Part shown: piece by piece, positions 1-64,000 of the stretch
Position numbering within the stretch: the stretch's first letter is position 1
Layout: each line of letters starts with the position of its first letter
Program-made: the position numbers and the translations under genes
Assembly: GCA_026388715.1 (NCBI GenBank)
Contig: JAPLJF010000035.1
Coordinates: forward strand, 1-64,000
Reading direction: 5' to 3'
DNA length: 64,000 bases
Source of the DNA: Deltaproteobacteria bacterium
Lineage (GTDB): Bacteria > Desulfobacterota > Desulfobulbia > Desulfobulbales > Desulfocapsaceae
Notes under the pieces: generated by a model
Seen by the model: only the letters and a program-made list of their open reading frames with translations
Told to the model about the DNA's origin: nothing
Database searches by the model: none

Positions 1-291
1 AACGAGCCATGCTGCAATATCTCTCTGAAGTGGATGGTTAACCGCTTTACTTGCTTGATATTGCAGTAATTATACTGCTACTGTTCTTGAAATTACAGGA
101 AAAAATTACAATAATTTGCGTTTTCCTACAGGCTCAACGACCAGCCTCACCAGCGGCGGCCACTGAAATAGTTTCGAAGAACGCTGCTCCCCGCCGTCTG
201 AGTGTAGGCGTTTGTTAGCTGGTGATGGAAAGACCATGGGAAAGAAAACCCCCATTTTTGCAACCATACTCCATTGCAAGTAGTCCCTGAC
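1..291. other. Left-edge stretch without a supported gene
   Basis: No convincing coding region is visible here. One frame is open from the left edge to a stop at about position 42, but it is too short to assign. The only structured segment is the attC-like site listed separately at 131-220, which lies downstream of hicB. Confidence 0.5.
131..220 (-). other. attC-like integron recombination site (candidate)
   Basis: Read on the minus strand, this 90-bp imperfect inverted repeat starts with an R''-like box AGCTAAC (220-214) followed by AAACGCC. It ends with GTTGAGC (138-132), which fits the R' consensus GTTRRRY. Inside, CACTCAGACGGCGG on one arm pairs with the complement of CACCAGCGGCGG on the other. 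That leaves two unpaired bases on one side, the kind of extrahelical bases that integron integrases read. The start resembles Vibrio-type repeats (GCTAACAAACGCCT). It lies just 3' of hicB on the same strand, where a cassette's own attC would be. R'' matches only 6 of 7 consensus positions and no integrase gene is present, so this stays a candidate. Confidence 0.45.
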
Positions 292-630
292 CTACGAATG
301 GGCATGCACAACTTTGGCAAGTGTGTCGGCTACCCATTTATTGACGCTTTTCCCGGCATTGACGGCGGCGGCGACAATCTCACCGTGCAGCGAGGACTCT
401 ACCCGAATGACAAATTTACCGGAAAATGGCTTGTCGGGAACACGCCCGGATTTCTCGCAACTCTCAAGGTAGAAATCAACTGCCTCCCGGAAGGCGTCTT
501 TAAGTTCGGCCACCGTCTCACCATGAAAGCCAACTGTGTCACGGATGCCGACGATGTTGCCAAACAGAATGTTGTCGTCTGGGTCAAATTCAATTTTGGC
601 CGTATAGCCTTTGTAAGTGAGTGTGTTCAT
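292..630 (-). CDS. hicB: HicB-family antitoxin
   Basis: This 112-residue protein has the HicB layout. The first ~65 residues form the partly degraded RNase H-like antitoxin fold, beginning with a YKGY-type strand and continuing with D-x-x-G-F-x-G-x-T. Residues 71-108 look like a ribbon-helix-helix DNA-binding domain (GKFVIRV strand, then two helices with GKSVNKW). By analogy with the family it binds and neutralises the HicA RNase and represses its own promoter. The start codon overlaps the hicA stop by 4 nt (ATGA), which implies translational coupling in the usual toxin-first order. Identification rests on domain pattern and gene order. Confidence 0.85.
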   Translation of the reverse strand: MNTLTYKGYTAKIEFDPDDNILFGNIVGIRDTVGFHGETVAELKDAFREAVDFYLESCEKSGRVPDKPFSGKFVIRVESSLHGEIVAAAVNAGKSVNKWVADTLAKVVHAHS

Positions 631-881
631 GGGGTAACTCCTGCTCTGTTTAGAAAATCCCTGGCGTTTCGCACTTGGTACCGCTTGGCGTCCTTGCCCG
701 GATGAGGCCGGTGAAAGTCGGCCTTTTCGTTATTGAGAATAAACGAAACCCGTGACCCATCGCCTTCGATAAGCGTTGCACCCAGCGCCATCAATAGCGC
801 CTCAATCCTCCGCCATTCAATAGCGGCCGGGGTAGGCTGGGAAAAAATAGCGGCAAGTGTCTTACGGTGTGTGCTGTTCAT
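627..881 (-). CDS. hicA: HicA-family mRNA interferase toxin
   Basis: This 84-residue protein has the small double-stranded-RNA-binding-like fold of HicA: an N-terminal helix, a G-D-G-S-R strand turn (the usual GSH/GSR region) and an F-H-R-P-H-P segment carrying the probable catalytic histidine. It would cleave mRNA and arrest growth when free of HicB. I chose the ATG at 881 over the longer open frame (to 926). The extra codons would overlap the -10 box and the palindromic operator at 890-910, and homologues begin close to this Met. There is no room for a normal leader or ribosome site between the -10 box and this ATG. Confidence 0.82.
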   Translation of the reverse strand: MNSTHRKTLAAIFSQPTPAAIEWRRIEALLMALGATLIEGDGSRVSFILNNEKADFHRPHPGKDAKRYQVRNARDFLNRAGVTP

Positions 882-888
882 GCTTAAA

Positions 889-917
889 ATGATACTGGAT
901 TTTAGTATCACTGTCAA
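889..917 (-). promoter_or_regulatory. hicA promoter with palindromic operator
   Basis: On the minus strand, TTGACA (917-912) and TATCAT (894-889) are separated by 17 nt, a strong sigma70-type pair. The perfect 7-bp inverted repeat TGATACT/AGTATCA (890-896 and 904-910) covers the spacer and -10 element, so a bound HicB-HicA complex would block polymerase. The -10 box ends only 7 nt before the hicA ATG, so the transcript would start at or next to the initiation codon. Confidence 0.65.
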
Positions 918-946
918 GGGGGCCACTATACAAAAATGTGGGGGCA

Positions 947-978
947 GCTTAACGTAAAAATCACCAGTTTATCTGGTG
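947..978 (-). other. R'-like box and small hairpin upstream of hicAB
   Basis: GTTAAGC (953-947, minus strand) fits the attC R' consensus GTTRRRY. It lies just upstream of the hicA promoter, where the boundary with a preceding cassette would fall. The adjacent palindrome CACCAG/CTGGTG (962-967 and 973-978) could form the central stem of a very short or decayed attC. No good R'' partner is seen, so this is weak. Confidence 0.25.
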
Positions 979-1057
979 CATTTTCTGGTTGGAATTAAGT
1001 ATCGTGTTCCGGAAATTCTTGGAAAAATTTATGATTCCTTTAGAAAGACCTAAACCT

Positions 1058-4000
1058 TTATTTGGCTGACCACATAAAGCCGATTTCTTCAAGCAGCAGT
1101 TTACGTTCCGGCGAAAGTTTTTCCCGCCTTTGCCGTTGGTTACTGACCCACCAGCCTAACTGGGAATTTTCAGGATAATTGAATGGTATATCACAGTGGC
1201 CGTGCTTCTGTCTGAACTCAATCAATTGGTTGTATCGCAGATTCCACTGGTTGTATCGCAGATTCCACGGGTTGTTTTTTCCCATTTCGCGGAGATCCGC
1301 AATTGTCCAGTTAAAATCAATTTCATTGAGTATCTTTTCTCTTTCTACTAAAAGCTGACCTCTTTTCCTGCGATATCTCTGCTGGTTGACCCAGTTAGCT
1401 AACTGCGGATTATCAGAATAATTATATGGCACGTTGCAATGTCCATATTCATCTTTGAAATACAGCAATTGAACGTAACGCTCTTCCCAATCTGTATTGA
1501 CTGCCCATTGAAAACCTATGAGTTCGAGCAGCTTAATTCTCTCATCGCTCAAGGTGCCAGCAGTTTTTAAGCTACGCACAGTATTGACGAATGGACCGAG
1601 CTTTGGACTATCTGTATAGTGCAATAGTACATTGCAATGACCATAATTTTCTTTGAATTCAAGCAGTTCCTGATAACGGTCTTCCCAAGTTCCACGTTCT
1701 CGATGCTGCCAGGTGAAACCAAGTTCATCCAGCCGTTCGATTTGTTCGTCGACGATCAACCCGTTTTTCCGCCGTGCCCGCTGATGGCTAACCCAAGCAG
1801 CAAGTTTGCCGTCTGCTTTCCATTTGTTAGGCACATCGGCATTGCCGTGCTCGAAATGATAGTTCTTCAAGCATTCAAACATTTCCCCCCATTTGGCATC
1901 TATCACATTACTGACCCATAAAAAGCCAATTGCATCTAACTGCTCTTTTCTCCCCTCATCTAATTTGCCTTGCGCCATCATTAAGCGTTGCGTTCTCACC
2001 CAGCTCAGCGAAGTGTCTTTTTCCTCAGCAACTTGTTCAACGTTACAATGACCGTGCTTCTTTTTAAACAGCTTGAGTTCCTCAAACTGTTCCTGCCATT
2101 TTTCTTCATGCACTTTCCAGCGAAATCCAAGCGTATCCAATGACTCAACCTGCTCTTTTGTCAGCTGCGCTTGTCCAAGATAGTCTTTATCACGCCGAAC
2201 CCGCTGAATCCACACCCAGCTTGCCAGCTTTGTGTTGGTATCATTAGATGGAACATGTGGATTTCCATGTTTTTTCGTGTATTTTTCCAACTCCAGATAC
2301 CACTTCATCCAAGTTTCTTGTCGCTTTTGCGTTTGGAAATCCCAGGTAAAGCCAATTCCATCCAACAATTGAATCCTTTCCAATGAAAGCAGTCCCTTAT
2401 TCCGCCTTGTTCGTTGAGAGCTTACCCAACTCGATAGACCAGAATCTTCCTCCCAGCCGGTTTCGACGTTGCAGTGTCCAAAACGCTCCTTAAACACTTT
2501 CAGCTTACCGAACCAGATGTCCCACAATGAGGCTTGGAAAGCCCAAACAAAGCCGATTCCATCCAGCAATTGAATTCTCTCCAGTGAAAGTAGCCTCTTA
2601 CTCCGCCTTGTCCGTTGAGCGCTTACCCAACTCGGCAGACCGGGGTCTTTCTCCCAGCCTGTTTCGACGTTGCAGTGTCCGAAACGCTCCTTGAACGCCT
2701 TCAGCTTACCGAACCAAATATCCCATGACGAGCAGAGACTGTCCAAGCAGCGGGTCGCGACAGCCGAACGGAGCATTTCCAAACTGAGACGCGGCCCGCC
2801 GAAGTCTACATGTTCGCTGAACCGGCTATCATCAAAGCCCTTACAGCTACCTTTCTGTTCGCCAAATTGGCGGATCAGTTCGGCCAGCACGTCATCCTGC
2901 TCTTGAAGCGAGTTTAGAACATCCCAGACTTCATCAAAATCCGAACGATTGACAGCAGCCTCGACAGTTTCACCGGCGTTCAACTCCACATAGAGTGGTA
3001 CCAGGACATAACCAATATTTTTGCCCGGTGCTTTGCGCATCGCACGACCAGTAGCTTGCACGATATCCACCCGGCTACGCCTCGGTGAAAGAAAGGCGAC
3101 CATATCCACAACAGGAACATCCACCCCTTCGGTCAAGCAGCGTGCATTAGACATAACCGCGCGGTCCGCTGCCTTGAAATCACGCAACTCTCGCTCGCGC
3201 TTAGCGGTCGGCATTTTACCGTTGACGTGAAATGTTTCAAAATCCGGCAAATGGCAGCTGACACCCTCGCTTCCCTCAGCAACAAAGGACTCTGCAGATT
3301 TCACTGTCTTGTGAAATGTAAATATTTTATTTGCCCCGTACTGTCCAATAGCATCGTGCAGAGCAAGCTGATTGGCAACTTGACGGGCATGCACAGCATC
3401 CCCTTGAACCATCACTTCACCCCGACTGAGTAGTTCATTGGTCACCATCTCTGAGGTGATGATTGAAATGATAACCTTATAGCCGCAGATGATGCCAAGC
3501 CGGGCGGCTTCGGCAAAGGTTAGCCGAATAACCTGCGGGCCATACACTTCCGGCCGATCCATTGAAAAAATCAACTGAGCTTCGCCTTCACGGTCGCGTT
3601 GGTGCGGATTGTAATGGCGTGGTGTAGCAGTGAGAAACAACCGTTTGCGAATGGACAGATTGGCATCAGTCAAGGCAAAAGCATAATTGCGCCCCTCCCG
3701 GCCTGCTGTCTTGTGCGCTTCGTCAAACACCGCCAGATCAAACGATTCGCCCGACTGCAAGGCTGCACCTACCACCTGCGCCGACTGATAGGTAGAGAAG
3801 ACGATTTTCTTGCCGGAAAAAGGTGCATCAAGAAAGCCGCGTACCGCAGCCGCATCAGTGGAAACTGGAAAATCCAGATCAGTCTGAGCGGTGGAAATAG
3901 AGTCTACCCCCTCTGTCACTGAAGTATCTGAACAGACGCAGAGATAAGCAAGGTTTGGTATCTTAGTTTCACGCAACCACTCATGAAGGAGCTGCCGCAG

Positions 4001-4729
4001 CAGGGCCAACGAAGGAACAAGCACCAGCACTCGGTCAGCCTGGATCTGTTCAACCACCCAGAGTGCAACCAGCGTTTTGCCGGTTCCGCAGGCCATGATT
4101 GCTGAAGCCCGATCATGCTGCGCCAGTGCAGGCAGCAGTAAGGCCAAGGCTTCCTGTTGATGTGGCTTCGGCGTTTTTTGGGGGGCAGTGTAGACAGCAC
4201 TTTCAATCCATGCGGTTATGGCTCGGAAATCGTCCTCCTCCAAACGGTCCAAGTCTGATCCTCGAATGCAAAAGAAGCCCTGCCTGTCATTGAGAACCGA
4301 GGAGAGTGAGTCGCAGTTGGTGATCAACACCCGGCTACGGATGTGAGGACTATCTGCAAGACCGATGAAAGTGGACAGTTCGCGCCATGTTAGATCTGGC
4401 CGATTTGTGCGGAATTTAACTTGGTATGCGTTGTACTGTCCGAGCTGTGTACGAAATATACCATCAATGCCGTAATCTTTAATCCCCAGATCAAGCTGCT
4501 GCAGAACAGATGTCGGAACAGCGTTTAGCGGCCAGACCTGCTCGGCCTCATGTCTGCGTTGGGTGGCTAAATAGGCTTCCGCAAAGACTTCAAAAGCGTC
4601 ACCGCGTGACTGTTTATCCGGCAGGGCAGCAATGCGGCTTTCCAGTTTAGCAAAGGAATTAAGGCTATCGAAAAGCTTTAGACTCGCAAAAGCAGCGGCC
4701 TTTTGATGAAGGGCTTTGATTCTTGGCAT
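1058..4729 (-). CDS. Nuclease-like/SF2 helicase with eight helicase-associated (HA) repeats
   Basis: This is a 1223-residue protein. Residues ~40-110 resemble a restriction-endonuclease (Mrr-like PD-(D/E)xK) fold, with an early glutamate (~46), D-Y-G-I-D-G-I (~90) and Q-V-K (~104). A DEAD/DEAH superfamily 2 helicase follows: Walker A GTGKT (~212), DEAH (~335), a TATPR motif and QATGRAMRKAPGK (~555, motif VI). From residue ~669 to the end are eight tandem repeats of ~67-73 residues of the helicase-associated domain, each with a pattern like W-x-x-x-F-x-x-L-x-x-F-x-x-x-x-G-H-x-x-V, W-V-x-x-Q-R and a final L-x-x-I-G-F-x-W. The first two are near-identical. Cytoplasmic; a DNA-directed role, perhaps in defence, is inferred only. 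Confidence 0.8.
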   Translation of the reverse strand: MPRIKALHQKAAAFASLKLFDSLNSFAKLESRIAALPDKQSRGDAFEVFAEAYLATQRRHEAEQVWPLNAVPTSVLQQLDLGIKDYGIDGIFRTQLGQYNAYQVKFRTNRPDLTWRELSTFIGLADSPHIRSRVLITNCDSLSSVLNDRQGFFCIRGSDLDRLEEDDFRAITAWIESAVYTAPQKTPKPHQQEALALLLPALAQHDRASAIMACGTGKTLVALWVVEQIQADRVLVLVPSLALLRQLLHEWLRETKIPNLAYLCVCSDTSVTEGVDSISTAQTDLDFPVSTDAAAVRGFLDAPFSGKKIVFSTYQSAQVVGAALQSGESFDLAVFDEAHKTAGREGRNYAFALTDANLSIRKRLFLTATPRHYNPHQRDREGEAQLIFSMDRPEVYGPQVIRLTFAEAARLGIICGYKVIISIITSEMVTNELLSRGEVMVQGDAVHARQVANQLALHDAIGQYGANKIFTFHKTVKSAESFVAEGSEGVSCHLPDFETFHVNGKMPTAKRERELRDFKAADRAVMSNARCLTEGVDVPVVDMVAFLSPRRSRVDIVQATGRAMRKAPGKNIGYVLVPLYVELNAGETVEAAVNRSDFDEVWDVLNSLQEQDDVLAELIRQFGEQKGSCKGFDDSRFSEHVDFGGPRLSLEMLRSAVATRCLDSLCSSWDIWFGKLKAFKERFGHCNVETGWEKDPGLPSWVSAQRTRRSKRLLSLERIQLLDGIGFVWAFQASLWDIWFGKLKVFKERFGHCNVETGWEEDSGLSSWVSSQRTRRNKGLLSLERIQLLDGIGFTWDFQTQKRQETWMKWYLELEKYTKKHGNPHVPSNDTNTKLASWVWIQRVRRDKDYLGQAQLTKEQVESLDTLGFRWKVHEEKWQEQFEELKLFKKKHGHCNVEQVAEEKDTSLSWVRTQRLMMAQGKLDEGRKEQLDAIGFLWVSNVIDAKWGEMFECLKNYHFEHGNADVPNKWKADGKLAAWVSHQRARRKNGLIVDEQIERLDELGFTWQHRERGTWEDRYQELLEFKENYGHCNVLLHYTDSPKLGPFVNTVRSLKTAGTLSDERIKLLELIGFQWAVNTDWEERYVQLLYFKDEYGHCNVPYNYSDNPQLANWVNQQRYRRKRGQLLVEREKILNEIDFNWTIADLREMGKNNPWNLRYNQWNLRYNQLIEFRQKHGHCDIPFNYPENSQLGWWVSNQRQRREKLSPERKLLLEEIGFMWSAK

Positions 4730-5076
4730 TGCTAAATGAAGAAGATTATTATTCTCTCCTGCGGTACCTCAACGAGAACATCTGCGGCTTGTCCGCAGAA
4801 TGTTTTTGTTGGGATTGTTATGGGGCTGACGAATTTCCTTAAAGTCGCCATTTTAGCTTTAAAACTGAAATTGTGCCCTTGTAATATCAACTAGTTACAA
4901 TCACGAAAACTCAGTGTTTTTATATGATATCCAATACTTATTTTGGTCCGACCCCAAGTCGAAAGTCGAGAAAGTCGAGGTTTTGTTTTCACCGACCCCA
5001 AGTCGAGGTTTCAACGTGATCTATGTAGATGCCGGACTTACACTTTTTAATGATGAAATTGTGAACTATTTCATAC
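4730..5076. other. Non-coding stretch upstream of the HA-repeat helicase
   Basis: No gene is supported. The stretch contains the hairpin at 4767-4814 (listed separately) and short direct repeats around 4950-5010, where GACCCCAAGTCGA occurs twice and AAAGTCGAG occurs twice in tandem. Base composition is AT-rich compared with the flanking housekeeping genes. Confidence 0.5.
4767..4814 (-). other. Short attC-like hairpin (candidate)
   Basis: Read on the minus strand: TCCCAAC (R''-like, 4814-4808), a 4-nt A spacer, ACATTCTGCGG, a 5-nt loop, CCGCAGATGT, a 4-nt spacer and GTTGAGG (R'-like, 4773-4767). The two inner arms match except for one extra T, like the extrahelical base of attC sites, and the spacers are unpaired as in attC. 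Each outer box misses the consensus at one position. It could equally be an ordinary hairpin. Confidence 0.3.
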
Positions 5077-5502
5077 TTACTTCTTCCACGTTGGTTCCCC
5101 ATTGACATCGTCTCCCAAATTGTCGATCGGCAAGTCAGGAAACTCAAACGACTCGTCTGGGACCAGATCCCGGATAACTATTTCGTCGTATGCCTTTTGC
5201 GACTCTCTTTTATCGTCTTTAAATTCTTCGAATGCTACTGGCAATTCAGCCACAAGCTTTGACAACAGTGTCAACCTATGCCGGCCAATGCCTACAAATG
5301 CTTTGCCGTTCCGGATATAGAACGATGGAACGCAAAAAAGATTCTTCTCAATATGGATCCAGTTCTCGTGATATTTGATCTCCAATTTTTTGTCCGAATT
5401 TTGACGACGGGCTAAATCTGTTTGATCGAAATGTGTTGCCACTGCAGAGGCTCTAATCATAACCAGTTTGGGACTATGGTAGTTATACGGTTGTAATATC
5501 AT
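5077..5502 (-). CDS. Hypothetical protein with a ParB-like G-x-G-R-H-R motif
   Basis: I do not recognise a characterised family. The 141-residue product has an unusual early segment and then F-Y-I-R-N-G-K-A-F-V-G-I-G-R-H-R (61-76), which resembles the nucleotide-binding V-x-D-G-x-H-R loop of ParB/Srx-type domains. An acidic C-terminus follows. I chose the ATG at 5502 because AAGGA lies ~11 nt upstream; the frame stays open to 5646 but the extra codons look unlike protein. It may be the remnant of a larger ParB-like nuclease. It stands alone between the helicase and the HNH gene, in AT-rich DNA. Confidence 0.45.
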   Translation of the reverse strand: MILQPYNYHSPKLVMIRASAVATHFDQTDLARRQNSDKKLEIKYHENWIHIEKNLFCVPSFYIRNGKAFVGIGRHRLTLLSKLVAELPVAFEEFKDDKRESQKAYDEIVIRDLVPDESFEFPDLPIDNLGDDVNGEPTWKK

Positions 5503-5715
5503 GATAAATTCGTTCCTTAAAAGTATTTCCTCTAGAAGCGACCAACAAGTTATTATCCAGTTTCTGTATACCACTCTAAATGAGTGATATACAGAAAGAT
5601 GGCAATATTTCAGGCCCCTTGATCGGAGTCCTGCTATGGCCAACATACTTCAAAATTATTGACAGCGAATAAAACCGTCCCCCGGAACACCCTTGACAGG
5701 ATGGCACGCGTCCTG

Positions 5716-6021
5716 TCACAGCCCCCTTTTCAGCGCCTCCAGGTATTCTTCCCATTCCAGGGGCAGCATGTTTTTTTTTCTGGTATTGCACTCCTTGCAG
5801 GAAGGCACCAGGTTGTCTCTGGTGCTGCGCCCGCCACGGGTCAGAGGGACCAGATGATCCATGGTCAGTTCCTGGAAAGAAACTATCTGCAGGCAATAAT
5901 AACACTTGCCGGAAGCGGTCTTCTGCTGCCACCATCGGGTCTTGCGCATCTCCCTGGCCTTGGCCCGCTCGGTGCGGATTTCAGCCTCGTCCATCCCATC
6001 AAAACCAAAAGAATCCATCAT
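5716..6021 (-). CDS. HNH endonuclease-domain protein
   Basis: This 101-residue protein is almost entirely an HNH domain. A zinc pair C40-x2-C43 is followed by the catalytic M-D-H-L-V-P-L segment (D55-H56), an asparagine in R-D-N-L-V (70) and a second zinc pair C75-x2-C78-N79, then a K-K-N tail. Free-standing HNH proteins nick or cut DNA, but the biological substrate cannot be read from the sequence. The ATG overlaps the folC stop by 4 nt (ATGA), so it should be translated from the folC transcript. The pairing with a folate gene has no obvious functional logic. Confidence 0.82.
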   Translation of the reverse strand: MMDSFGFDGMDEAEIRTERAKAREMRKTRWWQQKTASGKCYYCLQIVSFQELTMDHLVPLTRGGRSTRDNLVPSCKECNTRKKNMLPLEWEEYLEALKRGL

Positions 6022-7361
6022 CCGCTCACCAGCTCACTCAACAGGATCTTGCGCACCGCCCCGACCAGATATAAGGAACCGGCCACCACAATCAGGTCTC
6101 CGACCTCGGCCAGGGCCTCAGCCCTGGCCAGGGCCTGATCAACCTGGGCAAGACATTCGCAGCGTTTCCGCGTCTCGGCGTCAAGATTCTCCAGCAACTG
6201 CTCAGGCGTGGCGGCCCGTTCTCCCTCCGGTTTAGTCAGCAGCAGAATCGCGGCCAACTCGGCAATCAGCGGCAGGGTATTGCCCAGGTCCTTATCCAGC
6301 ATGGCACCCCAGACCACGATCAGCCTTTTATACTCATATTCCTGGCGCAGAGTGAGCACCAGGCTCTCCACCCCCGCCGGATTGTGCGCCCCGTCAAGGA
6401 GATAACAGATGGTGTCTTTATCCGTTGCCTGCACCTGTGCAACCGCGGTCCTGCTTTGCCGGTCCAGGCAGATATGCTCCAGACGGCCGGGCCACCGCAC
6501 CGCCGCCAGGCCTGCGCGAATCGCCGCAGGCGAAAGCATAAACCCGTGCGCTCGCAGCAGGGCCAGCACAGCCAGGGCCAGGGAGGCGTTTACAACCTGA
6601 TAGCTGCCGCGCATGGAACAGCGCAAAGAATCAAGACGCTCACCAGGCATGACACCACTCACCGGCAGCCACGACCAGAGGCGATCCTTGCCCGGTTCGG
6701 CATGGAAATCCTGGCCATATAGATACAGGGGCGCGTTACGCTCCTGACAGGTCCGCCGCACGACCTCTAGGCCCTCGTCCGCCGCTACCCCGGCCACCAC
6801 CGGCACAGCGTCTTTGACAATCCCGGCCTTTTCAGCCGCCACTGCCGCCACGGTCGTACCCAGATAGGCCTCATGATCCATGGTCACATTGGTGATCACC
6901 GAGACCAGCGGCGCAACCACGTTCGTGGCATCCAGCCGGCCGCCAAGCCCGGTCTCGAGTATCACTAGATCAAGTCCTGATTCGGCAAACCAGAGCAGGG
7001 CCAGCGCCGTGGTAAACTCAAAATAGGTTATTTTTTCCGTGCCCAGCACCCCTTTGATCCGGGTGGCCAGTTCCGCAAATTTTTCCCTGCTGATAAATTC
7101 ATCGTTGATCCGGAACCGCTCCCGGACCGAGCTGAGATGAGGCGAGGTGTAGAGGCCGACCCGATACCCGGCCTGCGCCAGCAGAGTCAAAAGCGTGACA
7201 CTCACCGAGCCCTTGCCGTTGGTGCCGGCCACATGCACATAGCGCAACTGCTGCTCGGGATGGCCGACCCGGGCCAGAAACGAGCGCATGGAGTCAAGGC
7301 CCAGCTTTATCTTATGAAACTGCAGACCTTCAAGGTAGTTGTGTGCTTCCTGGTAGTTCAT
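6018..7361 (-). CDS. folC: Bifunctional folylpolyglutamate/dihydrofolate synthase
   Basis: FolC is a cytoplasmic Mur-ligase-family enzyme that adds glutamate to dihydropteroate and/or extends the folate polyglutamate tail using ATP. The P-loop GTNGKGS is at residues 46-52, followed by the Y-T-S-P-H-L substrate loop and R-E-R-F-R. An M-D-H-E-x-x-L-G segment, a central G-R-L-E and L-D-G-A-H-N-P mark the ligase and C-terminal domains. At 447 residues it has the family's usual length. It lies 32 bp downstream of the UvrD-like helicase and overlaps the HNH gene. The pabB-pabC fusion at 15.3 kb supplies the p-aminobenzoate branch of the same pathway. Confidence 0.93.
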   Translation of the reverse strand: MNYQEAHNYLEGLQFHKIKLGLDSMRSFLARVGHPEQQLRYVHVAGTNGKGSVSVTLLTLLAQAGYRVGLYTSPHLSSVRERFRINDEFISREKFAELATRIKGVLGTEKITYFEFTTALALLWFAESGLDLVILETGLGGRLDATNVVAPLVSVITNVTMDHEAYLGTTVAAVAAEKAGIVKDAVPVVAGVAADEGLEVVRRTCQERNAPLYLYGQDFHAEPGKDRLWSWLPVSGVMPGERLDSLRCSMRGSYQVVNASLALAVLALLRAHGFMLSPAAIRAGLAAVRWPGRLEHICLDRQSRTAVAQVQATDKDTICYLLDGAHNPAGVESLVLTLRQEYEYKRLIVVWGAMLDKDLGNTLPLIAELAAILLLTKPEGERAATPEQLLENLDAETRKRCECLAQVDQALARAEALAEVGDLIVVAGSLYLVGAVRKILLSELVSG

Positions 7362-7393
7362 TACAAGTTAATCCGTCACTTCAATCAGTTACT

Positions 7394-9580
7394 TCAGTCA
7401 GTAACAACAGTCAATTTCGCATAGTCAAGATGCAGGGTCTTCAGGCCATGGCGCTCAAAGAGGACATCAACGGTGCGTACGCTGCCAAGGTTCACCACCA
7501 TCCCGATCCCAAAAAAAGGATGGCTGACCTGGGTGCCTTTCCCCAGATCGCTCATCGAGACCCTGTCCCTGCTTTTCCGCAATGGGGTAATACCAGCATC
7601 CCTGGCAAACATCCCAGGAGATGGGGACGACTGCCGCTCAGCCTCGATCCGCTCAAAAAGCCCTCCCTTGAGCTCGGAGAGGAAGGGGGACATCCCCACC
7701 CGCCGAAACTGCCGGTCCGGGGTCATCAGCTCCTTGGGATAACTCAGATAGAGATATTTCCTGGCCCGGGTGGCAGCCACATAGAGCAGCCGCCTTTCCT
7801 CTTCCCATTGCTCGCCCAGTTCCGCCTTGGCATGGGGAAACCTCCCCTCCGCCAGACCAATGACAAAGACCGCTTCCCACTCCAGCCCCTTGGCGGAATG
7901 GATTGTGGACAGGACCATCCGGTCCACGTCCTCCTCCCGGTGCGAGGTGGCGGATTCAGGGGGATCAAGGGTGGTGTCATCGACAAAGGCCTGCAGGTCC
8001 GCGTACTCGCTGATAATCCCCTGCAACTGTTCCAGGTCCTTCTGCCGCTTGGGATAATCGTCATGGTACAAGCGCTCGAAGATTGGCTGATAGTAGATCA
8101 TGATCAGTTCATACATGGCCGCCGGCCGTGTTTCCTGGAGCAGATCGTCAAAAAGTCGGGCCAGACGACGCAGTCCCTCTTCCCAGGTCTTGCCTGCCGG
8201 ATACTCGGCCAGGAGCTGAAAGGGCTCCGGCGACTGGCCGATCTGGGCGGCAATCTTCTGGGCGGTCTTGGGCCCCACCTTATCCAGATGGAGCAGCACC
8301 CGGTTCCAGGAGAGGTTATCCCGCGGATTGGCAAGGATACGCAGAAAAGAGAGGACATCCTTCATGTGCGCCGCCTCCGTCAGCTTCAGGCCGCCCCGCT
8401 TCTCAAAATCCACCCCGCCGCTGGCCAGCTCAAGCTCCAGTTTATAGGAATGGAAGCCGGAGCGGAACAGCACCGCGATATCCTGGAAGCGGATACCGGA
8501 GGCAACCAGTTCACTGATCTTGCCGGCGACAAATCTGGCCTCCTGCCGTTCATCATCGGCGGCAAAGAGCACGGGCCTGGCCGTCCCTTCCAGACGGGTA
8601 AAGAGGGTCTTGCTGTATTTTTCCGTGGCATGACAGATAATATCATTGGTCAGCGCCAGGATCGGCTCGGTGGAGCGGTAATTCTCCTCCAGCTTGATGA
8701 TATGGGTGTCAGGAAACGACTTGGGGAAGCGCATGATATTATAAAAATCGGCGCCGCGGAAGGAGTAGATTGACTGGGAATCGTCACCCACCACCATCAC
8801 ATTATCATGGCCGTAGGCGAGCAGACGGACGATCTCCGCCTGCACCAGATTGGTGTCCTGGTACTCATCGACCATGATATGGGTAAAGCGGGAGGCAATG
8901 GCCTGACGTGTCTCCGGGACCTCGGCCAGCAGCCGTTTCCAGTTGACCAGCAGATCATCATAGTCCATCAGGCCATGGGTAAACTTGAACTCCTGATAGT
9001 GCCTCTGCAGCCGGAGCAGATCATCGGTATGCTCACTGAGATGGACGTAGTGGGCAAAGACCAGATCTTCCAGGGGAATGGATTTATTCACCGCCCCGCT
9101 GATCATATTGATGATGATCCGCTTGGAGGGAAACTGCTGGTCACGTCCGGTGAGGCCAAGAGAGGACTTCAAAAGGTTGATGATCCCTTCGGCATCGGAG
9201 CGATCAATAATGGTAAAGGAAGAGCCAAAACCAAGGGCCGCGCCATGTCGCCTGAGCAGCAGATTGGCGGTCCCGTGAAAGGTGCCGCCGACTACCCGGC
9301 TGCAGGAATCATTCAGGAGCCTGCCCGCCCGCCACAGCATCTCCTGGGCCGATTTCCGGGTAAAGGTCAGCAGGAGGATATTTTCCGGCGCCACCCCCTT
9401 TTCAAGGAGATGGGCCACCCGGTAGACAAGGGTCCTGGTCTTACCGCTGCCGGCCCCGGCTATAACCAGCAATGGCCCTTCGGTCCTGATCACGGCCTCA
9501 TGCTGGGCAGGATTCAGGTCAGCCAGGCCTATAGCCGACAGACCACGACTGATTTGGATGTTAGATATATCAGATTGCAT
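7394..9580 (-). CDS. UvrD/PcrA-type ATP-dependent 3'-5' DNA helicase
   Basis: This superfamily 1A helicase of ~728 residues would act in repair or replication-fork processing. It has a Q-motif region L-N-P-A-Q-H-E-A-V (~22), Walker A AGAGSGKT (41-48), L-T-F-T-R, the D-E-Y-Q-D-T-N motif (~235), G-D-D-S-Q-S-I-Y-S-F-R-G, and the C-terminal S-T-I-H-S-A-K-G-L-E-W (~560) with V-A-A-T-R-A. The C-terminus has the short basic/beta module (G-x-V-x-x-x-F) common in PcrA. I use the ATG at 9580; one at 9598 adds six residues. The open frame runs to 9985 but that part lies antisense to the divergent gene at 9737, so it is rejected. Confidence 0.9.
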   Translation of the reverse strand: MQSDISNIQISRGLSAIGLADLNPAQHEAVIRTEGPLLVIAGAGSGKTRTLVYRVAHLLEKGVAPENILLLTFTRKSAQEMLWRAGRLLNDSCSRVVGGTFHGTANLLLRRHGAALGFGSSFTIIDRSDAEGIINLLKSSLGLTGRDQQFPSKRIIINMISGAVNKSIPLEDLVFAHYVHLSEHTDDLLRLQRHYQEFKFTHGLMDYDDLLVNWKRLLAEVPETRQAIASRFTHIMVDEYQDTNLVQAEIVRLLAYGHDNVMVVGDDSQSIYSFRGADFYNIMRFPKSFPDTHIIKLEENYRSTEPILALTNDIICHATEKYSKTLFTRLEGTARPVLFAADDERQEARFVAGKISELVASGIRFQDIAVLFRSGFHSYKLELELASGGVDFEKRGGLKLTEAAHMKDVLSFLRILANPRDNLSWNRVLLHLDKVGPKTAQKIAAQIGQSPEPFQLLAEYPAGKTWEEGLRRLARLFDDLLQETRPAAMYELIMIYYQPIFERLYHDDYPKRQKDLEQLQGIISEYADLQAFVDDTTLDPPESATSHREEDVDRMVLSTIHSAKGLEWEAVFVIGLAEGRFPHAKAELGEQWEEERRLLYVAATRARKYLYLSYPKELMTPDRQFRRVGMSPFLSELKGGLFERIEAERQSSPSPGMFARDAGITPLRKSRDRVSMSDLGKGTQVSHPFFGIGMVVNLGSVRTVDVLFERHGLKTLHLDYAKLTVVTD

Positions 9581-9736
9581 AAGGCCAGACTTTACCATAG
9601 TGGCGCATCCGCTGCAACGTCGGTTGACAAAGACGCAACGCCGTTTATAATAAATCTCCCTTAGAATAACTTGTGTCCAAGGCATCATATTTAACCATGG
9701 GCAACAATCATTAACTCTTAATAACAATAAAACATC

Positions 9737-10132
9737 ATGGACACAAAAACCATTGACGCCCTCTTTACCCCGGAGATCCTGCTGCAACTCTTCCCCAAAG
9801 AACGTTCCCATGACTTCTTTGACGCCCTGTTCGGCGATGCCAGCGAAGGGGCCTATGACATTGAACTGGCCTATAATGGCACCGATGGCAAGAGCATCAC
9901 CCTGGAGTTGCGGCTGCACGAACGTCCTGGCCGCTGTCTGGCCTGCAACCTGACGCAAGGCCTGCCCCAGGTCTTCGCGCGCCATCCTGTCATCAATGTG
10001 GCAGGAGTGGTTGAGGCCGTGGACAAGATGCTGGCCGGACAGGCCAGGTGCCGGGAATGGTCATTGGGGCACACCGAACAGCGGCGCAAAGAGATGCACC
10101 TCGTCCCTCTGATTATCCGACTGGACAACTAA
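9737..10132 (+). CDS. Conserved hypothetical protein (~131 aa)
   Basis: This is a small soluble protein with no transmembrane segment. The N-terminus is helical, with an F-T-P-E-I-L-L-Q-L-F-P pattern and F-F-D-A-L-F-G-D. A beta-rich middle contains L-x-L-R-L-H-E-R-P-G-R-C, and there is a late helix. I recall, without being able to check, that such proteins in sulfate reducers carry the meaningless label 'pancreas/duodenum homeobox protein 1'. No function can be given. It is transcribed divergently from the UvrD-like helicase, and the 169-bp inverted-repeat element at 10143-10311 starts right after its stop. Confidence 0.7.
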   Translation: MDTKTIDALFTPEILLQLFPKERSHDFFDALFGDASEGAYDIELAYNGTDGKSITLELRLHERPGRCLACNLTQGLPQVFARHPVINVAGVVEAVDKMLAGQARCREWSLGHTEQRRKEMHLVPLIIRLDN

Positions 10133-10142
10133 AAACCAGTGT

Positions 10143-10311
10143 TGTCCGGTTAGAATATTGCATTACTGTTCTAAAAATCCCTCCCCCTTGGAGGGGGGAG
10201 GGTCAGGGTGGGGGGGAAGTTTCCAAATGAGGTTATATTGGCACTTTCACCCTCCCCCCAACCCCCTCCCATCAAGGGAGGGGGAGTTAAATGCAAAAAC
10301 CTAACCGGACA
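10143..10311. repeat. 169-bp MITE-like inverted-repeat element, copy 1
   Basis: The perfect 11-bp terminal inverted repeat is TGTCCGGTTAG (10143-10153) against CTAACCGGACA (10301-10311). The similarity continues inward with TTGCATT on both sides. The inside is a long G-run/C-run palindrome (CCCTCCCCCTT...AAGGGAGGGGGAG). It fills the gap between the gene at 9737 and nagZ and contains no ORF. The copy at 61527-61695 has the same length and ends. No clear target-site duplication is visible. Confidence 0.75.
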
Positions 10312-10340
10312 TTACTTACTAAAAACACGACAAATACCTC

Positions 10341-11384
10341 ATGAACCTCGAACAAAAGATCGGACAGCTTTTTCTCATTGGATTTGAGGGCGACAGCATT
10401 GATGAATCCCATCACGTGGCCGCAGATATCACCCAGCGCAACCTGGGTGGCGTCATCCTCTTTGACCAATCCCTTGCCAAAAAGCAGGGCCACAACAACA
10501 TCCGGTCTGCAGATCAGGTCAAGGTCCTCACCGCCACCCTGCAGGGTCTTGCCCGCACTCCCCTGCTCATAGCGGTGGACCAGGAGGGCGGAAAAGTCCG
10601 CCGGCTCAAGCCGGAAATGGGCTTTCCGGCAACGGCAAGCGCCGCCGAACTTGGTCAAAAAAATGACAGGACACTGACCACGATCCATGCCGCCACCACT
10701 GCCGACACCCTGCAAGCGCTGGGTATCAACCTTAATCTGGCGCCAGTGGTTGATGTCAACTCCTTTCCAGAAAGTCCGGTTATCGGCAGACTTGGCCGCA
10801 GCTTTTCACCCGTTCCCGCCACGGTCAGCGCCCATGCCGGTGAGTGGATCATGGCGCACCGGGCCAGGGGCGTCCTCAGTTGCCTCAAGCATTTTCCTGG
10901 CCATGGCAGCTCGCGGGCCGACTCCCATCTGGGATTCACCGATATTACCGGGACCTGGAGTCCCGAAGAACTCCAGCCCTATAAAGATCTGATAGCCGGC
11001 GGCCTGGCCGATGCGATTATGACCGGGCATCTTTTCCATAAGGAACTGGATCCCATCCATCCAGCCACCCTCTCCCCCCGCATCATTGGCAATCTTCTGC
11101 GCCAGGAGCTCCAGTTTACCGGCGTTGTCATCTCGGATGATCTGCAGATGAAGGCCATAGCCGACCGCTATGGCCTGGAGGAAGCAGCATGTCTGGCCCT
11201 GGCGGCCGGCGTTGATCTGCTTATAATCGGAAACAATCTCGCTTACGACCCCGATGCCCTGACCCGGATCATTGCCGCCATCCAGCAGGCAATACACGCT
11301 GGATGGCTCCAGGAAAAACTGATCCACGAGGCCTGTGCCCGAGTTCAACAACTTAAAAAAGTTTTAAGGAGCCATAAAAAATGA
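10341..11384 (+). CDS. nagZ: Beta-N-acetylhexosaminidase (glycoside hydrolase family 3)
   Basis: NagZ removes N-acetylglucosamine from anhydro-muropeptides during peptidoglycan recycling in the cytoplasm. Evidence is the N-terminal K-I-G-Q-L-F-L-I-G-F, the family signature C-L-K-H-F-P-G-H-G (around residue 180) with the downstream D-S-H-L-G loop that carries the acid/base histidine, and the nucleophile region V-I-S-D-D-L-Q-M-K-A-I. At 347 residues it matches the short bacterial NagZ type, and no signal peptide is seen. It overlaps the TM2 gene by 4 nt and probably forms a two-gene operon with it. Confidence 0.9.
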   Translation: MNLEQKIGQLFLIGFEGDSIDESHHVAADITQRNLGGVILFDQSLAKKQGHNNIRSADQVKVLTATLQGLARTPLLIAVDQEGGKVRRLKPEMGFPATASAAELGQKNDRTLTTIHAATTADTLQALGINLNLAPVVDVNSFPESPVIGRLGRSFSPVPATVSAHAGEWIMAHRARGVLSCLKHFPGHGSSRADSHLGFTDITGTWSPEELQPYKDLIAGGLADAIMTGHLFHKELDPIHPATLSPRIIGNLLRQELQFTGVVISDDLQMKAIADRYGLEEAACLALAAGVDLLIIGNNLAYDPDALTRIIAAIQQAIHAGWLQEKLIHEACARVQQLKKVLRSHKK

Positions 11385-11788
11385 CCCAATCACAAACACA
11401 AACCCACACCCCGATAATTGGCTATCTCCTGTGGATCTTCGGTTTTATTGGCGCCCATCGTTTTTATTATGGCAGGCCCATCTCCGGCACCATCTATTTT
11501 TTTACCATGGGACTCTTCCTGATCGGGTGGCTGGTGGATCTCTTTCTCATTCCATCGATGAACAGGGACGCGGATATCCGCTTTCATGAAGGGGCAATTG
11601 ACTACAATCTGGCCTGGATTCTCCTCACCTTTCTCGGGCTGCTCGGCATCCATCGCTTCTATATGGGGAAATGGATCTCAGGAATCATCTACCTCTTGAC
11701 TGGAGGAATTTTCGGCCTGGGATACATCTATGATTTCTGGACCCTCAATGACCAGATCAGTCTCTTAAACGGCAGCGACCGCAACTAA
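11381..11788 (+). CDS. Inner-membrane protein with two TM2 domains
   Basis: This 135-residue protein contains two tandem TM2 domains. Each has a transmembrane helix, a G-x-H-R-F-Y-x-G turn (G-A-H-R-F-Y-Y-G and G-I-H-R-F-Y-M-G), a short loop, and a second helix ending in a D-L/D-F acidic turn, giving four membrane segments in total. TM2 proteins are widespread and mostly uncharacterised. The ATG overlaps the nagZ stop by 4 nt, suggesting translational coupling. The stop codon overlaps the start of the 184-bp inverted-repeat element at 11787. Confidence 0.85.
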   Translation: MTQSQTQTHTPIIGYLLWIFGFIGAHRFYYGRPISGTIYFFTMGLFLIGWLVDLFLIPSMNRDADIRFHEGAIDYNLAWILLTFLGLLGIHRFYMGKWISGIIYLLTGGIFGLGYIYDFWTLNDQISLLNGSDRN

Positions 11789-11970
11789 GAGCTTGTCCGT
11801 AAATAAGCTTTTCAGGGATCGCGCTGGATTTTGAGACGAATTTGGCCGAGACGATTGAGTAAAACCGCAGCCGTAGCAGCGCTACGGCGAGGATTTTGCG
11901 ATTGAGGAGCGGTCAAAGACGGCCAAAAGCCGGATGCGAGCACCAAAGATTTATTTACGGACAAGCTCTT
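11787..11970. repeat. 184-bp MITE-like element with perfect 20-bp terminal inverted repeats
   Basis: AAGAGCTTGTCCGTAAATAA (11787-11806) is repeated exactly in inverse at 11951-11970. The interior is an imperfect palindrome centred on CCGTAGCAGCGCTACGG. No ORF inside is credible. It lies between the ends of two convergent genes and may act as a transcript end for one or both. Confidence 0.75.
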
Positions 11971-11999
11971 GGTTATTGAGTTTCGGCTCCTGAGTTTCC

Positions 12000-13964
12000 T
12001 CATGTTTTCCCGTCAATGACCCGACGCACAACCTGGGCCAGCCCCTGCAGGGTGACCGGTTTCAGAAAGTATTCATCAACACCTGCCCGCTTCAACACCT
12101 CTTCACCGATCTGCTCCGAATATCCGGTACAGAGGATGACCGGCATATCAGGCCTGATCTTCTTTATCTGCGCGCACAGATCCACCCCGGTCAGCAAGGG
12201 CATAATGTAATCCGTAATCAACAAATCAAAGTCATCCCTTATCTCCATGAAAAGCAGCAGGGCCTCCTGAGAAGAAGATTTACTCGTCACCCTGTATCCA
12301 AGCCCAGTCAACATACTTGTTATAATATTGAGCACCTGCTCTTCATCGTCAACAACCAGGATATGCTCCTTGCCGCGGGCGGGCAGAGGAACTGCCAGCA
12401 CGCTCTCCACTGGACTGGATTGAGACGCGGCAACGGGCAGATAGACATAAAATGTCGTCCCTACACCAACCTCACTTTGCACCTCCACCCTGCCGCCATA
12501 TCCGCCGACAATACCGTGCACCATGGCCAGCCCCATGCCGGTGCCTCGGCTTTTGTCCTTGGTGGTAAAATAGGGCTCAAAGATCCTGGGTAACACGGCA
12601 GGATCAATACCGGAGCCGGTATCAGCGACACTGATGACCAGCCACTCTCGGCCATCCTGATCTACTTCACCCTTGGCCAGACGCACCGTCAAAGTTCCGA
12701 CACGCCCTTCCATGGCATGAAAACTATTGGTACAAAGATTCATCAAGACCTGATGCAACTGGACAGGATCCATCAACACCTGCCCGCAGTTCGTATCAAT
12801 CTCCTGATGAATCTCAATGGTGCTGGGCAGGGCCACCTTGATCAGACTCATCACCTCCTTGACGATGGGATGGACATACAAGGCAACCCTGTTCTGCTCC
12901 TGACTCCTGGCAAAGGTCAGAATCTGACCCACCAGACTCTTGGCCCTTTTAGCGGCCGTCAGGATTTCGCCAATATATTTTTCAAGTTCCTGATCCTGCT
13001 GCCCGCTTTGGCGCAGACGAAAACGTATAATCTCCGCGTGGCCAATGATCGGGGTCAAGACATTATTAAAATCATGGGCAATCCCGCCAGCCAGCGAACC
13101 TATAGCCTCCATCTTCTGCGAATGACGCACCTGCTTTTCCAGCTGCATCTTTTTCGTAATATCCCGCGAGATGGCCACCACACTCGTGACCTTCCCCGAC
13201 GCATCCTTGACCGGTGCCGCTACCACATCAAAAAAATTATTTGCCCCACTGTCTGCATCGATCTCCGTTTCATGTATTCCCGACTCGATCTGCCCACTCA
13301 AGATACTGCGACGGACAGCGCAATCCACACAGGGGGCTTTTCGTCCATGCAAGAACTCATGACAACTCCGAGCCTTCGAGGCCATGCAGCTTACATCCTC
13401 CTTCTTATTGTCTCTATTGGACCAGATAACCTGCAGGTCACAATCCAGTAAGGCCAGTGTTCCCGGGAATGCGTCAAGGATTGCCTGCTTTTGCGACTCA
13501 ATCTCTCCCAGATTCCTCTGGGCCTCTTTCAATGCCGAAAGATCAAAAAGGGTAACAACAAGCCCCAAAACTCGTCCCTTTCTATCATGAACCGTCGACC
13601 TGGTGAAAAGGACAGACTGATCATGACCGTCTCTTCCTGCAACCAGCCCTTCAAAAAAATCCCGTCCCCCCCCGGCCAAAAGCTCCGCGTCTTTCTGCCG
13701 ACATTCTTCTGCCAAACTAGGCAACAGAAAAGGATACACACCCTGCTCCAGGAGTATTTTCCGCTCGACCCCCAGAAAATCAGCCAAGGCCCGATTCACA
13801 CCAAAATAGTGTCCGTCGGCATCCTGGAAAAATGCAGGGAGAGGAATCGCATCAAAAAGCTCTTGCTCAAAGGCAAGACAATCCTTATGGGTTGCCGCCC
13901 GTTTCACCAGAATATCCTCAAAAAGAGAACGGGAGCCTCGAGACACCTTCTTTATATCAGACAT
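12000..13964 (-). CDS. Hybrid sensor histidine kinase with two PAS domains and a receiver
   Basis: This 654-residue protein has no transmembrane segment and is probably a cytoplasmic sensor. Order: PAS1 (~28-130); PAS2 (~165-275) containing a cysteine cluster with C-H-E-F-L-H-G-R-K-A-P-C-V-D-C; a HisKA H-box G-G-I-A-H-D-F-N-N-V-L (~295); the ATPase N, G1 (D-T-G-S-G-I-D), F and G2 (G-T-G-M-G-L-A) boxes; and a C-terminal receiver (V-V-D-D-E-E; phospho-acceptor Asp in L-L-I-T-D-Y-I-M-P, ~585; Lys in F-L-K-P). The cysteine-rich PAS2 could bind a metal or sense redox state. No cognate regulator is adjacent. Confidence 0.9.
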   Translation of the reverse strand: MSDIKKVSRGSRSLFEDILVKRAATHKDCLAFEQELFDAIPLPAFFQDADGHYFGVNRALADFLGVERKILLEQGVYPFLLPSLAEECRQKDAELLAGGGRDFFEGLVAGRDGHDQSVLFTRSTVHDRKGRVLGLVVTLFDLSALKEAQRNLGEIESQKQAILDAFPGTLALLDCDLQVIWSNRDNKKEDVSCMASKARSCHEFLHGRKAPCVDCAVRRSILSGQIESGIHETEIDADSGANNFFDVVAAPVKDASGKVTSVVAISRDITKKMQLEKQVRHSQKMEAIGSLAGGIAHDFNNVLTPIIGHAEIIRFRLRQSGQQDQELEKYIGEILTAAKRAKSLVGQILTFARSQEQNRVALYVHPIVKEVMSLIKVALPSTIEIHQEIDTNCGQVLMDPVQLHQVLMNLCTNSFHAMEGRVGTLTVRLAKGEVDQDGREWLVISVADTGSGIDPAVLPRIFEPYFTTKDKSRGTGMGLAMVHGIVGGYGGRVEVQSEVGVGTTFYVYLPVAASQSSPVESVLAVPLPARGKEHILVVDDEEQVLNIITSMLTGLGYRVTSKSSSQEALLLFMEIRDDFDLLITDYIMPLLTGVDLCAQIKKIRPDMPVILCTGYSEQIGEEVLKRAGVDEYFLKPVTLQGLAQVVRRVIDGKT

Positions 13965-14004
13965 TTTTTCACCAGATTTTTACCATATAGAAGTTGTAAT
14001 TGCA

Positions 14005-14032
14005 GATCAGGTTAGCGCAGCATAACCCGATC
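14005..14032. repeat. REP-like palindrome GGTTA...TAACC, copy 1
   Basis: GATCAGGTTAGCGCAGCATAACCCGATC is a small palindrome with arms GATC-x-GGTTA and TAACC-x-GATC. Related sequences occur at 57270-57297 (GTAGCACAGCATAACCC) and 60515-60551 (GTTGGGTTA...TAACCCAAC), all between genes. Confidence 0.45.
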
Positions 14033-14146
14033 TCCAAGCTGTTCCCCTTGACTCTTACTCATCTCCTCGGTAAAGTTGCATGCCGTCGTTCAAAAATAAC
14101 CATAACATTGAAATGCCATGGCCGGCATAAGGAGCACCAACAACCT

Positions 14147-14428
14147 ATGCAGATTGATGCACAAACACAACAACAATGTACTGCAAAAAAGCCTGTGATC
14201 ACCTATCCCTGTCTCTGGCTGTACAAGGTTATCGGAGAAGATGCCACTACCCTTGCCAGGGCAATCAATGCGGTCTGCCCGGCTCCCGCCGTCATCGTCC
14301 CCTCAAAAACCAGTTCCAGCGGCAAATACTGCAGCCTGAATGTGGAAATTGAAGTTGCTGATGAGGCCACCAGGCTTGCCATCTACCAGAATCTAAAGAA
14401 CCATCTTGCCGTCAAGATGGTTCTTTAA
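14147..14428 (+). CDS. DUF493 (YbeD/UPF0250-like) protein
   Basis: This 93-residue protein matches the DUF493 pattern: Y-P-C-L-W-L-Y-K-V-I-G-E-D near the start, S-S-S-G-K-Y-C-S-L-N-V in the middle, and a closing I-Y-x-x-L-x-x-H-L-A-V-K-M-V-L. The fold is an ACT-like ferredoxin fold. E. coli YbeD lies next to lipoate genes, but the family role is not settled. I use the ATG at 14147, with AAGGAG ~14 nt upstream, because homology begins soon after it; the frame is open further upstream without recognisable sequence. It is followed 9 nt later by a hypothetical gene. Confidence 0.82.
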   Translation: MQIDAQTQQQCTAKKPVITYPCLWLYKVIGEDATTLARAINAVCPAPAVIVPSKTSSSGKYCSLNVEIEVADEATRLAIYQNLKNHLAVKMVL

Positions 14429-14437
14429 GTGACGCAT

Positions 14438-14962
14438 ATGGATACAAAAAAATCAAAAATTCCGGAATCACGATTGATTCCAGTCTTGCGGGAGGGGATC
14501 TGTGTGGTGCAGATGGTCCTGTTCAAAGAACTGCGCTCCCTGTTGACCAGAAAATACCCTGACCGGGACTCGCTCTCGGTTGCCATGCTCACCGGCGCTA
14601 TCACCAATGAGCTGTTCGGCACCTTGAATCTGGAAGAAAAATTTCAGGACTTTCGCCGACAAAACCGGGCAGAGATTGAGCAGGAACTGCTCGGCCTTGC
14701 CCGGGAGCTTCCATCCCTGACCGCACCGCTCACTGATGCCCTGCGCATGCTGGCGCTGTGTGACCTGCAGGAGGAAAAGGAGTGCGACAATAAAGCCAGA
14801 CTCCTGACCCAGGCTGCCGACATCGGCCTGCTGGCACCGGAGCGAGAATTGCCGCTCCCCTCCACCTTTATGGCCATGACCCGCAGTCTTGGCGACGCCC
14901 ATCATTTGATTATTGCTCCGGCAGAGACACATCAAGATGATGACCAGGGCCTTGTTCAATAA
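14438..14962 (+). CDS. Conserved hypothetical protein (~174 aa)
   Basis: I do not recognise the family. The product is soluble and helix-rich: V-L-R-E-G-I-C-V-V-Q-M-V-L-F-K-E-L, then A-M-L-T-G-A-I-T-N-E-L-F-G-T, a charged helix (~60-90) and an acidic tail. Composition and codon use match the surrounding genes, and it directly follows the DUF493 gene, so it is probably expressed with it. A GTG at 14429 is an alternative start; neither has a clear Shine-Dalgarno sequence. Confidence 0.6.
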   Translation: MDTKKSKIPESRLIPVLREGICVVQMVLFKELRSLLTRKYPDRDSLSVAMLTGAITNELFGTLNLEEKFQDFRRQNRAEIEQELLGLARELPSLTAPLTDALRMLALCDLQEEKECDNKARLLTQAADIGLLAPERELPLPSTFMAMTRSLGDAHHLIIAPAETHQDDDQGLVQ

Positions 14963-15262
14963 GCCGCTGAGACCACACCATTGACCGGAGAACAAAGCAA
15001 ATGGGACGCAGAGGATTTATATGGCCTATACGTCCCATCAAGCATGCCAGGACATCCACCCCTTTGATGGTACTCCCGCTTACTTCATTCCATGCTTATG
15101 CAGGAAGGAGCCATACTTCTTGTCTGTCCCCTCAATCTGACGCCACTGATCGAACCGTGGCATTCAGCAAACAGCACCATCTTTTTATGGCGGCGAGCGA
15201 TCAACAGGAAAATGTTAAAACCGAAAACAAATACGATGCAACCTGTTACCAACAATCACTCT
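14963..15262. other. Gap between the convergent hypothetical gene and pabBC
   Basis: A plus-strand frame opens at 15001 but runs into the antisense of pabBC and has no protein-like character. No hairpin terminator was recognised. Confidence 0.4.
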
Positions 15263-17233
15263 TTACCGTGATTCAAAGCCTGCTGTCACCTGAACAACCC
15301 CCCGCACTACATTACAGAGAAACACAGCATCCGCCTGGCGCAGATCATCAAGCGTCAACACCTCTTCCCGCAGGGGAATCTGGGTATCTGCAAGCAAATA
15401 TTTCCTCATGATACCTGCCAGTAATCCACAACGCAAGGAAGGGGTAGAATAAATTCCTTGCTGGCAGAGGATAATATTGGAGATACAGCCCTCGGTAAGC
15501 TCGTTGCGTTCATTCAAAAAACAGCAATCAAACAATCCCTTCTCCCGCACCCGTTGCAACTCGCGGTCATACACTTCTCGTCGGGTAGTTTTATGAAAAT
15601 ACCAGGGTGAAGACGAGTCTGTCGGCACCGGTGAGATCTCGATCAACGGCAAATCAGCACGCCGCAGATCCGGTGCGCGGGGCAGGCGGCGAGCAATGGG
15701 CAGCGAACAGGACTGAGAGCTGATCGCAACCGTTCCATCCTTGGAGAGTGTCAAACGGACCCGCATGGGAACGCCTGCAAACAGGCGGCTTTCTTTTTGC
15801 AATGCCTGTTCAATCGATGCCGGATTGCCGCAAAAAAGAAAATAATCAGCAGAGGCACAAAGGCGCTCAAGATGCTCGGCCAGGAGCCAGTAGCCTGACC
15901 CCGGCTCCCACAACAGGGTCTCGATGAGCTGAAATGCCGGGACAGAAGAGGTCAGAAACTTGCCCTTGAGCAGACACTCCTGCCACTCCTGTTCAGGGAC
16001 CGAGTCCGCAACAATACCGGAACCGATACCCATCTCCCCTTGCGCGCCGCAAAGGGTGACGGTGCGAATCGGCACATTAAAAAGCGCCGCCCCTGACGGC
16101 GCCAGATAACCAATGGCCCCGGTATAGACCCCGCGCCGCCCGGACTCCAGCTCATCAATAATCTCCATGGTCCGAATCTTGGGGGCGCCTGTCACCGAGC
16201 CGCAAGGGAAGAGGGACTGGAATAGTCGCCGCAGGGGAAGGGACGCAAGACCGTCCTGGCCATAATTCTTACCGATATCAGCAATAACCGTGGAGGTCAT
16301 CTGGAGCAGGGTCTCATAGCGCTCCACATCAAAGAGGGAACGTGTGCTCACCGGACCATCGCCCAGATCATGCATCAAGCGCCCCAGATCATTGCGCAGG
16401 AGATCCACAATCATCACATTTTCGCTGCGATTTTTTTGGTCATTCCTTAACAGACGCCCCTGCTCCTGATCCTCCTCCGGAAAGCGCCCCCTTTTCATGG
16501 TGCCTTTCATCGGTCGTACCATAATGCCATCCGCGTCTTTTCTGAAAAAGAGTTCAGGAGAGAAAGAAAACAGCCGCTGTTCTCCAAGGCGGAGATAGGC
16601 CCCGTAGGCCACGGATTGATTCCGCCTGAGAGTTTTGTAGAGGGCCTCCGGCGATCCGCAGAAATCAAAGAGCAATTTCAGGGTATAGTTGACCTGATAG
16701 GTGTCTCCAGCCAGGATATATTGCTGAATGGTCTGAATGGCCTGGAGATACGCATCACGCCCCTGACTGGGACGGATATTTTGCACCTGACAGTCGCCCC
16801 CAGTGCCACGCGCTCCAGCGATCGCCATGGCCTTAGCGGCAGCATGACTGCAGAAGACCCCGGGAAAATTGGTCTTGCCTGAATGGTGGTCAAAGAAACA
16901 GGGTTCGGGAAAAATCCCGAGATCAGCCAGCAAGAGCGAGGCGTCACTTTCACGGCAGAGCAGTCCCTGCAAGCTTTCCTCTAAAAGATAGCCGAATTCA
17001 TAACTGAACCAGCCGGCCACATAGTATCCAGCGGCCAGGGCTGATTCAACCTGGGCCAGAAACAACTGACTGTCATCACCGCGGCGGCATTGCAAACGAC
17101 TGACCGGATCCAGGAAGAGGAGTGAGGTAGAATTGTCAGCGTCGGGTTTTGCGGTATCCAGAAAGACGAACTGCTCCCTTTCGGCCAGGAACATGAGCAA
17201 TTGATCCAGATCCAGATCTGAGAGAACATTCAT
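15263..17233 (-). CDS. pabB: Aminodeoxychorismate synthase component I fused to aminodeoxychorismate lyase (PabB-PabC)
   Basis: This ~656-residue fusion makes p-aminobenzoate from chorismate. Residues ~1-440 are PabB, with an anthranilate-synthase-type domain: Y-Q-V-N-Y-T-L, S-P-E-L-F-F-R, R-P-M-K-G-T, the D-L-L-R-N-D-L motif and P-C-G-S-V-T-G-A-P-K. Residues ~445-650 are a class IV PLP enzyme (PabC), with L-I-E-T-L at its start, a F-H-K-T-T lysine region and N-E-x-x-E-L-T-E-G-C-I-S-N-I. The glutaminase PabA is not in the window. The ATG at 17233 is preferred; a GTG at 17242 is possible. The product feeds folate synthesis with FolC. Confidence 0.9.
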   Translation of the reverse strand: MNVLSDLDLDQLLMFLAEREQFVFLDTAKPDADNSTSLLFLDPVSRLQCRRGDDSQLFLAQVESALAAGYYVAGWFSYEFGYLLEESLQGLLCRESDASLLLADLGIFPEPCFFDHHSGKTNFPGVFCSHAAAKAMAIAGARGTGGDCQVQNIRPSQGRDAYLQAIQTIQQYILAGDTYQVNYTLKLLFDFCGSPEALYKTLRRNQSVAYGAYLRLGEQRLFSFSPELFFRKDADGIMVRPMKGTMKRGRFPEEDQEQGRLLRNDQKNRSENVMIVDLLRNDLGRLMHDLGDGPVSTRSLFDVERYETLLQMTSTVIADIGKNYGQDGLASLPLRRLFQSLFPCGSVTGAPKIRTMEIIDELESGRRGVYTGAIGYLAPSGAALFNVPIRTVTLCGAQGEMGIGSGIVADSVPEQEWQECLLKGKFLTSSVPAFQLIETLLWEPGSGYWLLAEHLERLCASADYFLFCGNPASIEQALQKESRLFAGVPMRVRLTLSKDGTVAISSQSCSLPIARRLPRAPDLRRADLPLIEISPVPTDSSSPWYFHKTTRREVYDRELQRVREKGLFDCCFLNERNELTEGCISNIILCQQGIYSTPSLRCGLLAGIMRKYLLADTQIPLREEVLTLDDLRQADAVFLCNVVRGVVQVTAGFESR

Positions 17234-17444
17234 GGGCAGCACATATCAATTTCATTCATACCTTGCATCAATATTTAAAATATTTTATACTCGCAAATTG
17301 TTTCTATTAAATTCAATTTCAGATTAGTTATACATTTCAGTCTTGACGCATTTCTCCATATCCCATGCCGTCCAGACACGCTCATCCAAAGGAACACCCA
17401 TTATTCCATTTTTTATGATTTGCGCAACCATTTACGCGATCCAA

Positions 17445-17450
17445 AGGAGG
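17445..17450 (+). promoter_or_regulatory. Strong ribosome binding site deciding the CBS-ACT start
   Basis: The run AAAGGAGG (17443-17450) lies 5 nt before the ATG at 17456, in an otherwise AT-rich leader. This fixes the start and rejects the longer open frame from 17420. Confidence 0.7.
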
Positions 17451-17455
17451 CATTT

Positions 17456-18133
17456 ATGTTAATAAAGGACTGGATGGCAACCACGATTCTGACTGTGGAT
17501 GCCAACACCTCGGTCATGCGGGCCACCCGCACGATGAAAGAAAACAATATCAGACGCCTGCCCGTCCTGTCCCATGGCAAGCTCGCCGGCATCATCACCG
17601 ACCGTGACCTGAAAGATGCATCACCATCCAGCAAGACCGACATGGATCTCCACGAGATGTACTACCTGCTCTCCGAGATGAAGGTGAAAGATGTCATGAC
17701 CGGCAGTCCCGTCTGCATGAAGAAGGATGACACCCTGGAAAAGGCGGCGGTAGTCATGCTGCGGGAAAAGATCTCGGGGCTGGTGGTCATTGACGACAAC
17801 AACAACCTGGTGGGCCTGCTTTCAGAATCAGACGTTCTCCGGGGGTTCATCCACGCCACCGGGATCCAGGACGGCGCCTATCAGTTTGTCATTGACATGC
17901 CTGACGCCGGTGGTTCCGTTTCCCGCCTGGTTGAAATCCTGCGCCAGCATAACGCCCGCATCCTGTCCATTCTTACCTCTTTTAATGATGCCCCTCCCGG
18001 CTTCAAACGAGTCTCAGTGCGTATTCTTCCTGAACAGGATATTGATGCCCTGGCCAGCGAGATCGCAGCGATAAGCGGGTACAATATCGTGAGCCAGAGC
18101 ATTGATGACCTCAGCAATCTGCCAAAAAAATAA
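17456..18133 (+). CDS. CBS-pair/ACT-domain regulatory protein (AcuB-like)
   Basis: This 225-residue protein has two CBS domains. The first (~4-58) has D-W-M-x-x-x-I-L-T-V and I-I-T-D-R-D-L; the second (~76-135) has V-K-D-V-M-T-G-S-P-V and L-L-S-E-S-D-V-L. A C-terminal ACT domain follows (~142-215, G-G-S-V-S-R-L-V-E-I-L-R). CBS pairs usually bind adenine nucleotides and ACT domains small ligands such as amino acids, so this is a ligand sensor. The layout resembles AcuB proteins of acetoin/acetyl-CoA metabolism. It lies just upstream of the pyruvate:ferredoxin oxidoreductase on the same strand, 78 bp apart, so it may modulate pyruvate/acetyl-CoA flux; this is inference from position. Confidence 0.82.
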   Translation: MLIKDWMATTILTVDANTSVMRATRTMKENNIRRLPVLSHGKLAGIITDRDLKDASPSSKTDMDLHEMYYLLSEMKVKDVMTGSPVCMKKDDTLEKAAVVMLREKISGLVVIDDNNNLVGLLSESDVLRGFIHATGIQDGAYQFVIDMPDAGGSVSRLVEILRQHNARILSILTSFNDAPPGFKRVSVRILPEQDIDALASEIAAISGYNIVSQSIDDLSNLPKK

Positions 18134-18211
18134 TCAAGGCCCCCATACCAATAAATTCATAAATAGACAGAAACATATTTTATTATCCAAGGAATAAAGG
18201 AGATTCTTTCC

Positions 18212-21200
18212 ATGTCACGAAAAATGGTCACCATCGACGGCAACCAGGCCTGCACCCATGTTGCCTATGCCACCAGCGAAGTCATCACCATCTACCCCAT
18301 TACCCCATCCACCCCCATGGCGGCTGAGGCAGACACCAAATCAGCCAGCCTACAGGAGAACATCTGGAACTCCGTCCCTGTTGTCACCCAGATGCAGTCT
18401 GAGGCTGGCGTTGCCGGCTCCCTGCATGGCTCGCTTGCTACCGGTTCCCTTTGCACCACCTTTACCGCATCGCAGGGACTGTTGTTGATGATCCCCAACA
18501 TGTACAAGATAGCCGGTGAGCTCACCCCCACCGTTTTTCATGTGACCGCCCGCTCCATCGCCTGCCAGGGACTCTCCATCTTCGGTGACCATGGCGACAT
18601 CAACGCCGTCCGTCAGACCGGCTGGGGCCTGCTTGCCTCCCAGAACGTCCAGGAATGTATGGACATGGCCTTGATTGTAACCCAGGCTTCTTTGGCCTCC
18701 CGGATTCCTTTTGTCCATTTCTTTGACGGCTTCCGCACCTCGCATGAGATCCAGAAGATCGAAGAGCTGACCCGCGAAGATATGGCCGCCATGATTGATG
18801 AAGATCTGATCCTTGCCCACCGCGAGCGCGCCCTCACTCCTGACCGCCCCACTATCCGCGGCACGGCCCAGAACCCTGATGTCTATTTTACCGGTCGTGA
18901 GACCGTCAATAAATATTACAATGCCCTGCCCGGTATCGTCCAGGATACCATGGATAAATTCGCCGGCATCACCGGCCGTCAGTATCACCTCTTCGATTAT
19001 TATGGTGACGAGGACGCCGAAGATGTCGTTGTCATGATGGCCTCCGGCTGTGAGACCGTAGCCGACACCATCGATTACCTGATGGCCCAGGACAAGAGAG
19101 TGGGCATGGTCATTGTCCGCCTGTACCGGCCCTTTGACTGCAAGGCCATGGTCAACGCCCTGCCGCCAACGGTTGAGCGCATCACCGTTCTTGACCGCAC
19201 CAAGGAGCCTGGATCTGCGGGCGAGCCACTCTATCTTGACGTCCGCACCGCGGTTGGCGAGGCCACTGAGAGCAATATCGCCGCCTACCAGCCGCTGATC
19301 CTCTCCGGCCGCTACGGTCTTGGTTCCGCCGAATTTACCCCGACCATGGCCAAGGCGGTTTTTGACAACATGGCCTCCATGGCCCCCAAGAATCACTTCT
19401 GCGTAGGGCCCAACGATGACGTGACCGGCTCAAGCCTCAGCTACGACAAGGACTTCAGCATTGAGGGCAAGGACGTTTACCGCGCCATGTTCTACGGCCT
19501 TGGTTCTGACGGCACTGTCGGCGCCAACAAGAACAGTATCAAGATCATCGGTACCGAGACTAACAACTTCGCCCAGGGCTATTTTGTCTATGATTCCAAG
19601 AAATCCGGATCAATCACCACTTCCCATCTCCGTTTTGGCAAGAATCCGATTGTGGCGCCCTACCTCATCAACAAGGCTAATTTCATCGCCTGCCACAATT
19701 CCAACTTTCTCGACCAATATGACATGCTCCGCAACCTGGAAGAAGGCGGTACCTTCCTCCTGACCACCCATTTCAACGCCAAACAGATCTGGGGCGAGCT
19801 GCCGAACAAGGTGCAGAAGACCCTGATCCAGAAAAAGGCCAAATTTTACATCATTGACGCCATCGCCCTTGGCCAGGCCCTGGGCTTAGGCGCTCGCATC
19901 AATATGATCATGCAGACCGCCTTCTTCCTGATCTCAGGCATCCTCACCGAAAAAGAGGCCGTCACCGCCATCAAGAACGCGATCAAAAAGACCTATGGCA
20001 AAAAGGGCGACAAGGTAGTGGAGATGAATTATGGCGCCGTCGATGCCGCCATCAAAAACATCGTGGAGGTAAAGCTGGGTAAATCCACCAGCGGCCATGA
20101 GATGCCGCCCACCGTTCCCGAAAACGCGCCTGACTTTGTCAAAGAAGTAACCGCCACCATGATTGAAGGCCGGGGCGACGAGATCAAGGTCTCCCAGATG
20201 CCGGACGATGGCACCTGGCCCACCGGAACCACCCAGTACGAAAAACGCAACATTGGGGTCCAAATCGCCGAATGGATCCCTGAAAACTGCATCCAGTGCG
20301 GCCGATGTTCTCTTGTCTGCCCCCATGCCGCCATCCGCCTGAAGATCGTCCCTGACCTGAAAAAAGCACCCAAGACCTTCAAATCTGCGGATGCTGTGGG
20401 TACACAATTTAAAGGCCAGAAATTTGTAGTCCAGGTCTTCACCGAAGACTGTTGCGCCTGCACCCAGTGCGTTGCTGTCTGCCCGGCCAAGACCAAGGCC
20501 CTGCAGATGGTCCCCAACACTGATGAGATCCGCAAGACCGAGGGCAAGAATGTGGAATATTTTCTCAGTCTGCCCGAGGTCAACCCCGCCGATATTGATC
20601 CAAGCACCATCAAGGGCAGTCAGCTCTGTCGTCCGCTCTTTGAGTTTTCCGGCGCCTGTGCCGGATGCGGCGAGACCCCCTATATCAAACTGGTGACCCA
20701 GATGTTTGGCGACCGGATGCTGATTGCCAATGCCACCGGCTGTTCCTCCATTTATGGCGCCAACCTGCCCACCACCCCTTACTGCAAACGCGCCGACGGG
20801 CGGGGACCAGCCTGGGCCAACTCGCTGTTTGAGGATAATGCCGAGTTTGGTCTGGGTATGCGGGCCTCCGTAAACAAGCTTGCCTCCCAGGCGGCAGAGC
20901 TTGTCAATCAGGCCGTTACCACCAAACTCATCACCAAGAAGATGGCCGACGAAATCCTGAATGCCGACCAGAAATCTCAGACCGCCATTGAACTGCAACG
21001 GGACCGCGTGGCCCAGTTGAAGAGCAAGCTTGCCGGCAGCAAGGATGTCATTGCCAAACGCCTTTTGCCAGTGGCCGATTATCTGGTGAAAAAATCAGTA
21101 TGGATCTTTGGCGGTGACGGCTGGGCCTATGACATTGGGTACGGCGGCCTTGATCACGTCCTGGCCTCCGGCGAGAATGTGAACGTCATGATCCTCGACA

Positions 21201-21748
21201 CCGAGGTGTACTCCAACACCGGCGGGCAGATGTCAAAATCGACTCCCCGCGCCGCGACCGCCCAGTTTGCGGCAGGCGGCAAGAAGATGCCGAAAAAGGA
21301 TATCGGCATGATCTTCTCCACCTATGGTAATGTCTATATTGCCAAGGTCAGCATGGGTGCAAATCCCATTCAGGTTGCCAAGGCCATTGCCGAGGCCGAG
21401 GCTTATGACGGACCATCGCTCATCATCGCTTATGCCCACTGCATCAACCATGGCATCAACATGACCAAGGGGCTGGATCAGCAGAAGAAGGCGGTTGAAT
21501 GTGGGCACTGGCCCCTGTACCGCTACCACCCTGACCTTGAGGCCGCGGGCAAGAATCCGCTGACCATCGACTCCAAGGAACCCACCATCACCTTTGCAGA
21601 ATACGCCATGGCTGAGAACCGCTACCGTATGCTCAAGATGATGAATCCAGCCCATGCCGAGGAACTCATGGACCTGTCACAGAAGGATGTGACCAAGTCC
21701 TGGAAGTTCCTGAAGGCCCGGGCAGCGGCCCTTGAGCCGGAAAAATAA
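18212..21748 (+). CDS. nifJ: Pyruvate:ferredoxin (flavodoxin) oxidoreductase, single-chain
   Basis: This 1178-residue homodimer-type PFOR oxidises pyruvate and CoA to acetyl-CoA and CO2 with ferredoxin or flavodoxin reduction. Domains in order are the pyruvate-binding region (Y-P-I-T-P-S-T-P near residue 30), the CoA and gamma domains, two 4Fe-4S clusters (C-I-Q-C-G-R-C-S-L-V-C-P at ~693 and C-C-A-C-T-Q-C-V-A-V-C-P at ~748), the proximal cluster cysteines in A-C-A-G-C-G-E-T-P-Y (~815), and a thiamine diphosphate site G-D-G-W-A-Y-D-I-G-Y ... Y-S-N-T-G-G-Q-M-S (~968-1010). AAAGGAG lies ~9 nt before the ATG. Typical length. It is a main carbon-to-electron entry point in an anaerobe. Confidence 0.97.
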   Translation: MSRKMVTIDGNQACTHVAYATSEVITIYPITPSTPMAAEADTKSASLQENIWNSVPVVTQMQSEAGVAGSLHGSLATGSLCTTFTASQGLLLMIPNMYKIAGELTPTVFHVTARSIACQGLSIFGDHGDINAVRQTGWGLLASQNVQECMDMALIVTQASLASRIPFVHFFDGFRTSHEIQKIEELTREDMAAMIDEDLILAHRERALTPDRPTIRGTAQNPDVYFTGRETVNKYYNALPGIVQDTMDKFAGITGRQYHLFDYYGDEDAEDVVVMMASGCETVADTIDYLMAQDKRVGMVIVRLYRPFDCKAMVNALPPTVERITVLDRTKEPGSAGEPLYLDVRTAVGEATESNIAAYQPLILSGRYGLGSAEFTPTMAKAVFDNMASMAPKNHFCVGPNDDVTGSSLSYDKDFSIEGKDVYRAMFYGLGSDGTVGANKNSIKIIGTETNNFAQGYFVYDSKKSGSITTSHLRFGKNPIVAPYLINKANFIACHNSNFLDQYDMLRNLEEGGTFLLTTHFNAKQIWGELPNKVQKTLIQKKAKFYIIDAIALGQALGLGARINMIMQTAFFLISGILTEKEAVTAIKNAIKKTYGKKGDKVVEMNYGAVDAAIKNIVEVKLGKSTSGHEMPPTVPENAPDFVKEVTATMIEGRGDEIKVSQMPDDGTWPTGTTQYEKRNIGVQIAEWIPENCIQCGRCSLVCPHAAIRLKIVPDLKKAPKTFKSADAVGTQFKGQKFVVQVFTEDCCACTQCVAVCPAKTKALQMVPNTDEIRKTEGKNVEYFLSLPEVNPADIDPSTIKGSQLCRPLFEFSGACAGCGETPYIKLVTQMFGDRMLIANATGCSSIYGANLPTTPYCKRADGRGPAWANSLFEDNAEFGLGMRASVNKLASQAAELVNQAVTTKLITKKMADEILNADQKSQTAIELQRDRVAQLKSKLAGSKDVIAKRLLPVADYLVKKSVWIFGGDGWAYDIGYGGLDHVLASGENVNVMILDTEVYSNTGGQMSKSTPRAATAQFAAGGKKMPKKDIGMIFSTYGNVYIAKVSMGANPIQVAKAIAEAEAYDGPSLIIAYAHCINHGINMTKGLDQQKKAVECGHWPLYRYHPDLEAAGKNPLTIDSKEPTITFAEYAMAENRYRMLKMMNPAHAEELMDLSQKDVTKSWKFLKARAAALEPEK

Positions 21749-21756
21749 TCGGCCCC

Positions 21757-21789
21757 ATTGAGCCTGCTCTTTCAAGGAGCAGGCTCAAT
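21757..21789 (+). terminator. Hairpin directly after nifJ
   Basis: ATTGAGCCTGCTC pairs with GAGCAGGCTCAAT (13-bp stem) 9 nt after the nifJ stop. There is no U-run after it, so it may protect the 3' end or act together with the stronger terminator 14 nt downstream. Confidence 0.5.
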
Positions 21790-21802
21790 GCCCTTTACCC
21801 AT

Positions 21803-21847
21803 AAAAAAAGGGGTTTCGGAATTGACATTCCGAAACCCCTTTTTTTT
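21803..21847. terminator. Bidirectional rho-independent terminator
   Basis: A perfect 20-bp stem has a TGAC loop, GGGGTTTCGGAAT on one side and its complement on the other. It is flanked by A7 and T7, so it works in both directions. It separates the convergent nifJ and cysteine-cluster genes. Confidence 0.9.
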
Positions 21848-21862
21848 ATTAACTTTCAGCTT

Positions 21863-22807
21863 TCAGCCGTTTTTTTCCATTTCCCGCTGCTGTTTGATCT
21901 TCTCATATTCCTGAACCGACTCAATAACGGACTCATCCTGACGCTGCTTGATCTCCACCACCTTGGCCTGGATCTTGTCCTCTCGTATTTTCATACCCTG
22001 GGCGCCAAAGAGGGTAGCGGCCAGATATATGAAAGAGAAGAGCATGAGCTCCACATCATCTTCTTTAATCTTGGCAACCGTCTCATCATCAATAATAAAG
22101 GTGTCAAGAAAGGAACTCTCAAAGACAAAGGTGCGAAAATGATCGATATCGGTTGAGGCCATGAAAAACATGCGTTTAGCCTGCTCCGAGAGGGTGGCCT
22201 GGTGTCCGTAGGATTTGCGCCGCATGACCAGGCGCAACCACTCCTTGTTCATCTCATCACGCACATCAACACCTTGATCTGCGCGCCATTCACGGACCGT
22301 CCACTCCTTGTCTTCCTCAAACCCTTTGCAATGCTCCTCCTTGACGATAAAGAAAAATTTCTCTTCGTCGTTCTGGTCTCCATCCTTGCTCTTGGCATCG
22401 CCACCCTCATGGAAATCGGCCATACCCACAGGATAATAACGACAGGCAGAAGGCCGATCACTATAAACCGTGCAGCCCTCCGGGGTCACAAAAGGACATT
22501 TTTGATCATCTTCACGCAACTTGATGGCCACACCCGGCATGTCGGTCTGCTCGAGATACACAGGTGTCGTATACTGATGCAGAAACTCATGAGCCGGCAT
22601 ATTTAACCGTTTTTTCAACTGCATGATATCATAAGGGGTCAGGATAATCTTGACCCCCCCGCAACAGGCAGTAAAACATTTCACCCCGGGATGACAGCGG
22701 AACTTAATCTTGCTGTCCAGGGTCAATTTCTGGGGAAGGATATTGGATGGATTTGTTGCCTTACCAAAGAGAACCTTCTCTTTGCCGCTCATATTTTGCT
22801 CACTCAT
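21863..22807 (-). CDS. YkgJ-family cysteine cluster protein
   Basis: This 314-residue protein has an N-terminal metal-binding cysteine module of the YkgJ/UPF0153 type. It shows F-R-C-H-P-G-V-K-C-F-T-A-C-C-G-G followed by L-T-P-Y-D-I-M-Q-L, then D-D-Q-K-C-P-F-V, G-C-T-V-Y-S-D-R-P-S-A-C-R-Y-Y-P. The cysteine spacing suggests zinc or Fe-S binding. The C-terminal half is extended (family members are often ~100-250 residues) and ends in a charged, probably coiled-coil helix (~270-314). The function of the family is not established. It is a single gene convergent with nifJ. Confidence 0.85.
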   Translation of the reverse strand: MSEQNMSGKEKVLFGKATNPSNILPQKLTLDSKIKFRCHPGVKCFTACCGGVKIILTPYDIMQLKKRLNMPAHEFLHQYTTPVYLEQTDMPGVAIKLREDDQKCPFVTPEGCTVYSDRPSACRYYPVGMADFHEGGDAKSKDGDQNDEEKFFFIVKEEHCKGFEEDKEWTVREWRADQGVDVRDEMNKEWLRLVMRRKSYGHQATLSEQAKRMFFMASTDIDHFRTFVFESSFLDTFIIDDETVAKIKEDDVELMLFSFIYLAATLFGAQGMKIREDKIQAKVVEIKQRQDESVIESVQEYEKIKQQREMEKNG

Positions 22808-23068
22808 ATTCTCTCACCTTATATCAAATTTTGATTATCAGATTGCCGGATTAGCAGACAATAAAAAAAAAGGAAAAACTCCTCCACAGAATTTTAAATA
22901 GTAAGCATATACCCTTTCACTGTCAAACCTATTTCATGGCCGTTATACAATGACACCTATGCCCCTTGCAGTTTACTGCAAAAATCCTTATAGTCGATTT
23001 TACAAGTACCCCATTGTACTCACTTTGCAATTATCAATCACAGTAATTAAGCAACACAGGTATATTCA

Positions 23069-23263
23069 ATGAAGCTTTTTGTCCGACCCATTAATTATGC
23101 TCAGGTTCAAACCCTGATCTACCATCTACCGGATGGCCCGGCCTTGTCCTTGAACATTGGCGGTATCGGTGAGTTTCTTGATCTGGAGCTGGACCTTGGT
23201 CATGTCTGTGACACCTCAGAGATTGATGGCATTGTCCATTTTTTCCCCAAGGGAAACGCCTGA
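23069..23263 (+). CDS. Small hypothetical protein (64 aa)
   Basis: The 64-residue product has protein-like composition, with alternating hydrophobic and acidic residues (L-N-I-G-G-I-G-E-F-L-D-L-E-L-D-L-G). It ends 22 nt before the PHP phosphoesterase start on the same strand, consistent with a leader gene of that unit. The ribosome site is weak, and I know no family for it. Confidence 0.4.
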   Translation: MKLFVRPINYAQVQTLIYHLPDGPALSLNIGGIGEFLDLELDLGHVCDTSEIDGIVHFFPKGNA

Positions 23264-23285
23264 GCGCCAATCCTTAGCAGCCCCG

Positions 23286-24089
23286 ATGTCAGCACACCTG
23301 ATTGATATCTCCTTCGATGGTCATATGCACACCCCATGGTGCCACCATGCCACTGGCACCATGGAAGAGTATGTGCTGTCAGCAATCGCCAAAGGCCTGA
23401 GCCATATTGTTTTTCTTGAGCATATGGAGGCAACGGGGGTCAATTATTTTGAGACGACCTGGCTGACTGACCAGGATTTTGATGACTATTTCGCGGAAGG
23501 ACAGAAACTGCGGGAGAAGTATGGCGACCGACTGAGTATCGGTTTGGGTGTAGAGGTCGGATATAGCGTCACCCAACATCAGGAACTGCAGGATCGCCTG
23601 AGCAGACGTTCCTGGGATCAAATAGGGATTTCCTACCATTTCATGCCGGTTCCTGATCAGGCTTTTGACTTGAATCTGGTCAGCAGACAAGAAAGAAACG
23701 TGCGGGCTATTGCCGAAACAGGCTGCGAGAAAGTCCTTGATAACTACTTCAAGACCCTCATCGAAGCAGTACGCGTCCTCCCCGGCACAATACTCTGCCA
23801 CCTGGATGCCGCCCTGCGTTTTCAGACAGGGCTGCAACTCACCCAAGGCCACTGGCAACAGATCGAAGAACTGCTTGACACCGTCAAGGCCAGCAACATG
23901 GCCCTTGAAATCAACACATCAGGATTTGCTATCCGCGGCACGCCTTTTCCAGCACCGGCTATTATCCAGATGGCTATAATCAGAGGGATTCCTCTGGTTG
24001 CAGGATCTGATGCCCACCGACCAGAGGACGTGGGCAGATACTTTCACCGACTTCCAGAACTTCTGGATTCACTTTCAACTTTCATATAA
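23286..24089 (+). CDS. PHP-domain phosphoesterase, histidinol-phosphatase-like
   Basis: This 267-residue protein has the PHP metal-site motifs: D-G-H-M-H-T-P-W-C-H-H near the N-terminus, an L-E-H-M segment, G-V-E-V-G-Y, an I-S-Y-H-F region and a closing G-S-D-A-H-R-P-E-D-V-G. That places it near histidinol phosphate phosphatases (HisK/HisJ type, Pfam PHP), though other phosphoester substrates are possible because no his genes are nearby. I chose the ATG at 23286 because the metal motif follows ten residues later; the frame is open upstream to 23157 but overlaps the small ORF. Soluble. Confidence 0.8.
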   Translation: MSAHLIDISFDGHMHTPWCHHATGTMEEYVLSAIAKGLSHIVFLEHMEATGVNYFETTWLTDQDFDDYFAEGQKLREKYGDRLSIGLGVEVGYSVTQHQELQDRLSRRSWDQIGISYHFMPVPDQAFDLNLVSRQERNVRAIAETGCEKVLDNYFKTLIEAVRVLPGTILCHLDAALRFQTGLQLTQGHWQQIEELLDTVKASNMALEINTSGFAIRGTPFPAPAIIQMAIIRGIPLVAGSDAHRPEDVGRYFHRLPELLDSLSTFI

Positions 24090-24194
24090 ACTCCGCCAAA
24101 GCCGTTTTCAATGATGCCGCGTTAAGAGACTTCTTAGTACTCTTGTGTCGGCAGATAACTGACCAGAAATACTTGCCTTTTATTCAAATGTAGA

Positions 24195-24219
24195 AATCCA
24201 CCCCCTCAGGGGGTGGATT
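24195..24219. terminator. Hairpin between convergent genes
   Basis: AATCCACCCCC/GGGGGTGGATT makes an 11-bp stem with a TCA loop. A weak T-rich tail follows on the plus strand. It probably ends transcription of the PHP gene and perhaps of the opposing operon. Confidence 0.6.
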
Positions 24220-24267
24220 CTTTATTCATGAACTCGAAAAATTCACTCCTGCCTTTAAACAACAACC

Positions 24268-26004
24268 TTATTCGGGATACCAGGCAACCCCAATCTTCCG
24301 CACCACATTAAAGCCACCACTCAAGACCAGACTGTTGCGCAGGCCCACGCTGTCTAAAAAGCTCTGTATCTCAAAGGAACGGGTTCCGGCATCGCAAAGC
24401 ACAATCATGACCTTGTCACTTGGTAACTCATGATATCGAGCCCGCACCTCATTATAGGGAATCCCCAACCATCGCTCTCCCCCAAATTTCTCCACAAATG
24501 GCCCGACCTCTTTCGGATGTCTGATATCGAGAGCAACCCAATCCGGTTGCATGGCAAAATCAGTCATCCACTGCAGAAAAGAGGCTACGGAGAGCTTGCG
24601 CAGACGGCCATCGCAAATATTATCCGCCACATAGGCTGCAGCATTGATGGAATCAATAGCCGCTGAAAATGGCGGTGCGTAGGCCATTTCCAGGGTCCCG
24701 AAGTCGTCAATGGTTGCCCCCATGCTGACAAGGGCCGCCGCCGCATCAATGCGCGCCGAGATGCCATCCCCCATGGGCCCAAATCCCTGGAGCCCCAGGA
24801 CCCGCCGGGTCCGTCGGTCAAAGACCATCTGGAAGACCACGGTGTCCACAGTGGGAAAGAAATGAGCACGGTCGGATGGGGCGGTCAAGGCCACATCCGC
24901 ATCATAGCCCTCAGCCAGTGCCACATCATGACTCAACCCGGTGGCGCCGATACAGACATCAAAGGCCTTCATGATAAAACTGCCCACCGCCCCCTTGAAA
25001 ATGGACGGAATGCCTGCCATATTATCACCAGCCACCCTGCCCTCTTTATTGGCCAGGGAACCCAGAGGGGCGTAGAATTTCTTCCCCGAAACCAGATGTC
25101 GGATCTCGATGCAATCTCCGGCGGCATAGATAAACGGATCGGACGTTTGCATCCGCTCGTTGACCACGATCGCGCCCATGGGTGAGAGCTGGAGTCCGGC
25201 ATCACGTGCCAGTTCTGAACGGGGACGCACACCGGCGGCCATGATCACCAGATCAGCATCAACGGTGCGGGCAGAGGTGCGGACACCGGTCACCTTCCCC
25301 TCCTGACCCAGGATCTCAGCGGCGCCCTCACCCAGATGCACCGTCACCCCTTTATCACGCAGGTGCTTAGCCAGCATGGCAGCGAAGGGAAAATCAACAA
25401 TGCGGGGCAGAAGCTGATTCATAAACTCAATCAAGGTTGTCTCCACTCCCCACAGATCAGTCAAGGCCTCAGCCATCTCCACCCCGATGGCGCCGCCACC
25501 GATGACCATCGCCCGCGCCACCTTGCCGCCGGCAATCCGTTTCTTGATTTCAATGGCCTTATGCAGATTACTGATGGTAAAAAGACCATCAAGCTCCACA
25601 CCTGGAATAGGCAGGACAAAGGGACGGCTGCCCGTGGCCAGCATCAGTTTATCATAGGCAATATTCTGCTTGGCCCCAGTTTCCACATGCTCAACCTGCA
25701 CCACTTTCTGCTTGCGATCAATGGTCAAGGCCCGGGTCCGGGTCAGGGTATTCACTCCTTTGGCGTCCTTAAAAAAGGTCTCATTGCGCACCATATGAAA
25801 ACTGGTCGAACGCAGCTCCGACTCATCAGACACATCACCCGAGACATAATAGGGGATACCACAACCACCATATGAGATGAGACTGTCTTCATCAATAATG
25901 GTCACCTCCGCATCCTGCATCAAACGCTTGACCCGACACGCGGCCTTAGGGCCTGCTGCCACCCCGCCAATAATTACAATTTTCTCGCCCATGTTTTTTC
26001 TCAT
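24268..26004 (-). CDS. FAD/NAD(P)-dependent CoA-disulfide-reductase-like protein with C-terminal rhodanese domain
   Basis: This ~578-residue protein begins with the FAD Rossmann motif V-I-I-G-G-V-A-A-G-P. The single-cysteine active site typical of CoA-disulfide reductase/NADH oxidase (Y-G-G-C-G-I-P-Y-Y) follows, then L-A-T-G-S-R-P and a second nucleotide-binding motif V-I-G-G-G-A-I-G-V-E. The last ~100 residues are a rhodanese domain with a catalytic cysteine in V-L-C-D-A-G-T-R-S. Such fusions are linked to polysulfide or CoA-persulfide reduction. GGAG nine nt upstream favours the ATG at 26004 over one at 26019. It is downstream of the sensor kinase, on the same strand, after ~205 bp. Confidence 0.87.
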   Translation of the reverse strand: MRKNMGEKIVIIGGVAAGPKAACRVKRLMQDAEVTIIDEDSLISYGGCGIPYYVSGDVSDESELRSTSFHMVRNETFFKDAKGVNTLTRTRALTIDRKQKVVQVEHVETGAKQNIAYDKLMLATGSRPFVLPIPGVELDGLFTISNLHKAIEIKKRIAGGKVARAMVIGGGAIGVEMAEALTDLWGVETTLIEFMNQLLPRIVDFPFAAMLAKHLRDKGVTVHLGEGAAEILGQEGKVTGVRTSARTVDADLVIMAAGVRPRSELARDAGLQLSPMGAIVVNERMQTSDPFIYAAGDCIEIRHLVSGKKFYAPLGSLANKEGRVAGDNMAGIPSIFKGAVGSFIMKAFDVCIGATGLSHDVALAEGYDADVALTAPSDRAHFFPTVDTVVFQMVFDRRTRRVLGLQGFGPMGDGISARIDAAAALVSMGATIDDFGTLEMAYAPPFSAAIDSINAAAYVADNICDGRLRKLSVASFLQWMTDFAMQPDWVALDIRHPKEVGPFVEKFGGERWLGIPYNEVRARYHELPSDKVMIVLCDAGTRSFEIQSFLDSVGLRNSLVLSGGFNVVRKIGVAWYPE

Positions 26005-26209
26005 AGTTTTTTTCTCCATTTTTCGTAACTATTTAGTATAAATACCCAATTATAAAAATTCTATATCTTACACATTCTCTCCGCGCTCCAAGGATGGGTA
26101 AAGCGAGACCACAGAGAAAGACATTTTTCAAGATCAATTCTTGTAAATTCCTGATCTCTTCTCCGCCTCAGCGTCTCAGCGCGAAATCAATTCATATGAG
26201 CATCAACAA

Positions 26210-27715
26210 TCAAACTCCGGGCAAAATAATGGTAAACGTTGTTCCCTCTCCCTCTTTGCTCTCAACAGCAATCGTCCCATGATGATGCTCGATAATATTC
26301 CGGCTGATGGCAAGGCCAAGCCCGGTCCCACGATTTTTATCGGTAAAAAAGGGTTTGAAGATCTGCTCTACCTTATCGGCAGACATCCCTTTACCATTAT
26401 CGCGAACCATAATCTTCACCGCTCCCGCCGCCCCTGGCTCCCGCGGATCCAGACCATCCCTGGCAGTCGATGAGCCGGCAGTTTCTCCACTGGTACTCGT
26501 GACCTGGAGTATCCCCTGATCATTCATGGCCTGCAGGCCATTCACCAGGATATTTAACAGGGCCCGATAGAACATATCCTGATCCAGATCAATTGGAGCA
26601 AGATGAGAATCAAGCTCAGCCCGGACCTCCACATTTTTTTCACGCGCAGAGGGTTCAATAAACTGCAAGGCCCGCCGAACAACATTATTGACATCAACCC
26701 TTGCCAATTTTGGTTCCTGGGGTCGAGCAAAGTCAAGAAACTCCATAACAATGTTATTCAGCCGCGTGGTCTCATCCACAATAATCCTGGCTAACTGCTC
26801 ATTGCCAGGGGCCACTTTTTTAATTCTTTTTTCAAGAAGTTCGGCAGTACTCCTGACGATACCTAACGGGCTCTTGATCTCATGGGATACCGTGGCCACC
26901 ATGGTGCCGAGATGGGCAAGCCTTTCGGACTGGTTCAACTTTTCTTCCAGACGAAGCCGCTCCGTGGCCCGAATCTCCATGATCCGATCGCCACGACTAA
27001 CAATAGTCCGCAGGACAAGAAACAGCACCGCCATAATAATGCTGGAAACCAGGATAATCCGTCCGTGCAATTCAACGATGGCGCCATATTCCTTGGACAG
27101 ATCCTGAGTAATCTCAATAACCCCCATTATCTGGGGACTGGAAGCGCCGCTATTACTGACCTGACGAAAAGGGATATAGGTCTTGAGCTGACATTGAACC
27201 GATGGCGCGCCAGGGATAAGATTCCAGAGAGAACCACTGAAAACAATCTGGGAATTGGAATTGTTTTTCAGGGCCTTCTGATATTCAACCCCTCCCATAT
27301 CTTTTTTTCCCACAAGTTCCGGTCGCGTCGAGTAAGAAATAATATTGATACTGGAGTCATAGATGGTGACCGATTCGGTTTTCAGCCCCTGCGTGGCATT
27401 TTTTACAATGCGATCCAACAACTCAAACTGATCAGGATGGCTGAGGGCAATTTTCCCAAAACGGACGACTGTTGGCAGGACAAAACTGCGAAAAACCTGC
27501 TGATTCAGATTTTCCGCCAGCAGCAGGGAGTAGTCCTCGCTCTGCTCAAGCATGATTTTCCGGGCATGGTTTGAAATAACCCAAGAGAGAATCAGGGTAA
27601 AAACAAGAATAACCCCCAGGCTGGTAAAAGAAAAATACTTAACCAGCCGGAAAGGCCGCAATCCAGCCTGAACCTCCTCCTTATGTAAAGGTTTTTCAAC
27701 TGCCAGCGAGACCAT
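26210..27715 (-). CDS. Membrane sensor histidine kinase (NtrB/AtoS-like)
   Basis: This ~501-residue kinase has two transmembrane segments (~residues 27-47 and ~222-242) enclosing a ~175-residue periplasmic sensor region. The cytoplasmic part has a HisKA domain with phospho-acceptor S-H-E-I-K-S-P-L-G (~285) and a HATPase domain: N-G-L-Q-A-M, D-N-G-K-G-M, F-F-T-D-K-N-R-G-T-G-L-G-L-A. The ATG at 27715 avoids overlap with the radical SAM gene; an upstream start at 27754 would overlap it by 20 nt. No HAMP motif is obvious and no cognate regulator is adjacent. The tight spacing to the radical SAM gene suggests one transcript with it. Confidence 0.87.
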   Translation of the reverse strand: MVSLAVEKPLHKEEVQAGLRPFRLVKYFSFTSLGVILVFTLILSWVISNHARKIMLEQSEDYSLLLAENLNQQVFRSFVLPTVVRFGKIALSHPDQFELLDRIVKNATQGLKTESVTIYDSSINIISYSTRPELVGKKDMGGVEYQKALKNNSNSQIVFSGSLWNLIPGAPSVQCQLKTYIPFRQVSNSGASSPQIMGVIEITQDLSKEYGAIVELHGRIILVSSIIMAVLFLVLRTIVSRGDRIMEIRATERLRLEEKLNQSERLAHLGTMVATVSHEIKSPLGIVRSTAELLEKRIKKVAPGNEQLARIIVDETTRLNNIVMEFLDFARPQEPKLARVDVNNVVRRALQFIEPSAREKNVEVRAELDSHLAPIDLDQDMFYRALLNILVNGLQAMNDQGILQVTSTSGETAGSSTARDGLDPREPGAAGAVKIMVRDNGKGMSADKVEQIFKPFFTDKNRGTGLGLAISRNIIEHHHGTIAVESKEGEGTTFTIILPGV

Positions 27716-27734
27716 CTTGCCAGGCGCGATATCA

Positions 27735-29495
27735 TCAGCCACCACACACCCCACAACGTCGGCAAACCTTGGTATCGCAGGCTATGGTTGGCTTTTCCGC
27801 AAAGGCCTTCATATATTCATCCCACAGATATTGCTGTTTGATCCCGTGATCGACAATATTCCAGGGGACAGGTTCATCACACCCATATCCACGGATGGCA
27901 AACTGTTCCGCCTCAAGCCGGTTTTTGCGCATAGCCTGTTTCCACGAGAGGCCCTGTACCGCCATATCCAACAAAACCGGGGCAAGCCTGCGATCCCCCC
28001 GCGCCAGTACCGCCTGGAACAAGACGTTCTCCGGTTTGTCACAGGTCATACGGACATTGGCCTCTTTTCTCAGCCCATTTTGTAAAAATTTTATCTTGTC
28101 CTTAAGGGTCCGCACAACGTCTGCCGCATCTCGCGTTTCTCCCTGGTTCAATCGTTCACTCACCCCAAAGGCATGAAACTGGAACGGGGTCCACGGTTTG
28201 GGAGTAAAGCTGTTCACCGAAAGGGTAATTTCACACAGCCGCCCGCGGCTACGTCCTATGGGTTGGATCCGATCCTTGATCTTTCTGATAAGCGCCAGCA
28301 TCTCCTCAATATCTTCCATCGTCTCGGTGGGCAGTCCAATCATCAGATACAGCTTCAACTTATACAGACCAGCACGAGCCAGGGCTTCAGCGGCCGTGAG
28401 AAGATCATCTTCGATCAAACCCTTGTTGATTACCCGGCGCAAACGCTCGGAGGCGCCATCAGGGGCAATGGCCACGCTCTTGAGCTGACTTTTTTGCAGA
28501 AGATTCAACAATGGCCCGGAGATCCGGTCCGCGCGCAGAGAAGAAAAGGAGAGTGAACAACCACTGTCAAGGAGATACCGGGAAAGAAGGGCCAATGAGT
28601 CCTGATCAGCCATCTCCATCCCCAACAGCCCGATTCGCTTGACTGCTTCGGGACGTTCGGCCAGACCTTGAAGGACGGCATCAACATCCCACAGTCGTGG
28701 CGGACGATAGATAAATCCGGCGGCACAGAATCGACATCCCCGGGAACATCCCCGGCCAAGCTCGGTAAGATACAGGTCAGAAAACTCCGCCTGCGGGGTC
28801 AAAACCTGGGAATGCGCCGCCCGGTCACAGGTCTGAATTGTCACCTTGCGAATACGCCCAGGTAAGCCAGGCGCAGGAAGATGTCCGGCAAAGGCCCCAT
28901 TCTTGTTATAACACGGGGCATAGAGCGCCGGGGCATAACAACCGGAGAACCTCAGACTCACCTCTCTTAACAGATCGGCACGTCTTCCGCCTTTCTCTCC
29001 TTCAAGATGGGCGGCAAGAAAGGTGACAAGGGCAACCAGAACAGGTTCGGCCTCGCCAAGGACGAACAGATCGATAAAAGGGGCCAGAGGCTCGGGATTC
29101 ATAAAGGTGGCGACACCTCCACAAATAACCAATGGTTGCGTGGCGCGCACCTGCTCTTCCCGATTTTCAGCAAAAGGTGGAAGGGACCCGGCCAGAAGGA
29201 GACGAACCAGGTTCAGATAGTCATGCTCAAAACTGATGGAGAAAAAAACCAGGGGAAAACTGCCAAGGGTTCGACCAGACTCCAGAGATCGCAGGGGAAC
29301 ATCTGGCCCGGAGAAGAAAAAACGTTCACAGACAATCCCTTCCATTGCGCCCAGCAGATCATAGACCAGTTGAAATCCCAGGCTGGACATTCCGACCGAA
29401 TATGAATTGGGATAGATCAGGGCAACTGGCAACTGCCCTGTCCATTTCTTGAAATAACTCCCTCTTTCCAGATCAAGCAGTAAACGACGATCCAT
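27735..29495 (-). CDS. Radical SAM protein of the TIGR03960-like family
   Basis: This ~586-residue protein starts with a B12-binding-like region (Y-P-N-S-Y-S-V-G-M-S-S-L-G) and carries the 4Fe-4S radical SAM motif G-R-G-C-S-R-G-C-R-F-C-A-A-G (~255). It ends with a cysteine-rich tail C-D-T-K-V-C-R-R-C-G-V-C-G-G. This matches the TIGR03960 type, uncharacterised proteins often fused to or next to a DUF2344 (TIGR03936) protein; that partner is absent here. It sits 76 bp downstream of ftsZ on the same strand. The ATG at 29495 is used; a GTG at 29507 is possible. The substrate is unknown, and an RNA- or protein-modifying role is only a guess. Confidence 0.83.
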   Translation of the reverse strand: MDRRLLLDLERGSYFKKWTGQLPVALIYPNSYSVGMSSLGFQLVYDLLGAMEGIVCERFFFSGPDVPLRSLESGRTLGSFPLVFFSISFEHDYLNLVRLLLAGSLPPFAENREEQVRATQPLVICGGVATFMNPEPLAPFIDLFVLGEAEPVLVALVTFLAAHLEGEKGGRRADLLREVSLRFSGCYAPALYAPCYNKNGAFAGHLPAPGLPGRIRKVTIQTCDRAAHSQVLTPQAEFSDLYLTELGRGCSRGCRFCAAGFIYRPPRLWDVDAVLQGLAERPEAVKRIGLLGMEMADQDSLALLSRYLLDSGCSLSFSSLRADRISGPLLNLLQKSQLKSVAIAPDGASERLRRVINKGLIEDDLLTAAEALARAGLYKLKLYLMIGLPTETMEDIEEMLALIRKIKDRIQPIGRSRGRLCEITLSVNSFTPKPWTPFQFHAFGVSERLNQGETRDAADVVRTLKDKIKFLQNGLRKEANVRMTCDKPENVLFQAVLARGDRRLAPVLLDMAVQGLSWKQAMRKNRLEAEQFAIRGYGCDEPVPWNIVDHGIKQQYLWDEYMKAFAEKPTIACDTKVCRRCGVCGG

Positions 29496-29570
29496 GTCAG
29501 AGGACACCCTAAAGGAAGCGCCCCGGGGATACAGATATCAAAAGCCGTGCCGTTTCTAAAGATTCCGGCA

Positions 29571-30803
29571 TTAATTTGCCTTTTTACGAAGATACGTCGG
29601 GGTCTCCAGATAGTCCTCATTCCAGGGTCGTGCTTCCTTCTGATTGCGCGCCACTTCTTTACGGGGTGAGGAAACACCGAGGTTATCAAAACCTTCAAAA
29701 TTAGATTGCAGCAGAGGGGTAACAAAAGTTGGCCGCGGGTTAGCCGGAGCTGGTGCGGCCGGGGTCTCCTGCGTAGTCATAATTTTCACTGACTTGCGCG
29801 CTTCCTCCAGCAACGTGATCGGCTCATTTTTCTTGACCACATTACCTATTCCCGTTGCAATAACAGTAACATGCAGTTCATCACCAAGTGTTTCATCATA
29901 GAGCACACCGAGTACAATTTTAGCATCCTCATCCACTTTACTTTGAATAAGGGCCGATACCTCCATATACTCAGCCAAGGTCAAACTCTCTTGTGTTGCC
30001 GAGACGTTGATAATCAAGCCACGAGCGCCATCTATCCCCACATCTTCAAGAAGTTGATTATCAATGGCCCGCTTGGCGGCCTCAGTCGCCCTGTTTTCAC
30101 CAACAGCCGAACCAGCCCCCATAATGGCTGGCCCCACTTCCCGCATGACCGTACGCAGATCAGCAAAGTCGGCATTAATCATCCCTGGTACATTGATCAA
30201 ATCCGTGATCCCTTTAACCGCCTGCAACAGAACAAGATCGGCCATGACCAGCATGTCAGAAAGCCTGGTATTTTTCTGCATAAGAGAGAGAAGTCGATCA
30301 TTAGGAACGGTAATGATGGTATCCGCGTATTTTCGCAGTTCTTCCCAACCTGCCTCGGCGTTGCGCATGCGGGCTTTGCCTTCAAAATGAAACGGTTTGG
30401 TCACCACTGCCACGGTGAGCGCACCTAACTCTTTGCTCACCTTGGCCACAACAGGGGCGGCACCTGTTCCGGTTCCCCCACCCAGTCCTGCCGCAACAAA
30501 GACCATATCACTGCCCTTAAGGACTTTCTTGAGTTCCTCCAGGGACTCATGGGCGGCCTGAGCGCCGATTTCCGGGTCAGTGCCAGCACCCAAGCCTTTG
30601 GTAATACTGGGGCCAATCTGCAGACAGGTATCAGCACGAGACTGGTTCAAGGCCTGCATATCCGTATTGGCCACAATAAACTCAACACCCTGAAGCTTAT
30701 TGTTGACCATGGTGTTTATGGCATTCCCGCCGCCACCGCCAACACCAATAACCTTTATTACAGCAACCCCTTCTGTTTCCGCCATTCTAAACGGCATAGT
30801 CAT
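29571..30803 (-). CDS. ftsZ: Cell division GTPase FtsZ
   Basis: FtsZ forms the cytokinetic ring. The 410-residue product has the N-terminal [11 protein letters not shown] nucleotide loop, the tubulin signature G-G-G-T-G-T-G-A-A (~110), and N-A-D-F-A-D-L in the T7 loop that activates the neighbour's GTP. A ~60-residue linker follows, then the conserved C-terminal peptide [12 protein letters not shown] that binds FtsA/ZipA-type anchors. AGGGG lies 7 nt before the ATG at 30803. It is the last of the classical dcw genes, 115 bp after ftsA. Confidence 0.97.
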
Positions 30804-30918
30804 AAGCTCACCCCTGAGTACGATTCGCCAAAGCCCCCTGTATGAAGGCCTGTTAACAAGATATCAGCAAATAGAATATAGCACCTGCTGATACTCGCTT
30901 AAACAAAAAACGTCTGGA

Positions 30919-32181
30919 TCACATGATTTTTTTCATCCACGACTTCATCCGTCCAACCATGGAAGAATCATTGTTTATCTTCTGCCCCCGATTCTTGCGG
31001 CCATACATGACTAAACCGACAGCAGTCGTGCAACGCGGGGTATGCACCTCTTCAACACGTCCTCCGATCTTTACCGGATACCCGATCCGTACCGGCAGAT
31101 CAAAGATCTGCTCGGCCAGATCCACCAGATTGGCAAGCAATGCGGTTCCCCCTGTAATCACTACCCCGCCATGGATCTTGTTTTTCTGCCCGGAGTTGAT
31201 TAGCTCCTGGTTGACCATCTCAAGAATCTCGACAATGCGGGCCTGCAAAATATCCACCAGAACCTTCTGGGTCACCTTGCGCGGCTCCCGGTCCCCTACC
31301 GTCGGGACATCAACGACATGATTCGGCTTGATCAACGAGGCAATGGCGCTGCCATAATCCTCTTTTAACCGTTCTGCCTCCTGGAGCGGTGTCCGTAACC
31401 CCACCGACAGATCATTGGTCAGGTTATGTCCACCAAGCCCTATTTCACAGGTGTGCCTGATGGTTCCATCACAAAAAACCGCAAGATCAGTGGTTCCGCC
31501 ACCAATATCAAGAAGGGCCACCCCCAGTTCCATCTCATCAGCACTGAGCACGGCGTAGGCTGAGGCAATGGATTCCAGCACCATATCAAGCACCTCGAGT
31601 CCCGCCTTCCGGCAACAGGTATAGAGGTTATGCACGGCACCCATATCAGCGGTCACGATATGGACATTCGTGACGAGACGGACACCGGTCATCCCCAAAG
31701 GGTTCTGAATCCCCGTATGATCATCAACCATATACTCCTGGGGCAGGACGTGGATAATCTGCTGGTTTTCCGAGATCTTCACGGTCTTGGCAGCCACAAT
31801 CACATCTTCTACATCAGCCTCTTTGATCTCCCGGCCATTAATAGCCAGGATTCCAGGGCTGTTAAACCCTTTAATATGATTCCCGGCAATCCCGGCATAG
31901 ACACTATGCAGTTCACATCCGGCCGCGTCTTCCGCCTGCTCTACAGCCTGCCGTATGTTTTTGACGGTGGACTCAATATTGACCACAATACCTTTTTTCA
32001 GCCCCACTGACGGCGCAGTGCCGACACCAATAATATCTACCCCGTCATCGAAAACCTCACCCACTACACAGCATATTTTCGTGGTTCCTATATCAAGGCC
32101 AACCACGACTTCACCTGGCGCTCGCGTCCCTGCGTCCTGCTCCACCTCAACCACTGGCTCTATCTCTTTTATATCATCCAT
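30919..32181 (-). CDS. ftsA: Cell division actin-like protein FtsA
   Basis: FtsA is the actin-fold membrane anchor of FtsZ. The 420-residue product has the phosphate-1 loop G-L-D-I-G-T-T-K, the 1C subdomain typical of FtsA, phosphate-2 L-D-I-G-G-G-T-T-D, the adenosine motif V-V-I-T-G-G-T-A-L-L, and a C-terminal amphipathic helix (M-V-G-R-M-K-S-W-M-K-K-I-M) for membrane binding. The N-terminus has a ~20-residue acidic extension before the fold. It is 6 bp from ftsQ, in the usual Q-A-Z order. Confidence 0.96.
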   Translation of the reverse strand: MDDIKEIEPVVEVEQDAGTRAPGEVVVGLDIGTTKICCVVGEVFDDGVDIIGVGTAPSVGLKKGIVVNIESTVKNIRQAVEQAEDAAGCELHSVYAGIAGNHIKGFNSPGILAINGREIKEADVEDVIVAAKTVKISENQQIIHVLPQEYMVDDHTGIQNPLGMTGVRLVTNVHIVTADMGAVHNLYTCCRKAGLEVLDMVLESIASAYAVLSADEMELGVALLDIGGGTTDLAVFCDGTIRHTCEIGLGGHNLTNDLSVGLRTPLQEAERLKEDYGSAIASLIKPNHVVDVPTVGDREPRKVTQKVLVDILQARIVEILEMVNQELINSGQKNKIHGGVVITGGTALLANLVDLAEQIFDLPVRIGYPVKIGGRVEEVHTPRCTTAVGLVMYGRKNRGQKINNDSSMVGRMKSWMKKIM

Positions 32182-32187
32182 CAGTTT

Positions 32188-33288
32188 TCAATCCGATCCG
32201 CTGTGTGCAACCAGCACCTTGTTTTCCAGATAATCCATACGAATATAGACAACATCCGCAATGGTCATTCCCTGCCCTGTATCTTTATACAAAACCTCTA
32301 ACACTCTTTTCAAGCGACTATATTTCGTTCTGACATCCCCCTTGCCAAAATAAATAGGAAAGGGATAATCAACCAGATAGATGGTCATTCCCGTATCCTG
32401 ATCAAGATGAATCTCGGAAAGATTCTGAACCGGAAAATTAGGATTATTCTGTTTTACCAGTTTAAGCAAGGCCAGAGACTCACGAATCATCGCCCTCCGG
32501 TCTCCATCGCCGCTCCCATCACCCCTGGATCCTGCGGCATTAGGCCGTCTCTGGCCATCATCTCTTTTTGCATCCAGACCGGTTATAATGGGAAAGTCCA
32601 TATCCTGTCCCGGCTCAACTGGTGCAAACGCAACCCCGCTCTTATCCAGATAAAAAAACTGCTTGCGGCCGGAAATCTCCTGGGCAATCAGGGCCTCTGC
32701 TTCATACTCCTTAATGGAGATCACCAGCACACCTGGCCAATCACGTTTGACCACAGCCTCCGATATCCATGGATGTGCCCTGAGAATTGCCTCAATATAT
32801 GTCGGCCTAAGGGTCAGCAGGCTGGTCTGATACCTGACCCCGGCAAGTTCACGAATCAACGTGGGAGTAGTCTTCCGACAACCGGTGATCGTGATCTCCC
32901 GTATCTTAAAAAAGGGCAGATCAGACACAGCATTCACAAGTGGGCCATATGCCAAAAACGCCATAAACACTATGCCCGCCAGAAAGCACAGTGAAATCAA
33001 AAGATTCCTGACCCTGCTTTTTGCCACAGCAGGAGACCGTTTCAACTCTTTACGTCTGGCAGCCCTTTGAAACCAGGCCCGTATCCTGCTGACCAGCCCA
33101 CTACGCTTCTGAACCTGAGCGGCGGATCTTGAGGTAAACACCGGCTGATCACTGCGACCAGCAACAGAACCAGCACGGACAACTCTCTTTTTCTTTTTGT
33201 GCAAACAAAAAAGAGAACCGATCTTTTTAATAAAGTTCACCACGTGCCCAAACCATTCAGAGAAAATGAACTTCCGGTTCAAGGACAA
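32188..33288 (-). CDS. ftsQ: Cell division protein FtsQ (POTRA)
   Basis: FtsQ is a single-pass inner-membrane protein that nucleates the FtsQLB complex. A transmembrane segment at ~95-117 (I-S-L-C-F-L-A-G-I-V-F-M-A) is followed by a POTRA domain (I-R-E-I-T-I-T-G-C ... H-P-W-I-S-E-A-V-V-K-R-D-W-P-G) and the FtsQ beta domain. Two oddities: the cytoplasmic N-terminus is ~95 residues and very basic, where 20-50 is common. A glycine/arginine/aspartate-rich insert (~256-275) interrupts the periplasmic domain. No internal Met gives a shorter start that keeps the membrane helix. It overlaps murB by 32 nt. Confidence 0.88.
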   Translation of the reverse strand: MSLNRKFIFSEWFGHVVNFIKKIGSLFCLHKKKKRVVRAGSVAGRSDQPVFTSRSAAQVQKRSGLVSRIRAWFQRAARRKELKRSPAVAKSRVRNLLISLCFLAGIVFMAFLAYGPLVNAVSDLPFFKIREITITGCRKTTPTLIRELAGVRYQTSLLTLRPTYIEAILRAHPWISEAVVKRDWPGVLVISIKEYEAEALIAQEISGRKQFFYLDKSGVAFAPVEPGQDMDFPIITGLDAKRDDGQRRPNAAGSRGDGSGDGDRRAMIRESLALLKLVKQNNPNFPVQNLSEIHLDQDTGMTIYLVDYPFPIYFGKGDVRTKYSRLKRVLEVLYKDTGQGMTIADVVYIRMDYLENKVLVAHSGSD

Positions 33289-34192
33289 TTCCGCTATCTG
33301 TCTGTACCTTTACCTGCACCTTTTCCATAAGTTCCAAAACATTGGCAGCCGTTGCCCCCCCACTATTAACCAGAAAATTGGCATGAACAGGTGACACCAT
33401 GGCGCCTCCAACCCTGAGTCCCTTCAAACCACTGACCTCAATAAGGCGGCCGGCCGCATCCCCTTGTGGATTCTTGAAAAATGATCCGGCATTGGGCACG
33501 CCCTTGGGTTGCTTGATCTGGCGCTTTTGATGATACGCCTGGCAGAGACTGCGGATCTGATTCTGATCCGCCACCACACCTTGCAGCTCTACCCCGATAA
33601 GCACCCATTCTTCCGCGGCATGTTCATGATCATGCCAGATCCGATACCCAAATTTCAGCTCTGAACGGGACAGGGTGCAAACTTGCCCCGATGACGTCAC
33701 CACAGTCACGGAAACAATCACATCCGCAAGTTCACGACCCCAGGCCCCGGCATTCATGATGACAGCGCCACCAATCGTCCCGGGAATTCCGGCAATAAAC
33801 TCCAGACCGGAAAGGCCCTGATCGACGCACCAGCCGCCAAGTCGGGCCAGACTACAGGCCGCTCCCGCCTGGATGACAACATCGTCATTTTTCACCGTGT
33901 TGCCACGGACAATACGGTGAAGAGCTCCAAATCCTTTGCCAAGAAGGAGGATAACCCCTGCAAAGCCGGCATCACTCACCAGCAGGTTGGTTCCCTTGCC
34001 GATAATACGCCATTGGATTTTGTGCTCCCCAAAAAATACGAGCAGGCGTTGCAATTCCGCCAGTTCCTCGACCACAATCAGGGCCGTAGCCGGACCACCT
34101 ATGGCAAAGGAGGTATAGTCACGCAAAGGGCAATCCCAAAGCACAGGGCTGCTTGCCAATGACGCCAGAGCCTGTTTCAATATGGCATCCAT
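33257..34192 (-). CDS. murB: UDP-N-acetylenolpyruvoylglucosamine reductase
   Basis: MurB reduces UDP-GlcNAc-enolpyruvate to UDP-MurNAc with NADPH and FAD. The 311-residue product has the FAD-binding motif T-S-F-A-I-G-G-P-A, G-K-G-T-N-L-L-V-S-D, G-L-E-F-I-A-G-I-P-G-T-I-G-G-A-V-I-M-N-A-G-A, the catalytic serine region N-A-G-S-F-F-K-N-P, and H-A-N-F-L-V-N plus a final E-P-E-V-H-F-L with the catalytic glutamate. Length and motif spacing fit the shorter type II MurB. It is 18 bp downstream of murC, and its 3' end overlaps ftsQ. No ddl gene lies between them. Confidence 0.95.
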   Translation of the reverse strand: MDAILKQALASLASSPVLWDCPLRDYTSFAIGGPATALIVVEELAELQRLLVFFGEHKIQWRIIGKGTNLLVSDAGFAGVILLLGKGFGALHRIVRGNTVKNDDVVIQAGAACSLARLGGWCVDQGLSGLEFIAGIPGTIGGAVIMNAGAWGRELADVIVSVTVVTSSGQVCTLSRSELKFGYRIWHDHEHAAEEWVLIGVELQGVVADQNQIRSLCQAYHQKRQIKQPKGVPNAGSFFKNPQGDAAGRLIEVSGLKGLRVGGAMVSPVHANFLVNSGGATAANVLELMEKVQVKVQTDSGIVLEPEVHFL

Positions 34193-34210
34193 GACCGTGT
34201 TATGAACGTT

Positions 34211-35596
34211 TCATGACTTTTGTTTCCTGAGCAGATCCAGCAGATCCTCCCCTGCCCGTACGATATTTCCAGCGCCAAGGGTCAATACCAGATCATCTAC
34301 GGCCAGCAGCGGCAACAACGTTTCCGCCAGCCCTTCCACTGCCGGGATAAAATGGATATGACGCTGACCATGCCGTTTGATCTCCATCAACAGATTCTCA
34401 CTGCTAATGCCCTGAATCGGTGTTTCACTGGCAGCATAGATATCAGTCATCACCAAAAAATCCGCCTGATGAAATGCGGTCTGAAACTCTTTGTATAAGG
34501 CCTCCGTCCGGGTATAACGATGGGGCTGAAACAGGACCACGAGCCGTTTATCGGGCCAGGCCTCCTTGATGGCGGCCAGGGTTGCCCTGATCTCAGTGGG
34601 ATGATGACCATAATCATCCATGATCGTAATTCCCCGCGCTTCCCCCTTCAACTGCATACGCCGCTGCACTCCCCCAAAACTGCCAAGGGCTCCGGCAATA
34701 ACCGCAAAAGGGATCTCCAGCTCAAGCCCGACACACACCACGGCCAGCGCGTTATAGACATTATGACGGCCGGGCAGAGAAAGATGGATTTCGCCCAATT
34801 GCGCGTCACCTTTCCTGACCATAAAGCGGGTCCTTCCCCCTGCCGCCTCCAACTGTTCGGCATGAACATCCGCCTGAGCGGTGAGTCCATAGGTGATCAT
34901 TCTTTTCCTGATCGCAGGCAGGAGATCGGCGATGTTGGCATCATCCAGACAGAGGATCACGGCGCCATAAAAAGGAATTTTGTCAATAAACTCCATGAAC
35001 ACCGACTTGATATGCTCAATATCCCGGTAATAATCAAGATGTTCCAGATCAATATTGGTGACCACCTCAAGCACAGGCGAGAGCTTCAGGAATGAGCCAT
35101 CACTTTCATCAGCTTCAGCCACCAGAAATTCACCTTCCCCAAGCTTGGCATTGCCGCCCAGACTGTCAACCTTGCCGCCAACCACAATGGTGGGATCAAG
35201 TCCGGCCTGGGTCATCATCCAACTGACCATAGAGGTGGTGGAGGTCTTGCCATGGCTGCCGGCAATGGCAATACCGAATTTCTTCAGACGCATCAGCTCA
35301 GCCAGCATCTCCGCCCGCTGGATCACCGGGATATTGGCTTCACGGGCAGCCACCACCTCGGGATTATCGACAGCAATGGCCGATGAGGTCACCACCACAT
35401 CGGCGCCGCTCACCCACTGCCCCTGGTGGCCGCTATAAATCACCCCGCCCAGGGCTGCCAGATTGGCCGTGATTGCCGAAGTGTACAGATCAGAACCCGA
35501 CACCTTGTATCCCAGGTTCAGCAAGAGTTCGGCAATACCGCTCATGCCGATACCGCCAATCCCGACAAAGTGGATATGTTTGGTTTTTTTATACAT
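34211..35596 (-). CDS. murC: UDP-N-acetylmuramate--L-alanine ligase
   Basis: MurC adds L-alanine to UDP-MurNAc in the cytoplasm. The 461-residue product starts with [14 protein letters not shown] and carries the ATP-binding [10 protein letters not shown] loop (~112-121), [27 protein letters not shown] and [10 protein letters not shown]. These are the Mur-ligase landmarks in the MurC arrangement. It lies 13 bp downstream of murG and 18 bp upstream of murB. Confidence 0.96.
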
Positions 35597-35609
35597 GATA
35601 AATTATTAA

Positions 35610-36779
35610 TTATACTTTATTTCCGCTCATTATTTCCAGACAGACATCGACTATCCTTTCCGTGGCATCAGGACGGCCCTTGGCCCGCATGGCCTCGGCC
35701 ATTTCTTGTAACCGACCTGGATTGCCGACAAGCTCCGCCAGGGTCTCAGCCAGTTTCCTGGCCGTCAGTTCCCGCTCCACCAAAACGAGAGCTCCACCAC
35801 TTTCGGCATAATAACGAGCATTTTTGTGTTGATGATCATCAGCGGCAAAAGGGTAAGGAATCAATACTGCCGGTTTTCCAAGAACTGCCAACTCGGCAAG
35901 GGTTGTGGCTCCTGCCCTTGAGAGAAGCAAATCACTCCTGGCATACACCTCAGCCATATCCGTAAAAAAAGCGGCCACTGTGGCCTTGATTCCGGCCTGT
36001 TCGTAGACTGATTTCACCCACTCCTCATCCGCCGCGCCGGTCTGATGAATAACCTGGATACCTGCCGGCAACAACCTGCCATGCACGGTCAGGGCATCCA
36101 CTACCAGTTCATTGACCCGGTGCGCGCCCAAACTGCCTCCCAGAATCAGAATCGTTACCTTGTCACCTATTTTTCTGGATGGCCACTCTTCGTTCATCCC
36201 TGCAGAGAGCGGCACTCGGACATCCATGTCCTGCAGCTGTCCAGCCAGTTCCAGAATCTGGCGCCGCACAGGATTGCCGGTCAGCACCGTCTTTCCTGCC
36301 GGGAAAAAGACCTCACTGCCCGGGATAGAAAGACAGATTCTGGTAGCCAGGGCCCCTAATTTTCTATTGGCAAGCCCGGGTACGGAATTCTGTTCATGAA
36401 TCACGGTTGGCCGCCCCAAGATCCTGGCCGCAGCCACCACCGGCCCGGTCACGTATCCGCCGACACCAACCACCAGATGAGGACGAAAACGGAGGATATA
36501 CCAGAGGGCCTCGACAAAGGCAACCGGGAGCAGAATAAGGGCCTGAGCCAAAGCCGGCAGCCCCTTTCCCTTTAATCCCTGACAATGAATGGCCCTGGCA
36601 CTGAAACCATGTTGAGCAAGGCTGGTCGTATCCATCTTCCGGCGCGTCCCCACAAAAAGAACCTTGGTTCCAGGAAGACGCCGACACAGGGCCTCGGCTG
36701 TGGCAATGGCCGGAAAGAGGTGTCCACCAGTGCCGCCGCCAGTCAGCAACAGACGTATGGGCTCTCCTCCCTTCCCCAT
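35610..36779 (-). CDS. murG: Undecaprenyldiphospho-muramoylpentapeptide beta-N-acetylglucosaminyltransferase
   Basis: MurG converts lipid I to lipid II at the inner face of the membrane. Evidence: the N-terminal L-L-L-T-G-G-G-T-G-G-H-L-F-P-A glycine loop, H-E-Q-N-S-V-P-G-L-A-N-R, I-L-G-G-S-L-G-A, and the C-terminal sugar-nucleotide site R-A-G-A-T-T-L-A-E-L with P-Y-P-F-A-A-D-D-H-Q-H-K-N-A. I chose the ATG at 36779, which overlaps the murD stop as TGATG; the frame is open to 36800 but those codons are inside murD. ftsW, usually found between murD and murG, is absent. Confidence 0.95.
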   Translation of the reverse strand: MGKGGEPIRLLLTGGGTGGHLFPAIATAEALCRRLPGTKVLFVGTRRKMDTTSLAQHGFSARAIHCQGLKGKGLPALAQALILLPVAFVEALWYILRFRPHLVVGVGGYVTGPVVAAARILGRPTVIHEQNSVPGLANRKLGALATRICLSIPGSEVFFPAGKTVLTGNPVRRQILELAGQLQDMDVRVPLSAGMNEEWPSRKIGDKVTILILGGSLGAHRVNELVVDALTVHGRLLPAGIQVIHQTGAADEEWVKSVYEQAGIKATVAAFFTDMAEVYARSDLLLSRAGATTLAELAVLGKPAVLIPYPFAADDHQHKNARYYAESGGALVLVERELTARKLAETLAELVGNPGRLQEMAEAMRAKGRPDATERIVDVCLEIMSGNKV

Positions 36780-38233
36780 CAGGCGCCACCAACCTTGCAT
36801 CCAACCGGCTCTGCCTGAACGGGCAGGGACGACCTGATGCCGCAGGAGACAGGGATGGCGGGAACGGCCTCAATCGCCTTCCGCACCGCATCAGCAAAGA
36901 CCTTGCCGCGATGGCCATAATTCTCGAACATATCAAAACTGGCGCAGGCCGGAGAAAGTAGCACCACATCCCCTGCTCTGGCAATGGACGCCGCCAGAAA
37001 CACCGCTGCCTCCATTGACGCGGCCTTCTTTATCTCAACCATACCGGCCAGGGCCTGTGCAATCAGATCTGTGGCCTCACCAATCAGGATCAGACAGCGC
37101 ACCTTATTACCAACACTCTCTCGCAACAGGGTATAATCATCACCCTTATCTCGGCCTCCGGCAATAAGGATCACGTTGCCGGCAAAATTGGCCAAGGCGC
37201 TGAGAACGGCCCCGGTATTGGTGGCCTTGGAGTCATCATAATACAAGACCCCTGCGCCTTCCCCAACCAGGGCCATCCGATGCGCCGCCACCTGAAAGGC
37301 CGCCAGGCCTTGCACTATCGCCTCCGGTGCGCAACCAAGGGTGCGCGCGGCAAGGATGGCCGCGGCGCTGTTCAATCCCCCGGTAGCAGTAGCAAGCATC
37401 GATCCCGCGAGGTCATACCGCTCTTGTTTCCCCTGCCATCGCAAATGAATGCAATGTCCAACAACTTGCGCCTGACAATCGCCGTCATGGCCGAAAAGCA
37501 GCAGTTGCTGCCCCCCGTCAAGTCCAGCCGCCAACTCTCGACAAAACGTGTCATCACCGCTCACAATCGCGGTATCCTGCGGCCCCTGCCCGGAAAAGAT
37601 CTTCATCTTGGCGGCGGCATAACCTGCCATACTACCGTGGCGATCCAGATGATCCGGGGTCACATTGAGCAGAATAGCCACATCGGCCTTAAAGGCCCCT
37701 GCAGACTCCAGTTGAAAACTCGAAAGCTCCAGGACCAGCACATCAACATCATCAGGACTGCTCAGATAGTCAAAGAGTGATGTCCCAATATTGCCACCAA
37801 CAAAAACCTTCTTCCCCGCCCTTTGCAGCAACTCACCAATGAGGGCCGTCACCGTGGTCTTGCCATTGGTGCCGGTGATCGCCACCACGGGTTTATGCAC
37901 AAGTGGAGCAGCCATGGCCAATTCACCCAACACCGGAATCCCAAGGTCTCGAAGCTGCTGCAGGATTTCCAGATCCTGTCTGATCCCCGGGCTGACCAGG
38001 ATTTGGTCAGCCTTCCGAAGAAAGGTCAGGGTATGGCTACCACATTCGTACTTCACCCCATACTCAGTAAGAAAGGCCAGATCTGCAGCCGGCAACTGTT
38101 GAACACTCCTGGCATCAGAAACCGACACTTTCACTCCCTGCGACACCAGATATCGCATCGCCGCCCGACCGGAGACCCCCAGTCCCATTACCGCGACATG
38201 AGTGCCGGCTTTTTTTTCATCTTGCATGTTCAT
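36779..38233 (-). CDS. murD: UDP-N-acetylmuramoylalanine--D-glutamate ligase
   Basis: MurD adds D-glutamate to UDP-MurNAc-L-Ala. The 484-residue product has the N-terminal Rossmann-like V-M-G-L-G-V-S-G-R-A, the ATP loop V-A-I-T-G-T-N-G-K-T-T-V-T (~116), L-E-L-S-S-F-Q-L-E, N-V-T-P-D-H-L-D-R-H-G, and the late A-G-G-R-D-K-G-D-D and S-P-A-C-A-S-F-D-M-F signatures. It overlaps the mraY stop (TGATG) and the murG start in the same way, so the three genes are translationally coupled. An in-frame ATG two codons later is possible. Confidence 0.96.
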   Translation of the reverse strand: MNMQDEKKAGTHVAVMGLGVSGRAAMRYLVSQGVKVSVSDARSVQQLPAADLAFLTEYGVKYECGSHTLTFLRKADQILVSPGIRQDLEILQQLRDLGIPVLGELAMAAPLVHKPVVAITGTNGKTTVTALIGELLQRAGKKVFVGGNIGTSLFDYLSSPDDVDVLVLELSSFQLESAGAFKADVAILLNVTPDHLDRHGSMAGYAAAKMKIFSGQGPQDTAIVSGDDTFCRELAAGLDGGQQLLLFGHDGDCQAQVVGHCIHLRWQGKQERYDLAGSMLATATGGLNSAAAILAARTLGCAPEAIVQGLAAFQVAAHRMALVGEGAGVLYYDDSKATNTGAVLSALANFAGNVILIAGGRDKGDDYTLLRESVGNKVRCLILIGEATDLIAQALAGMVEIKKAASMEAAVFLAASIARAGDVVLLSPACASFDMFENYGHRGKVFADAVRKAIEAVPAIPVSCGIRSSLPVQAEPVGCKVGGA

Positions 38234-39312
38234 CAGCGCAGTTTCAAGGTGGCAATGGCAAAAAGCCCCAGGATGATCGACACGATCCAGAACCTGACCA
38301 CCACCTTTGATTCATGCCAGCCTTTTTTCTCAAAATGATGATGAAAAGGGGCCATAAGAAAGATCCGTTTACCTTTGGTCATCTTAAAATACCCCACCTG
38401 CAAGATGACTGATAACGCCTCCATGACAAAAATCCCGCCAACAATAGCCAGCAGGATCTCCTGTTTAATAATAATGGCAACCGAACCCAAGGCCCCTCCC
38501 AGGGCAAGGGAACCCACATCACCCATGAAGATCTGGGCCGGATAGGCATTAAACCACAAAAAACCAAGACAGGCCCCAACCATGGCCCCGCAGAAGATCG
38601 CCAACTCTCCTGCTCCCGGCACAAAAGGGATCTGCAGATAATCCGCCAGTACTATATTCCCGGCTATATAGGAAAAAATGAGATAGACTGACCCGGAGAT
38701 AACCGTTGGACCAGTGGCCAGTCCATCCAGACCATCCGTGAGATTCACCGCATTGGAGGCTCCGACAATCACGAGTACCGCAAAAACAAGATAGAACCAG
38801 CCAAGATCAGGATGAATATTCTTAAAAAAAGGCACACTCAACTGCCCGTCAAATCCTGGATGCAGCAGGACAAAGAGACCAACCACCAAGGCGCCGCCAA
38901 TCTGCAATACCATTTTTCCTTTAGCACTCAATCCTTTGCTGTTTTTCTTGCGCACCTTTTTCAGATCATCAATGGCACCAATCATACCAAAAAAAAGGGT
39001 CACAAAGAGCAGCAACCACACAAACGAACTGTCCAGCCTGGCCCAAAGCAGCGTCGAACTCGTAATGGCGGAAAGGATCAGCACCCCGCCCATGGTGGGC
39101 ACCCCCTGTTTTGCCAGATGGGTTGCCGGACCATCATCCCGCACCACCTGTCCTATCTGAAAACGGCGCAAGGCCCTGATAAAGATCGGTCCAAGAATAA
39201 TCATCAGGAGAAAGGCTGTCATCGCCCCGCCAATAGAGCGCACGGTAATATAGCGAAAGACGTTAAACCCGCTAAAGATCGTGTGCAGAGGATAGAGGAG
39301 ATGGTAGAGCAT
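38233..39312 (-). CDS. mraY: Phospho-N-acetylmuramoyl-pentapeptide transferase
   Basis: MraY links phospho-MurNAc-pentapeptide to undecaprenyl phosphate, forming lipid I. The 359-residue protein is a polytopic membrane enzyme (about ten hydrophobic segments). It has P-T-M-G-G-V-L-I-L near the start, the catalytic [31 protein letters not shown] and the [12 protein letters not shown] signature. It is 44 bp downstream of murEF and directly coupled to murD. Confidence 0.97.
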
Positions 39313-39356
39313 AGTTAATTGTAAGTGTTAAATTAAAAGAGGATCCCTTGAACTCT

Positions 39357-42300
39357 TCAAGGAACCATTAACTGCTCAACCACGGTTTCAAAACGCATAC
39401 CCCTTGAACCTTTGACCAGTAACCAGTCGCCAGCCTGCAATTGACCCGCAACCAGCAGCCCTTCAATCCAAGGCACCATATCTTTCTTCTCCTGAAAAAC
39501 CCTGATCCGCTGACTATCCATGCCTGCCATCCTGGCCCCCGTGGCAGTGTCATCGGCGAAATTTCCGACCAGTGCCAGATAATCAACACCCTGACCCGCC
39601 GCGTAACGCCCTGCCTCCCGGTGCGCGCTGGCACTTGTCGGCCCCAGCTCCAGCATATCTCCCAGAATGGCCACCCGTCTTCCTCCATCCTGCTGGCCAA
39701 GGGTCGCAAGCCCTGCCCGCATGGAGGCCGGATTGGCATTATAGGTATCATTTAAAATAAACAATCCGCCCTTTCCTGTGACAATCTGCATGCGTTTATC
39801 AGCAGGCTGAAAGTTCCCAAGGCCTCTGGCAATCTCACTGATGCCAATTCCTGCGGCATAGGCAATAGCGGCGGCGGCCACAGCATTAGAGATATTATGA
39901 ACGCCCGGCACATGCAGAGTCACAGGAATTGCCTCCCCGGCGGCATGGAGAACAAAACTCTGGGTGACGCTTCCCGCTTTCTGCACGTCAGAGGCAAAGA
40001 CCTGAGGCGCAGAGCCCATACCTTCTTCAGCTGCGGCATATGAAATCTTTTTTTGCGGGTACTTTTCGGCACAGGTCCGCACATGGGGATCATCCAGATT
40101 TACAACCAGCGTAGTGCCTGCACCGCTGCTGGCAAACAACTCCTCTTTGGCTCGGGCAACCCCCTCCAGAGAATGCAGGCCCTCCAGATGGGCGGCATGG
40201 ACATTGACGATACAGGCGATATCAGGATCAGCGATCTGGGCCAGCCTTGCGATCTCTCCGGGCCGGTTCATCCCCATCTCCAGAATGACTGCCTTCTGTC
40301 CCGGGCCAAGGGGTAAGAGCGAGAGAGGCAACCCGATAAGGTTATTAAAATTGCCTCTGGTCTTCAGTACCTGATCAGGCGGCGCATCCTGGTGGGAGGG
40401 CCAATGCTGTTCAAAAATTGCTGCAATCATCTCCTTGACCGTGGTCTTGCCGCAACTTCCGGTAATCCCCACCACCAACGGATGACTGACCGTCTTCATC
40501 ACCTGCCGTCGATACGCGGCCAGATCACCAAGGGCCCGCAAGGTATCATCCACCAAGAGACAGGGAATGGCGGGAAGCATCTCTTGAGGTGTATCCTTGC
40601 CAACAACAAGACAACCTGCACCCGCAGCCACTACCTGTTCCAGAAAATCATGGCCGTCAAAGCGCTCACCGGCAAGGGCCACAAAAATATCGCCCACCGC
40701 CATCTTCCGGCTGTCCGTGACCACTGCCCCAAGCTCTGCAGCTGCCACCAACGGACCAGAAGTCAACACGCCCTTGGTAGCCAGCTTAAGACTCTCAAGC
40801 CTCCAGGCAGTCAGTGCCTTTTTTGCCTCAAGACTGTCATCAAAAAAACGCTTGCCATCCTGACTGAGCTGATACAGCTCATGCCCTTTGCCGGCAATGA
40901 GCACGATATCCTCTGCTGTTGCTGCAGCAATGGCCGCAGCGATAGCCTGGGCACGGCTATGGATCACCAGAAAACCCTTCTCGTTCCCGGCTGAGGTTCT
41001 GAGCCAGGAAGACGGCCGCTCGGCCAGTCCACTCAAGCGGACACCGGACACTATCTGGGCGACTATATCCTGAGGCGATTCACTGCGCGGGTTATCATCG
41101 GTGACGATCACCACATCGCAGCGATGCCCGGCAATTTCACCCATAATCGCCCGTTTTCCTTTGTCCCGGTCACCACCACAGCCAAAGACACAGATCAATC
41201 TCTGATGCGCAAGTCGGGCAAGAGTCGCTATCACCTTTTCCAAGGCATCCGGGGTATGGGCGTAATCGACAAAAACCGCAGGCCGAAAGTGCGCCTCCTG
41301 CTCTGCTGGCAGCACCCTCTGCAATCGCCCCGGGGCCCCGGACGCATGCCCCAGCATAGAGGATAAAGCCGTTGCCTTAACTCCCAAGGCCAATCCAATC
41401 CCCATCACGGTCTGCAGGTTTTCCACATTGAAGTCACCCACCAGAGGGGTTGTAACCTGCACTTCATCTGCTGGAACGTGCAGGGTTATAACAGTGGAAT
41501 TCAGACCTGACTGGACTGTCAAGGGATAGATATCACAGTCACCGCTACCGACAGGCAGGCGAGGCGACGCCGAGACCCCAGCCATGACTCCCGCAGCTTG
41601 GCCGTCACCACCCCAACCACACTGCAACACCTGAGCGTCCTGAACTCTACACAATTCAACAAGGTGCCGCATCCTTTTCTCTTCTTCAGGGTCATGACGG
41701 ACGGTACGGGTAATAACGGCCTTGCCACCCTTTTTCAGATGATCACGAAATAGCAGGGCCTTGGCCGCAAAATAATCATCCATGTCCTGATGATAATCCA
41801 GATGATCACGAGAGAGATTGGTAAAGGCGAGCACATCAAATTGCAGATCACCAAGGCGGCGCTGGACCAGGGCATGAGAAGAAACCTCCATGACCACATG
41901 GGTCACACCTCCGTCTGCCATCTGCCGAAGGAGGTCCTGGAGCAATAATGGCTCAGGAGTCGTAAAAGGGGCGGGAATTATAACATCCTGCCCCTTGGCA
42001 TCACGGTAACGATAGTTGACTGTGCCGATGACCCCAACTGGCAGCCCGAGCTGTCTCAAGACGCTCTCAAGGAGGTAGCTGACCGTGGTCTTGCCATTGG
42101 TGCCGGTGATGCCAACAAGGGTCAAGCCCTGTGCTGGTTGCCCATACAGATTGGCCGCGATCTGCGCATAGGCCAGATGGCTGTCCGCAACGACAATCAC
42201 ACACTGGCCACAGTGATCACACCCCGCAAGCTGTTCTGCGGTCAATCTGCCTTCTTCCACAACCAATGCCGCGCAGCCACTGGCCATCACCTGTTCCAGA

Positions 42301-42515
42301 TAGGCATGACCATCAGTCCTGCTACCGGCCAGGGCCACAAAGAGAAACCCGGCCTGGACCTTCCGCGAATCGGCCGTCACCCCAGAAACCGTTATCCCGG
42401 CTGGCATTTTTACACCCAAAACAGAATAGGCGACCGAGCCCAAAAGCGCCTGCAGAGAATATTCGCTGCTCTCACTCTCTTGAACAAACTGCTTTTCAGG
42501 TTTTACATGATTCAT
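39357..42515 (-). CDS. murE: MurE-MurF fusion: tripeptide ligase plus D-Ala-D-Ala-adding ligase
   Basis: This ~1052-residue protein carries two complete Mur ligases. The MurE half (~20-585) has the T-G-T-N-G-K-T-T ATP loop, S-S-H-A-L, D-Y-A-H-T-P-D-A-L and D-D-N-P-R-S-E. The D-N-P-R box predicts meso-diaminopimelate as the added residue. The MurF half (~590-1052) restarts with a V-T-D-S-R-K substrate domain, then G-I-T-G-S-C-G-K-T-T, E-M-G-M-N-R-P-G-E-I and N-D-T-Y-N-A-N-P. Homology begins soon after the ATG at 42515, so the upstream open codons are left out. It takes the place of separate murE and murF genes. Confidence 0.93.
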   Translation of the reverse strand: MNHVKPEKQFVQESESSEYSLQALLGSVAYSVLGVKMPAGITVSGVTADSRKVQAGFLFVALAGSRTDGHAYLEQVMASGCAALVVEEGRLTAEQLAGCDHCGQCVIVVADSHLAYAQIAANLYGQPAQGLTLVGITGTNGKTTVSYLLESVLRQLGLPVGVIGTVNYRYRDAKGQDVIIPAPFTTPEPLLLQDLLRQMADGGVTHVVMEVSSHALVQRRLGDLQFDVLAFTNLSRDHLDYHQDMDDYFAAKALLFRDHLKKGGKAVITRTVRHDPEEEKRMRHLVELCRVQDAQVLQCGWGGDGQAAGVMAGVSASPRLPVGSGDCDIYPLTVQSGLNSTVITLHVPADEVQVTTPLVGDFNVENLQTVMGIGLALGVKATALSSMLGHASGAPGRLQRVLPAEQEAHFRPAVFVDYAHTPDALEKVIATLARLAHQRLICVFGCGGDRDKGKRAIMGEIAGHRCDVVIVTDDNPRSESPQDIVAQIVSGVRLSGLAERPSSWLRTSAGNEKGFLVIHSRAQAIAAAIAAATAEDIVLIAGKGHELYQLSQDGKRFFDDSLEAKKALTAWRLESLKLATKGVLTSGPLVAAAELGAVVTDSRKMAVGDIFVALAGERFDGHDFLEQVVAAGAGCLVVGKDTPQEMLPAIPCLLVDDTLRALGDLAAYRRQVMKTVSHPLVVGITGSCGKTTVKEMIAAIFEQHWPSHQDAPPDQVLKTRGNFNNLIGLPLSLLPLGPGQKAVILEMGMNRPGEIARLAQIADPDIACIVNVHAAHLEGLHSLEGVARAKEELFASSGAGTTLVVNLDDPHVRTCAEKYPQKKISYAAAEEGMGSAPQVFASDVQKAGSVTQSFVLHAAGEAIPVTLHVPGVHNISNAVAAAAIAYAAGIGISEIARGLGNFQPADKRMQIVTGKGGLFILNDTYNANPASMRAGLATLGQQDGGRRVAILGDMLELGPTSASAHREAGRYAAGQGVDYLALVGNFADDTATGARMAGMDSQRIRVFQEKKDMVPWIEGLLVAGQLQAGDWLLVKGSRGMRFETVVEQLMVP

Positions 42516-42594
42516 GAAGAATGGTTGAGAGATAAAAGTTGAATGTCGAATGATAAAACCGAAATCAATGGCCAAAGAAGACTACCTGATTTTT

Positions 42595-44589
42595 TTACTT
42601 TTTACTTTCAACTTTATTCTTTATTTTCCCATCACTTGCTGCCTTACTTTTAGTAAGCGCTACCTTATCAGTTTTTTCATCTTTTTTCAAAGTGAGCAGA
42701 CACTCTTGCACACTATCCAGAGATATCCCTGCTGACGGGCTCTGAGCCACAACCCGGCCAGTCCCCTGAATCCGGATCTTGACCTTTTTGTCCTGCAATA
42801 ACCGCAAGGCCCGCCTCAAACTCATGCCGACAAGATCAGGCATGAGAGGAGGATGCAATTCCAGCATGGTCTCCAGCCCGGCCAAGGCTTTTTTCTCCTG
42901 TTCCTGCTGGTAATTACTCTCTTTTCTCTCAGACATGCTCATCATATCCGAGAGGTTTTTATGCACCTGCTGCAGGGCCACCATCGACGGCAGAATCTTA
43001 CCGGCTGGTCCGACAAGATCCAATATATCTTTGGCAGAGGCAAGGGAGGGTTCCAGATATGGCTGACGCACCATCACCATGAGGATCAGCTCTGGTTTCT
43101 CTGCCGGTAGCAGAGCAAACATCATTCTGTTCCTGAGATATTCGCCGCCTCTGGTCATGCTTTCGCCATCCCTGGCTCGCATCCCAAGAGCACTTCCTGC
43201 GGGGCGCACGACACTTGGATCCCCATGTCCTGCTTCAACCGGCTGGAAAGAAAGCTCCCGGGCATCAACAAAAACGGAATCAAGCACCCCTTTATGCCCT
43301 TTGGCCTTGAATAATCTCCAGATTTCTGCCGATGCAGGATGCGACTCCTGCGGCGCGCTTATTGGCGGCCGGAAAGAATACTCGCGCTCACCGTTTCGTT
43401 CCAAAACACGATCAAGGACATGCGGCAACACCTGATGACTGCCATTCAAGAGATAATTCATTCCAAGAAGTATCTGTATAGGCGTTGCCTCAACCGGCAT
43501 GGTTCCTTTTTCATCTCCCGATACCATAGGTTTTTTTTCAGGCCCAGCAATATCGCCTCTGCCATTCTGCACTGAAAAATCCAGATCCGGCATAGCATTC
43601 AAACCTAACCGCTTCCACAAACGAAGCTCGCTGCCGGTATCTGCGACTCCTGCCGTAATACTCCAGGGATAGCCCTGCTCATACTTGTCCCAATCTGCCT
43701 GAAGCAAGGCCGCATCATGAAAAAAGTCCCGTATTTCCAAAGGGATAACCACTGGCTCAAGCAAGATATCAACAAGAAGTTTTTTATTATATTGATAGAA
43801 TATATTCGGGTCAAAAGAGGGGAAATTAGCATTGGCAACAATAGCGCCCGTTTCTGTCTCCATAAGAAGGGCTGCAATCTCCGCGCCCTCATGCACTGCC
43901 CCGAGCGCCGCCACGTATTTTTCAAGAAAATCCTGTATTTTTAGATCGATGCTCAAAACAAGATGCTGACCGCTAATGCCAGTCCGAGCATGTCCCGCCA
44001 AATCAACATGGGGAAATTCATCCTGACTAATGTTGGCCTGATTAAGGAGGCGATTATAATAATGCTCGACCCCGGCCAATCCCATATTCTGATCGGCAAA
44101 ACCAATCACATGAGCAGCAACACCCTTATACGGGTAATAACGAACCTGTTCCCGATCCAGAAAAACACCAGGAAGATGAAGATCCGTCACGGCCTTTTCT
44201 TCTTCCAGGCTGATATTTTTTGCCAACCAGATTCGCTGCGCATCCTTTTCTAAACGCCCCAGCAACTCTTGCTCGTGCATCCCCAGAACAGTGGCAAGTT
44301 GCTCAGCACTCTCGTGAATATCTCCCAACTCTCTGGGTCTTACATAGACTGAAACCCGGTCAAGAGACAGGGCCATCTCCTTGAAATTCCGGTCATAGAT
44401 TATACCGCGCCCATTCTTTTTCGTATCCTGCGCCTTTCCCTGCCAAAAAAATACCTTGCGAGCAAGGTCTGTTATTTCCTGTTTATACAGAACACCGCCC
44501 ACAACTCCGGCAACAACCAGGGCCATACACAGAACCACCAACCTGCTTCGTCCGCTCTTTTTTGCATTTCGACGCGACTGTATGACCAT
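42595..44589 (-). CDS. FtsI-like class B PBP lacking all catalytic motifs, with C-terminal PASTA domain
   Basis: This 664-residue protein sits in the ftsI position. It has one transmembrane helix (~19-40), then the class B dimerisation features G-R-G-I-I-Y-D-R-N (~60) and R-Y-Y-P-Y-K-G-V-A-A-H-V-I-G-F, and a transpeptidase-like domain (~215-555) opening with L-S-I-D-L-K-I-Q. Where P-G-S-T-F-K is expected (~280) it reads E-P-V-V-I-P-L. The S-x-N position (~320) reads A-D-T-G-S-E-L, and the K-T-G-T position (~463) reads P-A-G-S-A-L-G. A PASTA domain follows (~590-645). The frame is intact and the spacing preserved, so this looks like a maintained pseudo-enzyme, not decay. It is likely a divisome scaffold. 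Confidence 0.8.
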   Translation of the reverse strand: MVIQSRRNAKKSGRSRLVVLCMALVVAGVVGGVLYKQEITDLARKVFFWQGKAQDTKKNGRGIIYDRNFKEMALSLDRVSVYVRPRELGDIHESAEQLATVLGMHEQELLGRLEKDAQRIWLAKNISLEEEKAVTDLHLPGVFLDREQVRYYPYKGVAAHVIGFADQNMGLAGVEHYYNRLLNQANISQDEFPHVDLAGHARTGISGQHLVLSIDLKIQDFLEKYVAALGAVHEGAEIAALLMETETGAIVANANFPSFDPNIFYQYNKKLLVDILLEPVVIPLEIRDFFHDAALLQADWDKYEQGYPWSITAGVADTGSELRLWKRLGLNAMPDLDFSVQNGRGDIAGPEKKPMVSGDEKGTMPVEATPIQILLGMNYLLNGSHQVLPHVLDRVLERNGEREYSFRPPISAPQESHPASAEIWRLFKAKGHKGVLDSVFVDARELSFQPVEAGHGDPSVVRPAGSALGMRARDGESMTRGGEYLRNRMMFALLPAEKPELILMVMVRQPYLEPSLASAKDILDLVGPAGKILPSMVALQQVHKNLSDMMSMSERKESNYQQEQEKKALAGLETMLELHPPLMPDLVGMSLRRALRLLQDKKVKIRIQGTGRVVAQSPSAGISLDSVQECLLTLKKDEKTDKVALTKSKAASDGKIKNKVESKK

Positions 44590-44641
44590 ATTAACCCTGA
44601 TTCAGCCGCTGTTAACAACAGTCAACAAATAATTGACAACC

Positions 44642-45004
44642 CTAAAACCGAGTGACCTGTCCTTTTTCAGGGACATACAGCGCAAGCTGATTTGCCGCCA
44701 TCGTATTAAGATATTCAGGAGAATAAAGATGGGCCCGTTTAGCCCTGAGCTTGATATTTTCATCCATAAGGACAGAACGACCTTCCTCGGCAGCCAGAAT
44801 TGTTGCGGCATTCCGCTCTGCAGAGGAAGAGAGCCAGAAATGAGCCAGAAACAACAAAGGGAAAAAAAGGAGCAACACCTTTCCTACAGCTATCCATAAC
44901 ACTTTTGGGCCAATCAGGCCCAAGGCTTTTTGACGTAACTGTTGACGCATCGGAGATGACATCATGGGACGACAATATGTTGGGGCAGAGTGATTGATCA
45001 ACAT
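44642..45004 (-). CDS. ftsL: FtsL-like cell division protein
   Basis: This 120-residue bitopic protein has a short cytoplasmic region, one transmembrane segment (~37-58, V-L-L-L-F-F-P-L-L-F-L-A-H-F) and a periplasmic heptad-rich helix. It ends in L-x-x-M-A-A-N-Q-L-A-L-Y-V-P-E-K-G-Q-V, the usual FtsL terminal pattern. It has the right position between rsmH and ftsI and the right size. AGGAG seven nt upstream supports the ATG at 45004. FtsL sequences diverge strongly, so assignment relies on position and architecture. Confidence 0.78.
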   Translation of the reverse strand: MLINHSAPTYCRPMMSSPMRQQLRQKALGLIGPKVLWIAVGKVLLLFFPLLFLAHFWLSSSAERNAATILAAEEGRSVLMDENIKLRAKRAHLYSPEYLNTMAANQLALYVPEKGQVTRF

Positions 45005-45028
45005 GATATGCTCCTGTGTTCATTTATT

Positions 45029-45082
45029 AGGGGCCATAACAAAAGAACCATTACATTTTTATCCATTTCGTTACGACCCCTT
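45029..45082. repeat. GTTACG palindromic repeat inside the dcw operon, copy 1
   Basis: AGGGGCCATAACAAAA (45029-45044) pairs with most of TTTCGTTACGACCCCT (45067-45082), and TATGCCG follows. The right half, ATTTCGTTACGRCYCCTTATGCCG, recurs at 53150-53173. The copy lies in the 163-bp gap between rsmH and ftsL. Confidence 0.6.
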
Positions 45083-45167
45083 ATGCCGGTCATGGTGTTA
45101 CACTATTATTACAGCTATTTTTAAACGACGGCCTAATAAATACACTGATACGATAAGACTCAAACTG

Positions 45168-46067
45168 TCACTTCTTGACCGCTACCCTCAATCGTGCACT
45201 ACGCGACCTGGGATTTGCCGCTATCTCCGCAGGTGTTGGCATTATGGGCTTGGAGGTAAGGATCTCCAGATCTTCCTGTTCTCTCAATTTTCGTTTCACC
45301 AACCGATCTTCCAGAGAATGAAACGAAATCACACACAACCTAGCCCCTGATCGAAGCAGTGGGGCCACATCATCAAGGATCCGGGCCAGATTCTCCAGCT
45401 CACTATTCACCGCGATACGCAAGGCCTGAAAAACCTTGGTCGCCACATGAATCTTCTCTGGATGAAAACGCCGAGGGATAGCCCGAGCCACAACAGCGGC
45501 CAGTTGCCCAGAGGTCAGAATCTTCTCAGGAAACCGGGCGCGCACGATCTCACGGGCTATCGGTCTGGCCTGTTTTTCATCACCATAATAAAAAAAAATA
45601 TCTGCCAGCTCTTTCTCGGTACATGAGGCCAGCAGCGATGCTGCCGTCACTTCTCGCCTCGTATCCATCCGCATATCAAGCGGCTCATCCCGCTGAAAGC
45701 TGAAACCACGGCCGCCCCATTCCAGTTGCAGGGATGAAAGACCGATATCAATAAGAACGCCATCTACCTGTTCCACTCCAAGCTCAGTGAGCCCTTCGGC
45801 AATTTCGGCAAAATTACGTCTGACAATGGTCAAACGATCAGCAAAAGGCTGTAACCTGACCCGACTGCTCGCAATGGCGGCCTCATCCCATTCAAAGGCG
45901 ATGACCCGACCATCCGGCGCGGAGTGGCGCAAAATCGCCTCGGTGTGCCCGCCAAGACCTAAGGTGCCATCCACATATACTCCACCTGAACAGGGAGCGA
46001 GATACTGAAGGACCTCTTCGAGCAGAACCGAGCAATGGATTGGCGTTTCCGACCAATCAGACGCCAT
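45168..46067 (-). CDS. rsmH: 16S rRNA (cytosine1402-N4)-methyltransferase
   Basis: RsmH (MraW) methylates C1402 in the ribosomal P site with S-adenosylmethionine. The 299-residue product begins with H-C-S-V-L-L-E-E-V-L and the SAM motif Y-V-D-G-T-L-G-L-G-G-H-T, then D-I-G-L-S-S-L-Q-L-E, P-L-D-M-R-M-D and C-V-I-S-F-H-S-L-E-D-R-L-V-K. Its ATG overlaps the mraZ stop (TGATG), the standard mraZ-rsmH coupling at the head of dcw clusters. Confidence 0.96.
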   Translation of the reverse strand: MASDWSETPIHCSVLLEEVLQYLAPCSGGVYVDGTLGLGGHTEAILRHSAPDGRVIAFEWDEAAIASSRVRLQPFADRLTIVRRNFAEIAEGLTELGVEQVDGVLIDIGLSSLQLEWGGRGFSFQRDEPLDMRMDTRREVTAASLLASCTEKELADIFFYYGDEKQARPIAREIVRARFPEKILTSGQLAAVVARAIPRRFHPEKIHVATKVFQALRIAVNSELENLARILDDVAPLLRSGARLCVISFHSLEDRLVKRKLREQEDLEILTSKPIMPTPAEIAANPRSRSARLRVAVKK

Positions 46068-46537
46068 CAGAAAATCCCCAATCTGGCCAGGCTCTCCTTG
46101 TAATCCCCAAAGTTCTCACGGGTGGCCTGATTCTCCAGCTCCCAGGCGTCTTTGTCCCAGATCTCCACATAATCAAGCATTCCAGCCAAGACCACATCCT
46201 GAACAATGCCTGCCTCACTGCGCAGCGATGGCGGCAGTAACACTCGGCCCTGTTTGTCAGGAAGGCAGGGAGTAACACCAGAGACCACCAGACGAATAAA
46301 ATTGGTCAGACCTGGCTGCTCACGGCCATTAGTCAACAACTTGTTTTCCAGGATCTCCCACTGCGAAAGCGGAAAGGCGCGCAGATGGGCACCCCAATTG
46401 GTCACCATTAGCTCCTCGGACTCATACTGCGCAAGGACGTCCCGAAACCGGCTGGGGATATTCAATCGTCCTTTGATATCGAGCGCGTGTTCCGACCTGC
46501 CGCGAAATCTGCTGGTTGTCAAGTTGCTGTTTTCCAT
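46067..46537 (-). CDS. mraZ: Transcriptional regulator MraZ
   Basis: MraZ is a double SpoVT/AbrB-fold DNA-binding protein that represses the dcw promoter in other bacteria. The 156-residue product starts its first repeat with F-R-G-R-S-E-H-A-L-D-I-K-G-R-L-N-I-P and has a second repeat with D-K-Q-G-R-V-L-L-P. This is the normal length. It is the first gene of the cluster, and the five GTGG-type boxes just upstream suggest autoregulation. The GGGAGG before the ATG is only ~2 nt away, an unusually short spacing. Confidence 0.94.
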   Translation of the reverse strand: MENSNLTTSRFRGRSEHALDIKGRLNIPSRFRDVLAQYESEELMVTNWGAHLRAFPLSQWEILENKLLTNGREQPGLTNFIRLVVSGVTPCLPDKQGRVLLPPSLRSEAGIVQDVVLAGMLDYVEIWDKDAWELENQATRENFGDYKESLARLGIF

Positions 46538-46541
46538 GGCC

Positions 46542-46591
46542 TCCCGCCACCCATTTCCACCACACTCCCTTCTTCACCACTTTACACCACT
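46542..46591 (-). promoter_or_regulatory. MraZ-box operator: five 10-bp repeats
   Basis: On the minus strand, consecutive 10-bp units read AGTGGTGTAA, AGTGGTGAAG, AAGGGAGTGT, GGTGGAAATG and GGTGGCGGGA, each with a GTGG or GGG core at one helical turn. E. coli MraZ binds TGGG-type direct repeats at a 10-bp period upstream of its own gene. The repeats fill the leader between the -10 box and the mraZ ATG. Confidence 0.7.
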
Positions 46592-46600
46592 ATTTACCCT

Positions 46601-46628
46601 TTTATAGCAGGAGGAGACCACTTGTCAA
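46601..46628 (-). promoter_or_regulatory. dcw cluster promoter (sigma70-type)
   Basis: TTGACA (46628-46623) and TATAAA (46606-46601) are separated by 16 nt on the minus strand. Transcription would start near 46594, immediately before the MraZ boxes. It is the only clear promoter seen for the mraZ-ftsZ run. Confidence 0.75.
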
Positions 46629-46919
46629 GATTTTTCCCAATTTTATAAAAAACGACTCCCTTCACATACTTAAATCAAAAATACTACAGAATGTACAGCA
46701 CCAAAACAAAATACGCAACAGAAGACACAACAGCAACGTTATTCAAAAAATGGCAACAGGATGGCCCTTCGTGCCGAAAGACCATCCTGTTGAAATAACG
46801 AATTAAATCTTGCAGGTTTTTTTTTGATTTAAGGAACAGGATAGAAGAAAAAAATGGAACAAGAAAAGAGGGAGGGTGTTTTGATATTTTGAGAAATGGG
46901 ACTCTGCGCCGGGGTATTT
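46629..46919. other. AT-rich gap between panB and the dcw promoter
   Basis: No gene is seen. Apart from the terminator at 46745-46792, the stretch is AT-rich without repeats. Confidence 0.5.
46745..46792 (-). terminator. Rho-independent terminator downstream of panB
   Basis: On the minus strand, CAACAGGATGG and CCATCCTGTTG form a perfect 11-bp stem around a 17-nt loop, followed by CCATTTTTT. It isolates the panB-ruv-side operon from the dcw promoter. Confidence 0.8.
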
Positions 46920-47753
46920 TTACTCTAGAAGCTTACTGAAATCCACCTGAGTTGTAAAGCTGTGCGCTGCATCAGGGAATGACCCCTTACGCACTTCCTC
47001 AGTATAACAAGTCACATTTTCTTTGATCAAAAGAGCCAGGCTGGTGTAGGTCTTGACAAAACTGGGGATAAATTTTTCAAACATCCCCAAAAGGTCATGG
47101 GTGACCAGTACCTGCCCGTCACAATGGACACCGGCGCCAATGCCAATGGTAGGAATGGAGAGACTTGCAGAAATAATCCGGGCCAGTTGATCAGGGATAC
47201 ATTCCAGAACCAGGCCAAAGGCCCCGGCCTGCTGCAAACCCTTGGCCGCTTCGACCATCTTCCTGGCCGATTCCAGATCCTTGCCCTGCACCTTATAGCC
47301 ACCAAGCTGGGTGGCTGTTTGCGGTGTCAGTCCGATATGACCCATCACCGAAATCCCGGCAACAACCATGGCAGCCACAGTCGCGCACACCTCCAGACCC
47401 CCTTCCAGCTTCACCGCATCACACCCCGCCTCTTTGAGAAACCTGCCGCCATTGATAATGGCATCACGCGGACTGCTCTGATACGAACCAAAGGGCATAT
47501 CACCAATAACAAAGGCATCATGCGCCCCCCGCCTGACCGCGGCCGCATGATGAATCATCTCATCCATAGTCACCGGCACCGTGGAGTCGTAGCCAAGCAC
47601 CACATTACCGAGCGAGTCCCCAACCAGCAGGGCATCCACCCCGCAACCGGCAAGCAAAGCAGCCATGGAGGCATCATAGGCTGTCAGCATAGAGATCTTC
47701 TCACCTGCCAACTTCATGGCAATAAAATCAGCTACGGTCTTTCTTTTGGCCAT
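46920..47753 (-). CDS. panB: 3-methyl-2-oxobutanoate hydroxymethyltransferase
   Basis: PanB adds a hydroxymethyl group from methylene-tetrahydrofolate to alpha-ketoisovalerate, the first committed step of pantothenate synthesis. The 277-residue product shows M-L-T-A-Y-D-A-S-M-A, V-G-D-S-L-G-N-V-V-L-G-Y, F-V-I-G-D-M-P-F-G-S-Y, V-K-L-E-G-G, G-H-I-G-L-T-P-Q and a G-I-G-A-G-V-H-C-D-G-Q-V-L segment, all classic. It lies 3 bp downstream of ruvB; the rest of the pan pathway is not here. Confidence 0.96.
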   Translation of the reverse strand: MAKRKTVADFIAMKLAGEKISMLTAYDASMAALLAGCGVDALLVGDSLGNVVLGYDSTVPVTMDEMIHHAAAVRRGAHDAFVIGDMPFGSYQSSPRDAIINGGRFLKEAGCDAVKLEGGLEVCATVAAMVVAGISVMGHIGLTPQTATQLGGYKVQGKDLESARKMVEAAKGLQQAGAFGLVLECIPDQLARIISASLSIPTIGIGAGVHCDGQVLVTHDLLGMFEKFIPSFVKTYTSLALLIKENVTCYTEEVRKGSFPDAAHSFTTQVDFSKLLE

Positions 47754-47756
47754 GAA

Positions 47757-48818
47757 TTATTCTCCAATATCAAAAAGTGAAGGCTGACAAATATTCTGTT
47801 TGGGGATTTTCCGGTTAAAATGCTGATAGGCCTTGATCGTGGCCACCCGTCCCCGTGAGGTTCTGGCCAGAAATCCGGACTGGATCAGAAAGGGTTCATA
47901 CACATCTTCCAGGGTGCTTTTCTCTTCGCACACCACGATTGCCAGGGTCTCCAGCCCAATAGGACCACCCTGAAAGGTATCAATAATGGTCAGGATAATC
48001 CGCCGATCCATCTCATCGAGGCCAAAACCATCCACATTCAACAGATTCAGGGCCGCGTCCGCAACCTCGGCATCAATGACCGGGTGATTCCCAACCTCGG
48101 CGAAATCGCGCACCCGCCGCAGCAGCCGATTGGCAATCCTGGGGGTGCCACGGGACCGGCGTCCAAGCTCAAGGGCGCCGCTGGCATCAATCCGCATCCC
48201 GAGAATGAGGGCTGAACGCTGGACAATGACGACCAGCTCTTCAGGCGCATACAATTCAAGGCGGAGAATAACCCCAAAACGATCTCGCAGCGGCGGGGTG
48301 AGCAGACCAGTACGGGTGGTCGCCCCCACCAGGGTAAAACGGGGCAGATCCATGCGCACCGACCGGGCGCCAGGCCCCTGACCAATAATCAGATCAAGCT
48401 GAAAATCCTCCATGGCCGGATAGAGGATCTCTTCCACCGCGTGATTCAACCGATGGATCTCATCAATAAAGAGAATATCCCCTTCCTGGAGGCTGGTGAG
48501 GATGGCGGCAAGGTCCCCCTGCCGCTCAATGACCGGACCGGAGGTGACCTTGATGCCGGCATCCATCTCATTGGCAATAATATGAGACAGCGTGGTCTTG
48601 CCTAAGCCCGGAAACCCATGAAACAGGACATGATCGAGGGGCTCGCCGCGCCCTTTGGCCGCGCGGATAAAGATATCCAGGCTCTTGCGCAAGGGTTCCT
48701 GACCAATATAATCAACCAGCCTTTTAGGCCGCAGATCATACTCATATAAGGGCTCACGGCTGACAGCCCTCGGAGTCACCAGCCGCTCTTCTACGCCTAT
48801 TTCTTCCTCAATATTCAT
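47757..48818 (-). CDS. ruvB: Holliday junction branch-migration helicase RuvB
   Basis: RuvB is the AAA+ motor that drives branch migration with RuvA. The 353-residue product has [11 protein letters not shown] near the start, Walker [11 protein letters not shown] (~67), Walker [11 protein letters not shown], sensor [20 protein letters not shown] and a winged-helix end ([10 protein letters not shown]). The start overlaps the ruvA stop by 4 nt. The order ruvC-ruvA-ruvB is standard. Confidence 0.97.
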
Positions 48819-49447
48819 GCCAGTGTCCGCAAGGTTTCCCGAATAAGTTCTTCAACCGGCATGGCGGCAAAAGAGGCGTCCCCTACCCTTTTCTTCACCG
48901 CTGTCAGGGCCTGCGTGGCCACAGGGTCAGGATAGCCAAGATTGATCAGCACCGACAGGGTATCGGCGACAGCGCCACCTGGGGCCAAAGAAGAAACTGT
49001 TGTTTTCCCTACCGCCCCCTCACGTCCATCAACCACGCCCTGGAGATGCCCTACCTTGTCCTTCAACTCCACACAGAGCCGCTCGGCCGTCCGCTTCCCC
49101 ACCCCCTGCAAGGTGGTCAGACGACTGATATCTTCACGGACTATGGCCTGACACAGATCCGCCACCCGCATCCCGGACAGGATGGCAAGGCCAAGTTTGG
49201 GGCCAATACCGGAGACAGTCTTGAGAACAAGAAACAACTCCTTCTCCTCTGCCTCCAGAAAACCGTAGAGGACAATGGCATCCTCCCGGACATGGGTATG
49301 AATATGGAGAAAGACCTGACTGTTTTTTTCAGGCAGACGGGCAACGCCGTCCGTAGAGAGAAAGACCTCATACCCCACCCCGCTCACATCAATCACGGCC
49401 CGGTCCGGTCCAGTCATCAGCACATTTCCTGTCAGGGTGGCAATCAT
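48815..49447 (-). CDS. ruvA: Holliday junction DNA helicase subunit RuvA
   Basis: RuvA binds four-way junctions as a tetramer and loads RuvB. The 210-residue product has an OB-fold ([11 protein letters not shown] ... [10 protein letters not shown]), two helix-hairpin-helix motifs ([10 protein letters not shown] and [11 protein letters not shown]) and a C-terminal RuvB-binding helical domain. Normal length. It overlaps ruvB by 4 nt and is 54 bp downstream of ruvC. Confidence 0.96.
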
Positions 49448-49501
49448 GGTTTTTACAGGGAAGAAAAAGAGTTAAAAAGAAAAGAAAGAAGAGAACCAGC
49501 T

Positions 49502-49969
49502 TTACAGATGATGGGCATGGCAGATGGCAACCGCCAGGGCGTCTGCGGCATCGGCGCTGGGCAGAGATGAAAGCCCCAGCAGCACCCGGACCATATGTTG
49601 CACCTGTCCCTTTTCCGCCTGACCATACCCGACCACCGACCGTTTTACTTTTTTGGCGCTGTAGTCATGGACACCCAGGCCATTCTGCATGGCGGCAACC
49701 ACCGCCGCCCCCCTGGCCTGGCCAAGCTTCAGGGCGGAACTGGCGTTGCTGGCCATGAACACATCCTCCACCGCCGCGACCTCAGGGGTGTGAAGCTGGA
49801 TTACCTCATTGACCCCATCAAAGATCTCATTGAGACGATGGGCGAAGGGAAATTGCTGCGTCGTCTTCACCACACCGCAGGCCACAAAACGGATCCTGCC
49901 GGCGACAACCTCGACAACGCCGTACCCGGTAATCCGGGAACCAGGATCAATGCCGAGGATACGGGTCAT
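49502..49969 (-). CDS. ruvC: Holliday junction resolvase RuvC
   Basis: RuvC nicks Holliday junctions symmetrically after RuvAB migration. The 155-residue RNase H-fold protein has the catalytic acids in I-L-G-I-D-P-G-S-R-I-T-G-Y-G (Asp7), A-V-E-D-V-F (Glu ~67) and the terminal D-A-A-D-A-L-A-V-A-I-C-H pair. It is slightly shorter than the ~165-175 usual because the C-terminal tail is trimmed. It is followed by ruvA. Confidence 0.95.
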   Translation of the reverse strand: MTRILGIDPGSRITGYGVVEVVAGRIRFVACGVVKTTQQFPFAHRLNEIFDGVNEVIQLHTPEVAAVEDVFMASNASSALKLGQARGAAVVAAMQNGLGVHDYSAKKVKRSVVGYGQAEKGQVQHMVRVLLGLSSLPSADAADALAVAICHAHHL

Positions 49970-50027
49970 CGAAAAAGGCTGGAGGCTGAAGACTCAAGGC
50001 TGAGAGCTTTCAGCCTATCGCCAGTGC

Positions 50028-50777
50028 CTACGACAGCTTCTCCATCAGATCATTATCAATATCAAAATTGGCATGCACTTTCTGCACATCATCATGGTCT
50101 TCCAGACTTTCCAGCAATTTGAGCAGGGATATGGCGATCTTCTCGTCCGTCACCTCGATGCTGTTCTGGGGAATCATGGTAATGGCGGCCTCAATGAACC
50201 GCACCTTGCTGGCCTCCAGGGCATCGTGCACCGCGTCAAAGACTTCCGGGGCAGTGATCACCTGAAACTCGTCATCCTCCTCCATCACATCCTCAGCACC
50301 GGCCTCAAGGGCCATATCCATTAACTGCTCTTCCGTAAGCCCTGCCTTTTCCACCTGCAGCAGACCTTTCTTGTCAAACATCCAGGCAACACAGCCAGCC
50401 GCACCCAGATTTCCGTTATTCTTGGCAAAAAAATGGCGCACATCAGCCACGGTCCGGTTCCGGTTATCGGTCATGCATTCAACCAGAACGGCCACTCCGC
50501 CCGGCCCATAGCCCTCATAGAGGATCTCGTCGTAAATAGCCCCTTCCAACTCACCAGTTCCCTTCTTGATGGCCCGGGTAATGTTGTCTTTCGGCATATT
50601 CTCGGTTTTGGCAGAGGCAATGGCAGAACGCAGCCGGGGATTGCCATCAGGGTCACCGCCGCCCATCCTCGCTGCCACGGTGATCTCTTTGATCAACCGG
50701 GTAAAGATCTTGCCCCGCTTGGCATCGGTTGCGCCTTTCTTGTGTTTGATTGTTGACCACTTAGAATGTCCTGACAT
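50028..50777 (-). CDS. yebC: YebC/PmpR-family (TACO1) protein
   Basis: This 249-residue family member opens with the strict signature [13 protein letters not shown] and continues with [11 protein letters not shown] and [10 protein letters not shown]. YebC proteins have been described as transcription regulators and, more recently, as translation factors that relieve stalling at proline runs. It sits just upstream of ruvC, the common yebC-ruvCAB arrangement. Confidence 0.95.
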
Positions 50778-50873
50778 AATATGTTCCTGAAAAAAGTTAA
50801 AAGGAATAATCAGAAAGTTAAAATCTGAACGATAAACGACAAAGATTAAAGGTTAAAATCTGAAGACTTATTC

Positions 50874-51518
50874 TTATTCGACAGCCTGAGGCTGCTGACC
50901 ATCCTGCCCACCGAGGACTTTTAATTTCTTAAACCCCAACCCCATGACAAAGACTTCCCGGCTCTCGGTACGGGAGCTCTTGGGTTTAACCACCTTGACC
51001 TGCTCAAAACGGGCCTGCACCTCCTCCACAAAAGCCGGGAAGTCCTCACCCTGAAATGCCTTGCAGAAAAAATTCCCCTTCTCATGGAGCAGGGTATCGG
51101 CCATCAGCAAAGTCTGACGCGCCAGATTCAGCGACTGCTGATGATCGGCCCAGCGATTGCCCGTGGTTTTAGGAGCAAGGTCAGAGATCAGGACCTTAAA
51201 GGCCGGCCTGATCTTCCGCACCTGCAGCACCAGCTCAGGGGCCATGATATCGGCGATGATCCAGTGAATGGGAGCGCCACCGGGCCGCGGCGCCTTGACG
51301 GTCTCCTGCAGATCAACACCCACGACAATACCCGTTTCGCCAACAATCTCTGAAGCATAAAGAGACCAGCTTCCAGGGCAGCAACCCAGATCCAGCACCG
51401 AATCACCCCGCCGCAGAAGATGATATTTCTTCTGTGCCTCCTCCAGCTTATAAATGGAGCGGGCCGGATATTTGTCCTGCTTGGCCTTCTGATAATAAAA
51501 GTCTTTTATTTTACGCAT
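50874..51518 (-). CDS. rlmE: 23S rRNA (uridine2552-2'-O)-methyltransferase
   Basis: RlmE (RrmJ/FtsJ) methylates U2552 in the ribosomal A loop. The 214-residue product starts with K-D-F-Y-Y-Q-K-A-K-Q-D-K-Y-P-A-R-S-I-Y-K-L containing the first catalytic lysine. It has the SAM motif V-L-D-L-G-C-C-P-G-S-W-S and the D in L-I-S-D-L-A-P, with the K in F-F-C-K-A-F-Q-G-E completing the K-D-K-E tetrad. The family's usual length. It lies between yebC and the nucleotidyltransferase gene. Confidence 0.94.
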   Translation of the reverse strand: MRKIKDFYYQKAKQDKYPARSIYKLEEAQKKYHLLRRGDSVLDLGCCPGSWSLYASEIVGETGIVVGVDLQETVKAPRPGGAPIHWIIADIMAPELVLQVRKIRPAFKVLISDLAPKTTGNRWADHQQSLNLARQTLLMADTLLHEKGNFFCKAFQGEDFPAFVEEVQARFEQVKVVKPKSSRTESREVFVMGLGFKKLKVLGGQDGQQPQAVE

Positions 51519-51600
51519 AATTTCAACACACTTTATTCCATTTACAGCTCTTTGACAAGATGGAAATCACCGGACAGCATTGAAGCAGGCCGCTCCCGTC

Positions 51601-53100
51601 TTACTGCTCACGGGCCAGATACTGCCGCACCCAGCGGCGCGCGTCCTCCTCACTGGCCACCTCGCCTTCCACCTGCGCCACTTCCAGCGCGGCGAGGATC
51701 TTTGCAAAAAGAGGACCCGGCGGCAAAGAAAAGAATGAGATCAGGTCCTGACCGTTCAGCAAACGCGGGCCTTTGAGAGCAGGCTGGATATACTGCTCAT
51801 AGATCGTCAACACCTCACCCAGCAGCCCCGACAGTTCCGTCTCCATCGTCGGCGGCTTTTTCTCACCCTGACCGGCCAGGCTATCAGACATGGCCAGGAG
51901 AAACAGCCCAATCAGATCATCTCCCGCCTTTTTGCTGAGATTCAGACAGGCCTTGCGACTCAGGGGTTGTTCCCGCCGCACATTGCAGAGATGAAAGGGC
52001 TGCATGTGCATCCCGATCAAGGCCGCAACCCGTTCCCGGTTTTCATTGCTCCATCTCAGCTCCCGGCCCAGGTTCAACACCAGCTCCTTGCCCGCCTGAT
52101 CATGACCGTAAAAGGTAACCCGGCCGTCCTTATCCTCGCGCACCGCCATGGTCACTGGCTTACCCAGATCATGGAGCAGGGCCGCCCATTTCAACCGCAC
52201 CTTCGTCCCCGGCCGGGCCACATACTCTTTAATCCTCATTGCAGACTCGGGATAAAACCGGGCTGGCTCTGCCAGGATCTCCTCCATGAATCCCAGGGCC
52301 GCCAGGCTGTGATGAAACACATCCAGATGATGAAAACCCGGTTGTTCCATACCCACGCCCCTGGCAAGATCCGGGATAATCTGCCAGAGCAGACCGGATT
52401 GCGCCATCTCCCCCATCACCGCGTGGGCCTGATCAGAGGCCATGATCAGATCCAGTTCATGACTGATCCGCTCAACCGAGACCTTGTGGATTAGCAGCAA
52501 ATGCTGGGCAATCTCAGCCTTCGTCGCTTCCTCCATCCTGAGACCGAGGATGGCGCTCAGCCGGTACCCGCGGAGCATCCGCAGGGGATCGGCAACAAAG
52601 GCATGGGGGCAGGCCCGCAGGGTCTTCTCTTCCAGATCGTGCAGACCGTGCAGGGGATCAATCAAGCGCAGAACCACAGAGCTGTCCAGCAGCGACGCAA
52701 GGGAGACCCCCATGGCATTGACCGTGTAATCACGGAGGCACAGATCCGCTTCAATGGATCGCGCCCCTTGACGAAAACTGGAAAAATCGATAGTCAGCCC
52801 CTGCCACACCACCCGTCCCGCCTCCTCCCCGGCGCAACCAAGGGGGACAAAAGCGCCGCCACCCAACCCGGCAATCAAGGCCCGGCAGCAGGCCACGGCG
52901 TCATGGGCCACCGTGATATCGAGATCGCCAGGAATCCGGCCCAGCAGCCAGTCGCGCACCGTGCCACCAATGACAAAAAAATCCAGCGCCTGCGCCTCAG
53001 CCACACGCGAAAGGACGGTGATCAGCCGTTGCGGGTAGTTAGCCAGTCGCTCACGCAACAATGCCGGATCAGGGAGGATGTCGTTTCTTTCTTCTTTCAT
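51601..53100 (-). CDS. CCA-adding/poly(A) polymerase-type tRNA nucleotidyltransferase with HD domain
   Basis: This 499-residue class II nucleotidyltransferase has F-F-V-I-G-G-T-V-R-D-W-L-L-G (~40-53), the catalytic G-D-L-D-I-T pair just after, R-D-Y-T-V-N-A-M-G, and D-P-L-R-M-L-R-G-Y-R. An HD domain follows, with F-H-H-L-D-V-F-H-H-S and L-L-H-D-L-G-K-P, as in E. coli-type CCA enzymes with phosphohydrolase activity. It probably maintains the 3'-CCA end of tRNAs, but separate CC- or A-adding enzymes or PcnB-like activity cannot be told apart by eye. It is in the same direction as rlmE. Confidence 0.87.
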   Translation of the reverse strand: MKEERNDILPDPALLRERLANYPQRLITVLSRVAEAQALDFFVIGGTVRDWLLGRIPGDLDITVAHDAVACCRALIAGLGGGAFVPLGCAGEEAGRVVWQGLTIDFSSFRQGARSIEADLCLRDYTVNAMGVSLASLLDSSVVLRLIDPLHGLHDLEEKTLRACPHAFVADPLRMLRGYRLSAILGLRMEEATKAEIAQHLLLIHKVSVERISHELDLIMASDQAHAVMGEMAQSGLLWQIIPDLARGVGMEQPGFHHLDVFHHSLAALGFMEEILAEPARFYPESAMRIKEYVARPGTKVRLKWAALLHDLGKPVTMAVREDKDGRVTFYGHDQAGKELVLNLGRELRWSNENRERVAALIGMHMQPFHLCNVRREQPLSRKACLNLSKKAGDDLIGLFLLAMSDSLAGQGEKKPPTMETELSGLLGEVLTIYEQYIQPALKGPRLLNGQDLISFFSLPPGPLFAKILAALEVAQVEGEVASEEDARRWVRQYLAREQ

Positions 53101-53113
53101 CTGCCAGCGCTTC

Positions 53114-53166
53114 AGGAGCCGTTACGAAATAACTTGACTCTTTATGACCATTTCGTTACGGCTCCT
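53114..53166. repeat. GTTACG palindromic repeat, copy 2
   Basis: A perfect 17-bp inverted repeat, AGGAGCCGTTACGAAAT (53114-53130) against ATTTCGTTACGGCTCCT (53150-53166), has a 19-nt spacer and is followed by TATGCCG. The right half matches copy 1 at 45066-45088. It lies 14 bp upstream of the nucleotidyltransferase start and may affect its transcription. Confidence 0.7.
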
Positions 53167-53210
53167 TATGCCGTTTCATTCATTCAGGTGCCCATCTTTA
53201 TTAAAAACGG

Positions 53211-53350
53211 AGCCTTTTGCAAAATGAGGATTTTCGTTCAAAATCAAGGCATGCGAAAAATTTTACCGCAGGCATATAGTTGATATTCCGAGGATAAAAT
53301 TTTAAGCATAACGCAGAGTTTGGGCGAAAAGACCATTTTTGCAAGAGGCT
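53211..53350. repeat. 140-bp MITE-like element
   Basis: The ends are related inverted repeats: AGCCTTTTGCAAAATGAGG... at 53211 and the complement of AGCCTCTTGCAAAAATGG... at 53350. The inner continuation TTTTCG is also shared. No ORF inside is credible. It fills the divergent gap between the nucleotidyltransferase and the dGTPase genes. Confidence 0.65.
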
Positions 53351-53402
53351 TAAATAATTTTTTTCTCATCCCCTTGCCGGATTCAATCCAAAAAAAATCC
53401 CC

Positions 53403-54599
53403 ATGTCAATGCCAGACCCACATGCACTCCTGTTTGAAATCCTGGACAACCTCAATCAGGATGAGCAACGGCGCCTTTCTCCTGCCGCCACTCTGAGCAT
53501 TCATGCCAAAAGAAGAAAGAACGAGACGAGAAGGGGTTACAGACAGGCCTATGCCCTGGATGCAGACCGCATCCTCCACTCCCGGGCCTACACCCGCTAC
53601 ATCGACAAGACCCAGGTCTTCTGCCTGATCGCCAACGACCACATCACCCACCGTGTCCTGCATGTGCAGCTGGTCTCCCGCATTGCCCGAACCATCGGCC
53701 GCTTTCTCCATCTCAACGAGGACCTTATTGAGGCCATCGCCCTTGGCCATGACATCGGCCACCCCCCTTTCGGTCACGATGGCGAACATTTCCTGGCCGC
53801 ACTCTGTACCAAACACGGCCTGCCACCCTTTCAGCACAATATCCAGTCGATACGCTTTCTCGATCAACTGGAACGCCAGGGACGAGGATGGAATCTCAGC
53901 CTGCAGACCCTGGATGGCATTCTCTGCCACGATGGCGAGCTGCACGCGCGCCACTTGACCCCTTTGCCCATAGACGATTTCACCGCTTTTGACCAGAAGC
54001 TGGCCGCCAAGCAGGCAGACCCCGCCATCAATCTGCACCCCGCCACCCTAGAAGGATGTGTGGTTCGCATGGCCGATACGATTGCCTATATCGGCCGCGA
54101 CATCGAGGATGCCATCACCCTGAAGCTGATCAAACGGGCAGATATCCCAAAGCCTTGTCGGCAGATTTTAGGGGAAAGCAATGGCTCCATTGTCTATACC
54201 CTGGTCACGGACCTGATCACCAACAGTCAGGTAGCAGATCCGGGCATGCAAGACAACCCTGCAACCAACCACATCGGATTCAGCGACGAGATCGCGGGCG
54301 CCTTAAAAGAACTCAAGCAGTTCAATTATGCCAGTATCTATCTGCATCCCCAGATAAAAATCAACATGCCCCTCATCAGAAACTGCTACGAGACGCTCTT
54401 TGAGTCCTACCTTGGTTGCCTGGAAAACAACGGCGCGACCATAGCAGCACCAAGTGATCTGATAAGCAACATGGCAGACTCACACCTGAATAACCAGACA
54501 CCGGCAACCATGGCCCGTGACTATATTGCCGGCATGACCGATGACTTTTTTCTGAAACAGGCCAGGGCTGCCGGCTGTGAGGTACCGCACAAACAATGA
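53403..54599 (+). CDS. Deoxyguanosinetriphosphate triphosphohydrolase-like protein
   Basis: This 398-residue HD-domain phosphohydrolase of the dGTPase-like family has an N-terminal R-x-x-Y-A-L-D-A-D-R-I-L-H-S-R-A-Y-T-R segment, the first metal His in H-R-V-L-H-V-Q-L, the H-D pair A-L-G-H-D-I-G-H-P-P-F-G-H-D-G-E and a late D in Y-I-G-R-D-I-E-D-A. It would hydrolyse dNTPs to nucleosides and triphosphate, controlling dNTP pools, and some relatives restrict phage. The stop overlaps the CLC gene by 4 nt, so the two are co-translated although functionally unrelated. Confidence 0.9.
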   Translation: MSMPDPHALLFEILDNLNQDEQRRLSPAATLSIHAKRRKNETRRGYRQAYALDADRILHSRAYTRYIDKTQVFCLIANDHITHRVLHVQLVSRIARTIGRFLHLNEDLIEAIALGHDIGHPPFGHDGEHFLAALCTKHGLPPFQHNIQSIRFLDQLERQGRGWNLSLQTLDGILCHDGELHARHLTPLPIDDFTAFDQKLAAKQADPAINLHPATLEGCVVRMADTIAYIGRDIEDAITLKLIKRADIPKPCRQILGESNGSIVYTLVTDLITNSQVADPGMQDNPATNHIGFSDEIAGALKELKQFNYASIYLHPQIKINMPLIRNCYETLFESYLGCLENNGATIAAPSDLISNMADSHLNNQTPATMARDYIAGMTDDFFLKQARAAGCEVPHKQ

Positions 54600-56377
54600 A
54601 GCTCACTTTACAGAAATTAATCCCCGGCGAAAATGTGCGGATGATGATCATTGCCACCTGTATCGGGTTGATGACCGGAGTCAGCATTATTCTCTTTCGA
54701 AGCGTGGTCGAAGGGGTAGAGACGATTTTCTTTACAGGCGGCAAAAAACTGCTTGGCATCCACCTGGGGGGGTGGCACCTGCTGCTCCTGCCCCTGATCC
54801 CCATGACCGGCATGGTCCTGCTGATCCCGCTGTCCCTGCTCTTTCCCGGCGAGGTGAACGGCTACGGCTTCACCAAATTCCTGCGCAAGGTGAACCTGGA
54901 AGGCGGGTTCATCAAGGCCAGGACCATCTTTCTCAAGCTCATATCCACTGCCCTGACCATCGGGACCGGAAACTCCGCCGGCGTCGAAGGGCCGATTGCC
55001 GCCATCGGCGGGGCCATTGGCTCGCAGATTGGCCAGATTTCCAGGGTATCAGGTGCCCGGATGAAGGTCTATATTGCCGCCGGCTGCGCCGGAGGTATTG
55101 CCGGTATCTTCAACGCCCCCCTGGCCGGCATCTTTTTTGCCTCGGAAATTGTCCTGCTCGGCACCTTCGAGATCTCATCCTTTTCCGCCCTGGTCATTGC
55201 CTCAGCCATATCCACGGTGGTCACCAGGGCCTGGTACGGTGAAAACCCGGCCTTTCCCATCCCGGCGTATCACCTGGTCAACCCCTTTGTCGAGCTGCCG
55301 ATCTACACCGTCATGGCCGTCATCACCGGCCTGATCGCCGTCTTTCATATCCGCATCTTTTACTTTATCCGCGACCAATACCAGGCCCTGCCCATCCATC
55401 CCCAGCTCAAACCACTGACCGGGGCCTTTATCATAGGCTGCATAGGCATGGCCTATCCTCAGATCATGGGCAATGGCTATCAGTTTATCGAGTCGGTTCT
55501 CAATGGCAGCGGCACCCTCCCCATCCTGGTTGCCCTGATCTTCCTCAAGATCATCGCCACCGCCATAACCCTTGGCTCCGGCGGCGCGGGCGGGGTCTTT
55601 GCCCCTGCCCTTTTTATCGGGGCGATGATCGGCGGCGCCTTTGGCTACCTGGCCAATATGCTCTCGCCCACCATGACTGCTGACCCGGGCGCCTACGCCA
55701 CTGTAGGCATCGGCACCTTTCTGGCCGCAGCGACCCACGCGCCCATGACCGCCACCTTCCTGCTCTTTGAAATGACCGGCAACTATACGATCATTGTGCC
55801 CATCATGCTCACCTCCATTATCAGTACCATGGTTGCCAAGAGATTAAATAAAGATTCCATCGACACGGTTGATTTCACCCGTGAAGGCATCGACATCCAT
55901 GAAGGCCGCGAAACGGCCATCATGAAATCCATCCGCGTCGGCAAGGCCATCACCGAAGATGTCGATTTCATCAGCGAAAAAGCCAACATCAACCAATTGT
56001 TGGAGATCTTTCGCATGGCCAAGAGTGGCTTTTATTTCCCCGTTGTCGATGACTCAGGGAAGATGACCGGGATCATCTCCATGCAGGATGTGAAGAATAT
56101 CCTGCAAAAAGACGAAGCAGAACGGGTCTGTTATCTGGTAGGGGGAATATGCAGTCGCGACGTGATCATGCTCACCCCCGATGACTCGCTCTATACGGCC
56201 ATGCAGCTCTTTGACATCAAAGGCCTGGAGGAGATCCCGGTTGTTGAAGATCTGGAGAATAAATGGGTAGTGGGCATGCTCAAGCGCCGGGACGTGATCG
56301 CCGCCTACAATCACGAAGTGCTGAAAAAAGGGATCAGTGAAAAGGCCGAAACGATCAGGATAACCTGTGGTGAGTGA
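54596..56377 (+). CDS. CLC-family chloride channel/transporter with CBS pair
   Basis: This 593-residue integral membrane protein has the ClC fold (residues ~15-430, many hydrophobic segments). G-N-S-A-G-V-E-G-P keeps the gating glutamate but has Val in place of the usual Arg of G-R-E-G-P, and the second filter motif is G-S-G-G-A-G-G-V-F-A-P-A-L. A cytoplasmic CBS pair follows (~450-580), with V-G-K-A-I-T-E-D-V, G-I-I-S-M-Q-D-V and M-L-K-R-R-D-V. It moves chloride or another anion by channel or proton-exchange mechanism. Its start overlaps the upstream dGTPase gene. Confidence 0.92.
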   Translation: MKLTLQKLIPGENVRMMIIATCIGLMTGVSIILFRSVVEGVETIFFTGGKKLLGIHLGGWHLLLLPLIPMTGMVLLIPLSLLFPGEVNGYGFTKFLRKVNLEGGFIKARTIFLKLISTALTIGTGNSAGVEGPIAAIGGAIGSQIGQISRVSGARMKVYIAAGCAGGIAGIFNAPLAGIFFASEIVLLGTFEISSFSALVIASAISTVVTRAWYGENPAFPIPAYHLVNPFVELPIYTVMAVITGLIAVFHIRIFYFIRDQYQALPIHPQLKPLTGAFIIGCIGMAYPQIMGNGYQFIESVLNGSGTLPILVALIFLKIIATAITLGSGGAGGVFAPALFIGAMIGGAFGYLANMLSPTMTADPGAYATVGIGTFLAAATHAPMTATFLLFEMTGNYTIIVPIMLTSIISTMVAKRLNKDSIDTVDFTREGIDIHEGRETAIMKSIRVGKAITEDVDFISEKANINQLLEIFRMAKSGFYFPVVDDSGKMTGIISMQDVKNILQKDEAERVCYLVGGICSRDVIMLTPDDSLYTAMQLFDIKGLEEIPVVEDLENKWVVGMLKRRDVIAAYNHEVLKKGISEKAETIRITCGE

Positions 56378-56496
56378 GAACCGGGTTCTTCTCGTACTCC
56401 ATCATTTATTTATACAAACAATGCCAAAATCATGGTAGATTAGTAATTGATTTACTGACTTAGATTAGAGACAATTTATATCCTGTTTTATTATAC

Positions 56497-56573
56497 GCGC
56501 TCGTAGCTCAGCTGGATAGAGCACTGGACTTCGAATCCAGGTGTCGGGGGTCCGAATCCCTCCGGGCGCACCA
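56497..56573 (+). tRNA. tRNA-Arg (anticodon TCG)
   Basis: This is a complete 77-nt cloverleaf. The acceptor GCGCTCG pairs with CGGGCGC and ACCA is encoded at the 3' end. The D arm has AGCTCAGCTGGATAGAGC, the anticodon stem CTGGA/TCCAG frames the loop CTTCGAA (anticodon TCG), and the T arm has GGTCCGAATCC. Confidence 0.97.
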
Positions 56574-56627
56574 GTTTCAAGCACTTCCAAAAAGCAACAA
56601 AGACCTGCTTTCTTTATTTCCCCACCC

Positions 56628-57074
56628 TTGAACGATTTTCTCCTCCATCATAGCCTGACAGCGCTCTTTGTAATCAGTTTTCTGGCGGCAACCATCCTGC
56701 CGCTCGGCTCCGAATGGCTGGTGGTCACCCTGATCCTGCAGGCACACCAGGTAGAAGAGGTGGTGATGGTGGCAACACTGGGCAACTTTCTGGGAGCCTG
56801 CACCACTTACGGCATTGGATTTTGGGGCTCTTCTTTTCTGGTAACAAAAATCCTGCGCATTGATGAGGCCCGGTTCAACAAGACGGTTCTTCTTTACCGG
56901 AAATACGGTTCCTGGTCTCTCCTGCTCTCCTGGGTACCCATCATCGGCGACCCACTGTGCCTGGTCAGCGGATCATTCCGTCTGAACTTCCTGTTGTTTT
57001 CTCTTCTCACATTCAGCGGCAAATTAACCAGATATATTGTTGTTGCCACCGTCACTGCCGGCACTATGGGATAA
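56628..57074 (+). CDS. YqaA/DedA-related (SNARE-associated family) membrane protein
   Basis: This ~149-residue protein has about four membrane segments. It starts [23 protein letters not shown], as in YqaA proteins, followed by [15 protein letters not shown] and [14 protein letters not shown]. These proteins belong to the DedA superfamily, members of which flip lipids. The frame is open through the tRNA gene, so the real start must be later; TTG at 56628 fits the family N-terminus, but it lacks a Shine-Dalgarno sequence. Confidence 0.75.
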
Positions 57075-57269
57075 TCGCATTGCCATCATCAGCAACAATT
57101 GACATAGCCGGTTCCTCGCTGTTTCAGATGGGTAATACAGGATACCCCAGTAATTCCAGCCATAAGAACTATAGCGGTATCCACTGTCAAGACACAAAAT
57201 CTCCAAGATAAAGGTAGCAATTCTCGGAGAAGGACTTAAGGACTCAATTGCGTAGTGGCAAGAGGATTA

Positions 57270-57297
57270 TTGGGTAGCACAGCATAACCCGACAACC
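57270..57297. repeat. REP-like palindrome, copy 2
   Basis: TTGGGTAGCACAGCATAACCCGACAACC shares the core AGCRCAGCATAACCCGA with the copy at 14005-14032. Confidence 0.4.
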
Positions 57298-57328
57298 ATG
57301 GTTCATTCCCCCGTCACCATCGAAAAAT

Positions 57329-57372
57329 GATATGATTAGCTTGCATATTCATAAACAAATTGATACGATTAG
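57329..57372 (+). promoter_or_regulatory. Candidate fic promoter with direct repeats
   Basis: GATATGATTAG (57329-57339) and GATACGATTAG (57362-57372) are 33 bp apart. TTGCAT (57341-57346) and TACGAT (57364-57369) are separated by 17 nt and could be -35 and -10 boxes. The second repeat overlaps the -10 box, suggesting regulator binding there. The ATG at 57376 is only 6 nt beyond the -10 box. Confidence 0.35.
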
Positions 57373-57375
57373 TCC

Positions 57376-58512
57376 ATGCAAACGAATCATTGGATATGGC
57401 AACACCGCAACTGGCCTGCATTTTCATATGATGCCAGTGTATTGCTCGCAGACATAGGCGTTGTTTCTCGACTGGCAGGAAGATTGGATACGATCTATCG
57501 CACACTGAACAACAAAGAACAGATGACCGTTCAGGAGCAGGTGCTGGCAGATGATGCCATGGAAACATCTGCTATCGAAGGAGAAGTCCTTCGCCGCAGC
57601 TCAGTTCGGGCATCAATCCGCAGGCGACTCGGTCTGCCCGGAGATTCCGCAGACTGGGACGCCCAGGCGGATGGCCTTGTTTCCGTGCTGCTTGATGCAA
57701 GAAACAGGCAGTACCAGTCATTAACAAAAGAAAGGCTATGCGGCTGGCATGCAGCCCTGTTTCCTTCCGGTTATTCAGGGATGACAAAAATTCGGGTCGG
57801 TCACTACCGCGGCGAAGAAGAAATGCAGATTGTGTCCGGCCCATTCGGCAAGGAAACGGTTCATTACATCGCTCCACCACAAAAAATCCTGTTCAACGAG
57901 ATGGATCAATTTCTTTACTGGGTTAACAGTAACAATGAACAAGAACCCCTGATTAAGGCCGGAATCACTCACTTGTGGTTTATTATGATCCATCCTTTTG
58001 ACGACGGCAACGGACGAATTGGCAGAGCCATTACCGATTACCAACTAGCAGGAAATTATCCGGCTGTCATACAACTCGCCTCCTTCTCCAAGCATATCAG
58101 CATAGACAGAAAAGGTTATTATCGTATCCTTGAGACTACCGGCAAAAACGGACTGGATATAACCGGCTGGCTTCTATGGTTTTTGCAGACCCTTAAAGCT
58201 GCCATAAATGAATCAGAATGGGTCGTTGAAAGAGTTGTCCGGAAAGCTGATTTTTGGCAGCACCATAAGAACACTTCCCTCAATGCAAGACAACATAAGG
58301 CAATCAACCGGCTGCTGGATGCCGGAGAAAGATTTGAAGGAGGCATGACAACCCGAAAATATGCAGGAATGACGAAGTGCAGCAAAGTAACAGCCAGTCG
58401 TGACTTAAGCGATCTTGTCGAAAAATATATTCTTCAAAAATGTCCAGGAAAAGGAAGAAGCACAAGTTACGAACTTTGTCACATCAAAGGCTCAATGAAC
58501 CGAAATCACTAA
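57376..58512 (+). CDS. Fic-domain protein with N-terminal inhibitory helix (class II)
   Basis: This 378-residue protein has a DUF4172-like N-terminus containing the inhibitory motif T-S-A-I-E-G ([S/T]xxxE[G/N], ~62-67), then a Fic domain with catalytic H-P-F-D-D-G-N-G-R-I-G-R (~206). The C-terminal winged-helix region (~300-365) has T-T-R-K-Y-A-G-M and V-T-A-S-R-D-L-S-D-L. Fic enzymes usually transfer AMP to protein hydroxyls. The built-in inhibitory helix means no separate antitoxin is needed, and the winged helix suggests DNA binding or self-regulation. It is a single gene in an accessory region. Confidence 0.9.
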   Translation: MQTNHWIWQHRNWPAFSYDASVLLADIGVVSRLAGRLDTIYRTLNNKEQMTVQEQVLADDAMETSAIEGEVLRRSSVRASIRRRLGLPGDSADWDAQADGLVSVLLDARNRQYQSLTKERLCGWHAALFPSGYSGMTKIRVGHYRGEEEMQIVSGPFGKETVHYIAPPQKILFNEMDQFLYWVNSNNEQEPLIKAGITHLWFIMIHPFDDGNGRIGRAITDYQLAGNYPAVIQLASFSKHISIDRKGYYRILETTGKNGLDITGWLLWFLQTLKAAINESEWVVERVVRKADFWQHHKNTSLNARQHKAINRLLDAGERFEGGMTTRKYAGMTKCSKVTASRDLSDLVEKYILQKCPGKGRSTSYELCHIKGSMNRNH

Positions 58513-58626
58513 CCTTGAACTGCTACAATAAACGGGGGAAGGTCAATTTCATGTCTTCCTCCTTTTTCAGGTTTTTAGACCGAAATCGCTAACTTTACAA
58601 TGGTACAGTTTTAAGGGGCAAAGTCA
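58499..58626 (+). repeat. Two imperfect ~47-bp direct repeats
   Basis: ACCGAAATCACTAACCTT at 58499 is repeated as ACCGAAATCGCTAACTTT at 58579, 80 bp later. Both are followed by a CTACAATAAACGGGG / GTACAGTTTTAAGGGG type continuation and GGTCA / AAGTCA. The first copy covers the last codons of the fic gene. Confidence 0.5.
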
Positions 58627-58768
58627 GTTGCATTGATCAAAAGGAATCACTTCTTATTCCAAAAAGCATTCAAGTTGACACCGAGAAGGCAAGCGAGCAG
58701 CGACGAAGCAGAGAAGTCACAAGGTTGGGCCAGGCACGTCTTTTTTGTACCGTAACCAAACAAGCCCT
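58513..58768. other. Gap after fic
   Basis: Apart from the direct repeats just listed, no gene or terminator is seen. The DNA resembles decayed sequence next to the sugar-transferase remnant. Confidence 0.4.
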
Positions 58769-58960
58769 CTACATCGCACCTTTCCCTGTCAAAACAATCC
58801 GGATCGTCCGCAAAAAATCATGAGATCCAAGATCACGCAGCGGTTCTTGACAGAGTAAAAATCGTACATCATCTTCTGGCGCACATCTTCGATGCAATTG
58901 CCGTAGGGGTAATTGATCTGCGCCCATCCCGTGATCCCCGGCGTTACCATATGCCATCCG
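58769..58960 (-). pseudogene. Truncated, frameshifted sugar-transferase remnant 1
   Basis: Only the C-terminal ~60 residues of a bacterial sugar transferase (exopolysaccharide/undecaprenyl-phosphate glycosyl-1-phosphate type) remain. T-P-G-I-T-G-W-A-Q-I-N-Y-P-Y-G, then D-V-R-Q-K-M-M-Y-D-F-Y and K-N-R, read in one frame; the closing L-R-T-I-R-I-V-L-T-G-K-G is in another. The frame changes near the A6 run at 58812-58817. The 5' part is gone. Confidence 0.75.
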
Positions 58961-59069
58961 ACGAAGTCATTCATCCCCACTGAAGGGCAGATCCAGCCCA
59001 ATGACACCCGCGCTTTCGCAATATCCACCAGCAAAGAACCGCACAGCCACGACACTCATGCCCGCCGCC

Positions 59070-60092
59070 TCAGCCTGGGTTCCCATACCCCTCGGGATTG
59101 TTCTTCTGCCAGCGCCAATGGTCCCGGCACATCTCCTCAAGCCCCAATTCTGCCTGCCAGCCCAGCGCCTCGCGGGCCAGGGTCGGGTCGGCATAGCAGG
59201 CCGCAATGTCCCCCGGCCTTCGGGCCGTGACCACATGGGGAATCGGACGCCCGGAAGCCTGGGCGAAGGCCGCCACCATCTCGAGCACCGAATAGCCACG
59301 GCCGGTTCCGAGGTTGCAGAGCACAAGCCCTGGACTTTCCGCCAGGGTCCGCAGGGCATGCACATGGCCCCGCGCCAGGTCCATCACATGGATGTAGTCA
59401 CGCACCCCGGTGCCGTCCGGGGTCGGGTAATCACCGCCGAATACGGAGAGCTGCGCCAGCCGGCCCACCGCTACCTGGGCGACATAGGGCATAAGGTTGT
59501 TTGGGACACCAGCCGGATCCTCGCCGATCCGGCCGGAGGGATGCGCCCCCACCGGGTTGAAGTAGCGAAGGATGGCGACCTGCAGGGCAGGGTCCGCGAC
59601 CCGCGCATCCTGCAGGATCTGCTCGACCATCAGCTTTGTCTGGCCATAGGGGTTGGTGGGGCGGACCGGAAAATCCTCGCGGATCGGCACGGAATCCGGG
59701 TCGCCATAGACGCAGGCCGAGGAGGAAAAGACGATCTGCTTCACCTGGTGCGCCGCCATGCATTCAAGGAGCACCAGGGTTCCGGTCACATTGTTGTGGT
59801 AGTAACGCAACGGCTCGGCGATGCTCTCACCCACCGCCTTGAGGCCGGCAAAATGGATCACACCGGAAATGGGATAGGCCCGGAACACCGCGTCAAGAGC
59901 CGCCCGGTCGAGCAGGTCCACATCATGTACGGCCACGGGCTTGCCGGTAAGCAGCTGGACCCGCGCCAGGGCTTCGGGGCTCGAGTTGACAAAGTTGTCA
60001 ACCACCACAATCTCGTAGCCGGCCTGCTGCAGTTCCACGATGGTATGGGAACCGATGTAACCGGCGCCGCCGGTTACGAGTATATGTGCCAT
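59070..60092 (-). CDS. galE: UDP-glucose 4-epimerase
   Basis: GalE interconverts UDP-glucose and UDP-galactose for surface polysaccharides. The 340-residue SDR protein has the NAD motif [28 protein letters not shown], the catalytic serine in F-S-S-S-A-C-V-Y-G, the Y-x-x-x-K pair in N-P-Y-G-Q-T-K, and R-Y-F-N-P-V-G-A-H. Typical length. It is noticeably GC-rich compared with the flanking remnants, consistent with arrival by transfer. Confidence 0.93.
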
Positions 60093-60174
60093 TGCCTGTC
60101 CTACCTCTCTCTTTTTTAATTATACATCAATATCGACCTCGGTCGGCTCAAACGTGACCATCATCTTATATCAA

Positions 60175-60425
60175 TCAGTGGGTCACGCCTTCGCGCCGAA
60201 TTACCCTCAAAACAGTCTGAACGATAATTTTGATGTCCAGCAGAAAGGACTGATTCACAAGATAATAATGATCAAACTCCACCTTAACGGGAATAGGCAG
60301 CTCATCCCTGCCGTTTATCTGCGCCCATCCCGTAAGGCCTGGAGTCAGCCTGTGAATCCCTTTTTGAGTTCTCAGCTCAATCAGATCATCCTGGTTGAAG
60401 AGAGCAGGCCGGGGGCCAACAATCA
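60175..60425 (-). pseudogene. Truncated sugar-transferase remnant 2
   Basis: The last ~83 residues of a WcaJ/PglC-type sugar transferase are present: V-G-P-R-P-A-L-F, then T-P-G-L-T-G-W-A-Q-I-N-G-R-D-E-L, and K-V-E-F-D-H-Y-Y. The membrane and catalytic N-terminal part before G-P-R-P is missing. Codons continue in frame upstream to ~60501 without homology. It is unlike remnant 1 in sequence. Confidence 0.72.
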
Positions 60426-60514
60426 CCCGCCATACCCGGAGGCAAGCAACGGCTACTATTTCTCTGTTACCACCGGGAAGGAATAGTAGCCGGTTTTTCA
60501 TCGGGAGTCTGTTT

Positions 60515-60551
60515 GTTGGGTTACGGTGCTAAAAGACTCACCTAACCCAAC
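60515..60551. repeat. GTTGGGTTA/TAACCCAAC palindrome
   Basis: A 9-bp perfect inverted repeat has a 19-nt spacer. It belongs to the same REP-like class as the sites at 14005 and 57270 (GGTTA...TAACC). Confidence 0.45.
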
Positions 60552-60627
60552 CTTGTATTCTACAATAAGGGGATAAACGGTAGCGTCCCCTTTTCGCTTT
60601 AGGGTCGGGACACACCAGTAAAACTTG

Positions 60628-60954
60628 TCACATGAAGATCGGGGATAGCTTCGCCAATACTTCATCCATGATCGACTCTGGTAATGTGTCCACCTTGCGT
60701 CCATTGCGAGAACCAAGATCAAGTACACGGGGCTGATCGCAACGAATAATGCCGGATGTCTTGATGCCAGTGATAGGGACAGCAAACCCAATGCGGCGAG
60801 CGAAATCACCACCGTTTGTGATTGGGCAGATCACTGGCAATTTGGTTGCCTCGTTGAACTCGGTTGGAGATACAACTAAAACAGGACGACTGCCACGCTG
60901 TTCTCGCCCTTCGGTCGGATCAAGTGAGACCAGATAAATGTCGCCACGCCTCAT
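60628..60954 (-). CDS. mazF: MazF/PemK-family mRNA interferase toxin
   Basis: This 108-residue toxin begins M-R-R-G-D-I-Y-L-V-S-L-D-P-T-E-G-x-E-Q-x-G-S-R-P-V-L-V-V-S, the typical PemK/MazF start with catalytic-site arginine. It continues with L-P-V-I-C-P-I-T-N and G-I-I-R-C-D-Q-P-R-V-L-D. It should cleave mRNA when not bound by the antitoxin. It overlaps the upstream antitoxin gene by 4 nt. It is ChpB-like in length; the symbol indicates the family only. Confidence 0.9.
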   Translation of the reverse strand: MRRGDIYLVSLDPTEGREQRGSRPVLVVSPTEFNEATKLPVICPITNGGDFARRIGFAVPITGIKTSGIIRCDQPRVLDLGSRNGRKVDTLPESIMDEVLAKLSPIFM

Positions 60955-61208
60955 ATCAACTCACCACCCACGGCAGGTGCATCAACCCATTCACGATCTT
61001 CTGCCGATTGCGGTTGTGAATAGTCCGAGGCGGCAAGGAGTTCAGCGAGTGTGTAATGCGGCCTATGCCTGGGTTCGACCACCAGGCAGCCATCGCTGAC
61101 GATCACGCCTACTGTAGCCCCTGCTTGCAGGTGAAGTTGATCGAGGAATGCCGGGGGAACGGCCAACATGACCGAACCGCCAACCTTGCGTAGATTGGTT
61201 GTGTACAT
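60951..61208 (-). CDS. mazE: MazE-family (AbrB-fold) antitoxin
   Basis: This 85-residue protein has an N-terminal SpoVT/AbrB swapped-hairpin domain (L-R-K-V-G-G-S-V-M-L-A-V-P-P-A-F-L, then G-A-T-V-G-V-I-V) and an acidic, disordered C-terminus that would wrap the toxin. GGAGGTG five nt upstream supports the ATG at 61208. The antitoxin-first order and 4-nt overlap with mazF are typical. It probably represses its own promoter; the upstream DNA is very AT-rich with TATAAT around 61220-61235. Confidence 0.87.
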   Translation of the reverse strand: MYTTNLRKVGGSVMLAVPPAFLDQLHLQAGATVGVIVSDGCLVVEPRHRPHYTLAELLAASDYSQPQSAEDREWVDAPAVGGELI

Positions 61209-61453
61209 GATGCACCTCCATTGGTTAAATTATATATAAATATAACTTTTTCCAGCCTTGATTGCAAGTTCTTTTGCAGACGAACAGAAAAGTTAAAAAG
61301 AAGAAGGAGAAAAATGATTTGCCTTGATATACAAATGGAGTGCGTAAAGTCCGAGAGAAATCGGAAGGCATTTCGGCTGGACAGATGGAGAAAGTCAGGA
61401 TGAGGTTGAACGAAACACCCATTTGTCAAGACCCCATTTGTTTCCGGATTGGC

Positions 61454-61506
61454 CACGAAGCCTATATTGTCAAGCTGTAACCCAACCCACGCTCTTTTGG
61501 TGGATA
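61454..61506. repeat. ~53-bp dispersed repeat, copy 1
   Basis: The segment from CACGAAG through ATATTGTC, GCTGTAA and CTCTTTTGG to GGATA matches the one at 63088-63141 at about four of five positions. Both are between genes of the accessory region. Confidence 0.6.
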
Positions 61507-61526
61507 GTTCCAATCAATTTCAGTAG

Positions 61527-61695
61527 TGCCCGGTTTGGAAATTGCAATAGCCGTCCAGAACGGCCAAATCCCCCCTAACCCCCCTTTTTCAAAGGGGGGA
61601 CTTTTTATGCTTCCCCCTTTGAAAAAGGGGGATTGAGGGGGATTTACTGTACACGGAAGCAACATTTTTACCGGATGCAATTTTTAAACCGGACA
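61527..61695. repeat. 169-bp MITE-like inverted-repeat element, copy 2
   Basis: The ends read TGCCCGGTTTGGAAATTGCAAT and, on the other strand, TGTCCGGTTTAAAAATTGCAT, the same terminus as copy 1 at 10143-10311. The length is also exactly 169 bp. The middle is a nested palindrome of CCCCCC/GGGGGG runs (ATCCCCCC ... GGGGGATTT) that differs from copy 1. Confidence 0.7.
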
Positions 61696-61712
61696 ATGCT
61701 GAATCAATTTGA

Positions 61713-62876
61713 CTACAACAACATCAATCTCGCATCCTTCCACCCGGTAACACTGATCCCTTTGTGCTGATAGGTATCAGCTCCTCCGTAAATCAGGGTC
61801 GGGCTGAAGGACAGGTCTCCAGCCATCGCAACCCACTTTTCCAGGCCGGTGAAAAAATCACGGGCAATTGTTGTGCCCGATTTTATCTCGACGGGCATAA
61901 GCTTTTGTCCCTGTTCAATAATGACATCCACTTCATTTCCGTTACTGTCGCGCCAAAAATACAGGTTTGGTCGTTCGCCGCTATTGAGACGAGCTTTCAT
62001 AAGCTCAGCAACAATAAAGGTCTCAAAAATGTTCCCCCTGAGCGGATGCGTTTCCAGTTGCTGTTGCGTCTGAATGCCCAAAAGCCATGATACAAGCCCT
62101 GAATCATAAAAATAGAGTTTTGGTGCTTTTATGAGCCGTTTATTGAAATTTGCATGATGCGGACGGAGCAGGAAAAGGATATAGCTTGCCTCAAGTACCG
62201 ATATCCAGGACTTAGCCGTGTTATGGGTTATGCCGCAATCGACTGCAAGGGAAACAAGGTTCAGTAGCTGCCCCGTACGACCTGCGCAGAGTCGCACGAA
62301 ACGCTGGAATGTTTCAAGTTCCTGCACTTTCAGGACCTGCCGCACATCCCGCTCAATGTAAGCCGTCACATAAGACCCGAACCATGCGCGGAGCGGAATA
62401 TGACGATCATAGAGCGGCGGGTAGCCACCCTTTATCAACATATCGTCGAGTCTCTTCGGCAGTTTTCCTGCCTGCTCCAACTCGCCGAGCGAAAACGGAA
62501 GGAGTTCCACAAAAGCGGTTCTTCCAGCAAGAGACTGAGTTACACCAGACAACAGCCCAAATTGCTGAGAGCCGGTCAGAATAAACCGCCCCATGCGGCC
62601 ATCCTCATCCACCATTGTCTGGAGATACGAAAGGATGTCAGGACAGCGTTGCACCTCATCAAGCACTGCGCCGTCGGGGAAACGCGCCAGAAAGGCCCTG
62701 GGATCGTCCCGGGCAATAAGCCTGACATCCGGGTCTTCCAGCGAGGCATAAGGCTTGTCGGAAAAAATTGCCCGGGCCAGAGTAGTCTTACCAGACTGAC
62801 GAGGTCCGGTAATGGTTATTACTGGAAAGCCCTTTAACAAGGTGCGAATGGTGATTTCTGCTGCACGTGTAATCAT
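61713..62876 (-). CDS. AAA ATPase with DUF4143 domain
   Basis: This 387-residue protein of a common bacterial/archaeal family has an N-terminal P-loop I-T-G-P-R-Q-S-G-K-T-T-L-A (~23-34), the Walker B-like V-L-D-E-V-Q-R-C-P, sensor F-I-L-T-G-S-Q-Q-F, and a C-terminal DUF4143 nuclease-like domain with N-E-V-D-V-I-I-E and V-E-I-K-S-G. Its role is unknown; such genes are mobile and often lie near toxin-antitoxin pairs. It stands alone here between repeats. Confidence 0.88.
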   Translation of the reverse strand: MITRAAEITIRTLLKGFPVITITGPRQSGKTTLARAIFSDKPYASLEDPDVRLIARDDPRAFLARFPDGAVLDEVQRCPDILSYLQTMVDEDGRMGRFILTGSQQFGLLSGVTQSLAGRTAFVELLPFSLGELEQAGKLPKRLDDMLIKGGYPPLYDRHIPLRAWFGSYVTAYIERDVRQVLKVQELETFQRFVRLCAGRTGQLLNLVSLAVDCGITHNTAKSWISVLEASYILFLLRPHHANFNKRLIKAPKLYFYDSGLVSWLLGIQTQQQLETHPLRGNIFETFIVAELMKARLNSGERPNLYFWRDSNGNEVDVIIEQGQKLMPVEIKSGTTIARDFFTGLEKWVAMAGDLSFSPTLIYGGADTYQHKGISVTGWKDARLMLL

Positions 62877-63052
62877 ATTTTAACGGTATATAGCATTATG
62901 CAATTTGTCAAAACAATTCTCGATACACATGAACTGAGAGATGGTAATGGGTAACTCTTTTCTTTGATAACATTCTCTTTCACCACATCTTCTTTCATTC
63001 AAAAATATAACTATGCACCATCTACGACTGGCAAGACAGGGGAAACTTGTCA

Positions 63053-63082
63053 TCCGGTATCGCCCGCGGGGGCGATACCGGA
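63053..63082. repeat. GC-rich hairpin
   Basis: TCCGGTATCGCCC and GGGCGATACCGGA form a perfect 13-bp stem with a 4-nt loop. There is no T-run on either side, so termination is not obvious. Confidence 0.55.
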
Positions 63083-63087
63083 ACGAT

Positions 63088-63141
63088 CACGAAGTCCATA
63101 TTGTCGGGCTGTAATCTAACCCCGCTCTCTTTTGGGGGATA
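63088..63141. repeat. ~53-bp dispersed repeat, copy 2
   Basis: See copy 1 at 61454-61506. It has the same order of conserved blocks (CACGAAG, ATATTGTC, GCTGTAA, CTCTTTTGG, GGATA), with one extra base. Confidence 0.6.
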
Positions 63142-63247
63142 AGTTACTCCAAAATTTATCATAAAAATTATGCCGGTATTTTTGCCGGCTGGTTTGTTCG
63201 TGAAAACGGGACGCTACCCTTTGTTTTCCTTTCCCCCGCCTTGACCG

Positions 63248-64000
63248 TCAGCTCGCCTCGCTCATCACCTCTTTCAACACCTTGCCGGTCTTCGCGATTT
63301 CTTCATACGTCAACGTAGGATGGACCAAAAACATCAAACTCGTCTCACCCAGCTCCTTGGCAACGGCCAAGCATTCTGCAGGGCGCCAGCCACTGCCATC
63401 AAAGGCCTTCTCCAGATACACCTCCAAACAAGATCCGGAATAACAAGGCACTCCAGCAGCATTTACCTCAATCATGATGCGGTCACGGCTCCAGCCGAGT
63501 GCAAGCGTTTCGGGCCGGACAAAAACATAAAATTTGTACCAGGCGTGCTCCACATCCACCGGCGGCAGCGGCATCCGCAACCCCGGCAAGGTCGAAACGA
63601 CCGCAGCAAGCCGATCGGCATTGGCCTTGCGGCGCGCATGCCACTCCGGCATGCGCCGCAACTGGATGCGGCCAATCGTACCCTGAATCTCCAACATCCG
63701 CCAGTTGGTGCCGAAGGATTCATGCAGCCAGCGGAATCCGGGCGGATGCTTCCGCTCGTACACCGCCGACCAACTCTTGCCATGATCCTTGTATGCCCAC
63801 GCCTGCTCCCACCAGTCCCGACGGTTGATGGTGAGCATGCCGCCCTCGCCCCCCGTGGTCATGATCTTGTCCTGGCAGAACGACCAGGCACCGAAATGGC
63901 CGATCGATCCGACTGAACGTCCTTTGTAACTCGCCCCATGGGCCTGGGCGCAATCTTCGATAACGTACAGGCCCTTTTCTACGGCCAGTGCCATGATCGG
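63248..64000 (-). CDS. DegT/DnrJ/EryC1/StrS aminotransferase, 5' part outside the window
   Basis: This is the C-terminal ~250 residues of a PLP-dependent sugar aminotransferase. It has V-I-E-D-C-A-Q-A-H-G-A, S-F-C-Q-D-K-I-M-T-T-G-G-E-G-G (the lysine that would form the internal aldimine) and N-W-R-M-L-E-I-Q-G-T-I-G-R-I-Q-L. Such enzymes make amino sugars for O-antigen, capsule or glycans, in line with galE and the sugar-transferase remnants nearby. The gene runs off the right edge, so the true start is not seen. Composition is GC-rich like galE. Confidence 0.88.
   Translation of the reverse strand, partial: PIMALAVEKGLYVIEDCAQAHGASYKGRSVGSIGHFGAWSFCQDKIMTTGGEGGMLTINRRDWWEQAWAYKDHGKSWSAVYERKHPPGFRWLHESFGTNWRMLEIQGTIGRIQLRRMPEWHARRKANADRLAAVVSTLPGLRMPLPPVDVEHAWYKFYVFVRPETLALGWSRDRIMIEVNAAGVPCYSGSCLEVYLEKAFDGSGWRPAECLAVAKELGETSLMFLVHPTLTYEEIAKTGKVLKEVMSEAS

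Follow-up and report, generated by a model that had tools for sequence, protein, structure and literature searches.

What does a division transpeptidase do once its active site is gone, and which enzyme then builds the septum? This question is raised by the dcw cluster in the window analyzed here, a stretch of 64,000 nucleotides (contig JAPLJF010000035.1 of assembly GCA_026388715.1) from a genus that a scan of named records places among uncultured Desulfocapsaceae. FtsW–FtsI has been described as indispensable for building the septal wall in all walled bacteria (PMC10693644). The window carries, in the place of ftsI, a gene whose product has the architecture of a class B penicillin-binding protein (PBP) and none of its catalytic motifs; we designate it pseudo-ftsI and its product pseudo-FtsI. 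To our knowledge, C. difficile is the well-studied exception to the FtsW–FtsI requirement.

Pseudo-FtsI and its altered active site

The dcw cluster lies on the minus strand and is ordered mraZ (46067–46537), rsmH (mraW; 45168–46067), a gene for an FtsL-like small membrane protein of 120 aa (44642–45004), pseudo-ftsI (42595–44589), a murE–murF fusion directly downstream (1072 aa; 39357–42575), mraY (38233–39312), murD (36779–38233), murG (35610–36800), murC, murB, ftsQ (32188–33288; POTRA_1 and FtsQ_DivIB_C domains), ftsA (30919–32181) and ftsZ (29571–30803). murB was named by position and look, as was the FtsL-like protein, which has no Pfam match and consists of one hydrophobic segment followed by a coiled-coil-like stretch. 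The same fusion of MurE and MurF in one ORF is seen elsewhere in the family and in several further families of the class.

The pseudo-ftsI frame starts with ATG and runs unbroken through 664 codons. Its 664-aa product is a true FtsI by descent that retains the class B PBP fold: it occupies the dcw slot between ftsL and murE, has a transmembrane helix and a PBP_dimer pedestal, and is placed by a tree of pedestal sequences with FtsI, apart from MrdA. The predicted N-terminal transmembrane helix spans residues 15–50 (44440–44547, minus strand, as for all parts of the gene), the pedestal residues 59–212 (43954–44415), the transpeptidase-like domain residues 213–545 (42955–43953) and the PASTA domain about residues 581–640 (42670–42849), the last delimited by a match to Pfam PF03793 at 583–625 together with conservation. 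Pfam scores were 50.9 bits for PBP_dimer and 38.1 bits for PASTA, whereas Transpeptidase stayed at 16.6 bits, below its cut-off of 22.1, and matched residues 239–270 only, the first ~32 positions of the domain. A phmmer search of PDB sequences matched SpoVD and FtsI/PBP3, with alignments confined almost wholly to the pedestal and the first part of the transpeptidase domain. The fold is nevertheless kept in an AlphaFold2 model built with 69 homologues (mean pLDDT 79.5; 313 residues at 90 or above), which superimposed by VIA-align on SpoVD with a Z score of 32.0 (399 residues, 3.2 Å, 22% identity) and on P. aeruginosa PBP3 with a Z score of about 29–30. The intact scaffold and uninterrupted frame reported in a preliminary description of this locus are thus upheld.

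That description had also stated that every transpeptidase motif is lost, and alignment together with regular-expression searches bears this out: SxxK, SxN and KTG are all absent from the transpeptidase domain. In the whole protein, S-x-x-K occurs only at residues 553 and 652, both outside that domain, K-[TS]-G occurs once, in the cytoplasmic tail (residue 11), and S-x-N does not occur at all. When aligned to E. coli FtsI (STVK/SSN/KTG) and to the intact MrdA of the same genome (STYK/SCD/KTG), the SxxK site of pseudo-FtsI reads E285-I-R-D288 (43726–43737), and the counterpart of the GGKTGSAQ strand of MrdA is VDARELSF, at about residues 441–448. Two particulars of the earlier account have to be corrected. 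The spacing between the motif positions is not normal, as a deletion of ~37 residues, judged against MrdA, has removed the stretch containing SxN. In addition, the sequence PAGSALG, previously assigned to the KTG position, sits within an insertion (residues 461–480) that 83% of the relatives lack. Neither by its motifs nor by its Pfam score does pseudo-FtsI read as a D,D-transpeptidase.

In congeneric pairs, dN/dS (Nei–Gojobori) was 0.17–0.26 for the whole gene and mostly 0.05–0.2 for the pedestal, values that indicate purifying selection and agree with the earlier view that the gene is not in recent decay. Pseudo-FtsI sequences from six genomes are 37% identical in the pedestal, 25% in the transpeptidase-like domain and 45% in PASTA; in MrdA of the same six genomes, the pattern is reversed, with 55% identity in the pedestal and 59% in the transpeptidase domain. 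The pedestal and PASTA are the most constrained parts of pseudo-FtsI, and the invariant residues of the family fall in these two and in the first strands of the transpeptidase domain. Judged from this pattern of constraint, pseudo-ftsI has a function, and one that differs from transpeptidation.

Distribution of the motif loss and its coupling to the absence of FtsW

The motifs are lost in 132 of 133 retrieved FtsI sequences from 15 families, a set that includes the window's own sequence and contains some genomes twice; because the loss is common to so many relatives, it is attributable neither to chance nor to sequencing error. The one intact sequence (L180) belongs to an outgroup MAG that has kept ftsW between murD and murG. 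Matches to the S-x-x-K expression in the relatives were discarded, as they were scattered and none fell at the aligned site. The catalytically dead form was found in all sequences of the same genus and family and of 15 families in the order, including those from the isolates Desulfoprunum benzoelyticum, Desulfofustis glycolicus and Desulforhopalus vacuolatus and from the closed genomes of Desulfopila sp. IMCC35008 and Desulfosediminicola flagellatus. We refer to this group as the class Desulfobulbia, a label that is our reading of named records and of the genomes sampled, in which class and order are coextensive. The preliminary description had noted that an intact gene in close relatives would expose the window's copy as an error; the relatives share the loss instead. 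Its account of a loss in one protein is correct for that protein but overlooked that the state is class-wide, ancient and tied to the loss of FtsW. Separately, a frameshift in the single-contig 4.3 Mb genome G030 (C1: 747820–749639; L095) splits pseudo-ftsI into two overlapping ORFs.

The murD and murG genes of the window share 22 bp (36779–36800, minus strand) at the slot that ftsW occupies in E. coli and the outgroups, and in the dcw clusters of other class members murD likewise leads directly to murG without ftsW. An FtsW hidden elsewhere in the genome was considered and rejected, because the SEDS family (PF01098) matched RodA alone, encoded next to MrdA, as was also the case in closed genomes of the class; pseudo-FtsI therefore has no cognate FtsW in its genome. 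None of 116 class genomes that were at least 90% complete had a second SEDS protein besides RodA, whereas two or three were counted in 66 of the 83 genomes from other parts of the phylum. Two SEDS pieces seen in G047, a closed genome of 2.77 Mb, represent one broken rodA, split by a frameshift (C1: 137697–138757; L213) next to an intact MrdA.

The loss of the FtsI motifs is coupled to that of ftsW beyond the class as well, as judged from 14 genomes of the phylum outside Desulfobulbia in which FtsI was read. Where two SEDS proteins were present, FtsI had SxxK and SSN in seven of seven genomes and KTG in six, the seventh ORF ending early, and ftsW lay between murD and murG in all five intact-FtsI genomes whose dcw cluster was read. 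G143 and G204, each with one SEDS protein, have a dead FtsI and a dcw cluster without ftsW (L263 and L267 in G143; L262 and L266 in G204, whose protein is shorter and seemingly without PASTA). In five other genomes with one SEDS protein (G149, G152, G153, G181 and G200), we found MrdA as the single class B PBP and no FtsI, so that FtsW and FtsI both seem to be gone. All the dead forms fell on the FtsI side of the pedestal tree, in which Desulfobulbia were grouped with 84% support; G143 and G204 adjoined them at 55% only, and the deep FtsI nodes were weakly supported. A single ancestral loss before Desulfobulbia would be the simplest reading of these sequences, although it is not proven.

Candidate septal synthases and the proposed role of pseudo-FtsI

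Since FtsW is lost, a substitute is needed for the septal glycosyltransferase as well. The possibility that the genome encodes another FtsI as a replacement was rejected, as an inventory of class B PBPs and SEDS proteins, one of the checks proposed earlier, returned MrdA and pseudo-FtsI as the only two PBP_dimer proteins and RodA as the only SEDS protein. RodA–MrdA is accordingly the sole intact SEDS–class B pair, with the SEDS catalytic Asp present. The genome also encodes four class A PBPs. Two are of ~640 aa and 1125 aa, one of 776 aa carries UB2H like PBP1B, and one of 772 aa resembles PBP1C; a fifth transglycosylase match is a GT51-only ORF. The 1125-aa protein (G000, C15: 38000–47000; L218) has long extra stretches around its glycosyltransferase and transpeptidase domains, and similar sizes occur throughout the class. 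Class A types of ~620–720 aa and ~1100–1150 aa were present in all eight near-complete genomes examined other than G059 and G100, and G053 (1.7 Mb) has these two types only, the UB2H-size type being absent. If a class A PBP builds the septum, these two types would be the best candidates.

In G059, we found no MreB, RodA or MrdA, while class A PBPs and a dcw cluster with dead FtsI were kept. This genome was set aside as a natural test of RodA–MrdA because hemH, which adjoins rodA in relatives, is also missing, making an assembly gap likely, at least at the mre locus. G100 shares this problem; we found no MreB, RodA, MrdA or class A PBP in it, and it keeps the dcw cluster with dead FtsI.

Our favored interpretation, held with some confidence, is that pseudo-FtsI is an ancient pseudo-enzyme which, in a divisome based on FtsZ and working without FtsWI catalysis, serves as a non-catalytic scaffold or regulator, a class A PBP being the likely septal synthase. 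The ftsW gene of the dcw cluster and the active site of FtsI would have been lost no later than the origin of Desulfobulbia, FtsWI would have ceased to make septal wall, and FtsI would have been retained as a membrane-anchored divisome scaffold. Its pedestal may hold FtsL/FtsQ-type partners, and PASTA may touch the wall or a precursor; via these contacts, pseudo-FtsI would recruit or regulate the actual septal synthase, most likely a class A PBP, which combines glycosyltransferase and transpeptidase in one protein. We infer the scaffold role from the protein family and from published precedents. The preliminary description had put forward the same role, with another PBP supplying the activity; the selection on the gene, the conservation of pedestal and PASTA and the intact PBPs elsewhere fit that idea, which stands as a proposal. 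Extending it, we lean toward a view of Desulfobulbia, and probably of sister lineages, as dividing by FtsZ with FtsWI replaced and with a pseudo-enzyme FtsI docking the other synthase to FtsQ/FtsL.

A class A PBP is weakly preferred over RodA–MrdA as the septal synthase, because of the precedent of C. difficile. RodA–MrdA might instead make both the lateral and the septal wall, with pseudo-FtsI as an adaptor that links FtsQ/FtsL to this pair at the Z-ring and replaces the FtsW–FtsI contacts. This is a possibility of lower probability, for which the conserved catalytic residues of the only intact SEDS–class B pair and the retention of RodA–MrdA alone by some members of the phylum both speak. 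The FtsI pedestal normally contacts the SEDS protein in FtsWI, which would also suit such an adaptor. In C. difficile, however, RodA–PBP2 serves elongation and PBP1 makes the septum (PMC10693644).

The other explanations concern pseudo-FtsI itself. A sensory or regulatory role in place of a structural one, in which the empty transpeptidase domain and PASTA would gate division by binding peptidoglycan, muropeptides or lipid II, is unlikely: PASTA is among the best-conserved parts and the transpeptidase-like fold is kept under moderate constraint, but PASTA-like C-termini also occur in the intact FtsI of other phylum members, so that their retention need not mean a new role, and the pseudo-FtsI of G204 (L262) seems to stop ahead of any PASTA. 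A new catalytic activity on the transpeptidase fold is very improbable; although a 69-sequence alignment shows strong conservation of some residues of the transpeptidase-like domain, such as P308-W309 and W325, the columns with the highest conservation belong mainly to the pedestal and PASTA, and the region of the old pocket showed no cluster of conserved polar residues. Least credible of all is decay into a pseudogene or an error of assembly. The missing motifs and the frameshift in G030 would suit it, but the frames are open in 15 families, in closed genomes and in cultured isolates, and the class-wide spread together with the dN/dS values given above rules out assembly or sequencing error and recent decay.

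Relation to known division systems

In the open-licence literature, the only directly relevant paper that we found on an inactive FtsI or on division without FtsW in the phylum is a 2021 gene inventory from the same class, limited to four Desulfobulbaceae genomes, two of them of cable bacteria, in which ftsW, ftsN and zipA were reported absent; FtsI was taken as the active septal synthase there, and the lost active site was not mentioned (PMC7873302). A search of the same literature yielded no report of a catalytically dead FtsI or of the class-wide state, and no experiment on any Desulfobulbia divisome bearing on pseudo-FtsI. The absence of FtsW from four genomes was thus known, while for the dead FtsI and its class-wide extent no earlier paper was found.

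If our interpretation is correct, an exception to FtsWI also arose long ago in a distant Gram-negative class, and FtsI has a selectable function without catalysis, which would be a natural and ancient split of its structural from its catalytic role. The account of division in cable bacteria, which are assigned to Desulfobulbia, would then need revision where it assumed an active FtsI. The question is directly testable in cultured Desulfofustis glycolicus, Desulfoprunum benzoelyticum, Desulforhopalus vacuolatus and others.

Pseudo-FtsI resembles FtsI/PBP3 and the Firmicutes proteins PBP2B, PBP2x and PBP1 in its transmembrane helix, pedestal, transpeptidase fold and dcw position, and its C-terminal PASTA is as in other phylum members and Firmicutes homologues. 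Unlike FtsI/PBP3, it is devoid of SxxK, SxN and KTG, has the SxN segment deleted and has no FtsW partner in the genome. A separation of structure from catalysis has a precedent in PBP2B of B. subtilis, in which a form with a dead active site (S309A) supports division while PBP3 supplies the activity (PMC5656894). This form, however, is an engineered mutant rescued by PBP3 and not the natural state of a class.

The closest parallel to the proposed divisome is that of C. difficile, which has no functional FtsW/FtsI orthologues and in which the class A protein PBP1 drives division (PMC10693644), in a complex with the class B protein PBP3, whose catalysis is dispensable for its role in division (PMC12539705). 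Desulfobulbia are similar in that they divide without a functional FtsW/FtsI pair and, in the genome studied here, possess class A PBPs; a class B PBP acting non-catalytically beside a class A PBP is what we propose for them by analogy. The two systems differ in that C. difficile keeps a working dcw-encoded SpoVD/SpoVE for sporulation, whereas in the Gram-negative Desulfobulbia the dcw-encoded FtsI is dead and ftsW is gone.
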